From: Diplonema papillatum
Taxonomy: Eukaryota; Euglenozoa; Diplonemea; Diplonemida; Diplonemidae
Length of the DNA stretch: 64,000 nt
NCBI GenBank assembly: GCA_030068145.1
Contig: JAPJBO010000081.1
Coordinates: 124,001 to 188,000, forward strand
Direction: 5' to 3'
How positions within the stretch are numbered: position 1 is the stretch's first letter; every line of letters begins with the position of its first letter. Below, in pieces: positions 1 through 64,000 of this stretch. Under the pieces are notes generated by a model. That model was not told the DNA's origin, made no database searches, and saw only the letters and a program-made list of their open reading frames with translations. The position numbers and the translations under genes are program-made.

Positions 1-842
1 CTTTCAGGCGCGGAAAAAATAGCCTGCCCAGTCCTCCGGTCTCAGTTGCTAGCCCAGTTTCACCCATTGTTCACCACCAAACCCGGCGCCCCCGCGCTCT
101 GTTCTATGGTCTCTTTCTCCGGCATCCTTTTTTTTTCTTCTTTTCCGTTTGTCCATTGCCAGGGGGGGGTATTCTGCGACCTGGAAACTTGATATTTATG
201 GCAACGACTTCGCCAGGGCAGAACAGACGGTGGAGATTCCTGTTTGCTGGGTCCGAGGAGGGAGCTTGTTGTAAAAAGGGATGAAAGTGACCTTGTCCAC
301 GCAGACGCTCATATCCGTGAGTACTAATAGAGTTCTTCCTTCATTCTTGCAGTCGCGCAAGGAGCTGCGTTAACTACAATGTGGCAACTCAGCAAGCACG
401 CTACCGCCTGAACAAACTACGTTTACCCCCCCGAGTTCGAGTCGGAATGCACGGTGCCTGACCCGTCAGAAATTTCGACGTGTGAATGCCGCTTTCAAAT
501 GTGTTGGTACTTGTATAATCTTGCGGTTTGCCCTGCAATGTGTGCTGTGAGCAGGTTTGAAAGAAAGTTGCAGGCAGCTGTTTTGGTCTATCAGAGTTCC
601 TAGCGTGAAGCAGGAGGAGGATGCAAACAATGAGTGAGAAGTCGACGCACGCACAAGCAAAACAAAGCGCCTATCTTTTTTCATGTTTTAAGACGCCAGT
701 CTTAAAATGCGAGTATTGGTCGACTAGTTACATGCTTTGGTACAGGACTTCTCTCTCGCTCACACGACCGCTCACGCGCTCTTGCTTTGCGTGTCTGCAA
801 GCGCTGTGCCGCTCACGTGCTACTTGTGCAGTCTCATCTTTT
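1..842. other. Non-genic stretch, little recognised
   Basis: No coding region or mobile element is recognised. A T-rich run lies near 128-145. At about 653-685 there is a motif (AAAGCGCCTATCTTTT) that also occurs near 50108-50126 and in both arms of the hairpin at 60196-60281, so it is a small dispersed repeat. Confidence 0.4.
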
Positions 843-1064
843 TGCATTTTCTTTCTACCTGCATTTGTAGGAAATACTCAAGGCAGCCGATTGCGACTCG
901 CCAAGGGTGTCAAATATGCTGAAAGGTCTACACGGTAAAAGCTGGGATTTCGTGCCGGGTGTATTAAAAGCGTTCAACACGAGAAGAACGGCTCATATAT
1001 TTGTAGTTGTACCGCCCCCTCTAGCTCCCGTCGGAATTAAGCACCGGCCGGCCGAGTATTTCTT
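843..1064 (+). mobile_element. RepA copy, diverged
   Basis: Matches RepA from its left end (GGAAATACTCAAGGCAGCC) through the interior (AAAGCGTTCAACACGAGAAG, TAGTTGTA) to the right end (GCCGAGTATTT). It is an old, diverged member compared with the copies at 14929 and 20840. Confidence 0.7.
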
Positions 1065-1473
1065 TTCACAACAGCCGCACTCGTGGGAAGTCATTGAAAG
1101 GCCAATGTAAACCCGCTCATACAACAGTGTTTTCTTCCTCTGTTTTTGTTCACAACATTCTTCACAACAGTCCACAAAGAAAAAGAGAAGGAAAGAAGAT
1201 GGGGGGTCTTCTTTCTCCGCCACGAGAGCGCTATCGAAACGAATGTACCCCTCTGAAATACGTACGAGTTGACCAGTTCGTCCTCCCTCGTTTCCCTCTT
1301 CCGAATTCCGGTACTGCTTGTGTTGTCCTTCCGCCGGTGCGGAGACGAAAAGGGCAAGAACGAGACGGCAGGAGCGCAGCTACAGTCCTTCTATTCGAAT
1401 AGGTTTCTGCTTTCTGAGATTTTCTCGAGGACAAAACTTCCAAACCTCATAGGAGGCAATGGGAGAGAATGCG

Positions 1474-1608
1474 CTGCGGCCCACACAAAACACAGGTAAA
1501 TCTGGTCGGGCGGAAGCATTCAGCAAAAATGACCCTGTTTGGAATCGGTTGTTTCTCCTGCTAGCCTCCGAAATGCGCACCGCAATGGACACCTCGAGTA
1601 TTTCTTGT
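1474..1608 (+). mobile_element. RepA fragment, right two thirds
   Basis: Contains the RepA interior (GGCCCACACAAAACACAGGT), a GGCGGAAGCATTCAGC variant of the conserved core, TTTCTCCTGCTAGCCTCC and the right end CACCTCGAGTATTT. The left end is missing. The interval 1065-1473 holds nothing recognised. Confidence 0.6.
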
Positions 1609-2125
1609 GGCTACAACCCAGGCCGAAAGAGCGAAAAAAGAGAACACAACAAAACAAGCGCAGGTCTCTTCGTTGTGTCCGTCTTCCTGCGCTCTGAGAG
1701 TTTACGGAACCTTTGGAAAAGTTTTGTTTTGATCATTTCCCCACCGGTCTGCCTGGTGAACAGGCCCCAGCAAACTTGGGCAAGGGGAGAAACGCAGCAG
1801 TACTGAAGTGTTCTCAGCTAGAAAATGCTGTTCTACGAGGAAGGTACCCGTCCTTGCGACTTCAGGTGAGGCGACTGTCGCTTCGTGTCGGATACACCGA
1901 ATTCTTCGATGGATACCCTCCCCTGCTACTAAGACTAGTCCCTCAAGATTTCATACCCTACCTGCGGAGTCTTACACTCCCCCTGCGACCCTTTTCCCCC
2001 GTGCTTTTCTATTTTACTTTCTTCATCGAAGAGGACTCGACGCTAGCATCAAACAGTGCATGGGAGGCAGTGTCCTGCCCAAACACTCAACTAAGATTCT
2101 CCCCCCCGGCCATCAGGACCGCCAC
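1609..2125. other. Non-genic; small dispersed repeat near 2022
   Basis: No gene is seen. The segment 2022-2105 (GAAGAGGACTCGACGCTAGC, then GGGAGGCAGTGTCCTGCC) recurs at about 37117-37195 and, more diverged, at 61165-61240, so it belongs to a low-copy dispersed repeat of unknown type. Confidence 0.45.
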
Positions 2126-2602
2126 CACTTCTCCCCCCACCCGTTCCACACGCAGGCAATACTATAACACACTTCCCCCCCCACCCGTTTCACACGCAGG
2201 CAATACTATAACACACTTCCCCCCCACCCGTTCCACACGCAGGCAATACTATAACACACTTCCCCCCCACCCGTTCCACACGCAGGCAATACTATAACAC
2301 ACTTCCCCCCCACCCGTTCCACACGCAGGCAATACTATAACACACTTCCCCCCCACCCGTTCCACACGCAGGCAATACTATAACACACTTCCCCCCCACC
2401 CGTTCCACACGCAGGCAATACTATAACACACTTCCCCCCCACCCGTTCCACACGCAGGCAATACTATAACACACTTCCCCCCCACCCGTTCCACACGCAG
2501 GCAATACTATAACACACTTCCCCCCCACCCGTTCCACACGCAGGCAATACTATAACACACTTCCCCCCCACCCGTTCCACACGCAGGCAATACTATAACA
2601 GA
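2126..2602 (+). repeat. Minisatellite, 43-bp unit, 11 copies
   Basis: Eleven nearly identical units containing CACCCGTTCCACACGCAGG and CAATACTATAACACACTTCC follow each other with a 43-bp period; the anchor ACCCG falls at 2139, 2183, 2226, 2269 and so on to 2570. The first interval is 44 bp and the first two units differ slightly, while the rest are almost uniform, which suggests recent expansion or homogenisation. The units read as Pro/Thr-rich in some frames, but 43 is not a multiple of three, so a coding role is unlikely. Confidence 0.97.
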
Positions 2603-2885
2603 GGAAGAATAGGCCACGGAGAAAAAAGACCCCCTCGCCTCCAAAAATACCCTCGGGGCGCAAAGCAGAGGCGAGACCCGCCCGACCTTCCTTGGTTCCT
2701 GCGGGGAGGGACCCGACGCTCGCAGAAAGGCGCAAAGGAGGAAAGAGCTGGTGCACGACTTCCCGAGATTGGCTCAACTAAACACGTGGTCGAAGCAAGC
2801 CCACACGACAGCTGCAAACATGGCGACTTTGGCAACTAGGCCAGCGAAGCGCATGGGTCAACTACCGCAGCGACGTGAGGTGAAG
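2603..2885. other. Short non-genic spacer
   Basis: Contains CT/GA-biased sequence and no recognised gene or repeat. Confidence 0.3.
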
Positions 2886-3031
2886 GTACGCCTTTTTCGT
2901 AGTACCAATAGTGGTAACAATAGACTGCAAACTCGAAAGGGAACGCTAACAGCGTGTTCGAGAGGGTATTAGCCTTATGTTCACTCACTGTCAGGCAAAC
3001 TGTACCCGGCACGTTCAAACGCACATTCTGT
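2886..3031 (+). mobile_element. Stray YR-retrotransposon terminal repeat, diverged
   Basis: Aligns along its length with the terminal repeat of the element at 5621-8940: TTTTTCGTAGTACCAATA, then AAAGGGAACGCTAACAGCGT, TATTAGCC, TCACTCACTGTCAGGC and CCCGGCACGTTCAAACGCAC. No YR-element coding part flanks it, so it is a solo or leftover end. It is the most diverged of the recognised copies, hence probably old. Confidence 0.8.
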
Positions 3032-3445
3032 TTGATTGATCGATACCATGAAGGAACCCTTCCGACGGATGGTTACCCGGAGACTTTAAAACCCCGAATC
3101 CTCCACCGAACTTCCACTCTACACACATCGCGCCTATTCTGTTTGTTGATTGATCGATACCTTAAAGGTACCCTTTCGACGAAGGGTTTCGACGATGGTC
3201 GCCCGAGACTTGCAAATCCCGAATCCTCAAATCATCCAGCCCACAGTTGATTGGTCCATACCTCCAAAGGTACCCCGGTTTCGACGATGGTGGCCCGAGA
3301 CTTGCAAATCCCGAATCCTCAAATCATCCAGCCCACAGTTGATTGGTCCAGACCTCCAAAGGTACCCCGGTTTCGACGATGGTCGCCCGGAGACTTTCAA
3401 ATCCCGAATCTTCAAATCATTCAGCGAACTTTCACACCACACACA
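3032..3445 (+). repeat. F-unit tandem array, 4 units, before WW exon
   Basis: Four units begin with TTGATTG at 3032, 3145, 3247 and 3339 (periods about 113, 102 and 92 bp). Each carries CGACGATGGTCGCCCGAGAC-like sequence followed by CAAATCCCGAATCCTCAAAT. The last unit ends in GCGAACTTTCAC and runs straight into the CA-rich tract and AG that precede the WW exon. Single F-units occur at 5045-5113, 11178-11233, 25716-25770, 36104-36166, 37735-37797 and 45437-45490. Here the array lies where the last intron of the WW gene should be. Confidence 0.9.
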
Positions 3446-3450
3446 CACAG

Positions 3451-4113
3451 AGCGCCCTGCGGGACCTGATCCCGAACGACGGGTCCCCGAGCCCGCCGCC
3501 TCCGGAGACGCCGCCCGGCAGCCCGTTCGGGAGGGGGAGCGTGTTCGGCAACGGCAGCATGGGCCGCGTGATGTCCGGGCGGCGCTACAGCACGGGCACG
3601 GGCACGGCGCCGCGGCCGGCTGAGCCGCCGATGTCGCCGCTCTCGTCGGCGCGCGGCGCGTCGCCGATGCAATTCCCGGCCGGCAGCGAGTTCACCGTGC
3701 CGCCCCCGGCTTGCTGGGAGCCGTTCTTCGACCACACGCTGGGCATCACCTACTACTACAACGCGTCCACCGACGAGACGGTGTGGGCGGTCGACCAAGG
3801 CTGGCCGGAGGTGGCCCCCAGCCACTTCGAAGGCCGCTCGTCGTGCTCGCCGTCTCTGGGAGGCGACACCGAGCCTCCAACAGCCCCCGGCTCCCTCGAG
3901 CCGTCGTCGCCGAAAGACTTAAGCCGCAGGTTCGTGTCGATCTCGAACAACGCGAACTTCTACTCGTCGGTCAACTCCGCGTCCTTCGTGAGCCTCATGT
4001 CCCTAGATGGCGAAGACGACGACGACGGCTGGCGCACGAAGTGCGACAGAACCACCGGCGCCCTCTACCGCGTCAGCGTCGATACCGGCGTCCGCCGGCC
4101 GTACATCGGGTAG
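3451..4113 (+). CDS. Terminal exon of a WW-domain protein gene (partial)
   Basis: An open block of 220 codons including the TAG at 4111-4113, GC-rich in contrast to its surroundings. I start it at 3451, after ...CACACACACAG, which fits a 3' splice site and leaves phase 0; upstream exons are not identified. The protein begins SALRDLIPNDG, has a Pro/Ser/Gly-rich stretch, then a WW domain: tryptophans at codons 3715 and 3784 are 23 residues apart with ITYYYN and a TDETVW ending between them. WW domains bind proline-rich peptides in signalling, transcription and splicing proteins. Near the C-terminus (about 4030-4105), GWRTKCDRTTGALYRVSVDT resembles a second WW repeat in which the second tryptophan is arginine. 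A Ser-rich linker and an acidic GEDDDD run separate the two. The partner and exact role cannot be told. The nearest neighbour downstream is a hairpin MITE. Confidence 0.8.
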   Translation, partial: SALRDLIPNDGSPSPPPPETPPGSPFGRGSVFGNGSMGRVMSGRRYSTGTGTAPRPAEPPMSPLSSARGASPMQFPAGSEFTVPPPACWEPFFDHTLGITYYYNASTDETVWAVDQGWPEVAPSHFEGRSSCSPSLGGDTEPPTAPGSLEPSSPKDLSRRFVSISNNANFYSSVNSASFVSLMSLDGEDDDDGWRTKCDRTTGALYRVSVDTGVRRPYIG

Positions 4114-4192
4114 AAACCCGCCACCGCCCCCTCCCCAACACGTGTACACACGGTGGAGGCCAGCATCAGAAGCCAAGGAGGTAAGGCGTGGA

Positions 4193-4303
4193 GTTGGAAA
4201 AAAAAGCGGGTGTCACACCCGCTTTTCGGGTGTGGATTTTACACGCACCGATTTTGGTTGTAGCACAACCCGCTTTTCGGGCGTGACTCGGGAACTTTAA
4301 CTC
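4193..4303. mobile_element. Hairpin-ended MITE-like element
   Basis: Starts GGAGTTGGAAAAAAAAGCGG and ends GGGAACTTTAACTCC, giving inverted ends GGAGTT...AACTCC. Inside are the palindromic GCGGGTGTCACACCCGC and a GTTGTAGCACAACCCGC segment. A second element with the same right half follows at 4383-4698, and a minimal relative (AAAAAGCGGGTGCCGAACCC then GCTTTTTAATTCC) is at 56065-56112. Confidence 0.6.
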
Positions 4304-4382
4304 CAGCGTCATAGCCGGAGGGTTGACAAGGAGTCGTCATTGCATCTGGTGGATCCGCTTCTTCCGGTCCGCTTTCTTCCGG

Positions 4383-4698
4383 CCACTTTTCGGGTGTGGA
4401 TTCCCACGCTGGGGGGGGGGGGGGGGGGAGGACCCCTGCTGCGCCAGCTTTTTTCGTTGGCGCCCGGGAACCAGCGCTTCTCGCTCAGGACCAGCAAGTC
4501 GTGCAGCGCGCAGATGAGCGCGTCGAGCAGCGTGCTGAGGTCGTCGGCGGACCAGCCCGCCGCGTCCCGTTCACAACCCCCGACGGCGACCCGCCTGCAC
4601 GCTCCCAACCCTTCGACTTCATCCCACGCGTTTTGGTTGTAGCACAGCCGCTACAGCCGGGTGTGACTCGGGCACACCCTCTTTAACTCCAGCTTCTG
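4383..4698. mobile_element. Second hairpin-type element carrying a captured fragment
   Basis: Its left part (CCACTTTTCGGGTGTGGATT) matches 4226-4240 of the previous element and its right part (TTTTGGTTGTAGCACAGCC, CGGGTGTGACTCGGG, CTTTAACTCCAGC) matches the previous right end. Between them lies a G18 run and a GC-rich segment (4436-4600) that reads as protein on the minus strand. This arrangement resembles a MITE that has picked up host DNA (Pack-type). Confidence 0.5.
4436..4600 (-). pseudogene. Coding-like fragment captured inside a MITE
   Basis: On the minus strand this block reads as about 55 codons of ordinary-looking protein, including AGWSADDLSTLLDALICAL followed by HDLLVLSEKRW. The composition (amphipathic Leu/Ala pattern, GC-rich third positions) fits real coding sequence and differs from the flanking MITE termini. 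No family is recognised. The frame runs out into the poly-G tract and MITE sequence, so this is a fragment, not a gene. Confidence 0.45.
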
Positions 4699-5344
4699 AG
4701 GCTGGACCTCACCGTGTAGCTCCTTCCGTCGGAGGAGAGAGCGAGCAACAAATTGACGGGAGATGTGGGCCCCCCAGGTGGTGGGACCACTGGGCAGTCT
4801 TCGCTCCCGGAAACAGGGAAGCTCTGCGACTGGTTTCTCCACAGATTTGGCTATCGATTTGGAGCACAAAGCACACCCTAGTCATAACGAGTCCCACGAA
4901 CCTCAAATGGAAAGGAAATGATGGTCGTGTGAGCGTAAAACAACACCGTGAGGAAAAAGAGAAATGCAGACTAACGAGTACCAATACCAATTCTAAAAAG
5001 CAGAAAGAATTTCAACAACACCTTTAAATTGAAAGAATAATGAAAACCATTTGAACGAAGGTCACCCGGAGACTTTAAAACCCCGGATTCTCAAGCGAGC
5101 CTTCACTCTACAACAAGAAGTCAGACAAAATCGGTTGACCGAACAAAGTAAGCAACGAGTCGGGGGGGCTATGCCGCGGCTGCTATGCGGGGGTAGCCCG
5201 CCCCGAATGGATAAAGAGAATCAAAAAGAAACATCGGTCGCGAGTCCACAAACTGAACGTCCACGGCATTATTGCGGGCGCTCTCCCTCGTCCCAGTGTT
5301 AGTGTCGCCCCAAGTCTTCCTGGAAAAAGAGCTGCTTTACATTT
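4699..5344. other. Non-genic; one F-unit at 5045-5113
   Basis: Contains one clean F-unit (GAAGGTCACCCGGAGACTTT then CAAGCGAGCCTTCACTCTAC) at 5045-5113. A hairpin-like CCAGCTTCTGAGGCTGG lies at 4688-4704 and recurs at about 22689 and 57560. No gene is seen. Confidence 0.5.
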
Positions 5345-5427
5345 TTTTTTTTTGGTCTGTCAGTCCAAATTAGGAAAAGCCGGCGGGGAAAAAGAAGAAG
5401 AAAAATGGCACTACACCATCACCCAGG
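5345..5427 (+). repeat. RepJ, left part, interrupted by hAT-E insertion
   Basis: GTCAGTCCAAATTAGGAAAA, GCCGGCGGGGAAAAAGAAGA and ATGGCACTACACCATCACCC match 23098-23163. RepJ resumes at 9049 after the nested mobile elements. Other RepJ copies lie at 23051-23270, 36015-36200 and 50474-50543 (minus). Confidence 0.8.
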
Positions 5428-5620
5428 CAGGGCTTACGCTCCACGTGTGGAACGTGTGGATTTCCACAAGTTAATTCTTTTTGGATTTTGTTCCCCCACG
5501 TGTGGATCCACAGGTACCACATGTGGATTTTGATTTATTGGTCCACATGCAGGGGAGTCTAGGCCCACTAGCGGTCAAGGCCGCACAGCCAGGTGTCGCC
5601 GAGTCAGTAGCGACACTATT

Positions 5621-5757
5621 TTTTTCGTAGTAACAATTAATTGTAAACACGAAAGAGAACGCTGGCAGCGTGTTTGGGAGAAGTTTAGCCTACCGATCAT
5701 ATTCAGTCACTATCACTCACTAACAGGCTAATCCTCCCCCGGCACGTACAAACAAAA
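5621..5757 (+). repeat. YR element terminal repeat A1
   Basis: Runs from TTTTTCGTAGTAACAATTAA to GGCACGTACAAAC, directly before the ORF1 ATG. Nearly identical to A2 at 8789-8909. Contains the dyad AACGCTGGCAGCGT. Confidence 0.9.
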
Positions 5758-6756
5758 ATGGCACTTACTCGGACTGATATCCTCGAGGATGAGGTCAACT
5801 GGGGCACTGTGCCCGTTTGCAAGCTACCGCGCTGCGCGGAGTTTGACGACGGGGAGTTTGACTGCGTGTTCCCCTCGTGCATCATCGCGCACCGGCCGGA
5901 GCAGTCGACGAGGTGCGCCACCTGTGGGTTCCTAGCCTCTCCGTCCTGCCTGAGCAAGAAGTTAGGGGCGGATGCCGCCGGTTTCTCCGCGGGTATAAAG
6001 GACGACGACTGGTCATGCCCAGTCTGTTGCTGCCTGGCCCACAGGAACGACCGCGCAGCCTACCCGATTCTTGAGGAGGCGGTAGAGTTTCCCCCCTTCC
6101 GCCGACAAGACGACGAGGAAAGTGTGGGTGCGGATGCCGTCCAGGCGGTCCTGGACAAATTGCCCGAAGGACCCTGGCGGGAACCGTTCGCCCACCTCCT
6201 TTCCGGGCTGCACAGGCAGCTTGCCGTTACCCAGGGCCAACTCCGCAAGGTGGAATCCGACGCGGCCCTGGCCCAGAAGGAAGCCGAAGAAGCGGAGCAG
6301 GCCGAGGTCGACACTCGGCGGGTGTTGACGTGGAAGCCGTTGCTGAAGTCGCCGGCTGGACGCCTGGCCCTCCGTAACCACGTCCAGAGGCGTTACGGCG
6401 AGGCGGCGGAGGTGAACGAGCAACTCGCCGCTCACCGCCACGAGCTCCGCAGCACCTACGACGTGCTGTGGTCCTTGCTCCCCGAGGCCGTCCACCGTCC
6501 TGGGGTGATGCAGGCCATGCAGACAGCCGTGACCCGCATGGAATCGAACCGCCTGCGATTCAGGTCCGGCGGAACCCCCGAGGCTTCGGTCCTCTATGAG
6601 GCCCGCTCGCGCAAGACCAAATACCACGACATGGATGAGCGCTGGGCTATTAACTTGAACAACGCGCTTCTTCAAGTAAAGCCACAAAGCTCGCGGGAAG
6701 GAGCAAAAAAGGAAGTGGAGCGGGAGGGTCGTTCAAAGAGGACGAGAAGGGAGTGA
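5758..6756 (+). CDS. YR element ORF1, zinc-finger and coiled-coil protein
   Basis: 332 codons from ATG 5758, which directly follows the A1 repeat. Around residues 35-95 there is a cysteine-rich module (CVFPSC, then RCATCGF, PSCL and DDDWSCPVC) whose second half resembles a PHD/RING-type zinc finger (W-x-C-x2-C ending). It is followed by a charged Gln/Glu/Ala-rich coiled-coil-like region (about residues 160-200) and a basic tail (KRTRRE). In YR retrotransposons ORF1 occupies the gag position and is presumed to bind the element RNA; the PHD-like finger could instead bind chromatin and influence target choice, which is inference. The frame looks whole. GC-rich codon use matches the recombinase that follows. 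Confidence 0.8.
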   Translation: MALTRTDILEDEVNWGTVPVCKLPRCAEFDDGEFDCVFPSCIIAHRPEQSTRCATCGFLASPSCLSKKLGADAAGFSAGIKDDDWSCPVCCCLAHRNDRAAYPILEEAVEFPPFRRQDDEESVGADAVQAVLDKLPEGPWREPFAHLLSGLHRQLAVTQGQLRKVESDAALAQKEAEEAEQAEVDTRRVLTWKPLLKSPAGRLALRNHVQRRYGEAAEVNEQLAAHRHELRSTYDVLWSLLPEAVHRPGVMQAMQTAVTRMESNRLRFRSGGTPEASVLYEARSRKTKYHDMDERWAINLNNALLQVKPQSSREGAKKEVEREGRSKRTRRE

Positions 6757-6864
6757 CTAGGCTCACCTGCTCCGGTCTTCGAACGCCTCCCCCTCCCAGC
6801 TTCCAAGATCCGAAAATTAGATCGAGTCACCCCCAAGCAGGTCCCGGGCCTCCTACGGAGAGTG

Positions 6865-7692
6865 ATGGACAGGGCCTCGCTGTGTTATGCCAACACGGCT
6901 GCTCTGTCCAGTGTGCAAACCCGCAGCGATGCCTTCATCGCCCGGGTCAAGAGGAGCCACCCTCACCTGTCAGAAGACCTCGTCTTCCTGATGTGGCTCC
7001 AACTCAAGTTGGAACGGAAGGACATTGCTCCCGTGTCCGCCCGTCAGTATATGACGTACCGGAATATGCTGAAGGTCGATCCGGCGACCGCCTTCCGGAG
7101 GGCATTGGCCCGCGAACTAAAAGAGTTCGAACGGAGGGCCCAGGACTCCCGTGTCCTGGTCAACAACCAACAGGTGTGGGGGGCTATAGCAAAGATGACC
7201 GGTCTACACCGTGCTGCGCTGGCTACACAGTGGAGCCTTGGCGCCCGGTTCATCGACCTCATTCGGCTCAAGACCTCACAGGTCGTGGCCTGCCCCAAGG
7301 ACCCCCGTCTCATCCTAGTCGTCCTGGTGTACGGGAAGACGGACAGAAGCGGCAAGGGCCAGCCACTGTTGGTGGAGAGGGCGGGCCGATTCACCCATTG
7401 GATGTTGGAGTGGTGGAATCGGCGAGTGAAGTCGGGGAAGAAGTACATGTTCTACCCCGAGCTCCGGACAACACCCTACAACGAGGTGTTGACAGTTCAG
7501 CTGGGTCTGAAGTCCCACGGCATACGGCATTCGGCCCTTACCTGGGTGGCCCGGTTCGCGGACGACGGGGAGGATTCGGCACAAGTAGTGGGCCGTCACA
7601 AGCAGGTCGAGACGACTCGCCAATATATTCCTCACTACCTCTGGGGCAGTGCTCAGGGTTCTGTTGCTCCCCTCAAACTGCTCCAAAGGTGA
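6865..7692 (+). CDS. Tyrosine recombinase of the YR retrotransposon
   Basis: About 275 residues. The catalytic half carries the tyrosine-recombinase signature: a first arginine in SLGARFIDLIRL, the HGIRHS box (H-x-x-R), and GRHKQVETTRQYI with the late histidine and the nucleophilic tyrosine. This enzyme inserts a circular DNA copy of the element by strand exchange, which is why such elements lack an integrase and leave no target duplication. It lies between ORF1 and the reverse transcriptase. ATG 6865 is the first methionine in the frame; the open frame extends further upstream toward ORF1. The recombinase reading frame looks whole. Confidence 0.85.
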   Translation: MDRASLCYANTAALSSVQTRSDAFIARVKRSHPHLSEDLVFLMWLQLKLERKDIAPVSARQYMTYRNMLKVDPATAFRRALARELKEFERRAQDSRVLVNNQQVWGAIAKMTGLHRAALATQWSLGARFIDLIRLKTSQVVACPKDPRLILVVLVYGKTDRSGKGQPLLVERAGRFTHWMLEWWNRRVKSGKKYMFYPELRTTPYNEVLTVQLGLKSHGIRHSALTWVARFADDGEDSAQVVGRHKQVETTRQYIPHYLWGSAQGSVAPLKLLQR

Positions 7693-8731
7693 CCTGCCCG
7701 GTGCATCGGACAGCTGATTGTCCCGCAGAGGACGAAACAAGATCGGCTGAAGAGCCCTCAGTCGCGTGGCCTGTCACCTTGAAAGACTTCTCTGACCTCT
7801 ACGACTATGCCGAAACGTGGCTTAGTCAGGATCATGACTTACCGAAGCCGAAGACAGCCACATGCTACGAGGGCGTTGTAGCTCCGGCTGTGTGCTCCAC
7901 GGTCGAAGTCCTCAAGCTTGTATCTGACTTCCCGGGCCTCAGGACACATTTCGAGTGGGTGAAGGAAACGAAGATCCGAAGTCTCATAGGCTACACCCGA
8001 CCCTCCGCACCCGGTCCCCCAAACAGGAAGATGGCTCCACACGTGGCCCGCCTCCTGGAGCTCGGCATCGTTGAAAACGTTCGCAGAAACGATTCTGAGA
8101 GGTGGTGTCATTCCGCCTTCTGTGTTGAGAAGTCTAAGCAAGGTCAGCTCCGCTTCATTCTGGCTTGCACGGCCTTAAATGCCGCAACTTCCCATACCCC
8201 TTGCCCCCCCTGCGTGCTGCCCTCATACCCCTCGATGATCGAACGAATGATGGGCTTCCGCTATTTAGCTGAGTTCGACTTCAAGTCGTTCTTCTTCCAA
8301 TTCCCTTTGGACGAGGACGCCCGCCGGTTCTTCTGCCTACGGGTGGATAACAAGGTTTACCGTGTGAAGGTCCTGCCCATGGGATACCGTGGTGCTCCAC
8401 AGCTGGCCCAGGCAGTATCTGAGCTGATCGCAGAGCCCCTATCTATCTGAAGGAGCTGTACGCGTTGTACATGTTGGTCCGCGGCCACTCCCGTACTAAC
8501 ACTCTTTTGGTGGTCGGCGTGGATAATAAGGCTGTGATTGGAATCATCAGGAAGGGCTATTCCCTAAAGCCAGCAGCCATCCTATGGCTGAGGGCACTGC
8601 AGGACGCATTGAAAGAGCTTGACAATCACCTGGAAGTTTATTACATACCGACGGACCAAATGCCTGCTGACGCCTTCACCCGGTTATCTATTCAGCGGTC
8701 CTGTTGGAAAGAAGTCTGCGACACGTTGTAG
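7693..8731 (+). pseudogene. Reverse transcriptase and RNase H part of the YR element (fossil)
   Basis: Reverse-transcriptase motifs are recognisable: RFILACTALNAAT, then FRYLAEFDFKSFFFQF (palm motif A with its aspartate) and RVKVLPMGYRGAPQLAQAV (motif B). An RNase H-like region follows (LLVVGVDNKAVIGII near 8505 and VYYIPTDQMPADAFTRL near 8640), as in DIRS-order elements where RNase H is fused behind the polymerase. This part is broken, so the copy is not expected to move on its own. Confidence 0.82.
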
Positions 8732-8759
8732 GTGAAGGCCTCCAATAATACAAGGGGCC

Positions 8760-8790
8760 GGCACGTACAAACAAATACACGCCTATTCTT
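8760..8790 (+). repeat. YR element terminal repeat B1
   Basis: GGCACGTACAAACAAATACA followed by CGCCTATTC; repeated almost exactly as B2 at 8908-8940. B1 precedes A2, giving the B1-A2-B2 end. Confidence 0.85.
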
Positions 8791-8909
8791 TTTCGTAGTA
8801 ACAATTAATTGTAAACACGAAAGAGAACGCTGGCAGCGTGTTTGGGAGAAGATTAGCCTACCGATCATATTCACTCACTATCACTCACTAACAGGCTAAT
8901 CCTCCCCGG
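8789..8909 (+). repeat. YR element terminal repeat A2
   Basis: TTTTTCGTAGTAACAATTAA through CAGGCTAATCCTCCCC, matching A1 at 5621-5757 with only a few differences. Confidence 0.9.
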
Positions 8910-8940
8910 CACGTACAAACAAACACACGCCTATTCTTTT
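8908..8940 (+). repeat. YR element terminal repeat B2
   Basis: GGCACGTACAAACAAACACA followed by CGCCTATTC, the second copy of B1; the T tract after it belongs to the hAT-E target. Confidence 0.85.
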
Positions 8941-9048
8941 TTTGCCGTCGCACATGAGGGGAAAGGTTTTTTTTCCCCTCGAACCTTAAGCGCCCACACG
9001 TGGACCACACGTATTTTCTCTGAGACCGAAAACGGAGCGTAAGCCCTG

Positions 9049-9647
9049 CACCCCGGGCCCCGGCGGACTTGTTCAGTAACTCCTTCACAAATATACCGGA
9101 GGTCCCCGAACTTCTCATTAGCCTTTCCGCTGTGCCCGCTGCCGAGAAACACAACATCGAAAACACGATACCCGCAGAGCCTCTTCTGATTGCCGGTTTC
9201 ACGAGCCTGACGGGCCGACCGTTCCCCAGTACCTCTCTCACCCGGTCAGTAATAACCTTCGTCATCTTCTCCGGTTCAGTAAAGTCTTCCTTGGTGGCCA
9301 ATGTGCAATCCGAGTTACTCAGGGCCCAGCATTGTCGTGAAGATACGTCGCGTCGCGCTGTGTTGAGCCTCTTCCTGAGTGAGAACGCAAAAAGCCCACG
9401 AGAGGATCTGACCCGAGAGACGGTGAACTATGCCTGGATAGGACGAAGCCGGGGGAAACCCTGGTGGAGGTCCGTTGCGGTGTTGATGTGCAAATCGCTC
9501 GTCAAGCTGGCGAAAGACCCGAGCAACCTCGTCTGATCGGTGAAACAAGGAGGACAGAGGACCGAAGATAACGTTGGTTGCTCTGACACAGCGAACGAGC
9601 AAAGGCCACCCAAGCGAACACAGCTTTTCTTATCGAAAGAATGCAAA
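9049..9647 (+). repeat. RepJ, right part, with a shared open frame
   Basis: RepJ resumes after the nested elements. The segment 9294-9385 matches 23173-23265 closely. In the same frame both read RAQHCREDTSRRAVLS then FLSE, suggesting that RepJ once carried coding sequence. About 235 bp (9060-9293) are present here but not in the copy at 23165. The remainder, to 9647, holds nothing else recognised. The family is not identified. Confidence 0.55.
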
Positions 9648-9790
9648 ATACTGCTGGGAATAGCTGACTAGACCCGCTTGAGTTCGTGTCGCTCCTGTTG
9701 ATTGCAGGAGTCGGAAACCTAGCGTAGCCCAATGCAAAACTACCGGCCCCCCTTTCGAGAACAAGCGAAGAATAAAAGCACTCTAAAAAC
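9648..9790 (+). repeat. RepO copy
   Basis: Begins TACTGCTGGGAATAGCTGAC, then CCGCTTGAGTTCGTGTCGCT, GGAGTCGGAAACCTAGCGTA and GAACAAGCGAAGAATAAAA. Better matched copies are at 50550-50695 and 51527-51640, a weaker one at 49885-49990. Type unknown; about 115-140 bp. Confidence 0.6.
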
Positions 9791-9809
9791 AAACCAGCCC
9801 GTTTTTGAA

Positions 9810-10042
9810 TCAGCACCTGCTTTGTGGGAAAATACTTGAGGAGGCTGCCAGTTGCGAAATCTCACAGGAGGTAAATCTGCTGCAGACCGCAGAAAACACA
9901 GGCAATTCTGGGGTTTTGGTGCGTAAGCATTCAGACAGAAAGGTCCCATATTGCGTTGCATTGTTTTAACCCGGTTTCACATATTCTCCCTCCTGCTCCC
10001 TGTGTGGTTCCGTCGAAAAAAAGTCCTGGCACCGAGTATTTT
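9810..10042 (+). mobile_element. RepA copy, diverged
   Basis: AGCACCTGCTTTGTGGGAAA, ATACTTGAGGAGGCTGCCAG and AAACACAGGCAATTCTGG match the RepA left half. The right half has decayed, ending near CACCGAGTATTT. Confidence 0.75.
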
Positions 10043-12758
10043 CCTATCTAGAATACGCTGCCGCTGCAATTGTCGAGTTATGCCTTGCCCCGGCTGATCC
10101 ATAGACGTCGAACGAGGAGTGAAGCAACAACTCGTGTGGGCCTGCGTGCGTGGCACCGCCCGAGTGCATGCGCGCGTAAGAACCAAAAGTATGGGGGAAA
10201 ACAAACGCTCTTTAGCACAAAAGCTTTTAGAAGAAAAAAGAAAAAGGGATGTTCTGCTTGTGTTTCAAGACGAATGGGGGAGGGGATCTCGCAAACCCGT
10301 ATTTTCCCCCCCATCACTGAGGCGTAGTGGCCTTCCCGAAGGATTAACCATAAAACTTTGTACCCGCGCACGAACCAACCAAACCAATAGGATCTCCAGT
10401 TCCCTGCAGTATACTTGGAAACGCCCGCCTCTTCCCGGATGCGGACTTGCGTCAAGTGCCGGTGCCATCCGCAATGTGACGCCACCGTGTCCGCCGGGCA
10501 GAGTTTCACGCAACCCAGTTGTGCCCACCCCAAGTGCCCACTCACTCTTTGGGGCATTGCACTTTCGAATCGTCGGGACACGTGCAATTCCCAGTTTTCG
10601 ACCACCGGAGCCAACCTCTCCACGGTGCAAAATGTTGCCACCGGCAGCCCTGGGCCAACCCGGACACGCCGGAAGCTCTGCCTGTCAGTGTGAACGAGCG
10701 AAAGCAATAAAACCCTGATGATGCGAGGGACAAGCGCCTCCCCTCCCCCATCCGCCCACCCACGCAAAAACATTAAGGAGGGGGGAACGATCAGGAAGGC
10801 TGAAGCAGAAAGAACCAAAACGGAACGCGGAAAACTCTCCCGTCGAAAGAGAATAGTCGAACTGCTTTTAGAACCTTGAGAGGAGCAACAATCGAACCTG
10901 CAATCCTGTGTCGGTGCCGCATAAACATCACGGTAGCTTTGCTTCCGTATTGCTGGCTTTCCCGCCGTCTCTGTGCTCGTCATGGGTAGGATATTTCCCT
11001 CACTCTATCCGTGTTGCATGGCCTGCTCTTGCACGGCGCAGCGAGAACTCAAACCAGAAGCGAAACAAAAATGGCCGAAACCACCAACGATCAACAAGAA
11101 GAGGTACACACCGATTCTCTTACCTCGTGTACCTACCCTTAGAACACGCAGTGCACAAAAGATACCTTCCCATACTGCCAAAGGTCACCCGGAGACTTCA
11201 AAACCCCGGACTTTCAAGCGAACTTTCACTCTAGGCGAAGGGAGGGGTGTCTTCGGGGGAAGGAGACACGACAACAAATAGTAGATATTTCACGAAGTAC
11301 GTACACAGAGAGCGTCCTCTGCTTTGCCAGCGTTCGTCAGCAGTTCGGACGTTTGCTCTGTTTACCCAGTTCTGACAGGATTCAAGTTCATGTCACTGGT
11401 GCTGCCGCTCCATAACGCAGCGTCGGCCCGGGAGCGGATGTTTTCACGCATGCATAACGTAACGATCCCGCCTGTGGAAGCACGTACCGCAGGATTTTCT
11501 ATTTAGAACGAAGAAATAAGGCTGCGGAAAAGGGTCGGAACGTCCGGCAAACTACCTTGCACCTGCCGTCCTGGAGCGGATCCCGTACAGTAGAGAAGAC
11601 TGCCGAAGGAAATAGAAAAAGACCTTCTAATCCACAAATAACGCTAGAAATAACAACCAGTGGGCAAGGAAGGGGGGGGGGGGAGAAATGACGAAGAACA
11701 CAACAAAAACGTCCCTCAAAACTCAAGCGAACTTTCACTCAAAAATCTGAACCCTCCTTGAGCGGAAACCCCGAAGAGAGCTGGACAGCGAAAACTGCTC
11801 CTATTTATTGTTTTGAGCCCGACCAACAACAACCACATCGACCATGATGACCATGATGACGATGATGGATCTGCTAACGCCCGGGGGACCTAAATGAGCA
11901 TTCCCTTGGACACGTAATGTGCAAAGGACGTTGGACCTCGTCTGATCCCCAAAGGATGTTCAACTACTCTTGGCGTCGTGGGGCTATGGTTGGGGGTTCC
12001 GATACTGAGCGTGGAGCAGCTGACCTGCTGAGTGGAACCGGATTGATCGTGGTTGTTCGAGGTCCGAATCATCGCTCGTCAGATCCCAGGGACAGGGGTT
12101 GGGTCGGCTCATATGGACGGTGGCACGGAAGGCGAAGTGAGTGTTGGAACTAACCTCAACCAGCCGTATGCACCAGTCCCGAAAATCGAAGCTATTCAAT
12201 CACCCACATCTAGGAGCACACACCAGACACGCGGCTTTGATCTCACAGCGAACGCGGCTTTAAACAAGGTTAAACGAAAGAGCAGCTTTGCGACCAGCAA
12301 TGGAACCATCTGGCTCGTCGAGGCTCCCGAAGATCTTGGCTACATTTTTGCTTTTTGCACCTGCTTTGGCTTTCCCCCGCCCCTCCAGTCTAAAGGCTCC
12401 TGAGCGAGTTTTCTCTGTGCTGTAAATAGAAGTGCGCCAGACAAGGGTGAAAAGGAACGGTGTCTTTTCTTCCCACGTACCCTTCTGTCGGTGCTTTTTT
12501 TTTTGACAGCTTTTCCTGTGGTGTGGAGCTTATCTAAAGAAGCTCTTCGTTGCAACTCCAGAAGTCAGAGAAGCGTGCACTGCGAGGTGAAACCATGTCA
12601 GACTTAGACAATTTCGCACCGCTAACGCGCACAAGCAACCCCATGACTTCCCTTTCCTCCTTTCTTTTCTGACACACGAAAACAACTGCAAATGGCAAGT
12701 GCCCCAACAAGTTTCAAACCTGTCCTTCTTTTCTCCTTTCCTCCTTTACTTTGATCAT
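10043..12758. other. Long non-genic stretch
   Basis: No supported gene. It holds one F-unit (11178-11233), a partial F-tail (CTCAAGCGAACTTTCACTC) near 11718, a G12 run near 11671, and an ATGATGACC-type trinucleotide patch near 11842-11866. A 301-codon open frame on the minus strand (10078-10983) has no recognisable domain and is treated as doubtful. Confidence 0.4.
11178..11233 (+). repeat. F-unit, single
   Basis: AAAGGTCACCCGGAGACTTC, AAAACCCCGGAC and CAAGCGAACTTTCACTCTAG: one of the best-preserved single F-units. Confidence 0.85.
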
Positions 12759-12891
12759 AGGTGTCACGGCAAGTTTTGGCAGCCGCTGCATAACAAGTGG
12801 TTGGTCCATGTGGTTCATGTACTTACAAAAGAACTCAATGCTTAACAAAATTTGACGTGGGCGGCTTTGGATTTACATCTGAATGACACCT
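12759..12891. mobile_element. RepD, MITE-like element with AGGTGTCA ends
   Basis: Begins AGGTGTCACGGCAAGTTTTG and ends CATCTGAATGACACCT, giving inverted ends AGGTGTCA/TGACACCT. A related copy is at 29474-29583. Homology between the two loci continues to the GTTGTCGACAAC palindrome, so the true edge may lie further right. Confidence 0.55.
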
Positions 12892-12915
12892 CAATACAAA
12901 AAGAGTTGTCGACAA

Positions 12916-13288
12916 CAGGGGGTTCGGTGAGGTAACTCACCCAGAAAAAAATTGGAAATCGGGTGGGAGGTTGGGTTGATGTACACTACCTCGGATTGGG
13001 TTGGGCAGCGTTTTGGTGTCTGTATTATGGGTAGGCAGGGGTTTTGGTGGTGTCTGTAGTGGGAATACTTTCGCCTGCTATTCTGGCTAAGAAGGTGAGA
13101 CCTTCCATCAGAGCAATCAATAGCAGGCTAGGTGTCTTCTGAAGGAGAACGCTGGCTGCAGAAGGCCTGCCTTCAGCCAGGACATCAGATTCTGAGGCTC
13201 CATGTACCGTACCGTCTCCCGGGGGCGGTGCCCCCCGGACCCCCCTATATTAAGACTCACCAGAGAAAACGGGCTGCATAAGGTCCTG
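12916..13288 (+). mobile_element. hAT-C MITE with perfect 8-bp target duplication
   Basis: The element starts CAGGGGGTTCGGTGAGG and ends ATAAGGTCCTG; the short inverted termini are CAGG...CCTG. It is flanked by gtcgacaa at 12908-12915 and 13289-13296. The empty site is seen at about 29600-29640, where GTTGTCGACAAC is followed without interruption by the same right flank (AAGTAACAGAGTAAAACAAA). The 8-bp duplication and CAGG ends fit the hAT superfamily. It is 373 bp with no transposase. A longer sibling is at 19083-19596. Confidence 0.9.
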
Positions 13289-13296
13289 GTCGACAA

Positions 13297-14156
13297 CTAT
13301 CAAGTAAAAGAGTAAAACAAAACTACGCATTTTTTCTTTGATTCGTCCTACCTTGGGGCCGGACAGTCTTGTTGCTTTCAGTAGTACTGTGCACAGAAGG
13401 AACACCCACGGGGCAACAAGGGCTGCACGTGAGAGCGCGGGGCGGAAACCAATCGAAAAGTGCTCGTAAAGAGCTCCCTGTACACGAAAAACAAGCGTTC
13501 TTATTTCGGCTATCATTGAGCAGTTGCTGCTGAAGCATTGTCGAGAACGCATTGTCTCTCATCGTCAAGCCCGGATTCAATATTGTTGCGCAAAACAAAT
13601 GCGTAAAACACATAAGTATACCTAGTTACCGGGTATACTACGCTTGAGGGACACAGTCTGGTTCGAACGTCATCATGCTGACTCATCATCGCCCGCAGGA
13701 ATAAGCCGCAGTTAGGGTTTTGGGTCTGACGACAGAAGTGCAAACCTTCTGGTCCGCGTGCCGAAGACTTTTTTTTTGTGCATTTCTCGTCTGCCGAAAG
13801 GTGCCAAGACTGCTCAGCCACCAAAATGGTGTAGCAGGCTCCGGGCTGGTAAGCCTGGTCCCCCACACCCGGCCTCCAATCTTTTCATCCGTCCGCCCGG
13901 CGGCTTTCGGAGATTCTTAACAAAATCCCTGCCCCCCCCCCACCTGAAGTCCACCGTTTCTCCTCAATCCCAATAATCTTTAGCTTCTCGCACGTTAATG
14001 CTCTCTCAAAGGGCTCAACCGCTCCTGCAGTCCACGGGACGTTTCGGGGGTCGTAGCACGCGCCCACACACGGAACAATGCATTGTCTCCGCCTGTTGCT
14101 GACACCCGAGCTTTCTAGCTCGCAAGGATCCTCGATCCTTCTATCATCCGATCCAG
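13297..14156. other. Non-genic stretch
   Basis: The first 60 bases are the right flank of the repeat interrupted by hAT-C (same sequence as 29610-29660). A C-run lies near 13931. Otherwise nothing is recognised. Confidence 0.35.
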
Positions 14157-14293
14157 GCGTTCAGCCACAATCCATGCAGTGGTAGCATCACGGCACTGTC
14201 CGATCGAACAACCGTAGATATGCCAGGGACTAGAAACGGGAGTTCCTCTCGTACTACCCCGTATTGCTGTCGGAATGCGCTGGCCCGATGGGC

Positions 14294-14327
<34 letters not shown>

Positions 14328-14384
14328 GTTAGTGGGTGAACAATCCAACCCTTAGACAATTCTGCTTGTCTAGGTTAGGAAGAG
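14157..14384 (-). rRNA. LSU (28S-type) rRNA fragment 1, 3' domain
   Basis: On the minus strand this reads as the 3' part of large-subunit rRNA: GAACAATCC context, GGGAACGTGAGCTGGGTTTA, GACCGTCGTGA, the sarcin-ricin loop AGTACGAGAGGAAC (14245-14258 on the plus strand as its complement) and GGCTGAACGCC. The GTGGGTGAACAATCCAACCC segment is typical of eukaryotic cytoplasmic LSU. It lacks the 32-nt GGTTTTACCCTACTGATGG part present in fragment 2, so it is not functional by itself. Confidence 0.88.
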
Positions 14385-14540
14385 CGTTCAGCCATAATCC
14401 ATCCAGTGGTAGCATCACGGCACTGTCCGATCGAACAACCAGAGATACCAGGGACTAGAAACGGGAGTTCCTCTCGTACTACCCCGTATTGCTGTCGGAA
14501 TGCGCTGGCCCGATGGGCTCTCTCTCCATCAGTAGGGTAA

Positions 14541-14584
<44 letters not shown>

Positions 14585-14612
14585 GGGAGGGAGAGAGCAG
14601 GGTGAACAATCC
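14382..14612 (-). rRNA. LSU (28S-type) rRNA fragment 2, head-to-tail with fragment 1
   Basis: Second copy of the same region. It includes the conserved GAGACAGGTTGGTTTTACCC, TACTGATGG, the sarcin-ricin loop and ATGGCTGAACGC. It joins fragment 1 at GGAAGAGC|GTTCAGCC. Beyond GTTCCCTGGGAGG the match is interrupted, but GGTGAACAATCCAACCCTT reappears before it ends. No other rRNA domains are seen nearby, so these are dispersed rRNA pieces, not an rDNA unit. Confidence 0.88.
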
Positions 14613-14928
14613 AACCCTTCCAGCAACCGCACTGCACGCCTGCTGGCGAGCTCTAGAGAAGTCCCCCAGAAGAGGGGGTAGACGCGCTCTTTGCTGGAGG
14701 CAACTGGCCAAGGCTGGCCCGAGGATCAGACAGCAATACTCGAGGAGCCTCCGACTCGACGAAAGTGGAGCCGAGACTGGACCGCCAAATGTGACCAACT
14801 TCTGAATTCACTAGCCCCCGTGCACGGTGTCCTGCTGTATGGCACGCGCACTATCTAGCTCTCGATACGTCTTGACTAGCGCTGTCAGCGGCTTTATAGC
14901 CATGTCCCAAGTCCACTAGTTTTTTTTG

Positions 14929-15135
14929 TATAAGCACCTGCTTAGTAGGAAATACTTGAGGAGGCTGCCAGTTGCAAAAGATCAAAGGAGGTAAATGTCA
15001 CACGAAACACAGGTGAATCTGGGTTCAGTGGCGGGCGTAAGCGTTCAACAAAAAAGACCCATTTTGTAGTGGTATTGTTTCTCCCCCTCTAGCCTCCTTC
15101 GAAGTAAGCACAAGGCAACCCCTCGAGTATTTCCC
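14929..15135 (+). mobile_element. RepA copy, well preserved
   Basis: GTATAAGCACCTGCTTAGTA, GGAAATACTTGAGGAGGCTG, GGCGGGCGTAAGCGTTCAAC, TTTCTCCCCCTCTAGCCTCC and CCCCTCGAGTATTT. Preceded by a T8 tract. The ends are imperfectly inverted (AAATACTTGAGGAGGCTGCC against AAATACTCGAGGGGTTGCC). Confidence 0.9.
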
Positions 15136-17549
15136 TTGTTGTACAGAACGACGTGGGTCTCTTCTCCCGTTTCGACGGAGGGTAGAGGCGGGCACACAGG
15201 GCACCCGATGGAGCTGATTCGCAAACTTGGTTGGCGTACCGTTGGTGTTACCAAGAAAAAGGCCCAAACCCAAGTCCCGCAGAGGACCGAAAAGAAGCAT
15301 CTGCCATAGTCGGCTCCTCCGACACTTAGCGATTTTGGGCCTACGCAAACATTGGCTGCCCAGGCTGATTGAGGGAGGCCAATGGAGCAAGGACGTTGTT
15401 GTTCGAGGACGCCGACCCTTGCCCTTTTGCTGGCAATGTTGTGAGTCACGTCCTCACTCCTCGTCTCCAACATAAAACCCAGTGACGAAGTAGCTTAGCT
15501 CTGGCAGGCGACTCCTTTTAGAAGAATCAAAAGACGCGGCGTGTGGATCGAAAAACGATGAGAGGCAGCAAAACGAGCACCGCAAAAGCAAAAGTAACTG
15601 ATACCCGACTAATTTGCAGTTTCTTTTTTTTTTGTTGCTCGTCCAGGACACAGATTCTCTTTTTCCTACAGATCTGGTGCTTTGAACATTGTGCAGATAC
15701 ACCACGCAAGGATTGATGGAAATGTGTGCCAGTATGCGATCATTAACAATGGGTAATTTTCTCCTTATTCTGTCCCTGCAGCGCACAGTGAGACCATGAA
15801 CCATCGAGTGGAAAAGTGCGCAACACAAGGAGGAGAATTACACAGCCGAATCACTACACTAGGCGGAAGGCGCCCTTCGACCTGCGGTCTGACGATACAG
15901 CTCGGCAAAGGAAAGGGAACGACTGCGCGGGCAAAGGAATGTATGTAGAACTGCAAGCAAAACAAAAGAGAACGCACCTCGAAACGAATGAGAACCCCCT
16001 TGCCACCCTCGAGGTCAGCGGAACAAGCCGAGTGTGCACGGGGCCGCGCGTGCCGTAAACGAAGAATTTTGCGGAGGCATTCTGAACGAGGGAAACGTCC
16101 CTCCCAACGAACTGACCAAAAATGCTCACGGCACCGAGTTCACAACACACACATCCGGCCAAAGGGGCTCTTTCAGCAAAGATTTCTTTTTGACTCGGAT
16201 TTCTGGCAGGCGTTTCGCACGTGGCTTCGTGGCGAGGAGCCGTCTCGACGGGGCGTAGTTCATTCTGGACGACAAGGCAAATCGCGTTACCATGCTGCCC
16301 CCGAAGAGGACACGTAACCCCCAGGTCTTACACACTTATGCACTCACAGACACGCACACACCCTGACGTGGTTGAAAGGAGGCACCACGTTAAAACGAGT
16401 CCGTGACATACACAGACACCCTGCACACGCCTGCACGTACCCTCTCCTTCTCCCACAGTATTCTTCGCCCCTTATCTCAGTCTCCCATTCCTTTCTTTTG
16501 TCCTCGGTCGCCCAACCAAGAGTCTGTCGCTTTGTTTCTCCCCCTAACTCTCAGATCAAGCAACTGCTGCCGACCACGAAAACGCCACAAAAACGAAAGA
16601 GTGTCGTCAGTTTCCAAGATACTCTCAGACCCGGTAGAGCTTACCTACAGGTAATTCGATGTCTGGATACGTGCCTGATACGCATATGAACCTCATCGTC
16701 ATCATCACGTTTCATGCTTCAGTCAGTGCTCTATCTCCAGATATGAGTACTTCAAAAGTTCCCTTCTTACCCAAATTATCTTCTTGCATGTCATCACGTA
16801 TTGCGTTCACAAGAACAAACGCGGTCCTTCAGCGACTCCATCGTGGACCACACGTGTTTTCTCTGAGACCGAAAACGGAGTGTAAGCCCTGCCCAGTCCT
16901 GCTCCTGTTCACTCGAAGCACCGGCCGCGCATATCCCCTTCGGTAAACCTGCAGAATGGGTCGGCTGGCTAACGTAAAGGCTATCAGGTGACTACAAACC
17001 ACTACCCCGTGGTGCGAACCACCGGGCTGAAGTGAAGCTCAATACCCTGCACCCGAAAGCCAAACCTTTCGCAGAAAATCAGAGTAAAAAAAAAAAAAAA
17101 AAAAAGAAAACAACAACGCACGCAAGAAAAGCTGCACAAAGAGCATCTGCAAAATAGATAGTTGGGGAACGAATTCAAAGACAGCAAGGGAACAAGCGCG
17201 GCAACAAAGATGGATTCAAACCGAAAACAGGTCACGAAAGAAAGTCGAACGCCGATGGCGCGTCAACTCTAGTAGTAGAAAGGTTTCCCTATTGTCACGT
17301 ATTGCCGTCTTCTCCTTTGAAGGCATCCCCGAACGAGCACGCAACCTGGTGAACGCATGAAGAGTCATTATAGCGTCGATGCTCCTGAAGAAGAAGAAGG
17401 ACCGAAGCCCCTCACCTCAATTGAGTGTCCCCTGCAAACATGCTAGGGGTGACTGGAGTCTCTCGACGTACTGGGAAATCACCCAGGTCACGAGCAGAAT
17501 CCCGCCGGTCTCCGAAAGAACGAGTGCGCGAGGTCCTACAAAGGAGTCT
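15136..17549. other. Long non-genic stretch
   Basis: No supported gene. It holds T runs near 15626, a right-end fragment of hAT-E at 16841-16894, and an A20-type tract near 17086-17105. Several open frames of 70-145 codons have no domain and overlap on opposite strands. Confidence 0.35.
16841..16894 (+). mobile_element. hAT-E right-end fragment
   Basis: GTGGACCACACGTGTTTTCT, CTGAGACCGAAAACGGAG and TGTAAGCCCTG match the right terminus of hAT-E (57229-57284) with few changes; the rest of the element is missing. Confidence 0.85.
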
Positions 17550-17838
17550 TACATAAGCGCAAGCTTGAAAGAAAATACTCGACGATGCTGCCCGGCAATG
17601 AACAGAAGGGATCCCAAGTGCTGTAACCACCGAGCCACGTGTTGAACACGTGAGGTCATGCGGGTCTTCGCCTACGACAAATCATACAAACAAAACAGGT
17701 CAACGTGCTGAGTGAGAGAACAACACCCGGTGGTGTAATCGAAGATCAAATCAGATTGTGTTTGCATTGTATTTGCCCCTCTACCTCTATATTTCCTCCC
17801 TTCATTTCGGAGTCGAAGCAGGTACGTCGAGTATTTTT
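17550..17838 (+). mobile_element. RepB copy
   Basis: Left end ACATAAGCGCAAGCTTGAAA then AAATACTCGACGATGCTGCC; interior CATGCGGGTCTTCGCCTACG and CACCCGGTGGTGTAATCGAA; right end GGTACGTCGAGTATTTT. The ends are related to those of RepA although the interiors differ. Confidence 0.85.
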
Positions 17839-17947
17839 TGGTCAAGCAAAGTATCTGAGCAGAATGCCTCCGGAGGGGGTCATACAAAGGTTCACCTGGC
17901 AATTCAATCACCTTCCCCCTTTCACAATTTTAGTTTCCTCTTCTTTT

Positions 17948-18378
17948 TTTGTATAAGCACCTGCTTTGTAGGAAATACTTGAGGAGGCTGCCAGTTGCAA
18001 AGATCAAAGGAGGTAAATGTGCTGTAGCCCACACGAAACACAGGTGAATCTGGGTTTAGTGGCGGGCGTAAGCGTTCAACAAAAAATGCCGAAGCAACTC
18101 GACAGGTCGGGCGCGGTGAGTTGGGTGAAGAGGGTGGTCGGGACTGATGTCCCGTCCCTTCTTTCATTCACCGCAAACAACCGCCGACTCGCGGCGGTGC
18201 TCAAGGTCGCACGCGACGTCGAGGGGACCGCGGAGGCGGGGCTGAGGCGCCTTCTGGGCGCTTTGGGGTACACGGACGAGGAGGCGTAAGCGTTCAACAA
18301 AAAAGACCCATTTTGTAGTTGTATTGTTTCTCCCCCTCTAGCCTCCTTCGAAGTAAGCACAAGGCAGCCCCTCGAGTT
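17948..18378 (+). mobile_element. RepA copy interrupted by a 196-bp insert
   Basis: The left part (17948-18086) and right part (18283-18378) together make one standard RepA. A 22-bp stretch around GTAAGCGTTCAACAAAAAA is present on both sides of the insert (18065-18086 and 18283-18304), i.e. duplicated. The right end runs into a T15 tract. Confidence 0.88.
18087..18282 (+). CDS. GC-rich coding-like insert within RepA (67 codons)
   Basis: The insert creates an ATG at 18086-18088 and stays open to the TAA inside the right-hand duplication (18286-18288). It reads MPKQLDRSGAVSWVKRV, then LLSFTANNRRLAAVLKVA and EAGLRRLLGALGYTDEEA. It is GC-rich, helical in pattern and unlike the RepA around it. 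No family is recognised. It may be a fragment of a host gene inserted with a 22-bp target duplication, or an exon remnant. The coding block at 18592-18833 has a loosely similar LL...AVL.VAR.V pattern. Expression is unknown. Confidence 0.4.
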
Positions 18379-18591
18379 TTTTTTTTTTTTCGAGACATTG
18401 CAATGTGTTCCAAAAATGTAAGCCTGAGCATTGAGCGAACTAACACCAAACTGAAGATTCATGTCACTGTCACAGTTTACATGTCCGTGCTTCACATGGA
18501 GATCCCTAACTCAAGACATACCAGGTGAAAAGGAAGAAGAACAACCTGAAGAGAGGCCTGGAACTCGGCCTGCTCAAAAAAAAAAAAAAAA

Positions 18592-18833
18592 GACGGTGTT
18601 GCGAGCTGGCGACCGCAGAACACGTGCTGCTTGCCGACGACGACACACACAACGAAGTGTCGGACATCCGAAGCGCCACAACGCGTCGCCCGCCGGTGGT
18701 AAAAGAGCTCCTTGAAGACTTTGCGCTGAAGCACGGGCCGGCGGTACTACACGTCGCGAGACGCGTGAAAGCCCTGTGCGATGACCCGCTCGCCGCCCGA
18801 TGGTCGACGCTGATCACGACGTATTCGGTCTAA
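18592..18833 (+). CDS. Coding-like block of unknown function
   Basis: After an A16 tract, a GC-rich frame of about 80 codons runs to TAA at 18831-18833, reading ELATAEHVLLADDDTHNEVS, then PPVVKELLEDFALKHGPAVL and HVARRVKALCDDPLAARWST. It looks like genuine protein sequence (amphipathic helices, balanced charges) but no start or splice site is convincing and no domain is recognised. The LLEDF...AVLHVARRV segment loosely resembles the 18087-18282 insert 300 bp upstream, so both may derive from the same gene family. It could be a terminal exon or a pseudogene fragment. Confidence 0.4.
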
Positions 18834-19082
18834 GAAGCCCGGCACCGAAATAGCCGATATGAGAAATGTGGACACTATCGAGAGCTTTGGTTTTATCTTT
18901 GCGAGCGGGACACCTAGAGGGCGAACGAGGCGGGACTACGAATTCTTCTTTTCTTATAGAGACGGCGCGAGACAAAAAAAAAAAAAAAAAAGACGTTAAC
19001 CCAAACAACTTCCGCCGGTAGAGAAATCTTGCCTAAAGGAATCAACTGCCTTCGGGTAGGCTAGTCTGACACTAGTTGTCGT
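18834..19082. other. Spacer with A tract
   Basis: Contains an A18 run near 18975-18992 and the left target duplication of hAT-C (gttgtcgt at 19075-19082). The sequence GGCTAGTCTGA...GTCGTCAGGG recurs near 55106-55137. Confidence 0.4.
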
Positions 19083-19596
19083 CAGGGGGTTATGCACTGC
19101 AGCGGTTGGGTGAGGTAACTCACCCAAAAAAAAAAAAATCGAAAATCGGGTGGGAGGTTGGGTTGATTTACACTACCTCGGATTGGGTTGGGCAGGAGTT
19201 TGGTGTCTGTAATCTTGGGTTGGGCAGAGGTTTGGGTGTCTGTAGTGGGAATTATTTCTCCTATTCTGGCTGTGCTACAGAAGAAGGGTGAGACCTTTCA
19301 TCAGAACAATCGTCAGTAGGCTAGGTGTCTTCTGGAGAACACTGGCTGCAGAAGGTCCTGCCTTAGCCAGGACATCAGATTCTGAGGCACCATGTACCAT
19401 ACCGTCTCCCTGGTCGGCCTGTTACCAGGCATCAGTTTCCTGTTACAGGTTCCGAACAAGACAGAATCTGAAGTGCCATGTACCGTACCGTCTCCCGGGG
19501 GGCGGTGCCCCCCGGACCCCCCCTGCATTAAGACTCACCAGAGAAAATGGGCTTGGTGTCTAGTCTGAAGGAGAAAATGGGCTGCATAAGGTCCTG
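19083..19596 (+). mobile_element. hAT-C MITE, longer copy, perfect 8-bp duplication
   Basis: Starts CAGGGGGTTATGCACTGCAG and ends ATAAGGTCCTG, flanked by gttgtcgt at 19075-19082 and 19597-19604. Its internal sequence (GGTGAGGTAACTCACCC, GGTTGGGTTGATTTACACTA, CATGTACCGTACCGTCTCCC) matches the copy at 12916-13288. It is about 140 bp longer because the TCTGA...CCATGTACC-TACCGTCTCCC segment and the end segment are partly duplicated. Confidence 0.9.
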
Positions 19597-19604
19597 GTTG
19601 TCGT

Positions 19605-20288
19605 CGGGAAAAAAAAAAAAAAGAAAAGCGAAAGAGAGAAGGCATATTTTTTTTTTTTTTTTTTTTTGCGTTGCTCCATTTTGACCCCCACCCTCCTTTC
19701 GTTCGTTCGTCTGTTGAGGGGAAAGAAAATAAACAGAACCGCGGCACTTCATTTGTCAGCGTCTCCTTGCAGCTTCTATCCTTTGCCTTCAGTTTGCTTT
19801 GGTGTCTTCGCCCTCCCCCCCGTGTGTATAATTCGCCTTTTCTTTTTTTTGAGTGGGATAAACACGCCGTCTTTTTCCCTCCGAGGTTTTATTGTCGCAA
19901 ACGAATCCCCGTGTGCAGCGGGCGGTGCCCACGGCAGACGGCACCAAGCATCCATGCGGAGCATCAAGCTCGTGTAACAGCCAGCGCACACGTATCAGGC
20001 TGCCACGCAAACCCACATCATCGCACACACACGTATCAGGTTACCACACAACGCACACACACCCTCTCCGGTAGCTCCGGTCCGCTGACCTCCGCGGCCT
20101 TTGAAAAGTTGGTGACGCGTGTGCAGATGCTCAGTCCGAAGAACGCAAGGAAAGAGCATCCAGACGCGCTTCTTCGCGTCGTCAGGCGGTCGGCCTGCCG
20201 CACCTGGATTACGGTTGAAGATTCGGGGAAAACCCGCATCTCCCCGAGCCAGGTTTCCGGGGTTCGTCCGTTCATTGTTTTTTTGGGA
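19605..20288. other. Non-genic, homopolymer-rich
   Basis: A13 near 19610, T21 near 19647-19667, and a CA-rich pair of repeats (CACGTATCAGG) near 19988 and 20031. No supported gene. Confidence 0.4.
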
Positions 20289-20491
20289 AAAGTGCCTCAG
20301 GGGACTAGTCCCAATGTGAGATGCGCCCAACGGGGACTAGTCCCTATTTTGCATTACAATTTCTGGTATGTATTGCAAAAAAGTTGCTACGTACATTTTC
20401 CTGACAAAAGTCGAGGAAAACAATAATCTATGACAGGGACTAGTCCCCGTTGGCCACATTTCCCACAGGGACTAGTCCCCTAAGGCACCTT
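20289..20491. mobile_element. MITE-like element with about 55-bp inverted ends and GGGGACTAGTCCC dyads
   Basis: The left arm (AAGTGCCTCAGGGGACTAGT ... CGGGGACTAGTCCC) is the imperfect reverse complement of the right arm (GGGACTAGTCCCCGTTGG ... CCCTAAGGCACCTT). Each arm carries two copies of the self-complementary GGGACTAGTCCC (starting near 20301, 20333, 20436 and 20468). The centre is AT-rich. No clear target duplication. The whole can fold into one long hairpin. Confidence 0.75.
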
Positions 20492-20839
20492 AACCCTTGT
20501 TTTTTTTTTCTTCTCGAAAGGGTTGACTTTTGAATCGCTTTCTGCTTGTACCGAAGGGAGCATTTTCGGAACAGCAGCCGCGCATGAGAGAAAAAGTCGA
20601 AACAAACCCAAACAAAAAGTGCTAGTCCCCCCCCGCCCCCCCCCAAGCATTAAACTAAGATTTTTTCCCCGGGCCGTCCCCGCTCCCAAGACATGGTAGG
20701 GGCTTCTCCTCCTGAACACCAGTTGAACATCACAAACAAGGTAAAGGTCGGACATGGCACCAGCTGAACATCACAAACAAGTTAAAAGGTCGAAACAGAC
20801 ACCAACCAGGATCGTCGGAAACACACACCCCATTTTTTT
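20492..20839. other. Non-genic with RepT fragment and a small tandem
   Basis: 20560-20625 is a RepT fragment (GGAGCATTTTCGGAACAGCA; compare 27022 and 58822). 20708-20800 holds two units of about 45 bp around GAACATCACAAACAAG. A RepU-like ATCGTCGGAAACACAC lies near 20812. No gene. Confidence 0.5.
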
Positions 20840-21042
20840 TTGTATAAGCACCTGCTTAGTAGGAAATACTTGAGGAGGCTGCCAGCTGCAAAAGATCAAA
20901 GGAGGTAGCCCACACGAACCACAGGTGAAGCTGGGTTCAGTGGCGGGCGTAAGCGTTCAACAAAAAATACCCACTTTGTAGTTGTATTGTTTCTCCCCCT
21001 CTAGCCTCCTTCGAAGTAAGCACAAGGCAGCCCCTCGAGTAT
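20840..21042 (+). mobile_element. RepA copy, well preserved
   Basis: GTATAAGCACCTGCTTAGTA through GGCGGGCGTAAGCGTTCAAC to GCAGCCCCTCGAGTATTTTT; preceded by T9. Confidence 0.9.
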
Positions 21043-21761
21043 TTTTCGTAGTCTTTTATATCCTTTTCGAAGGTGAAGTACTGACAAGGCACCTCCGAGT
21101 ATTTCTGTGCCTGTAGCTTCGTCCCTTTCGTGCGTGCTCCAACAGTGGTGCGTGGTCATGTGTGCTCCTTTCGTCACGTGCGCGTCGGCGGGGGTGCGCA
21201 ACCCCCTGCCGAGCACAAGTTGCGTACACTTCAAAGTTCTCGATGCACGGCCCACTCACAATTACAACTGAACTCGCATGTTATGATATGTGATGAATAT
21301 ACGTTCTGTATTTCCCATGGATATTCCACATGTTGTACATTCATAACGAGTGGGTCGTGTCAGGGGGGTGGTAGGGTGATAGGGGGGAGCCCCACATTGT
21401 ATTTGAGACTGAAAAAGACGAAGATTCTTAGAAGGACGAAAAAAGACATCGCCACGTGAGAATCTGGCCAGAAATGGCTAGATTTTCACTATGCGCAGTA
21501 CGTGCAGAAACACTGGCCTGAATAATGTTTCGTTAAGTGCGCTGGTCCGATGTCTGCGGCAGAGGCGAACCTGCCACTGTAAGATTCTTTCGCGACAACC
21601 AATTTCTGATTCCCTGGAGACAGTATTTGTTACAGCTAAAAGAATGGCAGCGGTTTAACCAGAACACATGTAGGTTAAATCGCACAAATGGATGCTGGCA
21701 GAGAAACCACCTACGTAGTAGTTACCTGATTGGTTCCGGTGGTTTGTCGGTGCGCCCCTAT
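21043..21761. other. Non-genic; segment shared with 28890
   Basis: 21600-21700 (GGAGACAGTATTTGTTACAG, then GGCAGCGGTTTAACCAGAAC and GGTTAAATCGCACAAA) is related to 28893-28975, a two-copy dispersed repeat. No gene is seen. Confidence 0.45.
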
Positions 21762-22117
21762 GTACTCCTCAGTGGTGTATAGTGGACCTAGTTTTTCGGC
21801 TTGGCCTCTTTTCGTCGGGTTCGCCTTTCGACAAGCTCTCATCAGTTGCATCGCGACTCCACCTCACTGCAAACTCTTCCGGTATTTCAGATGTACGAAT
21901 CTCCTCAGTGGTGTATGGGACCTAGTTTTTCGCCTTGGCCTCTTTTTGTCGGTTTCGTCGAGGGGGCACTCTTTTCGCGATTTGTCGTCCTTCCTGCCCT
22001 GTGCAGAACCCGGTAGTACGCGCTTTGGAACCACGGGAAATCGCCTTTCGACAAGCTCTCGTCAGTTGCATCGCGACTCCACCTCAGTGCAAACTCTTCC
22101 GGTTTCTCGGCCATCGA
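21762..22117 (+). repeat. Imperfect tandem duplication, about 135-220 bp units
   Basis: CTCCTCAGTGGTGTATAGTG...GCAAACTCTTCCGGT (21766-21882) is repeated at 21900-22102. The second unit contains about 90 additional bases (roughly 21955-22045) between TTTTTGTCGGTTTCG and CGCCTTTCGACAAGCTCTCG. Confidence 0.85.
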
Positions 22118-22264
22118 AAGCTATTTTTGCTCAGGAACGAGTCGGCTCTCCACAATGATAAGTGCAAGGTCGTCTGGCGATCAGAACGTCGTATAGTTGT
22201 TGACCGCCCAAAAAAAAAAAAAAAAAAAAAAAACGAAAACGGGGGCTAAGCAACGTCAGGCACG

Positions 22265-22380
22265 GTAGAAAACTGGCCACTTTAAAGAGAACGCTGGCAG
22301 CGTGTTTGGGAGAAGATTGGCCTGAAGAGCAGGCGAATCCTCCCCCGGCACGTACAAACAAACACACGCCTATTCTTTTT
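22265..22380 (+). mobile_element. Stray YR-retrotransposon terminal repeat, partial
   Basis: AAAGAGAACGCTGGCAGCGT, GTTTGGGAGAAGATTGGCCT, GGCACGTACAAACAAACACA and CGCCTATTC match A and B of the element at 5621-8940. The 5' part and the repeated TCACTCACT segment are absent. An A23 run lies just upstream (near 22209-22231). Confidence 0.85.
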
Positions 22381-22497
22381 TATTGGGAAAAATACATTCC
22401 TCTGGTGGAAATGACTTACGGAGCGTGACGATAAATTTCGTTTATTTTTTGACAGGATTCCGATGTGTTCCACACGCACAGACAAATAAGCGAATTT

Positions 22498-22670
22498 ATT
22501 TTTAGCCACATGCAATGTGTGAGGAAACTGAACCGCCCCAAGTAGGACCTTCTGATCATGATCATTTGCAAAATTTTCCACCTGAAACCACGTCCAGGAT
22601 TTGGGCTCAGGTTAGTGCGGTCAACGAAAACTCCAGTTTGCTTTCTCCTACTCTCGCGGTGTACGGTTTT
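22498..22670 (+). repeat. RepH copy
   Basis: TTTTTAGCCACATGCAATGT, GACCTTCTGATCATGATCAT, TTTGGGCTCAGGTTAGTGCG and TCAACGAAAACTCCAGTTTG are repeated at 39075-39255; fragments lie at 57446-57560 and 58329-58390. Confidence 0.85.
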
Positions 22671-23050
22671 TGCGTCTCTATTATCTCCAGCTTCTGAGGC
22701 TGGACACCACCGGGCAGGGAAACAGTTGACCAGAACAACACGGAAGGGGAGTCGATATAAAAAAGACACCACACTGCTCGTCCCGCGGGACGGCAACACA
22801 AAATAAAGGCTACCACAAGCAACTCCCGTTGGTCTACTTTCAGTCGTTGGGAGACCCCTAATACTTTGAGCTCCAATCAAACGAACGCCGTCAAAGCGTA
22901 ACTGGCTGAGCGAATATCGCCAAAAACACAACAAAAAAGTTAACTCTAAAAAAAGGAGACGAAAACAACGGGTGGGATGGGGGGGGGCTCAAAAAAAAAA
23001 AAGCCCAAAAAGCAGGTTTTTGAATTCCTCATCAAAAGTGAGGTTAGCGG
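22671..23050. other. Non-genic spacer
   Basis: Contains a CCAGCTTCTGAGGCTGG hairpin near 22689 and A runs near 22992. No gene. Confidence 0.35.
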
Positions 23051-23495
23051 GAGCACTGGTGAAACAGGGGATTAGCTTCTATATCCACATTTGGACTGTC
23101 AAATTTGGAAGAGCCGGCGGGGAAAAAGAAGAAAAGAAAATGGCACTACACCATCACCCAGGCCCCAGGTAAAGGTGGCCAATGCGCAATCCGAGGCACT
23201 CAGGGCCCAGCATTGTCGTGAAGATACGTCGCGTCGCGCTGTGTTGAGCCCATTCCTGAGTGAGGATCAGCGGTCCCAATTTGGAAATTGTGCCGGAGAC
23301 GAAGCTAATGCCCTGGGTGAAAGGAAAAGAACACAAGAAACAGCGGTTCCCAAGCTCTATTGGGGGTGGCAAGAGCGTATTGGGCGACCACAGTATGCAA
23401 ACCCTGAGTCAAAGTTAGCCCGCCCCGTCCGCTCTGCCCAGTGGTTGCACCACGCCTTGATGAGAAGTTGGTTTGCAAAATTGGTAGCCATGTGA
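23051..23495 (+). repeat. RepJ copy with open frame remnant
   Basis: GGGGATTAGCTTCTATATCC, ACATTTGGACTGTCAAATTT and GCCGGCGGGGAAAAAGAAGA open the copy. The part from 23173 shares the frame reading RAQHCREDTSRRAVLS with 9310-9380. The frame continues to 23495 with no domain recognised. This uninterrupted copy shows the target into which hAT-E inserted at 5428. Confidence 0.65.
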
Positions 23496-23544
23496 TTATC
23501 GCGAGATCAACGCCCTTCATCGTATATCGCAGCGCGTCCACGAC

Positions 23545-23660
23545 GTAACGACTTACGCCCGCCGTAGTAGTGCGGGACAGTAGTGGGGCCGGATACTCCC
23601 CGGAGAGATGGTCCCTGCACTCTAACTCGTCTCTCTCTCTCTCTCTGTTTCTACAGTTTG
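23545..23660 (+). repeat. RepL copy with CT microsatellite
   Basis: ACGACTTACGCCCGCCGTAG, GATGGTCCCTGCACTCTAAC and TCGTCTCTCTCTCTCTCTCT. The same unit occurs at 38545-38645 and, in part, at 48695-48750. Confidence 0.8.
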
Positions 23661-24075
23661 TTGTCCGCTTCCTCATGCGTGGGTTTGTCCTCTGACAAAT
23701 CGAACCGATGCCCTCGTCTTCACCTTTCCGATACGGCTGTGCGGGGCCCGTAGGCCCTGTATCGCTGAGCACGTGAAGCTTGGCTCCCGTGGAGCAGGGT
23801 TTCCCCGTTACCTTGGGGGGGGGGAAGCGGCGCTCCAGTTTTTGGCAAAGCAAACAAAATGCTGAGTTTTCTGTTTCTGCTTTTTGCTGCGCTCTAAAGT
23901 TCAGGTCCACCCGTGGCTGCAGTCGCTTCAACAGCAACAAAGGCAAAAAGAAATAGAATATGAAGCTGAAAAAGAACTTGGAGCCGCCTGTCCGACGCGC
24001 GCCTCTACCCGTCCAGCCTACTTGCAATCTCCTTCGACTGTCTTCCTATTCTGCCAAAACTGTCATTTCTTTTTT
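23661..24075. other. Non-genic; RepM at 23735-23820
   Basis: 23735-23820 (CCCGTAGGCCCTGTATCGCT, GAGCACGTGAAGCTTGGCTC, CAGGGTTTCCCCGTTACC) is one of three RepM copies; the others are at 26245-26322 and 26738-26812. No gene is seen. Confidence 0.6.
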
Positions 24076-24267
24076 TGTATAAGCACCTGCTTTGTAGGAA
24101 ATACTTGAGGAGGCTGCCAGCTGCAAAAGATCAAAGGAGGTAAATGTGCTGTAGCCCACACGAAACACAGGTGCATCTGGGTTTAGTGGCGGGCGAAAGT
24201 GTTCAACAAAATTGTTTCTCCCTGTCTAGCTCCTTCGAAGTAAGCACAAGCAGCCCTCGAGTATTTT
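24076..24267 (+). mobile_element. RepA copy
   Basis: GTATAAGCACCTGCTTTGTA to CAGCCCTCGAGTATTTTT, after a T7 tract. Slightly shortened in the interior (TGTTCAACAAAATTGTTTCT). Confidence 0.9.
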
Positions 24268-24408
24268 TGTGATAGCTTACTCAGTCCTAGCTCTACACCC
24301 GGGTAACACCCCCCCTTCCTCTTATCTAACCAATCCCCTCTCTGCCCTCTCTCCACTCTGGACTATTTTTGTCAGAGCCCCCGGGATCACGACCACCCTA
24401 TAGTGTTT

Positions 24409-24700
24409 TACATAAGCGCCAGCTTGAAAGGAAATGCTCGACGATGCTGCCCGACAAAGAACAGAAGGGATCCCAAGTGCTGTAACTACCGAACCACGTG
24501 TTGAACGGACGTGAGGTCATGCGGGTCTACCCCTACACGACAAACCACACGAACACAACAGGTCAAAAGTCCTGAGTGAGAAAACAACACACGGCGGTGT
24601 AAGTGAAGAACAAATCAGATTGTGTTTGTATTGTATTTGCCCCTTACCTCTATATTTCCCCCCTTCCATTCGGAGTCGAAGCAGCTATGTCGAGTATTTT
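24409..24700 (+). mobile_element. RepB copy, well preserved
   Basis: TTACATAAGCGCCAGCTTGA, AATGCTCGACGATGCTGCCC, CACGTGTTGAACGGACGTGA, AACACACGGCGGTGTAAGTG and AGCAGCTATGTCGAGTATTT. Confidence 0.9.
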
Positions 24701-26239
24701 CACTAGAGCAGGGCGACCCTACCCCCGCAGCTACCAGCTTTTGTGCAGTTTCGAAAGGTGCGGAATGAACAAGAGGTCGAAGACTTCGTGGGCGAAGCCT
24801 TTTTTTGTTCGCATTCCTCGTGCCGCGGAGCTCGCCTCTCACGAAACGAAAACGAAGCCGGTCCGTCCTTTGGTCCCCGAACGGCATCGAATTGACCGCT
24901 GCTGTTTATCACAGTGAATCACGGTCCGCGGTCTCTCAGGCCCATCCCTAGCCCCTTTGCCTGGAGCTGCACCTTCGGGCTATCAGGAGGGGATGGCCCG
25001 GCCTCGAAACGGGCTGTGGTCATACTAAATTTTCGGTCGCTTCGTCTTGTAACGTCGTTCGTGCGCCGGATTGCCCCGTTTTTTGTTCCTCGCCACTGGC
25101 CCACACGAGGTTCTCTTTGCCCTCACCGCATACCTTAAAGCAACTACAATGCTGCTGCAGCGTCCTCGCTGTCGGTCGTCGGAATCCCGGATTGGACTAG
25201 CGAATAGAAAAGGAGAGCGCGCTTCGAAAAAGGCGAATAGACTGCAAACAGACTGCAACGGCACACCAACATCCAACGTATTCAAACATGCATAATTCCT
25301 ATTTACTATACTTGCACTCTGAAAAAAGAAACAACAGATGAAGTTACTGTCGATGAAACGATACCAAAGTAGCAGGCATTAGGCTCGGTCAGGACTGATC
25401 CCTCGCGAGCACCTCCGTGATCACGGGTTGCCTTGTGAGCGCTAGATGCGCGGGCTGAACTCAGACTGCATGAGTGGGTGTTGCCACCACACCCTCCACA
25501 CCGGATCTCAAGAGTAAGCTCGTTTCCAGAAGTCGTGATCGAGTCTGTATACCCACAGAAGGCGCGAACTTAGCGCACGGACCTCTTCAGGTCGTCGCGT
25601 ACCATGGCACCAAGCCGGGAATGACAGCCGAAACCGCTACCGAACGGCTTCGAACGGGACGCACCGTCACAGTTTGTGTATCCACCTTCCGAATAAACAG
25701 AAAGCTCGCGATGAGAGTCACCTGGAGACGTTAAACCCCCGGACTTCTAAGCGGAGTTGCACCCTCCCGGAGAGCGCCGAAGCCCCGGAGGTTTCCTTCC
25801 AAAAATTTTCTCTCAAGCGAACTATAACTGGTAAGTAAAGAGTAGGCAGCGGTGCACATGGGCGGGTGGCAACGGCCCCCCCCAAAAGGAAGCGAGCACC
25901 GAGCATGGAGGAATCCCCACAGCCACGGCCCTCCGCCCGTTTGTCGTTAACAAAGAGAAGAGAGAAAAAAAGAAAGAAAAAGAAAAAGAAAAAGGCCGCT
26001 GCAAACAACTGTAGTACTGAGACTGTACTGTGAAGAGAAGAAGAAAAAAAAGAAAAAGGCCGCTCCTGGCCCAGGAACGTGACGGTCAACCACAGCTTGC
26101 AAAGCTTGAGTCGGAGGCAGCACAGTGCCACAACCCCGTCCACACTCTGCCCTGTGGCTGACCGTCTCGACGAGCTTGTGTTCAGCGCGAGCGCCAAGCC
26201 CCAAGGTGCGCCAAGCCTTGATGCTTTCCCAAGGTAGTT
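24701..26239. other. Non-genic stretch
   Basis: Contains a RepK-like segment near 24885-24985 (GGCATCGAATTGACCGCTGC, GGCCCATCCCTAGCCCC), an F-unit near 25716-25770 with a second tail CTCAAGCGAACTATAACTGG near 25811, and two A/G-rich patches ending in AAAGAAAAAGGCCGCT (near 25985 and 26046). Minus-strand open frames here are Phe-rich readings of these A/G tracts and are not supported as genes. Confidence 0.45.
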
Positions 26240-26822
26240 TGGGAAGACCCGTAGGCCCGTGGCTCTGCAGTACCGCCGAACACGTGAAGCTTGGCTCCCG
26301 TGTAGCAGGCTTTCCCTGGTACCTTCTGCGTTGGGTCCCGTAAACAAGAAAAATTGGGTTCGAGAGACACAGCACCCAGGGATTTCTAGTCAAAGCCCTT
26401 TGGGCTCTGAAGGATAGCAGCAACTCAACTCTCCAAATGCGTTTCGAAAATCGGAAACACCCGATGAGCAAAACACCGTGAAGCGGACTACTCGCCAACA
26501 ATTCGCAAGACCGGTGCCCCCATTTCTTCACTTTCTCACCGATCAGAAACTGGCCGGTCAAAGGTGCAGTCATGAACCGATGCAAAACAGCGTTTGGCAA
26601 TGTAGACTTCACTCATTTCTTCTTGCACCTGCTCTGTAGGAATACTCGAGGTGGCCGCCCGTTGCAAATTTGCAAAACGAGAAACAAGGCGAGCGTAAGC
26701 GTTCTTCGATGCTTTAGTCGGGAAAATTGGTTGAACCGTAGGCCCGTGGCTCTGCAGTACCGCCGAACACGTGAAGATTGGCTCCGTGTAGCAGGCTTTC
26801 CCTGGTACCCTGGCGTTGGCGT
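26240..26822. repeat. Two RepM copies around a RepA fragment
   Basis: RepM at 26245-26322 and 26738-26812 share GTAGGCCCGTGGCTCTGCAG, TACCGCCGAACACGTGAAG and GCAGGCTTTCCCTGGTACC almost exactly. Between them, 26623-26705 is a RepA left-end fragment (CACCTGCTCTGTAGGAATAC, GAGCGTAAGCGTTC). Confidence 0.75.
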
Positions 26823-27016
26823 GTGAAAAAAAGGAAATGGCTGCTCTTCGGGTTGTGTGCACGGAGGTATGTGCGTGGCCGTAGTACACCCGCAAGAAGA
26901 CTGGACCAAAAACAGTCGAGTGCAAGCATTGTAAAAACAAAAGGCGAGCCGGAAGCAAAATAAAAGGAGGGCCACACCCGCTCTTTTCCCCAATTATTTC
27001 TTGTTAGTACATCTGT

Positions 27017-27240
27017 ACTGAACGGGAACATTTCCGGAACAACGGTTGCACATGAAAGAGAAAAACGAAGCCAACGAAAAAGTGCTACTACAGGAAACCT
27101 CCCCCAGAGAGGTTTATACCCTGTACACGCGAAGAACAAGAAACTTTTGCCTTATCATTTTCATCACCTTTGGTCAGTTGATGCTGATCGTCCGTTGCTT
27201 CGTTTATCAGTGCAAGCCCCAACTCCGGAAAAGTTCGACA
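27017..27240 (+). repeat. RepT copy
   Basis: GAACGGGAACATTTCCGGAA, GAAAAAGTGCTACTACAGGA, AACCTCCCCCAGAGAGG and GTCCGTTGCTTCGTTTATCA are paralleled at 58816-59035. A short piece is at 20560-20625. The type is unknown. Confidence 0.8.
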
Positions 27241-29473
27241 TCTTTTTTGAAGATCACGTGCACCGAACGACCGATGGCAATACGAAATGCACAGTGCGGC
27301 GGAAGGGTTGTCTGCCGTCGCAGCTGATTCCGATTAGAAGAGCTGCTGGCGGCTCTGGCGGATGAAGGAACTTGCAACATGACAGACAAGAGCCGGGCGA
27401 ACACCTTCCAAGTTGTATTCAGGCGATAAACCGCGAGAGGAGCAGGCGGGCACCCGACTTGTCAACCTGAACACATCGTTGAGATGAGGGAAATCAGGAC
27501 CGAGCGAGGCGATTGAGTACGGCTTTTTCTTTTCCCTGTCGGTCTTGCCTTCATGTCCTTTTCGTTCTCCACACGCCTGTCCAACCCGTGCTTTCTTGTT
27601 TTGAATGTCAAACAACGAAATGACAAAACTTGCCAGAGCTCCGTTTCTTTTGACGTCACTTGCTGCACGATCCAAAACAAATTTGCTCGTCTACTCAGTG
27701 TGTGTAAAAGCAAGACGGGTAGTCGGATTAGGATTGTGTGAGCTTGGAAGGGCAACAATTCTGGGGAAACGGTTCGAACCTTTGAACGGCACGAAGGTCC
27801 CACGGCACTCCCCGAACGAGAAGTCAAAGATTCTGGGTTCAGGGGGGAGTACATTCGCAAGGTTGAAGCTTAAAGGAATTGACGGTGCAAGGACAAGAAT
27901 GTTTCGGTTCGGCAATGCAAAGAATCTGTGGCGATACTCTGCATTAGCCACTGGATGACTACCTCTTCGATCGTACCGTGTCGTGCTTCTGGCGTTTGCA
28001 CTTTTTGAACCATCGTCCTCGCGCGTCGCTTTGCGACTCTTCCCTTCCTTGCCGGTTTGCATGCTTCTGCGGCCTTTGCCTTCGCTTTTACGGGCGGCAC
28101 ACGAATGAGCCAGTCTGCCCCTATCCCCTGGAAGTGCATCGAACTGCCTGCTGCTGTCTGTCACGAAAAAGGGCTTCCCGGAACAGTGTCTATTCTCCTT
28201 CCCCACGGTCCGCAGCTTCGGCTGCGACCGGGAGTTGCTAGACGCCAGTGTTTTAATAGCACTTTCGCTTTCATAATTTGAACCGGTCCACCCCCGGCTG
28301 ATAGACTGCTGGGTAGGCGGTGATTGACTGTAATCGCCTCTGATAGCCGACGATAATCTGTGCAATCCTCCACGGTGGTCGCACTCCGATCGCGCCCTCC
28401 CGCCGGCTCTTCCCGGCTACTCGCGTCCTCCGCACCTCGGCGTGCCTGTCGGCGCAAACGGGAAAGCGAAGATTCCGATTCCTTTTCGGATTATGAACTA
28501 GTCAGCAACTTCCAACAACAGTGTGCAGTTGCAACCGACAAGGGTTGCACCACGACGAAAGCGCGGAAAAAGTGAGCCATCTGGAGTCACGTTGCGAAAA
28601 GCTGGCGTAGTGTGGTACTCATTTGCATGCAAATGACTCCCCACCAACGCAACAAGAAGACGATACTCCGCGCTATCCTGTGATAGACTGCTGATAGACT
28701 GCTGGAGAGTCAACTCAATTACCGCGCAGCCACCGGCGCAGCTTCAAGCTCACCTGAAAACCCTCAAAAAAAAAGACGTTCATCGTCAATAACACAAGGG
28801 CAACCTGTACCCGAAGCTACTCTCCTCTTCGCCGTCCTTCGACGAATCTGCGCTTCAGCGGCTATATTCTTGCGACGACCGAGTTCTGCCCTCCCGGGAG
28901 ACACTATTCGCTGCAGTGAAAAATCCTTTGGCAGCGCTTTAACCAGAACACACGCCGCAGGTTAAATCGCACAAAGAAACCCTGTCGAGCAGTACAAAGA
29001 GTTTCATTGTTCACAATTGCCCGTATAGCGCGTGTCGGGTGTGTTGGCTTCAGTAGTAGGGCGACCCAGTCACAAAAAACAATAGGGGAAGTTGTGACTG
29101 ACATTCTTGGATCCTGTGTCGGTTCGGGCTGGTTCCAGGAGTGATAGAATATTGGTGCAAGCCAGCTCCACACCGGAGTTCTCCTGGTATCGATTCGAGG
29201 TGGTCGTGTTCATCTTGCCGTACTATTCCCTCAGTGAACTGCGAGGCCCCGCTTCGGTTCAGAAGGTCGTAGGAGTGGTGTGGCCGGGGTGGAGTCTCTC
29301 AGCACACTTGCTAAGTTCGCCCTTCGTCGACCACTCCGTTGCAGGCACGGATCCTTCGAGCGCCCCTCGTCGATGGGATGCGGCGTGTCCAAATTAGTAT
29401 GTCTTTTGTGCAGCTGCGCGCATTATTTTACGTTGCCATTACTTTCAACTTTCTCCTTTACCGTGCATCAAAT
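27241..29473. other. Long non-genic stretch
   Basis: Contains a RepK segment (CCCTGGAAGTGCATCGAACT, near 28128), repeated TGATAGACTGCTG motifs near 28298, 28682 and 28693, the perfect palindrome ATTTGCATGCAAAT (28620-28633), and the segment at 28893-28975 shared with 21600. No open frame is convincing. Confidence 0.4.
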
Positions 29474-29583
29474 AGGTGTCGCGGCAAATTTTGGCAGCCG
29501 CTGCTTAACAATGTACTCAAAAGAACTCAATGCTTAACAAAGTTTGACGTGTGCGGCTTTAGATCTACATCTGAATGACACCT
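29474..29583. mobile_element. RepD copy with uninterrupted right flank
   Basis: Starts AGGTGTCGCGGCAAATTTTG and ends CATCTGAATGACACCT. The following GTTGTCGACAAC (about 29600-29611) is the empty version of the site filled by hAT-C at 12916. Confidence 0.6.
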
Positions 29584-29953
29584 CAACCACAACTTTGTTG
29601 TCGACAACAAACAAGTAACAGAGTAAAACAAAACTACGCACTTCTTTTCTGATGCGTGGAACGGCAAAGAACCGCGCGCGCACCGAGTGTAGTACATGAC
29701 AACTACAGTCTTGGACACAGGCAAGGCGTGACTACCCCCGTTCCTGTCCTTTCCAAGGAGCCCCGAATCTAGCCCGGCCCACCTGACGGTGGAGGCCCAC
29801 AGTTCTACCCCCTGATATGTGTTTAAACCAGTTCTACCGCCTGAGATGTCATATAACCACTTCTACCCCGGGTTCTCTCTCTCTCTCTCGAAATTGTCAG
29901 TCTTCCCCCCCTCTTCAAACCCAAGAAGCATTTTCCCCCCCCCGACTTCACAG

Positions 29954-30238
29954 GACGCGGAGCTTCTGGTAGACAGCGAGGGGGGCATGGTCACAGAGGA
30001 GCCTGGCCTGCTCGCGGGGCGGTTGCGGTTCTTCGCGGGGTCGATGAGGGCCCGCATGCGCCGGTTCTCTCGGTCGACGAGGATGAGCCGAGGAAATATC
30101 TCGGACGACAAAGTGCTGCAGATTTACGCTTGGATTGAGGACCTCAATCCGGAGGATCTGCTGCCGAGGTCAGATGCCAGCACCACGGGTTCGCAAGAGT
30201 CACCACCGTCGCCGCACTCGTGTTCTGTGGCCAGCGAT
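29954..30238 (+). CDS. Exon of an unrecognised gene (first visible exon)
   Basis: Begins after a strong acceptor-like tract (TTTTCCCCCCCCCGACTTCA then CAG at 29951-29953) and ends before GTATGC at 30239; both junctions are phase 0. The 95 codons read DAELLVDSEGGMVTEEPGLL, an Arg-rich stretch (RARMRRFSRSTRMSR), then KVLQIYAWIEDLNPEDLLPR and a Ser/Pro-rich end. It is GC-rich compared with its surroundings. No domain is recognised; the basic Arg/Ser-rich region may bind RNA or act in regulation, which is speculation. Any 5' exon lies upstream and is not identified. It is joined here to 30534-31040 because the phases agree and both blocks share composition. Confidence 0.55.
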
Positions 30239-30533
30239 GTATGCTTTTCGTTGCGAGTACAGGAACTGACTTGTCGTGAGCGGCGAGGAGAAGATGATAA
30301 GATAGCAAGAGCACTCTTCTTTCGCCCGCCGCGTGGTAACCTGAATGCTGTTCGTTCTGCGCGTGTCCTTTGTGACCTCACCAATCAGCGGGTGACACTC
30401 TCGGCGTGCAAAATACTCGAGGGACTGCCCTGTGCTCATTTCGAAGGAGGCTGCAGAGCGGGAGAAAACAAGTGGGTCTTTTTTGTTGAACGCTTACGCC
30501 CGCCACCAAACCCAGATTAACAAACCGGAACAG
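30239..30533 (+). other. Predicted intron containing a RepA fragment
   Basis: Runs from GTATGC to AACAG. 30411-30520 is an inverted RepA fragment (AAATACTCGAGGGACTGCCC ... GAACGCTTACGCCCGCC), so about a third of the intron is mobile-element sequence and it ends just before the 3' splice site. Confidence 0.55.
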
Positions 30534-31040
30534 GAGCTGATGGATCCGACAGAAGATCTGGCGATGCCGAGCCCCAAGTGCCGCTTACGCTGCAGGGAGC
30601 AGCTGCGGCACCACCTGGTCGTGTTGGGGGATGAAGAACAACGAAAGCGGTATGTGGCCTTGTACGACGGCAGCCCGAAGTCCTCTGTGGACGCACGGTC
30701 GAGGAAGCGGCCGAGTCAGTCCTCGGGTCGTAAAAGGGCCTCCATTATATCTAGCAAAGGCGGCGGCGCGAGTGTGGAACCCCAGTCTCTGTCCCGCAGC
30801 TTCTCCTTCGAGGAGGATTACTCGCAGCCATCTTTCGGGTCCGTGGCCAATCGGTCGAGCAGCAGTGTCGTGATCGAGACCACCCACGGCGGCATTCGGA
30901 AACGGCACAACGCTTCTTTCTACACGCCACCGATTTGCGGCGCGATCATGGACAACGCGAACGAGCCGTGGGAGATGCAGCGCCCCGTTTTGATGATCAC
31001 CAAAGAGAATCTCGCTGCGGCAATGGACAACATCGCGTAA
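30534..31040 (+). CDS. Terminal exon of the same unrecognised gene
   Basis: 169 codons including TAA 31038-31040, opened in phase 0 after CGGAACAG. The protein reads ELMDPTEDLAMPSPKCRLRC, a basic Ser-rich middle (ARSRKRPSQSSGRKRA), RSFSFEEDYSQPSFGS, a Ser-rich run, and a conserved-looking C-terminus (YTPPICGAIMDNANEPWEMQ and ENLAAAMDNIA). No known domain. It resembles a mostly disordered regulatory protein with many possible phosphorylation sites. GC-rich codon use agrees with the preceding exon. Confidence 0.6.
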   Translation, partial: ELMDPTEDLAMPSPKCRLRCREQLRHHLVVLGDEEQRKRYVALYDGSPKSSVDARSRKRPSQSSGRKRASIISSKGGGASVEPQSLSRSFSFEEDYSQPSFGSVANRSSSSVVIETTHGGIRKRHNASFYTPPICGAIMDNANEPWEMQRPVLMITKENLAAAMDNIA

Positions 31041-31489
31041 CATCAGCAGCATTGCGGAGGTAGTAGGTGCAGGTGCCCTGATGAACGCAGGCGTTCAGTC
31101 GAAGGGGAAAAAGCTGCTGATGTAGAGGCCAGGCCAGGTCAACTGCTGTCTCCGCTGGCCTTCACGGTGCGGATTTCTTCGGCCGTTGCCTTCGCGTGTT
31201 CTTCCCTGCTGAGGATATCACTTTCTTGTACTCCCGTCAGGAGTACCGCTTTCGCCCCCCCTGGGCGATCGAGGGGAGCAGGTCGGGAACAAGGAAGAGG
31301 GAGAAATTGTCTGGCCTTCCAACCTTGCTTTCGAAGCAAGCTTCAAACACTTGGGCTTGTCGCCCAATACTCTTGTCTCTCCGTAGGTCCTCACTCACGA
31401 TCGCGCGAGCCCTGCACAACTTGGAAACCTGTTTCCGTCTCTGATACTCATGCGCGTCTCGATATTCCGAATGCCGCTGTCACCTGTCG
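31041..31489. other. Non-genic spacer
   Basis: Nothing recognised apart from ordinary mixed sequence downstream of the gene. Confidence 0.3.
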
Positions 31490-31790
31490 TGCCCAGCAGT
31501 CTGCGGGCATCGAAGCGGTTGGGATCCACACAGCCGGCGTGCCTCCCTTCTGGGAGGTATGCCGTGGTAATACGATGTTGCTGCCGATGCTGATGATGAC
31601 CTGGTGGTACCTAAGTTTGAACTTGATATGCAGCAACAATCTGTGACGATAGGCTGCTCAAGCCGCTGCAGACTACTTCGCACGCGTCGTGTAGCCGCCT
31701 TGGGGATCGTTCGTCAACTATTCAATAGGTAGTAGTTTGGTGCCTATTTGGTGACACTGTGAAGGGCGGCGTGTCTTGTGAGAATCCGTT
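31490..31790 (+). repeat. RepG copy
   Basis: GTTGGGATCCACACAGCCGG, ACCTGGTGGTACCTAAGTTT, CAGCAACAATCTGTGACGAT, GCACGCGTCGTGTAGCCGCC and TGGTGACACTGTGAAGGGCG match 58396-58670 closely. This copy has an extra CTCCCTTCTGGGAGGTAT hairpin near 31543. Confidence 0.85.
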
Positions 31791-32339
31791 GCACGCGTCG
31801 TGTCAGTCATGCTTCGGTCACTTCTTGCCCCGTGTACTGTTCGTCTCCGGTGCGCGCTTCACGTATCCTAGTTTTACCGCACAGCGGTCTTCTTGGGCGG
31901 GCACTTCTTCGGCGCCGAAGCTTTACCAGCTTCGGCTGACACCATTTGCGCACTTAACCATGGTTAAGAAGACGACTGAAAGCACAGACACAAAGATAGC
32001 TCAAAGCATTTGCAAAATAACACGAAAAGCCTCCAGGCAAAAACCCGTTTTCACACTTCTTCCGCTCGTTGCCGTCTAGCTGACGGCTGCAAGGAATGCT
32101 TTCGCACTCTCTCGGGAGCTGTTCTCCTCGGCTCGGCTTGGCCGCAGTGCGTGTGTCCTTCTTGCGGCGGCGGGCGATTGTAGGGGGTGACGTCACACTT
32201 CCTCCTGCGTCGTTACCTGCTGCGTTTGTTCTCGCAAATAGCCGACGACCCCTCGCAAGCCAACATCCGGCGGCTGTCCCTTTTGGAAGTGTCCGCACCC
32301 AGAGTTTAGAGGGCACGGGGCGTCGACTGTGGTTTTGAA
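31791..32339. other. Non-genic spacer
   Basis: The segment near 31925-31970 (AGCTTCGGCTGACACC ... AACCATGGTT) resembles 33218-33245. Otherwise nothing recognised. Confidence 0.35.
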
Positions 32340-32830
32340 GGAAGGGATGGCTTGCGTTGGTATTGAATGAGTTCAAACAAACACTAGGCTGGCACCCAAC
32401 CCATCAGCTTCCGTCAACACGTGGCATTGACTGTGGTCCGCCATTTGGAGGAAATGGCATGAAGAATTGAATGAGTTTTGAATAAACTGTGGTCCGCCAT
32501 TTGGACTGCGCTGGCTTCTTGTTGAATGATTGATGAACAAAGCTGGCGTTATACTGTCAGCTTTGTGAACACGTGGCATCAGCTGTGGTCCGCTGTTTGA
32601 ATGGTGTGAAAGCTGACTTGATAGAGTTCAAACGAGCTCTGTTGTAGAATTTCTGAACACGTGGCGACTGTGATTCGCCGTTTGGAGGAAATGGCATGAA
32701 GAATTGAATGAGTTTTGGATAAACACGAAGTTGACCGTCAGCTCTGTGAGCGGCGTCGACTGTGGTCTGTCATTTGGATGCCCGAATCGAACGGGTTCAA
32801 AACCCACTTATCAACACGCCGGGTTGATAG
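32340..32830 (+). repeat. Degenerate tandem array around ACTGTGGTCCGCCATTTGG
   Basis: ACTGTGGTCCGCCATTTGG and variants recur near 32429, 32485, 32582, 32668 and 32758. They alternate with GGAAATGGCATGAAGAATTG, AATGAGTTTTG, ACACGTGGC and GTCAGCTTTGTGA segments. About five decayed units of irregular length; no coding potential is evident. Confidence 0.75.
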
Positions 32831-33265
32831 ATGGCTTGAAGGGCTGCGTTGCCGCTGAAAGAGTTCAAAGGAACGCTCAGCTGACTTACACCGTCTGCGT
32901 CTGTCGGTCACCGCTGAATGCCAGACTATTCCCTCTCCCCCACCTTCTCGGTACCCGCTCGGGTGTTTCTGCACACCGGCGGCGTATCACCGAGTGAGTT
33001 CTCTGTTTCTTGAAGCTGTTTCTTCCCCACATGCACTGTGCGCACTGAGTGAACTGCCCGAATCGGAATTTGTCCCGGTTTTTGCGTTCAGGGTAGTGCA
33101 GTCAACGAAGCTATTGGGTCGTTTTCTTCCTTTCTTCCCCTCGCGACGTGACTGTGCTAGTCAATGTAGTTCATGTGCTCAAAATATCTCAGTGCTTTCT
33201 AACCACCACTTGTGCTAGCTTCGGCTGACACGTAACCATGGTCATACAACAACTGACGTTCTCTA
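32831..33265. other. Non-genic spacer
   Basis: Nothing recognised. Confidence 0.3.
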
Positions 33266-33586
33266 GTTACCGTAATTGGAATAGTGTTGAACTGGATTAA
33301 AGCTGGAACAGGTAAATGACAGACCGGGTAAAACCTGCGTGCCTGCGCCCGTGGTGCTCCTGCAGCCTGCGATGACAGCGGCATCTAGGATTCGAGCTGA
33401 GTATTGAGCACCCGAAGGTGCGGGCAAGCACCATGTGCATTGGGGGTCGTAATATTCTGCAGAGTACTCAAAGTCGCAAACTCCGGGAAAACAAAAGCCA
33501 ACCCGGGTAAAACCTGGGACACCCAGCCCCATGTTTGGGGGGTGTCCCAGGTTTTACCCGGTTCAACATTAATCCAATTACGGTAC
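33266..33586. mobile_element. MITE with TA-flanked inverted ends
   Basis: The left end GTTACCGTAATTGGAATAG and the right end reading inward GTACCGTAATTGGATTAATG are inverted repeats that continue into GTGTTGAAC, and TA lies outside both ends (33264-33265, 33587-33588), fitting a TA target as in Tc1/mariner-type elements. The right half contains a near-perfect hairpin (CCTGGGACACCC...GGGTGTCCCAGG) with GGTTTTACCCGG/CCGGGTAAAACC arms. A related, decayed element is at 46378-46620. Confidence 0.75.
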
Positions 33587-33633
33587 TAGTAAAACTTGTG
33601 CAGAAGCACACTGAAAGCTGAAGCCCGTACAAC

Positions 33634-34155
33634 CAGGGTTTACGCTCCACGTGTGGAACGTGTGGGTTTCCACACGTTAATTATTTTCGGATTTCCCCCC
33701 CACAGGGGGGAGGTAGGTCCACTTGCTGTGGACCCGGTCGGTCTGACGAGTCGCCAGCCAAGTGTCGCGAAGTCCAGTAGTGACGCTATTTTTATACACA
33801 AGCGCCAGCTTGAAAGGAAATGCTCGACGATGCTGCCCGACAAAGAACAGAAGGGGTCCAAAGTGCTGTAACTACCGAACCACGTGTTGAACGGACGTGA
33901 GGTCATGCGGGTCTACCCCTACACGACAAATCACACAAACACAACAGGTCAAAAGTCCTGAGTGAGAAAACAACACACGGTAGTGTAAGCGAAGAACAAA
34001 TCAGATTGTGTTTGTATCGTATTTGCCCCTTACCTCTACATTTCCCCCCTTCTATTCGGAGTCGAAGCAGCTACGTCGAGTATTTTTGCCAGCCGCACAT
34101 AGGAAGAAAGGTTTTCTTTCCCCTCGAACCTTGAGCGTCCACACTTTAAGCCCTG
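33634..34155 (+). mobile_element. hAT-E MITE interrupted by RepB, perfect 8-bp duplication
   Basis: Starts CAGGGTTTACGCTCCACGTG, ends CACACTTTAAGCCCTG, with the identical 8-bp flank cgtacaac at 33626-33633 and 34156-34163. This fixes the hAT-type duplication for the family. RepB (33793-34087) interrupts it in the central T tract, the same place where the YR element interrupts the copy at 5428. Confidence 0.92.
33793..34087 (+). mobile_element. RepB copy inside hAT-E
   Basis: ATACACAAGCGCCAGCTTGA through AGCAGCTACGTCGAG, bounded by TATTTTT on both sides. It differs from the copy at 24409 by only a few bases. Confidence 0.9.
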
Positions 34156-34494
34156 CGTACAACAGAAGCCCAGAGAGCATTCTTGTGTTCCGTACCTGAA
34201 GAACCGCTGAACAACTAGGAACCTCAGGACAAAGAACCGACACACCGAAGCTAAGAACAGCTCTTAGAGAAGAAAGAAACCGGCGCAAAAAGAAGACAAA
34301 AAAAGGTCAAACAAACAGACACCGCAACTGCAACACCAACATCAACAAAAAGCAAAAGAAAAACGACACAGCAAACCCGAACTTTCACTTTCAACTAAAG
34401 AAAGCAAAGCGCCCCCAAAAAGTCTCTTAAAAAAAGAAGAAAGACAGAACACTCTCGCCCGGTCGTTGCTCTTCCCGCGAGAAGGAAAGGCAGA
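34156..34494. other. A-rich leader region before the nucleotidyltransferase-like gene
   Basis: A-rich, with a partial F-tail (CCCGAACTTTCACTTTC near 34376). No upstream exon is seen; it may contain the promoter and 5' UTR, but no core element is convincing. Confidence 0.35.
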
Positions 34495-35928
34495 ATGATG
34501 ACCCAAGAAGCCGTGGCGTCGGTGCCGCCGTCCGTGCGGCCCAAACGGATAAAGTCGAAGCGCAACGCGGTGAAGAAGGCGGCCGAAGAGGAGGACAGCA
34601 CGCCTTGGCTCACCGGAGCCGCGGCGGAGGAGGAGGTGACGCTGTCGCGCGAAATCGTCGCGTTTTCGAACTTCATCCGGCTGTCGGCCGCCGAGGCGTC
34701 GGTCCGCCTGGCGTGCATTAAGCGGACCAGCGCCGCCGCCCGCGCAGAGTTCGGGCCCCAGGTCATCGTGATGCCGTACGGGTCGTTCGTTTCGCAGACC
34801 ATGGTGAGCTCTTCCTCCCTCGACCTCAGCATCCACGGGATGCCCCTCGTAACGCAGGCGATCATGGAGAACTTCCTGACTCGCGCCGGCGCCGACGTGA
34901 TGACGTGCGTCGAAGACCCATCCGGTCGTACCGGGTTCACCCAGGCGAAGGCGTGGGAAGGGTTCTTGGTGAACATCACGTGCCACGCTGTCGGGCAGGC
35001 TAATACAGCGGTGACGAGCAACCAAGTCACCAGCCAGTGGATGGCCCAGTTTCCGCAGAGCGTGCACACGCACGCCGTGCTTCGGCAGCTGTTGGACCAG
35101 ACGAAGAACATGGACGTTTGCAAAGGCGGCATGTCAAGCTACGCGTTGCTGGTGATGGTCATCTCCGTCTGCAGGCTGCACCCGTCGATCTCCGCCGCTT
35201 CGCTCCTGATTGAGTTCTGCCGGATGTTCGGCACCGTGTTCAACTTCGCCACACAAGCCGTATCATCGAAGTCTGGATGCGTCATCCGCCCATGTGTCGC
35301 CTCGCCGGCGTCGAACTACGACTCGGCTGATGACCAAGTGTTCATTGAGGACCCGACGGACCCTACGAACAACCTTGGGGCAGGTTGCACGAGGATTAGC
35401 TCCATCAAAGCGCAGTTCCGGCACTGCTTCAAAACCCTCCAGCGGTGGAACGTCGCGCAGAAAGCCCAGGCGTCCCCCGTGCCGACGCACACGCCAGCAA
35501 AGGCGCTGAAGGGCAAGACCCCCCTGTCCGGCATCATCGGCTGCCAGCTGCTGTGGGGACGGGCGGAGCTGCTGAAGAAGGCGGTGCCGCGCAAGGTCGC
35601 TGAGCTCGGTTACGGGCTCAAATCCTCTGACGTGCCCATCCTCGGGGCGCCGGGGACCTGTGACACCCGGAGCACCGTGTCCCTTCGGGACGAATCCGAA
35701 GCCGATGGATCTGAACCGACCACGGAAACCCATACGGAGTCCGCCTCATCCAACGGCCTCACGAGCCACAGCAGCCAGCCTCAAACCGACGTGCCGGACA
35801 TGCTGTCGTCGTTGTGTCAAATTCTGCGCGCAGTTGCATCACGGGACTCACTATCCTCCCTCGAAGATGCTCTGGACGACGCGGACGATTTCGAACTTCT
35901 CCGCCAGACCATGGATCACGAGCTTTGA
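34495..35928 (+). CDS. TRF4/PAPD5-like nucleotidyltransferase, catalytic triad altered
   Basis: 477 residues from the first of two adjacent ATGs, no introns, GC-rich. The order matches non-canonical poly(A) polymerases: LSREIVAFSNFIRLSAAEAS (about 50-69), the PYGSF turn (94-98), VNIT (159-162), the central HAVLRQLLDQTKNMDV and GGMSSYALLVMVISVCRLHP (193-230), and the PAP-associated EDPTDPTNNLGAG (285-297). Family members add short A or U tails to RNA in nuclear surveillance. In active enzymes, an Asp-x-Asp pair follows the GS turn and a third Asp sits in VDIS. Here the first is Ser108, the second is Asp110, and the third is Asn160. So two of three metal-binding residues are missing and the protein is probably a catalytically dead relative, perhaps a binding or regulatory subunit (inference). 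The C-terminal 90 residues are Ser/Thr-rich. Confidence 0.85.
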   Translation: MMTQEAVASVPPSVRPKRIKSKRNAVKKAAEEEDSTPWLTGAAAEEEVTLSREIVAFSNFIRLSAAEASVRLACIKRTSAAARAEFGPQVIVMPYGSFVSQTMVSSSSLDLSIHGMPLVTQAIMENFLTRAGADVMTCVEDPSGRTGFTQAKAWEGFLVNITCHAVGQANTAVTSNQVTSQWMAQFPQSVHTHAVLRQLLDQTKNMDVCKGGMSSYALLVMVISVCRLHPSISAASLLIEFCRMFGTVFNFATQAVSSKSGCVIRPCVASPASNYDSADDQVFIEDPTDPTNNLGAGCTRISSIKAQFRHCFKTLQRWNVAQKAQASPVPTHTPAKALKGKTPLSGIIGCQLLWGRAELLKKAVPRKVAELGYGLKSSDVPILGAPGTCDTRSTVSLRDESEADGSEPTTETHTESASSNGLTSHSSQPQTDVPDMLSSLCQILRAVASRDSLSSLEDALDDADDFELLRQTMDHEL

Positions 35929-36200
35929 GAAACCTGCTTCGTGTACTCACGTCTCTCTCACCCACCCTCCTCTTTGGAATTCTCCAGAAGACCCTGGTAA
36001 AAATAATAAGAAATTCAGGGGATTAACTTTCTACATCCACATTTGGACTGTCAGTCCAAATTTGGAAAGGCTGCCGAGAAAAAAGAAAAAAAAGGAACCT
36101 TTACGACAATGGTCACCCGGAGACTTTAATACCCCGGATCCCTGAGCGAACTTGCTCTCTAAAAAAAGAAACGGCACTCCACCACCCAGACCCCGGCAGA
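35929..36200 (+). repeat. RepJ copy containing an F-unit
   Basis: From about 36015: GGGGATTAACTTTCTACATC, CACATTTGGACTGTCAGTCC and AAATTTGGAAAGGCTGCCG. An F-unit (AATGGTCACCCGGAGACTTT, GAGCGAACTTGCTCTC) at 36104-36166 is set into it before CACTCCACCACCCAGACCCC. The stretch 35929-36014 is the gene's 3' flank, with nothing recognised. Confidence 0.75.
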
Positions 36201-37534
36201 GGTAGCCTATTCATGCAACCTAAACAAAAGCTTCTCGGTCTCAGAGTCAGAGCGGGGGAAAAAAAAAAATGGCCATTGAGGCGGAGCTTGGAAAACTGAG
36301 GCAAAACGAAGCTATGAAAAAAAGAAATACTGAAAGAAACGACAGAAATGTTCTGCGAGAGTGCTCTAATATCTGGAAGGCAAACGGCACGAAATTTGTT
36401 TTTCAGCAAAGGGGCGGCGGGCGGCGCCCTCCAAGTGTGCCCCCCCCACACGATCACCCCATTAGCCCAGTCTAACCGGGCGCGAAGCTACAACCGAGAG
36501 CGTGACTTCCAAGATGAGCTAATTCGTCTGCTAGTCGCGTGCGCAACCTCGTCTCCAGCAACTCAGCCGTTTCGGTTGCCTCTTTTTAAGGTGTGCATGC
36601 CGGTCGATCGAGTTACCCACGTGTACATTTTTGTAGCCCTGCTTCCTCGTAGGGTTAGCAGCCCCAATCAACTACCAAAATACGCTGCTTTCTGCGTCTT
36701 TTCTTGAGCATTCGTCCTCATCTTGCTTTGTGGCAACCCGCAAAGAATGGTTTGGCGGTACGAAAGCAACAAAACATCGCCATTCCGCTTCATGAATCAC
36801 GCGCAAACGTCTGCTATGGGCACGTGGGTTCGGTTGTCACATGATCGATCGGTATACGCATGGCGAGAACGTTTTATGAAGAAATTTACGCACACAACAC
36901 CATTGCTACCGTTCATACGAATCCGCAACAAGCTCGTACGACACGGGTAGGTCATTGGACACAACTACAGTCTAACGACTGGTTCTGTTTTTCACATCTG
37001 AATGACACTTTTACATTCAAGAATACGTTTTCTGTCAAACAAAAAAATGCAAAGAACAATACCAAACCGCGCTAAGCATTATTCTTTCCTCCTCTACCCC
37101 CGGCCACTTCATATTTTCCTTTCGAAGAAGACTTGATGCTAACATGCGTGAGAGGCAGTGCTCTGCCGACGCATTTACGCTCAACGATCCCCCTCACCCT
37201 TTGTGTTTTGCCATTTTTTGCTTCATTTTCTTTTTTTTTTTCGTCCGCGTCTGCTCGGCCCTCTCGAAATATGCTTGATCCCTGGAAACTCCGCTGTCAA
37301 GCTTTTCGCTGAACCCAACGGCCGTTCGGACGCTGGCCGGCGCTTGCAGGTTGCAAAGCCTGCAAAAGTACGTGCGAGCCCCCATTGCGGGGCCAGTCCT
37401 GCTCGACTAAAGAGAAAAGGATTATCGGAGAGCGAGAGGGGGCGCAGAGCCAGTTCACCTACCCCCCCTGAAAGGTACCTGAGCTCGGTTACGCGGATTC
37501 GCCTGCACTCTGGTAGCACGGATGGTTCTGGCTG
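36201..37534. other. Non-genic stretch
   Basis: Contains A9 near 36259, a RepD-like ACATCTGAATGACACTTTTA near 36996, and 37117-37195 shared with 2022-2105. No gene. Confidence 0.35.
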
Positions 37535-37734
37535 TGACGAGCTACGAACAGCCGCCTGCAATCAGACTCACACCAGCTGTCCTGTCTGCATACTACTTTG
37601 ATCAAACTCACACTAATACTGAAACGATTACCCGGAAATGACTACACAATAGGAATTGAGAGAGCGCGCTCTAGCTAAGTCGACTATCACAGATACGATA
37701 AGCATACCAGAATACGATACCTTCAAGGAGCTCT
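37535..37734 (+). repeat. RepR and RepQ fragments
   Basis: 37535-37590 (TGTGACGAGCTACGAACAGC, then CAGCTGTCCTGTCTGC) matches 42113-42172 and 63808-63872. 37595-37625 (ACTTTGATCAAACTCACAC) matches the RepQ end at 41448 and 59584. Confidence 0.65.
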
Positions 37735-37797
37735 CTTTCGATGATGGTCACCCGGAGACCCTGAACCTCCGGATCCTCAAGCGAACTTTAACTCTAA
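37735..37797 (+). repeat. F-unit, single
   Basis: TTTCGATGATGGTCACCCGG, AGACCCTGAACCTCCGGATC and CTCAAGCGAACTTTAACTCT. Confidence 0.85.
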
Positions 37798-37999
37798 AAA
37801 CCATATACCCGTGATAGCGTCGCATCGCTCGCTTCGACAGGCGAAAAAGCGACTTCCTCACTGATATCCTGGTCCACCTACTTGGGCCATCGCGTTGAGC
37901 ACAAACGGTTGAAAAGCACTTCGTGCTTTACCCTCATAGGCCGTTCGCGTAAGTCCATCCCTATCTCCTGGAACTGCATCGAATTGCTTGTGCATTAGA

Positions 38000-38512
38000 G
38001 GGATACCCCCCCATGGGACCCCTCCTGACCTCCTGGAGAAGATCCAGAGGCTGATCGGTACGATCTCAATCGAGATGGCGCAGGCGCAGCGAAGCCTTGC
38101 GGCAACACGCCCTTGGGAACTCGCCTCAGGTGCGTCGACGAAATACGACGTACACTTAGCAACGGACAGTCGTAAGTTGCTTACGACCAACATCGGAACC
38201 CGCTTCGCAGCGACGTTGGTCTTCTGGCTGCGGAGTCTATCGTGGGTCAGCTCCAACCCTCTCCCGACGACAGGCGTGGAACCCGCGCTTGATTTTGAGG
38301 CATTTACGCGTTCGAAGCTCCCGGGGAGAACTTTCGCCGAGAAGGGGCTGCAAATCGAGTACCTTATGCGAGCCATCAACGACCTGTGCTGCGCCGACTC
38401 AGGAGTCGCCTCCTTCGCGAAACAACGCGTCAACACTCGCCTGCCAGGCGGTCTCGTCCGCCAGTCAGAACGCCCCCGGCTGCGCCACCATCGGTGCAAC
38501 AATCATCTTTGA
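38000..38512 (+). CDS. Coding-like block of unknown function
   Basis: About 170 codons remain open to TGA at 38510-38512. The text looks like real protein: PPDLLEKIQRLIGTISIEMA, DSRKLLTTNIGTRFAATLVF, PALDFEAFTRSKLPGR and EKGLQIEYLMRAINDLCCA. It is GC-rich. No clear ATG begins it: the upstream bases belong to RepK (CTGGAACTGCATCGAATTGC) and the frame simply emerges from them, so either a 5' splice junction is hidden or this is a fragment carried in a repeat. The region after it (from about 38530) is RepL. No family is recognised. Confidence 0.4.
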   Translation, partial: GIPPHGTPPDLLEKIQRLIGTISIEMAQAQRSLAATRPWELASGASTKYDVHLATDSRKLLTTNIGTRFAATLVFWLRSLSWVSSNPLPTTGVEPALDFEAFTRSKLPGRTFAEKGLQIEYLMRAINDLCCADSGVASFAKQRVNTRLPGGLVRQSERPRLRHHRCNNHL

Positions 38513-38894
38513 CTGGGCCACGGCTCGCTCCGCGCCCACGGCGCAACGACTTGCGCCCGCCGTAGTAGTACGGGATAGTAGTGGGGCGACCGGATACTCC
38601 TCGGAGATGGTCCCTGTACTCTAACTCGTCTCTCTCTCTCTCGAATTGCCTGCCGCTGTTCATTGTAGCGAATCGAGGTCCACCACGGTCTATCAGGTAC
38701 ATCCCTATCCCCTGGAGCTGCATAGAATTGCCTGGAGCTGCATTCTTCTGTCTATCACGGTCTATCAGGACGGCTTACGTTCGCGGTGACAGTCACGTTT
38801 GGCACCGGTCAGTTGAACCTTGCGCGCATATGGTGTTCTGCTCCGACTCTCCGCGCGCTTGGAACGAAAACCACGGAGTTGCGTACCAGCTCTT
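38513..38894. repeat. RepL and RepK copies
   Basis: 38548-38645 is RepL (ACTTGCGCCCGCCGTAGTAG ... ACTCGTCTCTCTCTCTCTCG). 38643-38775 is RepK: GAATTGCCTGCCGCTG, CGGTCTATCAGGTACATCCC and TATCCCCTGGAGCTGCATAG. RepK pieces also occur at 24885, 28128, 37960, 46024 and 59312. Confidence 0.65.
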
Positions 38895-39020
38895 CCTCGC
38901 ATCCTGACATATCCTCGCATCCTGACATATCATCGCATCCTGACATGTCCTCGCATCCTGACATGTCCTCGCATCCTGACATATCCTCGCATCCTGACAT
39001 ATCCTCGCATCCTGACGTAT
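38895..39020 (+). repeat. Minisatellite, 18-bp unit, 7 copies
   Basis: Seven units of CCTCGCATCCTGACATAT (variants with ATC, TGT or CGT) occupy exactly 126 bp. Because 18 is divisible by three, one frame reads repeated HPDISS and another repeated LTYPRI. No flanking coding support is seen. Confidence 0.95.
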
Positions 39021-39074
39021 CCTATAATGAGCAGGACTGGCTCGGAAGCCCCCCCGTAGTCTTTCCCTTCTTTT

Positions 39075-39255
39075 TTTTTAGCCACATGCAATGTGTGAGG
39101 AAACTGAACCGCCCAAGTAGGACCTTCTGATCATGATCATTTGCCAAATTTGCCACCTGAAACCGCGTCCAGGATTTGGGCTCAGGGTAGTGCGGTCAAC
39201 GAAAACTCTAGTTTCCCTTTCTACTTTCTCCTACTCTCGCGGTGTACAGTTTTCA
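39075..39255 (+). repeat. RepH copy
   Basis: TTTTTTAGCCACATGCAATG, TGATCATGATCATTTGCCAA, GATTTGGGCTCAGGGTAGTG and CTCTCGCGGTGTACAGTTTT match 22498-22670 closely. Confidence 0.85.
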
Positions 39256-39291
39256 TTTATTCTTTTTTTCCTGCCTTTTTCTTTTGTCCAG

Positions 39292-39506
39292 TCCCGGGCC
39301 TCTCAAAAGCACGGAGACGAAATATTTTTATGAGAAGAAGCTCGATTTATCTCCGCCGGCACTTGCAGCGACACAAAGCACGGGAGTCTTTTGAAAGGGT
39401 CAGGGGACGGGAGCATCTGACGATGCGCCCACAACCAGGGCTCTCGGGAAAACCACGCACTTGGTATTCAGATGCAGACATCGAGTACGATTACTCGCGC
39501 GTCTGA
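39292..39506 (+). CDS. Possible terminal exon, unknown protein
   Basis: The pyrimidine tract TTTTTTTCCTGCCTTTTTCT followed by TTTGTCCAG is one of the best 3' splice sites in the window. The frame open after it runs to TGA 39504-39506 and reads NIFMRRSSIYLRRHLQRHKA, RESFERVRGREHL and TWYSDADIEYDYSRV. It is basic at the start and acidic/Tyr-rich at the end. No domain is known and no upstream exon was identified; a RepH copy lies just upstream and would be inside the intron. Confidence 0.3.
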
Positions 39507-39596
39507 GGCTAAATAAATGGTGAATCTGAGTGTATGTGTGTACTGCATAGAGGCGGGTGTCATCACGAGCGGAACAGTGTTTACAAAAGAACTGCA

Positions 39597-39820
39597 AAAA
39601 TACTCGAGGGACTGCATTGCGCTCATTTCGAAGGAGGCTAGAGGGGGAGAAAACAATACAACTACAAAGTGGGTCTTTTGTGTTGAACGCTTACGCCCGC
39701 CACTAAACCCAGATTTACCTGTGTTTCGTGTGGGCTACAGCACATTTACCTCCTTTGATCTATCGCAACAGGCAGTCTCCTCAAGCATTTCCTACAAAGC
39801 AGGTGCTTATACAAAACTAC
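39597..39820 (-). mobile_element. RepA copy, reverse orientation
   Basis: AAATACTCGAGGGACTGCAT through GTTGAACGCTTACGCCCGCC to GCAGGTGCTTATACAAAA. Read in this direction the element ends in a short A run. Confidence 0.9.
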
Positions 39821-40083
39821 AACTCTGAAAAATACGAGGAAATCGTGGTGCAAATATTTTCCTCGTGCACTGTTGGGACGAATTTTTTGGCCCCTGCAAT
39901 CTATCTCTAACCCGTCTTTTTCTCTCTCTCTCTCACATCTCGTATTTTCCGATTACCTACTGGTACAACCTTCTTTTCTAAACCATCCGGTTCGCAACGA
40001 ACACACATTTTACTTTCGTTTTCTTTTTTTCATTTCCACTTTTTTTACCTTTTTCAGGAATTCTCCTTTTCGGGGAACAGTCT
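39821..40083. other. Pyrimidine-rich spacer
   Basis: CT microsatellite near 39921-39938 and T-rich patches near 40020-40050. No gene. Confidence 0.35.
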
Positions 40084-40376
40084 AAAATACTCGACGTAGC
40101 TGCTTTGACTCCGAAATGGAAGGGAGGAAATATAGAGGTAGAGGGGAAAACACAATACAAACACAATCTGTTTTGTTCTTCGCTTACACCACCGTGTGTT
40201 GCTTTCTCTCTCAGGGCTTTTTGGCCTGTTGTGTTTGTGTGATTTGTCGTGTTGGGGTAGACCCGCATGACCTGACGTCCGTTCAACGCGTGGTTCGGTA
40301 GTTAGTTGGGATCCCTTCGGTTCTTTGTCTGGCAGTTATTGTCGAGCATTTCCTTTTCAAGCTAGCGCTTATGTAA
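40084..40376 (-). mobile_element. RepB copy, reverse orientation with A12 tail
   Basis: AAATACTCGACGTAGCTGCT ... GTTCAACGCGTGGTTCGGTA ... GTCGAGCATTTCCTTTTCAA, GCTAGCGCTTATGT followed by an A12 run. In this orientation the family looks like a short retroposon with a 3' A tail, although its ends are also inverted repeats. Confidence 0.88.
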
Positions 40377-41335
40377 AAAAAAAAAAGAACAGAGAACCAG
40401 CCTGCTTTAGGCGTGGGCCATTCTTTCTGGCACACTTGCTGTCGTTGCCGGCGAAGTTCCACATGTATACTGAAGTTCCGTCTCCTCTCTTAGTCAAAGG
40501 ACTCGACTCACCTGTTCGCTAAAACGCCTGCCGGCCACAGGGTGGCGAGCACACGAATACCATAGCCAGTTGGTTCGTTTCCACTAATCTGCAGCGACAC
40601 CGGCGCCATCGCAGCGCAAGCGCACTACAACAGGAGGAGAGTACTATTCGCCGGCAAGGATGCGAACGGAACTGAAAAGGCAGACACGATACCACTACAA
40701 AAAGGCAGTTTTCTTTTTTTACATAGACACCGAGCTCGCAAACAGAATGATACGGGAAAAAAAAGTGAAGGAAAAACGCAAAAGGACAAGTCAAAGGGTG
40801 TGGGCCTCTGCCCAGTCAGTCGGTGCGCCAGTCGAGCCTGCACCTCACCACCCACGCACATGTGTTCTCAGTCATCGCCACCACACTGACCGTTTCCGCG
40901 AGAGATTTTTGAGTGCCCGTACCGCCAACTTTCTGACCGCACTCTCACAACCATCCCAACCGAAAGTTAGAAGGACAAGGCGTGACTTCGAAATGAAGCT
41001 CTTTGTTCCCGTTGCGAGAAAACAATCAGAAAGAAAAAGAGGGATCAAGAAAAAAAATAGATGAGTCCGTAGAAGACAAAACGGAAGTTGAGCAAGCAAT
41101 ACGCCCTGGCTGCGGCTGCACCCGTACAATCAGTTGGGCAGCACACAAAAGAAACAAATGAGGCAGATCACGAAAAGCTTCTGAAGACGCCGAAGCGGGC
41201 CAGGCACATCGAGATGCTAATCCACGTGGTTGCATGGCACGGCCCAAACGAGCTCAATGCTCAACACTCAGCGAACGTAGTGCGAGCGGTGGGGGCAGGA
41301 TGCAGGTGGAACTGGTGTTGGTAGTAGCACTACTA
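40377..41335. other. Non-genic stretch
   Basis: A134-codon plus-strand frame (40660-41064) is Lys/Arg-rich and has no domain; not accepted. Otherwise nothing recognised. Confidence 0.3.
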
Positions 41336-41460
41336 CTACTAGACTGTGACGATAGACTTGCGCAGTCTATCGTCACAGATTGTTGCTGCATATCAACTAC
41401 AAACTACGACTGTGGCTGGTCTTTGTAAGGGCTGCCTTGATGCTACTTTAATCAAACTCA
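41336..41460 (+). repeat. Hairpin (15-bp stem) followed by RepQ
   Basis: CTGTGACGATAGACT (41344-41358), a 5-nt loop, and AGTCTATCGTCACAG (41364-41378) form a perfect stem. The stem sequence CTGTGACGATAG is part of RepG (31641, 58512). 41408-41455 (CGACTGTGGCTGGTCTTTGT, GGGCTGCCTTGATGCTACTT) is RepQ, repeated at 59545-59605. Confidence 0.8.
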
Positions 41461-42107
41461 CACGAAGCTGAAACTACTACTACTATGGTTTACTGTGGGA
41501 GTTGGAGCAAAATGAGCACCATCCCGAACCAACACCAGAAGAGTTAGGGATGAGGCGGGGTTGCAAGGAGACAGTCACTCCGGCAGGATCAAAGAAATGT
41601 CAGTCTCACCTTCCTCATTCTTTAAGCCAGCAACAATTCCTACTAACCTTATTATCCTTGACTTGCCAAACTGAACTGTGAAGGTACACGTACGTTCATT
41701 GTAACAGTGTGGGGTAACAGAAAGTCACATTACCTAAACCCACTGCTTGCTTGCCCACCGCATCTTTCAGAGTCTGACCTAATTTCTTGCTGGACCCCAC
41801 GCCTCGCCCGTCAATCGGAGACTTATAAAAGCGCGATTTCTTCAAACAAGAAACGCGCCAATGCACAAAGGATATCTGGTGTCACAACAATGGATGAAAA
41901 ACGGAGGTCAAGCAACGTTCATCAGAACGGCAGAGAACCTGCCGCAAAAGGAGCAAACCCACCCCGGGCGGACCCAGCTATCCGCCTGATGCGGGCAAGC
42001 TGCACTGGTGGTGCTTTCGAACCCCTCCCCCCTCCTCGTGATTTCTGATGTTTCCTTATCCCTCAAAACCAGCACCAATAACAACGACCCCCTCCTCGTG
42101 ATGGATT
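41461..42107. other. Non-genic stretch
   Basis: Nothing recognised beyond CT/CA-rich patches. Confidence 0.3.
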
Positions 42108-42240
42108 CGCCTGTGTGACGAGCTACGAACAGCCGCCTGACAACCCAACTCACACCGCTGTCCTGTCTGCAGACACTCAGGTTCCGCCCTGATGATCCTC
42201 CGCCTTATGCGTCCGTGGCTTACAGGACCGAAACACGCGC
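42108..42240 (+). repeat. RepR copy
   Basis: GTGTGACGAGCTACGAACAG, CCGCTGTCCTGTCTGCAGAC, ACTCAGGTTCCGCCCTGATG and TGCGTCCGTGGCTTACAGGA; compare 63805-63925 and 37535-37590. Confidence 0.75.
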
Positions 42241-42391
42241 AGACGACCAGTCGGTGTGTTGAGCACATCCATTCCAAGCACGTTCTTGCAAAACCCCCTC
42301 ACCTTGCCGTCTCGTCATTCGGATCAATAGTGGCGTCAGCCCGACCGAAAAAGCGCCAAAGACACACTTCCAAGGCTATCCGCACAGCAAC

Positions 42392-42508
42392 GAACACTTC
42401 TGGGATACGGTCTTGCACTGAGTGAACGAGACAACGGGCGATCAGCATCATCTGATCAGTGATGCTTTTGTTTGACTCTCTCGTGCACCCGTTGTCCCAG
42501 AAGTGTTC
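42392..42508. repeat. Large imperfect inverted repeat
   Basis: GAACACTTCTGGGA (42392-42405) pairs with TCCCAGAAGTGTTC (42495-42508). An inner ACAACGGG/CCCGTTGT pair and an inner AGCATCA...TGATGCT stem (42444-42466) add to the dyad. It may be a small MITE or a cruciform-forming site. Confidence 0.65.
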
Positions 42509-43559
42509 CCTTCAGCACAACAGCGCCAAAAAGAAACACCAACCACAAAAGAGAAGATATGAAGATACATGTTTCCGTCCGTTGTCAGAACCCAAGCAAA
42601 AAGTCTTACTCTAACTTTTACTCCTTAGCCTCAGCAGAATGCGTGTAGAGAGGGGATCTCGCCCGAAGGAATCAATCATTTAAGGGTGGCGAGTTGTTGC
42701 AGCCGATCTGTGACTTACGTTCTCTGCCTCTTATCTCCTGTAGTATATTACCAGTAGCACTAGAACTGCCGTTCTACGAGTTGTAGTGGTACTTCCCCAC
42801 GGTTTATCATTTTCTGTTGCTGGTTCTCGGTTCTCTCTCGAGACCTGTGAAATCTCTCAAGCTTAGCTAACTGTATATAGCGCCCTGAATAATCGTCGGC
42901 ACTTTTGGTGCTCGAAACAATGCCTAGAAGCGTCTCACCCCTGAGGAGACGATATGGGAAGCTATTCTTCCGATGGTGATAAATTCACGATTACCAGCGT
43001 CGTGTTGTATCTAGTTTTGAACATGACTGCCCACATGGCGGTAGTAATAAGCGTTTTTGCCCCTCAGAAAACTTAGCTTGAAATATCATGAGGAGGCTTT
43101 CGTATTCAGGAATCTCAAGCGCGTAGAGGGGGGTATCCCCTTCGTGAATTCGAAAGATATGCTTCCCTGCTTCGGTAGCTCTCCTCAGCATCCTTCCCCA
43201 GCGCGGAAAGCATGTCCCCTCTAACTGTGAAAACTGTCACCCGGACATTCGCGTGGATCAGCTGTTGCTGACACGTTGTCATATCATGCGCACAAACCTA
43301 ACTCGTGAAGGCAAAGGCCAGGCACATGCCCAGGTCGCACTCTCAGGACCGAAACGATGCTTATATATATGTGACTTCTTCGTCGACACTACAGCCCGTC
43401 ATTCGTCCAGTCCGCCTGTACCGTTTCAGGGTCCTGAACTGCGCCTCCTGTTTGTGCAGCCCAGGTGTCTCCTCCCTTTGCGGGGCAAACAAAAAAAGAG
43501 GAAAAGAGAAGAGATCGACAGCAGAACCGCCACCCAAAGGAAGATCGCAAGAAAATCGA
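42509..43559. other. Non-genic stretch
   Basis: A small hairpin CGTCTCACCCCTGAGGAGACG lies near 42930. No gene recognised. Confidence 0.3.
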
Positions 43560-44115
43560 AAGCCACCGAACTGGACATCAACCTCCGGTGGATTGTTGGC
43601 AACACAAAAGCAAGATGCCCTTCTATATGAAAGAAAAGCGTGCGAATCAACAAAGCTGAAGGGTCTTTCACCGTATCCGGCTACTGAGGCGTTTTCGTGA
43701 TTCTCCCGCAGGTAGCGAGACGTGCCATTGCACGCCGCTCCTCCTTTGCGACCCCGAACGCCCAAAGCAAGCAAATAGAGGCGGAAGGACACCTTTCATT
43801 TTCACTGCGCACCTGATGTGCCGCACGCACAACGCCCACTGCCGCGAAGAGCTCGCGGGAGTGCAAAAAGGAAAAGGAAAATAAAACATCGGGATCGACG
43901 GTAACACAAATTTTTTTTCTTTCACTCTAAAAAAAAAGGTCGAAAGACACCAATCTGTACGTCCCACGGAATCGTCGGAAACACAAAAAAGCAAAGAAAC
44001 AAAGTTGCCAGACACCAGAACGACGTATATCGTCGACCGCACAAAAAAGAAAAAGGTCCAAAGACAAACAGACAACACTGCTCGGCCAACTCCAGTTGAT
44101 TGCCGGCGACACAAA
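43560..44115 (+). repeat. RepU cluster, about 45-bp motif, 4 copies
   Basis: Motifs of the form CAAACTG-ACATCAACC-GGTTGATTG-CGGCAACACAAA occur near 43567-43608, 43888-43912, 43945-43990 and 44062-44117, and again near 45655-45698, 53118-53162, 53250-53288 and 20790-20825. Each carries a small dyad and ends in GGCAACACAAA-like sequence followed by A-rich DNA. The nature is unknown. Confidence 0.5.
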
Positions 44116-45642
44116 AGGACCCCGAGGAATTCAAGTCGACTTTCAGGCTTAAGCAAAAAAAAGGTAGAAAAAGGGGACAAGCGTTATTGCCCACTGGCGG
44201 GCAGAATCAGTCACCCAAGCTTTCCCAAACCGACCGAAAGCAAGAAACAAGAAAGAGAAAAAATGAAGTGTCATTTCCCCTGTGCAAAGATCCCAAGAAA
44301 CAAAGAAGAAGAAAAGCTTTCGCTCGGAAAAAAGGGGGTGGAACAAACCATACAAAAGGAAAGAACAAATTCTTTTGAACTTTTCACTCTAAATGAAGGT
44401 CTCCCCCTCTAGACCCGTTGCGAAACAACACACACATACTGTAAAACTGTTTCGCGACAATACATGCCAGTCTAAAAGAGAAATATAGTAAGTCAAGAAG
44501 TGTCATGGAGTGAAATCCGCAGGAGGCTGCGTGTCTGACCGAAGAGTGTGGATTTAGGATGTGGGAGGGGGACGAAGTGTATCGCAAGGAGGCACGCGTG
44601 AAGACGAAGTTGTTTCCCCGCATGCGGAGACGGCGTCTCGGCTATTCGCGGAGGGCTGTCGTTGCGTGAGCGGCACCACCACAACCGGAACGACGGCTGC
44701 TCACCGCGAGACTCCCAAGATGAGGCCACCTTTGTTGCGAAACGTTTGTTCTGACCGAACGAGTCGTTGTGTTATGACGTTTGCTGTCTCAAGCGAACCT
44801 TTCACTGCAAGAAATAGGCTCTACACGGGCAGGAGATTTCTTGAAGAAAATCTTCAAGCATCAAGCAGCTAAGGTTCTCAGGGACTAAATTGTTGGTTTT
44901 ACTATACCGAAAACGGTCAGCCCCCCGGATTCTAGAAACATGAAAGTTCACTGAGACTCCGGTCCACCACACCCTGTTGTATTTGGCTGGGTAACCCCCC
45001 ACAGGCCCCACTGCTCTTCGGTCCCACCGGCTTCAGTCTCTAGATGCTGGCGTAGTGGTTGACGGGGATACTGAGGCATAGTCCTCCCTTTTGAGACACG
45101 TTTAAGCTCATCCGCGTTTTACCAATTCTATGTATTGTGTCTTCGAGCTTTGGTTCGCCAACGCAGGGGGTGCATGCTGACGACCTAGCCGCGTTACCGG
45201 CGGCTGACCTGGCCAGCCTTTCGAGTCTCAAAGCGTGTGATCTTTTTGTGAGGCGACCGGAAGCTCCCAGGAGACTTTGCACCCTGCCGTCTCTCTGTAT
45301 GTGCGGTTTAAAGATTCGTGCTAGAGCGGGAAACATCGCAAGGCAAACTTTCCCGACTTGGCTACCCATTCATAAACGAAAGTATGCAACAAGCCGCCTC
45401 TCCATTACTTACCATCCATCTGCGAAAGAACCCGTTTAGCAAGGGTCGGAGACTTAAATATCCCGGAATTCAAGCGAACCTTACCTTTAAAATGCGCAAG
45501 GCAGCCTCCACCCTGCCCCCACGGTCGGATTTAGTCCATACTTTCGCAGAATAAAGCAAATCTACGCGTTTCTTCTTCCTTTTTTTTTTGGCGGCATCCG
45601 ACTTGGACTGGCCGCGCGGGTCTCCATCCAGGAGAGTGAAAA
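44116..45642. other. Non-genic stretch with one F-unit
   Basis: An F-unit variant (GGGTCGGAGACTTAAATATC, TCAAGCGAACCTTACC) lies at 45437-45490 and an F-tail (CTCAAGCGAACCTTTCACTG) near 44789. No gene is recognised. Confidence 0.4.
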
Positions 45643-46245
45643 AAAGAGAAATCACCAAACTGCACATCAACCCCAGTTGATTGTCGGCAACACAAATGCC
45701 AAGACCTGCCCTGCGCCTGTCGTCTCCGGCTGCTGCGGCAGTTCGGCAATTACTACTAATTCTTTTGCGGCCAACAACTACGTGCGTCCTCCTTCCAGTT
45801 GTTGAGAAGTAGACCCCGGCAGCCGTGCGCAGAAGTATTGTTCCTTTTGCTACAGACTGTCCCACCTCGGGACGCGCTGTGCTTACTACTGCAGCAGACT
45901 GCCGAGGGCCACCAACAAAAAAATCAACACCCGCTCCAACGTTTCTTCTTCTGCGGTATCTTGAGAAGGTATGTGAGTACTGCAGGGAATAGCTGACTCT
46001 TGTTTTGGCTCTGCCGCACCCCCATCCCCCTGGACTGCGTCGGATTGCTGGTTGTGGCACACCGCCGTCTATCAGGTCCATCCCTATCCTGGTGTTGTCT
46101 TTAACGGTAATGCAGACCGTCGTCACAGGTTCCTTGCATTTCTACCCTCAGACTTTGACGGTACATCTTTTGGCAACGGCCGTCAGGAGAAGATAGGCCG
46201 GCTTCTCACGAGGCCGCCATGCCGCTTCCCTCACCTTCCATGGCT
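45643..46245. other. Non-genic; RepU and RepK pieces
   Basis: RepU at 45655-45698; a RepO-start-like TGCAGGGAATAGCTGACTC near 45980; RepK near 46020-46100 (TCTATCAGGTCCATCCCTAT). No gene. Confidence 0.45.
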
Positions 46246-46309
46246 ATATTGTTGCGATAGTGGGGAGTCATCGGCATTGCCGATGAGTACCACACTATCG
46301 CAACAATAT
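46246..46309. repeat. Near-perfect hairpin, about 30-bp arms
   Basis: ATATTGTTGCGATAGTG then GGGAGTCATCGGCA is followed at once by TGCCGATGAGTACCACACTA and TCGCAACAATAT. The arms are about 30 bp with a few mismatches and almost no loop, so the site can extrude as a cruciform or be transcribed into a hairpin RNA. Confidence 0.9.
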
Positions 46310-46377
46310 TCCATCCCCCACCCTTCCACGGTACGTTCCGCTGGAGACTAATTGTACCTGCCCTGGTCGCTCTTACC

Positions 46378-46620
46378 TTTTTACCGTCATTAGATTCTTC
46401 TAGTTCAGAATAATGTTGAACTGGACTGAAGCTGAGGGGGTAAATGCCAGACCGGGTAAAACCTGGGACACCTGGGAGGGTGTCCCAGGTGGTCACCCGA
46501 GTGACCGCACCAGCAACAATTTTTCTTTTTGTTTTTGTTTTTGAGAACACGGTGAGTGTTTGAACCGGGTAAAACCTGGACAGCCCCAAGAACGGTCCCA
46601 GGTTGCACCCGGTTCGGCGT
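46378..46620. mobile_element. Relative of the TA-flanked MITE
   Basis: AATAATGTTGAACTGGACTG, GCCAGACCGGGTAAAACCTG, GGACACCTGGGAGGGTGTCC and a right part with CCGGGTAAAACCTGG and GCACCCGGTTCGGCG. It corresponds to 33280-33565, with a T-rich interior; the outer ends are lost or decayed. Confidence 0.65.
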
Positions 46621-46731
46621 TCTTTTTTTTTTTTTTCGGGGTTCGCGTAAAGGGGGGGGGGGGCGAATAGTTGTACTTATTCGACAGACACCTGTATGCC
46701 AAAAAGATTTTTTTTAGGGTAAATTCCCTTA

Positions 46732-47000
46732 TATGTCCGACATATTTTCAAAATGCCCCTTATATGTCCGACATAGTTTCAAGTTACCCTTATATGTCCG
46801 ACATAGTTTCAAAATGTCCCTTATATGTCCGACATAGTTTCAAAATGCCCCTTTTATGTCCGACATATTTTTCGATGTCCGACATACTTTCAAATACCTC
46901 TTATATGTCCGACATATTTTCGCAGATGATGTCCGACATATTTTCAAAATGTCCCTTATATGTCCGACATATTTTCAAACTTACCCTATATGTCCGACAG
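46732..47000 (+). repeat. Array of ten TATGTCCGACATA dyads, about 31-bp spacing
   Basis: Dyads start near 46732, 46763, 46793, 46824, 46855, 46875, 46904, 46928, 46959 and 46989. Each has 6-bp arms (TATGTC/GACATA) around one base. Most are separated by AT-rich TTTCAAAATGCCCCT-like spacers, giving 30-31-bp periods, with two shorter intervals. The array can be read as a repetitive open frame (MSDIVSKCPLYVRH...), but the dyads, not the frame, are what is conserved. Confidence 0.92.
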
Positions 47001-47918
47001 CGGGGTGAAGGCGGGGTGAAGGTTGATACAAGTCCCATGAATCACAGGAGGTAGAACATGATTTTTCATGGTATTCAGGTTGAAAGTACGAATCACAGGA
47101 CGTGGAACATGATTCGTAGGAATGCTGAGCACCTTGGCTCCGTACTTGGAGAGCGAATTCCGTCGATCGTAGCGCAGATGACTTTACGCAGGATGATGTA
47201 ATATTACCCCTCTCTTCCCTCTTTGCCCTCCCGAAAGGAGGATGTGTGGTGAGTACACTGGCTGCATGTTGAATGATGGTGTTTGCGAGTAAATTGCTTC
47301 CCGTTGACCGTTTTTGCTGCGGCAGTCTTACCTTTGCGTCTGACGCTGGTTCATTTTTCGCTTTAGCTTCCGTTCCGGTGGTACTCCGCATACAGCCTTG
47401 ATACATGTTGTTCGAGAACGAGGGAAAAAAAGGTCCTTTACTTAGCAGAATATCGCGACGGTGGTGCTTGCCGGCACCTCGGGGTGCCCCGTACTCAGCT
47501 AGGCTGCGGGACTTGGACCGGAAAAAAAGTTCAAACGTTTTTTCAAACCCCCGAAAAGTCCAACAGACTTCCGGTCCAACCATTTTTGTGTTAACAATGC
47601 ATTGTTGGTACTAAAAATCAGTAGTTGGCAGCGTACTAAAAGCAACTCACCAAATCAGGTGAAAAGCCGCTAGTGCGCACAAACAAACGGAAGCGCTATA
47701 CTAATTATTTCCGGCAAAACTAGTTTCTTTAATACGATTACGTTGTATGTTGATTCCACACCTGATGCTGGCAAATCCAGCATGCACGTGACACTGAAGC
47801 AGTGCAAACGCGAGAACCGACAAAGGGCGAGCGGCCCGAAGCTGCTTTTCCCGGGCATGCGAGACACGTTTCTGCCGCCGCGTTGGACTGCTGGATGGGG
47901 CAGACCTGGATACAAAGT
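47001..47918. other. Non-genic stretch
   Basis: A short direct repeat (AATCACAGGAGGTAGAACAT and AATCACAGGACGTGGAACAT) occurs near 47040 and 47090. No supported gene. Confidence 0.35.
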
Positions 47919-48136
47919 ACTCGAGGGGCTGCCTTGTGCTTGCTTCGAAGGAGGCTAGAGGGGGAGAAAACAATACAACTACAAAGTGGGTCTTTTTTGT
48001 TGAACGCTTACGCCCGCCGCTGAACCGCAGATTCACCTGTGTTTCGTGTGGGCTACAGCACATTTACCTCCTTTGATTTTTTTGCAGCTGGCAGCCTCCT
48101 CAAGTATTTCCTGCAACGCAGGTGCTTATACAAAAA
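47919..48136 (-). mobile_element. RepA copy, reverse orientation
   Basis: GTACTCGAGGGGCTGCCTTG, GTTGAACGCTTACGCCCGCC, GGCAGCCTCCTCAAGTATTT and GCAGGTGCTTATACAAAAA. Confidence 0.9.
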
Positions 48137-48148
48137 GTGCCCCCTCAG

Positions 48149-48282
48149 TTGTAAGCAACTGCTTCGCAGCAAAGTAGTTGTTGTAAGCAACTGCTTTGTA
48201 GCAAATTGTCCACTCGCGAACTACGAGACAACGTGCGGAAACAGCAGTTGTTGCAAGCGACTGCTTTCCAGCAAACACCACG
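48149..48282 (+). repeat. Three short repeats around TTGTAAGCAACTGCTT
   Basis: GTTGTAAGCAACTGCTTCGC, GTTGTAAGCAACTGCTTTGT and GTTGCAAGCGACTGCTTTCC, each followed by AGCAAA, at about 48149, 48180 and 48247. Confidence 0.8.
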
Positions 48283-48679
48283 TTGCCGCAGCTACGGATA
48301 AATGTGCGAATCGGCAAAAAAAAAAAAAAAAAAAACACCCCAGACAGCTACGAGGGTTGCCAGGGTTCGTTTGACCGCCACGTTCGCACGTTTTACACGC
48401 TTGTCCTGGTCTGGTGCGTTTGGTGTTCCCGTATGTTGTTACTGTCAGTTACCTGGCAGTTACTATCGACAACAGGGGTTCGAACGCACCATGGTCTGAC
48501 AAAGTCGATGATTTCGTCACTTTATGTACGCTTGTCCTGGTATGGTTAATTCGATGATTTCTGTTCGGGAAAAAGAAAACAAATAAAAGAGAAGAAAATT
48601 AATGTGTGCCCTGCGAGTGCTCGTTGTGTTCCTTGTTTGACGCTTGCGAAAGGCGTTTTTCCGTACATTCTTTTCGCAC
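48283..48679. other. Non-genic with A18 run
   Basis: An A18 run near 48316-48334 and two related pieces (CGTTTGGTGTTCC / GCTTGTCCTGGT repeated near 48396 and 48530). No gene. Confidence 0.35.
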
Positions 48680-48955
48680 GGGGAGACCGGAAACTCTTCG
48701 GAGAGATGGTCCCTGTACTCTAACTCTTTCCCTCTCTCTCTCTCTCGAAGTTGTCAGCACGGAAGCGATCGCAGCGAGAAAACATATAGGTGGGTGGAGA
48801 GAGGACCTGGGACTGCTAAGACGTGACAACACTCCCCCTCCCTCTCTCTTTCTCTCTCTCTCTCTCTCGGAAATGTCAGCGCGGTAGCGATGACAGCGAG
48901 AACACATATAGGTGGGAGGGGAGAGGCCCTGGGACTGCTAAGGCGTGACAAACCA
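48680..48955 (+). repeat. RepL piece, CT microsatellites and an about 115-bp tandem duplication
   Basis: AGATGGTCCCTGTACTCTAA near 48704 is RepL. ACATATAGGTGGGTGGAGAG then GACCTGGGACTGCTAAGACG (48782-48825) is repeated at 48903-48947. (CT)n tracts lie near 48728, 48846 and 48980. Confidence 0.85.
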
Positions 48956-49199
48956 CACCCTTTTGACTTGTCCTATGTGTTCTCTCTCTTTCTCTCGCTC
49001 TTTTGAAATTATGCCAAAGATTGTGCAAAACCTGGGTTTTCCTGTTGGCCCCAGCGGAAAACCGGGTTGTTCAAGCCTGGAGTGTCAACGGACTGCGCCT
49101 CTTGAGTTCGAGCCCACGATTGCGGGGGTAGTCGGAAAACTTGACATAGACCGGCGCCCGGTAAGAGTGAAGAACAAGAGCACTTTATTTCCCAAGTGA
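48956..49199. other. Non-genic; RepO-like piece
   Basis: CGCCTCTTGAGTTCGAGCCC and ACGATTGCGGGGGTAGTCGG (49097-49135) resemble the middle of RepO. No gene. Confidence 0.35.
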
Positions 49200-49376
49200 A
49201 TGTAACTACCGAACCACGTGTTGAACAGACGTGAAATCATGCGGGTCTACCCCCACACGACCAATCACACAAACACAAGAGGTCAACGTCCTGAGTGAGA
49301 AAACAACACACGGTGGTGTAAGCGAAGAACAAATCAGATTGTGTTTGTATTGTATTTGCCCCTCTACCTCTATATT
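49200..49376 (+). mobile_element. RepB fragment, middle part
   Basis: AATGTAACTACCGAACCACG to CCCCTCTACCTCTATATTTC; both ends are missing. Confidence 0.85.
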
Positions 49377-50261
49377 TCTGAGAAGTAGCAAAAACCGAGC
49401 GTAGCGAGCTTTTTGTGAGATGGTTTTGTGTTCCAAACGAAAAGCGAGCAAATTGGGGTAAGCCTTGGCCGTATTTGACGAAGCTATTGCACGGGTTTTT
49501 CCTGATCGCACACAAATAGGTGCTCATTTCTAACTCTCAAAAGCTGCGGCTCAACTTTATGGGGATCCTGTCTTTTGTTGCTCCGCCTTACTTCTGCCGC
49601 CAAAAGATCGCAAGCCCCTTGTTGGAGCTGTTGTCCTGCAGAGAAACGTGTGCTGCTCAGATCTATCAAGCAAAGCGGTTGCTTCGTAACCTCAAGCGGG
49701 GGTCGCAGTCCCGAGAGCTCCACTCGCAGCATTCAACCTGAGCCCGGACCGACAGCCCCGCGCGTGTTCTCACTGGAAGGAGATGAAGAGAATCGGCAGC
49801 GGGTTCCTTCCATCGTCTGAAAGAGCCAGTGACACTGAATGGGCCAACCAACGAATTGTTTTTGCAGACTAACCGGTACACGAAATAACCTTTTGAGTCT
49901 GTGCTGCTCACAATTGCGGGAGTAGGCGACCTAACGTAACCTAAACTGGACCGACCTCCCCTTTCGCGAGGAGAAAGCTTTGTAGGATTGACCCTTTACG
50001 GGCCTAAACAACCTTTCGGGTTGCCCTACAAACATGTTTTAGAGGTCAGAAATCCCGCAGCAGGGTAAAAACAACGGGAACACGACCAAGCCGCAAAACA
50101 CCAAAAACAAAGCGCCTGTCTTTTTCATTCCACGTGTCATACACTCTGCCGATATTCGCCGCCACATATGCACGTAGCCGTGTGCGGAAGTTATATACCC
50201 AGCACCGTTTTTCTGAACGCGTTCGAACTCGATCTCTCCGTTGCGCCTTCTCTGGTCTTTT
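49377..50261. other. Non-genic; RepO relative near 49885-49990
   Basis: TTTTTGTGAGATGGTTTTGT near 49410 recurs near 51372. 49889-49990 (CTTTTGAGTCTGTGCTGCTC, GGAGTAGGCGACCTAACGTA, GACCGACCTCCCCTTTCGCG) is a RepO relative. No supported gene. Confidence 0.45.
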
Positions 50262-50473
50262 TTTTTACCTAAGCGCCAGCTCGAAAGGAAATGCTCGACG
50301 ATGCTGCCCGACAAAGAACAGAAGGGATCCAAAGTGCTGTAACTACCGAACCACGTGTTGAACGGACGTGAGGTCATGCGGGTCTACCCCTACACGACAA
50401 ATCACACAAACACAACAGGTCAAAAGTCCTGAGTGAGAAAACAACACACGGTGGTGTAAGCGAAGAACAAATC
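50262..50473 (+). mobile_element. RepB copy, truncated at its right end
   Basis: Left end TTTTTTTTTACCTAAGCGCC with AAATGCTCGACGATGCTGCC to GAAGAACAAATC, where RepJ sequence begins in reverse orientation. The RepB right third is absent. Confidence 0.88.
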
Positions 50474-50543
50474 TTTTTCCCCGCCGGCTCTTCCAAATTT
50501 GGACTGACAGTCCAAATGTGGATATAGAAGCTAATCCCCTGGT
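50474..50543 (-). repeat. RepJ fragment, reverse orientation
   Basis: TTTTTCCCCGCCGGCTCTTC, CAAATTTGGACTGACAGTCC and GATATAGAAGCTAATCCCCT are the reverse complement of 23051-23122. Confidence 0.85.
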
Positions 50544-50549
50544 GCCAAT

Positions 50550-50695
50550 ACTAGACCTAGCCAAGACTAGACCTCTTGAGTTTGTGCTAACCACGAATTG
50601 GGGAGTTGGGAGAACCTACGAAGCCAAAAGCAGGACCGACCCCCCCGTTCGTGAAAAAGCGAAGAATAAAACACCTTCTTTTTTCCATCAAGAGC
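50550..50695 (+). repeat. RepO copy
   Basis: GACTAGACCTCTTGAGTTTG, TGCTAACCACGAATTGGGGA, GAACCTACGAAGCCAAAAGC, AGGACCGACCCCCCCGTTCG and AAGCGAAGAATAAAACACC. Confidence 0.75.
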
Positions 50696-50738
50696 TGCAA
50701 CTCAACTATTCCTAAGAGCATCGCACGAAGATTGTGCA

Positions 50739-50876
50739 CAGCCACTAACGCGGCTGCACCGTTCAGATTCTGACCCCCGCAGTAGGCTTTGACGCCTCTC
50801 CCTGGCGCAGCCGCTTACGCGGCTGTACCGTTCAGATTTCGACCACCGCAATAGGCTTTGACGCCCCTCCCTGACG
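50739..50876 (+). repeat. Tandem pair, about 69-bp unit
   Basis: CAGCCACTAACGCGGCTGCA ... AGTAGGCTTTGACGCCTCTC is repeated as CAGCCGCTTACGCGGCTGTA ... AATAGGCTTTGACGCCCCTC. Each unit begins with a small hairpin (CAGCC...GGCTG). Confidence 0.85.
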
Positions 50877-51526
50877 CACAATCGCCGCAAAGGTGCAGCA
50901 CCACCGGAAGAGGAATGGGAACACGGGAGTCTCAGCTGTATTACGGGGGAGGGAGTTCAGGTGGGGCTGTGTTGCGGAGCTTTTCTATCGGGGGCTTCGT
51001 CCTGGCGCGGATGCATCATTTGGAAGGAGTTGACCCAAAGTGCCCGAAGCTGAGTGTCGCAAGCACCGGGCAATAGGTCTCACCGCCATTGACGATACAT
51101 TGCGACGCGTTCCACCGGCAGCCAAGTACGAAGCCGGTCAAGGCTCCGCGCTTTTTTTGGCACTAGCTTCCCCGTAGCTGCAACAGTTGCTCCAAAGCAG
51201 TCGTCTGGATTTGTCGCTCCGATCTCGTAGTCTGCCGTTTCCAGATGCTGCGCTTGGCTAACTGGCTGCAGCTGCGTGACCGCGTCAACGATTCTGCCGA
51301 AGCTTCAACATATTTTCTGAGATGGCAGAAACCGCAACATATTTTCTGAGATGGCAGAAACCGAGCCTTTTGTGAGATGGTTTTGTTGTCCAACGACCAG
51401 GCCTGTTCTCTCATTGTTTTCTCGCACATTCTCAAGCGAACTATAACCCTACTCTATGAAATTCTCTAATAAAAAAATCTCCAGAAGCCAAAGGCGCGGG
51501 AAAGGGAGCTGGAGCTGTATGCTAAT
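50877..51526. other. Non-genic stretch
   Basis: AACATATTTTCTGAGATGGC occurs twice in tandem near 51307 and 51333, followed by an F-tail (CTCAAGCGAACTATAACCC) near 51432. No gene. Confidence 0.35.
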
Positions 51527-51640
51527 AATACTGCAGGGATTAGTTGGCTCGACCTCTTGAGTTTGTGCTAACCACGATTTGGGAGTGGAGAACCTAATAT
51601 AAGCCTAAAGCAGGACCGACCCCCCCGTTCGTGAGCCCAT
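51527..51640 (+). repeat. RepO copy
   Basis: TACTGCAGGGATTAGTTGGC, TCGACCTCTTGAGTTTGTGC and GCAGGACCGACCCCCCCGTT. Confidence 0.75.
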
Positions 51641-52232
51641 GGGCCCAGGCTTCCTCCGAAGCACATTACTGAAGTATTTGTCGTTGTATAGTATGAGAAA
51701 GTAAGTGGGAAGGTGTCGTTTTCCCAAACAAAGCGAAGGGCTGAAGACCCTCTCAACGAAATATTAACAGAAGGACTGTAGAAGTAGGAAAAAAGAAAGG
51801 GGAAAAAGGTGCCATCATGATTACAACATCAAATTCAAGCAGCTACCGGAGAGGAAACGAAAGAGAGCTGATCGAACAGCATGTCGACCCCGGGTGCAGC
51901 AAAAAGATGGGTTCGAAAGCAAACAACATTATGAAGGAAAGTACAGAAGAACCCGAGAGAGAGGGCGGTCTATTTCCTTGTTTTTGTTGGCTTCCAACAC
52001 TGGGGTGGGCTGAGTACGCACTTCTCGGTACACTGCATTCGCAGGTCGGCACGGAGAAGCTGCATCTATCTTAGAAGGGCTACGTGGTCCGGAGGCAGTG
52101 TGATGGACCTTTCTTCGGAGGGGCTCACACACTGAAAGTTCGACCTAAATGCATCTATCGGGGAACCTGCCCACGGCCAGCAACGAAGCTGTCAACTGCA
52201 GTTCTGATCAGTCGATTTCGGTTGCAATTGTC
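51641..52232. other. Non-genic stretch
   Basis: Nothing recognised. Confidence 0.3.
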
Positions 52233-52292
52233 GTGCTTCCCCTCGTCCTCTCCCTCGAGGAAGTTTTCCTCACAGAGGACGAGGGGAAGCAC
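52233..52292. repeat. Perfect 19-bp inverted repeat (hairpin)
   Basis: GTGCTTCCCCTCGTCCTCT (52233-52251) pairs with AGAGGACGAGGGGAAGCAC (52274-52292) across a 22-nt loop that contains its own small stem (GAGGAA/TTCCTC). Confidence 0.95.
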
Positions 52293-53424
52293 ACTTGGGA
52301 ACGCTTTCATCGCCTGACAGAATGCTATACGCGACGTAAATAATAATTTGTTCACGTAAAGAAAAAATGATATCTATTGTACTCGGGAAAAAAAACTGCT
52401 GTCAGAACTTCGCTCGTCGGCAGCACGAACAAGAAGACAACTTTCAAACATTCAGTCATATTCTTCTGTAGTTTTAGAGGACGTAAGTCGCTTAAGAAGC
52501 TGGCACCAAGGGCAGCACTGGAGTAGATGACGACTGGCTACTTGTCACTACGGTTTGCTACAAGCTGGCGTTTTTACTTGACTCAGTTGGGCACGCCGCA
52601 ATGTGCCTCACAGGTTCCCTGTAGTAGCTAGCAACAGGTTTGCCACACAACCAGCATGCTAGCTCCTCTTGGGGCCCGGATCTGCTGATTCGCACGGGTT
52701 TTAAGCTCAGAATTCTGTTTCGCAGGGAGAAGAAGTTGGTGAAATCTTTGCAGTGTGTGACTGATTTCGAAAATTCTGTGAGTACAAATATGCCCAGTAC
52801 GTGGTCACCCCCCACAAAAATAAGCAAACGCCGAACGCCGGCCGAGATTCTTATTTCTGCCTATGGGCAGCAGTACCCCGGTGTCTCAGCTGGAAAGCTG
52901 AGACACAAGGAAGGGATCGGAATGGGACTTTCTTGCTCAGTCGCAGGTCGGGGGATTTTCACAGCTCCGAAGATTTACGGCGTGAACAGGACTGGACAGG
53001 CAAGAACGAAGTTACGAGGCACAAGTATTCCGGCACAGAGAGAAAAAGATTCGGGGAAAAAAAAAAAAAAAACAGAAAAATGCACGCACTAAGCTGAGCT
53101 TCACAAACAAACAAACAAAAGGTTCAATCGGTACCCCCATCCGGGATCGTCGGGACACAAAATGAAAAAGTATTCTTTAACCAAAAGAGTCGTTATTTTC
53201 ACCAGGTGAAGCGCACCGTCAAAACTCTTGTACGGTTCCCACGACACCAAACAGATCGTCCCTCGCGATCGACGGTAACACACAAACGGGAAGTCATGAA
53301 ACAGTACATGGGACGAGCAGTCCACCCTGCGTGTATACTGAGGCTGAAGAGGTTTCTAGTCGTAGATACGTGCGCTCGGCTAAGGCCGGCGCGTGGCGAG
53401 ACTGGAGGCAGCAGTTAAAGTTCG
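52293..53424. other. Non-genic; stem-loop at 52881 and RepU pieces
   Basis: GTGTCTCAGCT-GGAA-AGCTGAGACAC (52881-52906) is a perfect 11-bp stem with a GGAA loop. RepU-like pieces lie at 53118-53162 and 53250-53288. An A15 run lies near 53058. The 150-codon frame 52640-53092 runs into this poly-A and has no domain; it is not accepted. Confidence 0.5.
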
Positions 53425-53940
53425 GGGAACAGCAATGCTGGTGAAGCTAAGTTCGAGTGATGCTAAGTTCGGGCGTTGCTAAGTTCTGGTGCAAAGCGCT
53501 CAGGCTGCGCTGGTACTAAAAAAAAGTTCGGGCACGAAGCGAAGTTCGGCCAGGGTGGTAAGTCCGGGTGAAGCCAAGGTCGGTGCTCGTGCCCGGGGGG
53601 GGACCCCCCCCCGACCCACCGAGTACGGGAAAAGTTTGGCGCTGGTACCCGCCCCCGGACCCCCCTCCGCCGCCCCCCGGCGAAGCAGAGTTCGGGCGCA
53701 GCTAAGTTCTGGTGAAGCTCAGTTCGGACGATAATAAGTTCGAGTGATGCTAAGTTCGGGCGGAGCTGAAGCAAAGTTTGGGCGCAGCTGAGTTCGGGTG
53801 AAGCAACGCTCGGGCGAAGCTAAGTTCTGGCGAAGCAAAGTTCGGGCGATGCTAAATTCTGGTACGGGCGCAGCTGAGTTCGGACGAAGCAAAGTTCGCG
53901 CGAAGCTGTTCTGGTGAAGCAAAGTTCGGTTCTCGTAGCA
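53425..53940 (+). repeat. Decayed array of short AAGTTCGGGCG-type units
   Basis: GCTAAGTTCGGGCG, GCTAAGTTCTGGTG, GCAAAGTTCGGGCG and GCTGAGTTCGGACG variants recur more than 20 times at intervals near 15-22 bp, interrupted by a C/G-rich segment (about 53565-53690). All three frames translate to Arg/Phe/Leu-rich repeats, so this is a minisatellite, not a gene. Confidence 0.9.
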
Positions 53941-54096
53941 GTTTGGCCTGTGATGGCAAGCTCGGCCGCCCGACTCCGTTTCCCGGGGTGACCCAAATAC
54001 CGCGAGATACTGAGAAACTCCGCCAAAAACGCAAATTTCGGGCACATTTGACCCCAATACGCAACAAACCTCGAAAACAATCTTCGACCGGAAAAA

Positions 54097-54172
54097 TGTC
54101 AAGGGCGGGATTCGAACCCGGGCCTACCGGCCTGAAGGCCGACGCCCGCTCACTCTGCCACCCGTTTGCATT
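54097..54172 (-). tRNA. tRNA-like sequence with intact A and B boxes (tRNA relic or SINE head)
   Basis: On the minus strand: TGGCAGAGTGAGCGG fits a pol III A box and D arm, GGTTCGAATCC is a perfect B box in a T arm, and a T5 terminator follows at 54092-54096. Between them CGGCCTTCAGGCCG forms an anticodon-like arm whose loop is too short to assign an anticodon with confidence. The acceptor stem pairs only with a bulge (CAA..GGG with CCCTTG). It is therefore more likely a tRNA-derived element or decayed tRNA than a working gene. Confidence 0.5.
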
Positions 54173-55124
54173 TTGGCAGGGGAAAACAAAGCTAGCGTTG
54201 CACATCCCCCAGCTCAAAAAAAAAACAATACACTTTTGAGTGTAGAGAAAAGTGGGGTTGGCTCGAATAGAGGCTATTCACATTGCATGTTCATAGGACC
54301 TCCAGTCTCGAAATATGACGGAGCAGCCGAATCTGGGTACCGGCTCTCAGCACGCGGGGTGGGGTACCCGCTTCTATCAGAAAAGGCTGCTGGCGGTCGG
54401 AACGTCAGTCCGAAGAAGGGATTTGCGGGAACAAGCACCCGGTCAAACAGCGACATGCAGTCGAAAGCCAAGCAAAAAATCTCAACTGAAACTCCAAAAA
54501 AGAAAACGAACGAACCCAGCGAGAGTCGACAGGCAGCACACATGACGTAAATCGTCGACCTTGGCAAAGAAAACGAAGAAAAGACGTTCCGATGTGCCAA
54601 AAACACCGCTCAACGCGAGTCGTGGCGTTTCTTTTCCTTTTCCTTGTTCAGCAACAACACAAACCCACATGTTTCCTTTTTTTTGGCCCACACACACATT
54701 TCCTTGTCTGTGCCGAGACAGCAACGATGTCTGTTCACCTTTCCACTCACACCACGGCCACATTCTTTGGCCCCATTCCTATCCCACTATTTCCTTTTTC
54801 TGTTTTTCCCCTTGGTCATTGTTGTCCTTCCGTTTTTATTTACTTGCATACTTTCATTTCTTCACAGGCACGCAGTTCTCTCTTCTTTTGGAGGCGCCCC
54901 GAGGAATCAAGCGGGCGGAAAGGGAGGAAGACAACGCCAAAAAAGGCATTGTCCTTTCTCGGCGACTGGGCTAAGCGAAGAACAAATCGTTGCTGCTGAC
55001 TCCCGCCCGTAACCAATGCAAAAGAAGAAGGGATGGTGCGCTTCTACTGCAATCAAAGTCCTGACCACTAGCGGTTCCCGAAGGAGTCCAACCACCAAAG
55101 CGTGGGCTAGTCTGATGACTTGCT
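54173..55124. other. Non-genic stretch
   Basis: Pyrimidine-rich patches near 54630-54900, open in several frames at once, give hydrophobic readings without domains. No gene accepted. Confidence 0.3.
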
Positions 55125-55425
55125 GTCGTCAGGGAGTGAAAAAGAAAACAGCAACGAGCGTGAAGGGGCGAGCCACCATCTAGAAAAAAAGAATAGCTGT
55201 TCCGAAGAAGAAATTGAAAAACAAGGACTTCCCAGTCCGCCGATCAAAAAAGAAAAGAAGGGGAAAGCAAGAATCCGAAGCCGAAATCGAATAAAAAATC
55301 ATAAAAATAAATTATATGAATCACAACAAAAGAACAATCAGTCTAAAAGAACAACTACTCCTTACGGCGTCCCGCTGAAGAAGGCCCGCCGTCCGCTGAG
55401 TGTGTCCGTAGATAGTGTAAACTGA
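55125..55425 (+). CDS. Possible disordered Lys/Ser-rich coding block
   Basis: About 100 codons open to TGA at 55423-55425, reading GSEKENSNEREGASHHLEKK, SCSEEEIEKQGLPSPPIKKE and YGVPLKKARRPLSVSVDSVN. Although A-rich, the text resembles a basic, disordered regulatory tail and not random translation. No start, splice site or family is assured. Confidence 0.25.
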
Positions 55426-56064
55426 CTTTCAGTTGCCTCCAATACACTCATGCACATTCTCCTCGTACCAGCATTGTGAGTAAGAAGTCGTTCACTTGGC
55501 GAAACCCCGCGAATTGGAAGAAGCTCGTTTGTCGCCAGAACTGCGCAAAGGCCGCGAAAGTTGTCTGAGACACGGTTGAAAGGCTGGACGCTTACAACTG
55601 TACTTGAAACTCGTCGTAAGTTGTAAAAGGTCTGACGTATCGACACTCGTTCGCTACGTGGACCAGACAAACCAGCGGTGGCCAAGGGGTCCAAAAAGGA
55701 TGCGGTCGGCATGGCACAGCTCAGCCTCCGCTTCCTTTTGCTCCCGTAGCCGCAGTTGATGAAGATAGTTGAGAAAGAAAACAGAAAGTGCAATCACAAG
55801 TGGAAAACCAAAATGAGACGTTTGCTTCGAGGTTACTAAACAAAAACGTGTGACAAACCTTCATAAAAAGAGAGAAGAAGATCTGAGGAGGCCGGCTACC
55901 ATCCCACACCTTCCCCCACACCCTCCCTCGCACGTGATCTTTTTGTTGTTGCTGTTGATGTTGTTGTTGTTGTCTTTGTGAAAGCATGCAACGATTGTAG
56001 TTTGCAGCCGGACTTGAGTACCAGAAGACAGGAACGGAGCGAACGAGTCAAAGTAGCACTGGCG
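55426..56064. other. Non-genic stretch with a GTT-rich microsatellite
   Basis: GTTGTTGCTGTTGATGTTGT and following GTT repeats lie at 55945-55975. No gene. Confidence 0.4.
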
Positions 56065-56112
56065 GAAAAAAATTAAAAAGCGGGTGCCGAACCCGCTTTT
56101 TAATTCCAGCTT
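56065..56112. repeat. Hairpin related to the 4193 MITE ends
   Basis: AATTAAAAAGCGGGTGCCGA then ACCCGCTTTTTAATT forms an about 15-bp stem with a short loop; the flanking TTCCAGCTTCAGGG resembles 4296-4308. Confidence 0.75.
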
Positions 56113-56693
56113 CAGGGTATCCTCCACCGCGTCCACTGTGGACCGGTTATGTGCTGCTGCACCTCGTTCGTGTCTGTGACGGTTTGCAAGGTAAACCAGG
56201 TATTGGGCCACATGGAGGCGCAAGGCCTATCACTTCGACATCGCCAGTCACTGGTCTTGTACACGACCCCCTCCTGACGGAGATTCCAAAGGAAGTCCCG
56301 AATTCGCATCTTCTGTTGACAACATGCGACACAACACAACAGATGGGGTTCACTGATGTGATAGAACCTCTGCAACCTGAATCTAAGGCAAGATCGACCC
56401 CCCCAGCCCCCTCTTCATGAGACAAAGCGAAGTAAAGATATAGTCTAGCAGTAGCTGTGTCTCAACTATGCGCAGGTTTGCGGCGATCTTCCGGCAGTGC
56501 CTTCGCCACGCCGCAGATGCGCCGCACACGTGCGCGCTCTGGTTGCTTTTGCCACACGCATCTGTGAGGTCCAGCCTCAGAAAAACGGAGTGGAACAAGG
56601 GTCAGATGGAAAAGAGTTGGGGAAAAAGAAGAAGTTACGTAGCTTCTTTGAATGATTAGTGCATCATGAACTTGGAGAATCCAGTACCGCGGA
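56113..56693. other. Non-genic stretch
   Basis: A RepO-like tail (GATCGACCCCCCCAGCCC ... GACAAAGCGAAGTAAAG) lies near 56390-56435. No gene. Confidence 0.35.
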
Positions 56694-56912
56694 GAAATAC
56701 TCGAGGGGCTGCCTTGTGCCTACTTCGAAGGAGGCTACAGGGGGAGAAACAATACAACTACAAAATGGGTCTTTTTTGTTGAACGCTTACGCCCGCCACT
56801 GAACCCAGATTTACCTGTGTTTCGTGTGGGCTACAGCACATTAACCTCCTTTGATCTTCTGCAACTGGCAGCCTTCTCAAGTATTTCCTACAAAGCAGGT
56901 GCTTCTACAAAA
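56694..56912 (-). mobile_element. RepA copy, reverse orientation
   Basis: AAATACTCGAGGGGCTGCCT, GTTGAACGCTTACGCCCGCC, GGCAGCCTTCTCAAGTATTT and GCAGGTGCTTCTACAAAAAA. Confidence 0.9.
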
Positions 56913-56979
56913 AAGCTCGTCAACACGAGCAGCAGGTGGACCTGCTCCTGCCCTTGTCTTTTTCAGTACAATCGGCTTG

Positions 56980-57285
56980 CAGGGTTTACGCTCCACGTGT
57001 GGAACGTGTGGATTTCACACACGTTAATTCCTTTTGGATTTTGTTCCCCCACGTGTGGATCCACAGGTACCACATGTGGATTTTGATTTATTCGTCCACA
57101 TGCAGGGGAGTCTAGGCCCCAAGGCCGCACAGCCAGGTATCGCCAAGTCCAGTAGCCATCTAGCGCTATTTTTTTTTTCGGACGTCGCACATGAGGGGAA
57201 AGGTTTTTTTCCCCTCGAACCTTAAGCGCCCACATGTGGACCACACGTATTTTCTCTGAGACCGAAAACGGAGCGTAAGCCCTTG
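56980..57285 (+). mobile_element. hAT-E MITE, uninterrupted copy
   Basis: CAGGGTTTACGCTCCACGTG to ACGGAGCGTAAGCCCT, about 306 bp. The central T10 tract (near 57169-57178) is intact here, whereas it is the insertion point in the two other long copies, so this copy serves as the empty-site reference. The flanking duplication is imperfect here. Confidence 0.9.
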
Positions 57286-57307
57286 GCGCTTGTTCTTTTT
57301 TAAATTT

Positions 57308-57440
57308 GCGCTGCATTGTAGGAAATACTCGGAAGTGTGCTGCAGCCCATATGAAACACTTTGAAGTTGTAGTGTTTCACCCTCTAACCTCCGTCGAAAT
57401 ACACAAGTACACAATAAGGCGGCCGGCCGCTTGAGTATTC
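57308..57440 (+). mobile_element. RepA copy, short and diverged
   Basis: GCATTGTAGGAAATACTCGG, TGCAGCCCATATGAAACACT, TTTCACCCTCTAACCTCCGT and GCCGCTTGAGTATT. The interior is shortened. Confidence 0.7.
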
Positions 57441-58395
57441 TGTAGCCACGTGAAGGTACTGAACCGCCCGAGTAGGACCCTCTCGATCATGATCAATTGC
57501 CACCTGGAATTATCAGGTTTCGAGTTCAGAAGAGTGCGGTCAACGAAATCCCCTGATAGCTCCAGTTTCTGAGGCTGAGCCTATCACGCAGAAAAGTGAG
57601 GGCCGGCTCGACGCGTACATGTTGCTGCACCAAGCAGCACGTGCGCGTGCGCAGTAGGTTTTTGATTTTTTTTTGCCTGGACCGCCCCTCTTTTTCTGAG
57701 AAAAAAGAGAAAAGAAAGCAGCCGCAATCTCCCGCGTCCCCCCTCCCCCCCGCCAAGCCGTCTTTCCTCGGTCCTCGCTCTCTCTTCTTAAAACATCCGC
57801 GCGCAGATGACCCATGCCCCACCGTGAGTCCCCTGTGCGGCGCCAACGTGTTCTTTCCAACGAAAATGCATAGCAACCCTCGGATGGGGTGTGTGGAACC
57901 GTCTCAACGAAAGAAACCTTTGGCCATGAAAAAAAACACTTCTGCAGATTTGCAAGCTCCCTCATCAGGTGGCTTCTCGGTCTCCGGAAGGATGCAGAAC
58001 ACTTTATTAAGAAGCCACAAGAAGAACCGTCAATTAAAAGTAAAAAAGGTCGACACGTCTAGAAGAGCAGATTGAAAATCTGGGAAAAGCCGTAAGGCCA
58101 ACCATAAGTAGAGTCCGTTGAGAATGGCCGAAGCCACAGAAGACGTGACCACAGATGCTCCTTGCTCGTGCCGCACAAAACAGGCGCTGCTCAGAATGTA
58201 ACCCAGGAGGCATTACATTTCACGCGTTTCAATCGCTCAATAATCCGGAAAACTTATCTCGAGTTTTTACTGCACCATAAATTACGGAGAGAGTCTTTAA
58301 GCCGCGTAGGAGGCTGAGCTGCCGGATTGGACCCTCTGATCATGATCAATTGCCACTGACCAGCTCTCCGAGTAGTGCGGACAAGTGACCGTTGT
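57441..58395. other. Non-genic; RepH fragments
   Basis: RepH fragments at 57446-57560 (AGCCACGTGAAGGTACTGAA, TCGATCATGATCAATTGCCA) and 58329-58390 (CTCTGATCATGATCAATTGC). A 159-codon plus frame (57596-58075) has no domain. No gene accepted. Confidence 0.45.
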
Positions 58396-58670
58396 TTTCT
58401 ATCGAAGCGGTTGGGATCCACACAGCCGGCGTACGCCGTGGTAATGATGTTGCTGCCGATGTTGTTGTTGACCTGGTGGTACCTGAGTTTGAACTTGGTA
58501 TGCAGCAACAATCTGTGACGATAGGCTGCACAAGCCGGACGCAGCAGACTGACTACTTCGCACGCGTCGTGTAGCCGCCGTGGGGATCGTTAGTCAACTA
58601 TTCAATAGTAGTAGTTTGGTGCCTATTTGGTGACACTGTGAAGGGCGGCGTGTCTTGTGAGAATCCCTGC
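58396..58670 (+). repeat. RepG copy
   Basis: TCGAAGCGGTTGGGATCCAC, CAGCAACAATCTGTGACGAT and TGCCTATTTGGTGACACTGT, matching 31490-31790. Confidence 0.85.
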
Positions 58671-58815
58671 CCTGAGACTGGGTGCAAATCAGCGGGTTCA
58701 TCACCGGCGCGCGCAATCAAGAACTTTCAAGAACTCTAAAAAAGAGGCTGCGTCGATAGACCACAGGGCGCCTCCCGTTTTCCAACTTTTTTCCTTCAAG
58801 AATCATACAGCTTGA

Positions 58816-59035
58816 GCTAAAGGGAACATTCCGGAACACCGGTTGTACACGTAAACGAGGTCAACAAACGAAAAACTGCTCGTACAGGAACCTCCCCCCC
58901 AGAGATGCTTCCTGCAAGTACACGCAAAGAATGAGAATAGTTCGTGTTGTTTTCCCCGAGTTCATCTGATCTATCTTTTCGGTTAGTTGCCGATCGTTCG
59001 TTGCTTCGTTTACCAATGCAAAACCCGAACTTTTC
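58816..59035 (+). repeat. RepT copy
   Basis: AAAGGGAACATTCCGGAACA, GTACAGGAACCTCCCCCCCA and GATCGTTCGTTGCTTCGTTT, matching 27017-27240. The stretch 58671-58815 holds nothing recognised. Confidence 0.8.
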
Positions 59036-60195
59036 GGGAATGTTCTTTTTTAAGCAGGGTGGGGGGGTAAGTATGGAAGCATAGCCCAGCAGAGCTGACA
59101 CGGCTTAGCTCTCTGCCAAGATCCTATCCTTTCCGTCCGTTTCCACTCAAAAAGTCACTGCTTCATGCAAATCCAAAGCGCGTATTTTTTACTCGAGTCT
59201 CTCGGTCGCGGGGCTTCAGTGGGTCGGGGTCGGTGGTGCGAGAAACGCGGGAACTTGTTTGTCCTGAAAGGAAAACCGGTATTTGCTTTGCAAAAACACT
59301 GAGCCTGCCCACCCCTATTCTTCCTGGAACTGCATCGAATATCCTGCTGCTGTAGGGCAGCAGGACACCTTGTCCAGGTGGGTAGGTAGCGTCACCTCCC
59401 CGATGCGAGCTGATTGCCGGATGGATGCGGGCAACTGCACCTTTATACCACCGACAGCCTGGATGCTTCCAGGTTACGCGCAATCGGGGGTTTGAAACTG
59501 ACGACTAATAGACGAACATGATGACGAATATCAAAAGCCGGCGTTGACTGTGGCTGGTCTTTGTATGGGCTGCCTTGATGTTACTTTGATCAAACTCACA
59601 CACTAAGCTGAAACCTGCAGCTGTACATGACAGTCTATCCGTCTATCAGCAGTCTTGTCAGGGGGTGGGCCGGCTCAAACACGTTCATCACAGTTCAACA
59701 AATACATAGACCCCGCATTTCAGACCGTGTTTCGGACTGGTTTAGTCACCGGTCTTAGAATCATCGGGACGCGCTGGCGACAATGGGTTCCGCGCCTTCA
59801 AGCCAATTTGTTAACGGGTGACTGACCCCCCCGAGCCCCCTTTGGGACCCCCAAAAAGTCACCGAAGGCAAGCGTCATGCAACGTGTAGGCGCATGTATG
59901 CATGCAAGGAAGCACCGTATTTTTTGTGGACACACGCACGACGAACCCGAGATGACGTATCCTGGCAATCGCTTGATGGGGCGATCGCCTCACACGGTGA
60001 ACTTCAGCCGCGGAAGAAGGAGCGAAAGGCGGAGACGGCAAGCATGGTGCAAAAGCGCTCTTTTTCGGAGTGTAGGGTTGCGCGCTATATTGCGTCTTCA
60101 CCACACAACCCGTACAAAGCGGATGAACCTTGCGCACGCTTTTCTTGGTGCAACCGGAAGGAAAGGCAGGGTATATGTGGGAGATTGTGTGACCA
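59036..60195. other. Non-genic; RepK and RepQ pieces
   Basis: RepK near 59310-59355 (CCTGGAACTGCATCGAATAT); RepQ at 59545-59605 (GACTGTGGCTGGTCTTTGTA, TTTGATCAAACTCACACAC). No gene recognised. Confidence 0.45.
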
Positions 60196-60281
60196 GCACG
60201 CACACAACGAAAACGAAGCGCCTGTCTTTTCTATTTAGAGTGAAATAATAAAGACAGGCGCTTCGTTTTGTTTGTGCGTGC
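60196..60281. repeat. Long hairpin, about 33-bp arms
   Basis: GCACGCACACAACGAAAACG then AAGCGCCTGTCTTT pairs with AAAGACAGGCGCTTCGTTTT then GTTTGTGCGTGC; the loop is about 20 nt. The AAGCGCCTGTCTTT core is also found near 668 and 50108. Confidence 0.93.
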
Positions 60282-62045
60282 CGGTTGATCGTTTTCCCAC
60301 TTGTATTTACCCTGTGTATACTCAGGTAGGGAATTCTGATCAACCACAAAAACGCTGTCTACGTCTTTTTAGTCTGCACAATACATTGAAGGGCAACGCG
60401 CAAGATTGTTCGTACTAAAAAAAAATTGTCAGACTGCTCGCTCCGACTTCCGAGGCTGGTGCTCACTGTGCCGACACCAAGTGGTTACTTCAATGCTGCA
60501 AACCCTCTTTCCTATATTCCTTTCCCATCAATATGTCTATCATTCGCCCCACCAACTTCCCCGCTCTCTGGTTTGAACGAGGCACAGCCCGTACCCCCAG
60601 AAATTTAATAGAGAAGACTTCAAAGTGGCCAAGGTCTTTCCCCAGGGACAAAAGCACAGTGTTTGTACGTGCCGGGGGAGGACGAGTTTGTTTCGTTAGT
60701 GAGTGAATATGCTCGTTGGGGATTGCTCCTGAACACCCTGGTTCTTTGTAAAGGCAACCGTCCGAGAGTCATCTGAACAACACTCGGCAACAAATATGAA
60801 CTTTGATATCCGTCGCAACATAATCGGAAAATCGGCAAACAGGCTACAAAGACCCCGCAATTGCACGCACATGCACATCTTTCTGACTTTACTACAAGAA
60901 GAACCGAATAACGCTAGATACCAGGCGATAAGCGTCATCAACCGGAGACTGTAGCGAACTCGCGCTCTAAATAATTAGCGGCGTTTGATGTTCTAAGTGG
61001 CGGGCAGCAATAACCGGGTCCCTGCTGTGTCACTGGCCGCACACGTGCCTGTGCAGCAGTATTCCGGTATGACCGGCGACCACTCCATGCAGTGCTTCCA
61101 GCTGCAAGTAGGGGCCCGGGTTCCCTTCCGGCTGGCGTAGTCCCTTTCTGTTTTTCGTTTCTTCCCGGTTTCACACTTCTTCGATGAAGTCTTCATGCCG
61201 GCAGTCAAACATGCATGACAGGCAGTGTTCTGCCAGAATACGGTGAAGTCCAGCCTTACCAACCATACTGACGAGAAGCCAACTTCTGTTCGGTTTATGG
61301 TACAGTGGCTACAACTTCCTTCTCGCATTGCCTGGAGTGGCCGGCATCATCAACGGGGAATATGGATATCTCGTTGCATGTGGAGCATCGGCATGTCAAT
61401 GAGAACCAAACTGAGGTGAAACAACTGGATGCCAGCGCGCAAAACGAAGCTTGAATTTCTTGTTCCACGTGCGAGCAGCTACCTTCATGGGTCTTGTTTT
61501 GTTGCACCTGTAGTTGTGTGTCTCGTACTGCCGGAAGTACCGTACCCACACCGCAGCAAAAAATTTTATCCTAGTTCGTGAATTCCCCCTCGTTCAGCCA
61601 ACGATGCCCGCCTCTCCCGTGGCCTTGTTCCCCGCCTTACATCAAACCAGAGAGTCCCAACGAACCCAACAACAAATCGCCAAAAAGAACAGCTTGTCGC
61701 AAGGAGCGGGTCTCTTTTGGTCTCGATCCCAGAAGTGCACGTCTTGCAGCCGAAGGGCGGCTTCGTCACCCACGGGCAAACGAGATCCCTTACTGCGTCA
61801 TGATCACTCACCGCTCCTTTCTTCATCACCAGCTTCACGCACCTTGCGGTGTTTTTTTGTGGGCCACGAGTGAGTAAACTTGTGCTTATGACGCACCCTT
61901 CAGAACAGAATAGTCTAGTTCGCAATGGCTGTGTCACGGGCTCTCCTTCTGTCTTGTCGAGTTTCATTGCTCCTTTTCAATTTCGGTACGGGTGCGAAAA
62001 GAACTTGCGAGACAGCGTCCAGTGATTCGCCATTTTCGGCCTGAT
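60282..62045. other. Long non-genic stretch
   Basis: Contains a reverse YR-repeat fragment at 60658-60712 and an F-like remnant near 60940 (CAACCGGAGACTGTAGCGAA). No supported gene. Confidence 0.4.
60658..60712 (-). mobile_element. YR-retrotransposon terminal-repeat fragment, reverse
   Basis: GTGTTTGTACGTGCCGGGGG then AGGACGAG and TTAGTGAGTGAATATG correspond to the reverse complement of the A repeat (compare 63560-63620). Diverged and short. Confidence 0.65.
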
Positions 62046-62243
62046 CTGAAGCTTTGTTGGAAATACTCAAAACCTCAAACGCAGGAAAATCCCCAGGAAG
62101 TGTGCCGTAGCCCACACGCAACTCAGGTGAATCTCCGGTTGGTGCCGGGCGTAAGCGTTTAACAAAAACAGCCCATTTGTCGTTGTATTGTTTCTCCCCA
62201 TCTAGCCTCCGTCGAAATAAGCACCGGGCGGCCTCCAAGTATT
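62046..62243 (+). mobile_element. RepA copy, diverged
   Basis: GCTTTGTTGGAAATACTCAA, GTAGCCCACACGCAACTCAG, GCCGGGCGTAAGCGTTTAAC, CCCATCTAGCCTCCGTCGAA and GGCCTCCAAGTATTTC. Confidence 0.8.
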
Positions 62244-63451
62244 TCTTGCTGACACCAGTAACTTGGAGTGTTGGGAGAAAATGTGAAGCTCGTCATCGCA
62301 AACCGTGGCGTTTTCACTTGCGTCCCGCATCTAGCTGCACGAAAGAATCAGGCACTGCGTTCAACGCAATCAATTCTTCCCATCAGTTGGGTTTGTATCA
62401 ACTGCGGTTGCGCGAGCGACGAGCTCTAATTTTGGAGTAAGCACCGCAGCTTACTCTAAGTATGCTAGGAAATCCCCGGACAGCGACAGACGGTGTCGGT
62501 TCTCTGCTTCTTCTTCACCACTGATGATGCGGGACAGACTGCAACCCGCCTGCCTTTTGTCGTTGCCCGTTTGGTTGGTTTCTGGTCGACTGTGAGAGTG
62601 TTGCGGAGCCACAGTAAGCAATACCGTTAGACGCACCAAAGGACACAGCAGACGAGACACCGGCGCTTGCGTGATGTGCTAAATGCACAGCCGGCTTTTC
62701 CGAGCAGCTCGTTTTTACTTGCATCGAGAACCTATCTCGCCAGAAGCTCACCGTATTCCTTTTCGTACTCTTATTTTCTTGCTCACCATCTTTCCATTTG
62801 GGGGAGTTTTGATTCGCCAGTTTGAGGAGCATATCGGAGTAAGACCTCCATTCGGCACCAAGAATCCGGCTGGCTGAGAGAGGTCGCATACGAGAATACT
62901 TGGGAAAGTTAACAGTAACCGTCCTTCGTCTGTATAACTCACCCAATCCGCGAAACATCGCTCTGGCAGCGGCTGGACCTCAGGGTACGATTATGGCTCT
63001 GCGATGCACACAATCCCCGAAAGTCTGCGCGAACGCATTTGCGCCGCACTCGCGCCTGAAGCTCATGTTTTTCCTTCTTTCAAAACAAAACCACGCATTA
63101 AATGATATCTTTACTTGTTTGTTGTCGACGACAAACAAGTACACGAATAAATCAAAACCAAATTTACGCATTTCTTTTTTTGATCATCAATTTTGGCATC
63201 AAACAGATGTTCATCTTGCAAGGGGTGAAGACACGTCAGCAAGAAGAACCAATGTTTGCTGCAGTGAATAGAGTGTGTCAGAAAGCTCATTCCACGTGCG
63301 CATCGGGCTCACTTGAGTTTTGATCCTTCCCCGAGCCGTTCTCTACTCCGGAAACCCTCCTTTTTTATGGGTCACTCTTTCGCAAGATTTGCGGTAAAAG
63401 TTGACCTCCCGTGGTGGGAGCCCCACGCGCCCTGTGGTCCATCTTTTTCGT
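62244..63451. other. Non-genic stretch
   Basis: 63115-63150 holds the palindromic TTTGTTGTCGACGACAAACAAG and then a flank resembling 29600-29640 (TACACGAATAAATCAAAACC), so it is a RepD-flank relative. No gene. Confidence 0.4.
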
Positions 63452-63479
63452 GTAAGCACCTGCGCAATAGGAAATACCC
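63452..63479 (+). mobile_element. RepA left-end fragment
   Basis: GTGTAAGCACCTGCGCAATA then GGAAATAC; it stops where the YR terminal repeat begins. Confidence 0.7.
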
Positions 63480-63483
63480 GTTT

Positions 63484-63637
63484 TTCGTAATACCGGTAAC
63501 AATTAATTGTAAACACGAAAGAGAACGCTGGCAGCGTGTTTGGGAGAAGATTAGCCTACCGATCATATTCACTCACTATCACTCGCTAACAGGCTAATCC
63601 TCCCCCGGCACGTACAAACAAACATCGCGCCTATTAT
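63484..63637 (+). mobile_element. Solo YR-retrotransposon terminal repeat
   Basis: TTTTTCGTAATACCGGTAAC, AATTAATTGTAAACACGAAA, GAACGCTGGCAGCGTGTTTG, TCACTCACTATCACTCGCTA and GGCACGTACAAACAAACATC, then CGCCTATTATTTTT: a full A-B pair with no internal region, nearly as well preserved as the ends of 5621-8940. Confidence 0.9.
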
Positions 63638-64000
63638 TTTTCACATTTCTTTTCCTCCTCCTCGTAGCCTTCGACGCTCACATTACGTAGCAGAGCCGCC
63701 CACCCGAGGTGGCTCTTGCTCGCCCGTGCAAAAGCGTTTGGACCTTTCCTTCCCTCTTTTCCTTTTTCTTCCACCATCCCCGCGCTCAAATACGGCTGTA
63801 GGTCCCAGCTGTTACGAGTTACAAGCAGCCGCCTGGCAAACCTGACTCACCCCGCTGTTCTATCTGCAGACACTCAGGTCCCGCGCTGGTGATGTGTTCG
63901 TGGCTGCTACTGCCGTTTTTTAAAACCGAAGATTCAACAAGAATGATGAAAGCGATGGCATCAAAGAAATGCTCGCAACCAGGACAGCGCGGGGAGTTTG
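63638..64000 (+). repeat. RepR copy and spacer
   Basis: 63805-63925 (GTTACGAGTTACAAGCAGCC, CCGCTGTTCTATCTGCAGAC, ACTCAGGTCCCGCGCTGGTG) is RepR. The rest to the window end holds nothing recognised. Confidence 0.6.

Follow-up and report, generated by a model that had tools for sequence, protein, structure and literature searches.

A probable VIPER-like tyrosine recombinase retrotransposon, young and internally deleted, in the diplonemid Diplonema papillatum

Introduction

Diplonema papillatum is a marine flagellate and a diplonemid, and the diplonemids are the sister group of the kinetoplastids. In a stretch of 64,000 nucleotides of its genome, analysed here over its full length and referred to as the window, recombinase motifs stand ahead of reverse transcriptase motifs between repeated ends, and the locus raises the question of which kind of retrotransposon combines these features and whether the combination is new. 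A sequence-only reading had judged the gene order together with split repeats unusual; however, a 5' A1 and a 3' series of B1, A2 and B2 were already reported from VIPER of T. cruzi and C. fasciculata and from TATE of L. braziliensis, order and repeats being called VIPER-like, in kinetoplastids (Ribeiro et al., 2019, PMC6681497), and the same VIPER/TATE arrangement was restated in a 2025 paper (PMC12278014). VIPER was described as known only from kinetoplastida in a 2013 abstract (PMC3783388), and the published descriptions of VIPER-type elements that we found come from kinetoplastids only. The D. papillatum genome paper reports more than 60 ORFs like DNA-transposon proteins "including TATE", MULE and Helitron, and its main text makes no mention of VIPER or DIRS (Valach et al., 2023, PMC10161547). 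None of the titles and abstract openings listed in our literature searches, which covered few subscription journals, dealt with YR retrotransposons of diplonemids. Gene order and end repeats are thus known from VIPER, and the novelty lies in the host: apart from the TATE-like ORFs named in passing in the genome paper, it is the description of such elements in a diplonemid that is new.

Our analysis indicates with good confidence that the element in the window is a young, internally deleted tyrosine recombinase (YR) retrotransposon with a VIPER-like plan in D. papillatum. The term VIPER-like refers here to structural plan as judged against published descriptions, and not to a comparison with VIPER or TATE sequences.

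Results

Gene order and reading frames

The whole element lies on the forward strand, as do all of its parts given below, and extends from about 5626 to 8943, slightly beyond the 5621..8940 originally delimited. It contains a Gag-like gene, a YR gene and a reverse transcriptase/RNase H (RT/RH) region in this order. The upstream position of the recombinase motifs, noted in the sequence-only reading, was borne out, since GARFIDL, HGIRHS and GRHKQVETTRQYI occur together in a single open frame (YR ORF2, 6757..7692) and the RT/RH region (7693..8731) follows downstream in the -1 frame, with 622 nt absent between 8435 and 8436. The Gag-like ORF1 (5758..6756), absent from the sequence-only reading, encodes 332 amino acids from an ATG to a TGA stop, contains a Cys/His finger ending in W-x-C-P-x-C and matched no Pfam family. 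In the window copy Gag and YR share one frame with this single TGA between them. The Gag stop was TGA in all four families of lineages I and II (described below) that were checked, and in lineage I the next three nucleotides are CTA or CTC; UGA-CUA is a readthrough context. The two genes also have a common frame in two lineage II loci, L060 and L061. Because Gag and YR are in different frames in L059 (lineage II) and L072 (lineage III), readthrough cannot be general.

The RT frame is open from 6654 onward and across the YR ORF, so that the YR and RT/RH frames overlap, and codon constraint in the RT frame begins only near the YR stop. When the sister copy L002 was compared with L009 of a second family, mismatches fell mainly on third positions of the Gag/YR frame until the YR stop and mainly on third positions of the RT frame afterwards, while around the Gag stop an excess at third positions was seen in neither frame. 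The possibility that the RT frame is also coding throughout the YR ORF was considered but is unsupported, as the constraint in that region is that of the YR frame.

Identity of the encoded proteins

The assignment of ORF2 as a YR is based on family profiles and conserved residues. The PHROG integrase family phrog_1 and PF00589 each matched all three members of the YR alignment (best E 9.7e-9 and 1.4e-5, respectively), whereas the YR of the window's own family alone gave weak matches (phrog_1, E 0.0011; PF00589, E 0.006, under the curated cut-off). PF00589 was matched at E <= 1 by three of the five YRs of lineages I and II and at 2e-8 by that of L072, and all five families of lineages I and II retain R, H-x-x-R, H and Y in their YRs. 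When the YR was searched against PDB sequences nothing relevant was returned, and searches of viral contigs and genome contigs with the YR alignment yielded no confirmed relative. The YR of a sister copy on contig C192 is 100% identical to DIPPA_20324 of D. papillatum over 88% of the query. The AF2 models had a mean pLDDT of 37 for YR and 47 for Gag.

In the polymerase, PF00078 matched the RT of L002 (E 1.5e-9) and was found in 9/9 members of the RT alignment; the PDB matches of the RT profile were CaMV, Ty3, retroviral and other RTs. The sequence WiDN aligns with the YVDD of the CaMV RT, and W[ILMV]DN was found where YxDD is expected in all 12 sampled RTs, eight of them from D. papillatum, a count made in a set gathered by similarity and hence not in a random sample. 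The count comprises 10/10 aligned RTs with W[ILMV]DN and, with WVDN, those of L072 and L073. As asparagine takes the place of the second catalytic aspartate, the RT activity is to be regarded as putative. No report of WIDN in a reverse transcriptase was found in the literature searched, and YXDN was without mention in the five papers listed. The RNase H retains D, E, D and D in the aligned members. The hepadnavirus-like RNase H family PF00336 was matched by one of seven RNase H domains (P0010, E 1.5e-7), which does not come from D. papillatum; a search of the D. papillatum genome with PF00336 gave no match, and neither did the control. Searches of viral contigs and genome contigs with the RT alignment gave no confirmed relative, and the listed RT and YR protein matches included no VIPER, no TATE and no kinetoplastid relative.

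The Gag finger C-x2-4-C-x3-H-x5-7-C-x2-C-x6-7-C ... W-x-C-P-x-C is present in all five Gags of lineages I and II and in neither of the two of lineage III, and on our reading of the sequence it resembles a PHD finger. The VIPER-type CX2CX4HX4C box was found in none of the seven Gags.

Terminal repeats

The ends of the element are arranged as split direct repeats, A1 ... B1-A2-B2, and in this respect the sequence-only reading proved correct. A T-run (5619-5625) precedes the A1 repeat (5626..5756), which ends in GGCACGTACAAACAAA immediately 5' of the Gag start codon. At the other end, the B1 repeat (8760..8793) runs from GGCACGTACAAACAAA to CTATTCTTTTT, the A2 repeat (8794..8923) has 2 differences from A1 over the 112 nt compared, and the B2 repeat (8908..8943) overlaps the end of A2 via GGCACGTACAAACAAA and finishes in the target T-run; GGCACGTACAAACAAA thus stands at three places, namely the A1 end, the B1 start and the A2/B2 overlap. 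Self-comparison of the window returned a 119-nt direct pair (5621-5739 / 8789-8907, 98%) and a 36-nt direct pair (8758-8793 / 8906-8941, 97%), and the 26-nt core of A occurs four times in the window compared with 0.00 expected from 100 shuffles. The inverted matches in the window consist of a short palindrome within A and its copy, while the ends are direct repeats. L002 and L009 share 96% and 98% identity in their two terminal windows of 150 nt and 59-75% in the windows between these, so that the conserved ends would reflect either strong constraint or exchange between families. The B1-A2 junction retains TTTTT in the printed B1-A2 copies of families 1 and 2.

State and copies of the window element

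Relative to L002, the window element has seven substitutions, one 1-nt indel and one 622-nt deletion, and three further mismatches are located in the flank. The deletion, at 8435/8436, takes out the RT active-site box (W-I-D-N) and the first part of the RNase H, and the window copy therefore cannot supply a whole RT. It had been called a broken fossil; the deletion agrees with the first word, but with so few differences from its sister the second is not appropriate, and the copy is both young and broken. Among the sister copies L002-L006, whose frames were read, only L002 has all three ORFs open.

Copies were searched in the 271-Mb D. papillatum genome, in which the window lies on contig C81. 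At least 80 matching rows were obtained for the element (40 of 2126 candidates scored), and five other near-full-length copies on other contigs cover positions 1-2814 or 1-2816 of the query at 97-100%. Three copies of family 1 (the window copy, L002 and L003) and three of family 2 (L009, L011 and L012) show the complete A1 ... B1-A2-B2 arrangement. This second family has about 71% nucleotide identity; three of its six loci read have three separate open ORFs, and in a fourth Gag and YR are fused into one 640-aa frame.

Lineage II (L059, L060, L061) has the order Gag, YR, RT/RH, and its RTs are 38-41% identical to those of families 1 and 2. All three loci have A1 and A2, but a B2 was found neither in them nor in most of ten further short stretches. 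In these the sequence 3' of A2 is variable and continues in L065 into Gag, and tandem B-A units occur in L068 and L069. In lineage III (L072, L073), with an RT identity of 25-29% to families 1-5, Gag, YR and RT/RH are in three different frames. L072 has the order A1 ... B1-A2-B2 (A, 138/138; B, 97/98), and the 6 kb of L073 that were read yielded none of these repeats. A genome search with PF00589 showed 521- or 554-aa ORFs like those of lineage III at many of the 150 loci scored (of 1099 candidates); L072, L073 and L074 were read, and L074 is a stand-alone YR gene.

The order thus recurs in the sister copies, in family 2 and in two deeper lineages, and YR is located 5' of RT in all seven families read, which represent three deep lineages (RT identity down to 25-29%). 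A rearrangement confined to one copy is thereby ruled out, the order being general across families and lineages. In the RT tree and in the YR tree the seven families branch in one and the same unrooted pattern, {F1,F2}, {F4,(F3,F5)}, {F6,F7}, with a support of 99 (RT) and 69 (YR) for (F3,F5) and of 100 and 86 for lineage II, and YR and RT have thus stayed together within D. papillatum; the sampling of these trees is without VIPER, TATE, Ngaro, PAT and DIRS sequences. Four relatives of other origin were included, of which P0011 groups with lineage III (100), and P0007, P0009 and P0010 lack a firm placement (27-60).

Integration sites and AB units

With 40 of 1524 candidates scored, the joined flanks of the window copy gave matches of 96-98% that span the junction at no fewer than 40 places, and one further row of this search, making 41, was partial. 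All eight empty sites that were read consist of ACACTA, 7-10 nt of T and GCCGTC, with one C inside the T-run in two of them. Since the joined flanks match uninterrupted T-run sites, the window copy sits in the T-run of a dispersed repeat. These sequences show insertion into a T-run with no target duplication other than one that might be hidden within the T-run itself. The joined flanks of L002 gave half matches and no empty site.

A query of A2 plus B2 gave 46 rows, 41 of them near full cover at 97-100% (40 of 2103 first-look candidates scored, 2103 being the number of candidates and not of AB units). Thirty AB-unit loci were fetched, of which 28 have the exact core and four belong to full elements; 24 of the 28, at 23 places dispersed through the genome, are without B1 upstream. 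These 24 include a tandem AB-AB sharing TTTTT at C375. The solo units L040, L054 and L055 have only T3-T4 on the left, and in L043 the left end is altered.

Discussion

On the model that we propose, an intact copy would give rise to an RNA spanning the element, from which Gag would be translated first, YR next, probably by UGA readthrough, and RT/RH last, in the -1 frame. Copying of this RNA into DNA would make use of the paired A and B repeats to restore a closed circle, with a B-A junction of TTCTTTTT-CGTAG and a predicted junction sequence of the circular DNA of TTCTTTTTCGTAG. The YR would subsequently catalyse recombination between the circle, at its TTTTT core, and a chromosomal T-run, and the integrated element is expected to have a T-run on either side and no further target duplication. 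D. papillatum offers nearly identical copies, numerous empty sites, a T-run as a simple target and abundant AB units, which make this circle-and-recombinase model directly testable.

The resemblance to VIPER and TATE might be structural and not due to descent, the YR-first order having originated independently in diplonemids. Homoplasy of structure is described as common in YR elements (PMC4157794), kinetoplastid relatives are missing among the listed RT or YR matches, the Gag finger is unlike the VIPER CX2CX4HX4C box (0/7 Gags), and PF00336 is without a match in the D. papillatum genome, as is its control. However, the host comes from the sister group of kinetoplastids and YR lies upstream of RT in all three deep lineages of its genome, and we consider an independent origin possible but rather unlikely. 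An Ngaro-like element whose YR was relocated upstream of RT would account for the split direct repeats, which are the Ngaro plan, and Ngaro is present in other protists (PMC8547959); yet the Cafeteria Ngaros have RT/RH as ORF2 and YR as ORF3 (PMC8547959). The YR-first order in all seven families, together with a single RT/YR topology, indicates that the order is old in D. papillatum, and such a relocation seems highly improbable. Even less credible is an unrelated recombinase gene that came to lie beside a retroelement by chance or assembly. The genome paper does warn of artificially duplicated or collapsed repeats (PMC10161547) and a stand-alone YR gene is present in the genome (L074), but the five near-full-length copies on other contigs at 97-100% contradict this explanation, and the YR-first order recurs in diverged families.

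Under the favored reading of a VIPER-like element, the presence of this plan in a diplonemid suggests a possible origin in the common ancestor of diplonemids and kinetoplastids. We suggest only tentatively that the YR-first elements of D. papillatum, which comprise at least three deep lineages, belong together with a small number of relatives in a group separate from kinetoplastid VIPER/TATE, marked by the W[ILMV]DN RT box and, in lineages I and II, by the PHD-like Gag finger. If the enzyme is active, W[ILMV]DN would represent a natural test of the extent to which the second aspartate of YxDD is replaceable.

Among the known systems, DIRS and PAT are likewise YR retrotransposons, and PAT has split direct repeats; however, both are described as carrying a domain assigned as a putative methyltransferase, and the repeats of DIRS are inverted (PMC4157794); neither feature was found here. 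For the methyltransferase domain this refers to Pfam matches in the three ORFs of L002, a search that families without a Pfam model would escape. Ngaro shares with the present elements the split direct repeats A1-[ORFs]-B1A2B2 and solo AB repeats (PMC8547959) but, in the elements described from Cafeteria, differs in the position of the YR, which lies 5' of RT/RH here. TATE agrees in the order of its ORFs and, in L. braziliensis, also in that of its repeats; TATE ORF3 was reported to match Peptidase_A17 (PMC6681497), whereas scans of the present RTs and RNase H domains gave no such match. The RNase H of VIPER-like elements was reported to be closest to that of hepadnavirus (PMC6681497), a likeness that is no formal criterion of the group. 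VIPER differs in that some of its Gags have the CX2CX4HX4C box, which is missing here, and the host of the present elements is a diplonemid. The two agree in the Gag-like/YR/RT-RH order, the overlapping YR and RT/RH frames, the A1 ... B1-A2-B2 repeats and an integration that, in published VIPER as well as TATE, occurs with no target duplication (PMC6681497, PMC12278014). The solo AB units of D. papillatum have their counterpart in SIRE, a short form found in T. cruzi that consists of A2-B2.

Terminal repeats and possible tandem joints

Between the family 1 copy L002 and the family-2 copy L009 the terminal repeats are 96-98% identical, and the ORFs 59-75% identical per window. The high identity of the termini would reflect either an exchange of ends between the two families or a strong constraint acting in cis. 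Among the lineage II copies (L059-L071) the 3' end is variable and B2 is not visible. The A2 repeat of one of these copies, L065, continues into Gag, as it would in a tandem joint. In the lineage III copy L073 the frame of RT/RH passes on into a Gag-like sequence (reverse strand, about 4700-4947), possibly another tandem joint.

AB units without an accompanying element were found at 22284-22381 of the window, where part of A is absent and 91 of 97 positions are equal to A2-B2, and at 63496-63641, where B is of the family-2 type and 141 of 144 positions are equal. The segment at 9802-9967 is a remnant AB unit of a lineage III element, unrelated to the window's own element; it equals the lineage III copy L072 at 135 of 164 aligned positions (alignment score 186; maximum of 200 shuffles, 33). 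The flanks of the window element (5520-5625 and 8944-9040) belong to another dispersed repeat, which encloses the element and is present in at least 40 uninterrupted copies.

Related recombinase and RNase H sequences

The stand-alone locus L074 (G000:C956:13000-19000) encodes a 418-aa YR (PF00589, E 8.5e-14), beside which no RT was seen in the 6 kb examined, and a second, YR-like ORF of 266 aa lies on the opposite strand. The 418-aa YR is perhaps Crypton-like. The RNase H of P0010, an RT/RH relative from EukProt, matches the hepadnavirus family PF00336 (E 1.5e-7). Such a resemblance to hepadnaviruses is reported for the RNase H of VIPER-like elements (Ribeiro et al. 2019, PMC6681497).
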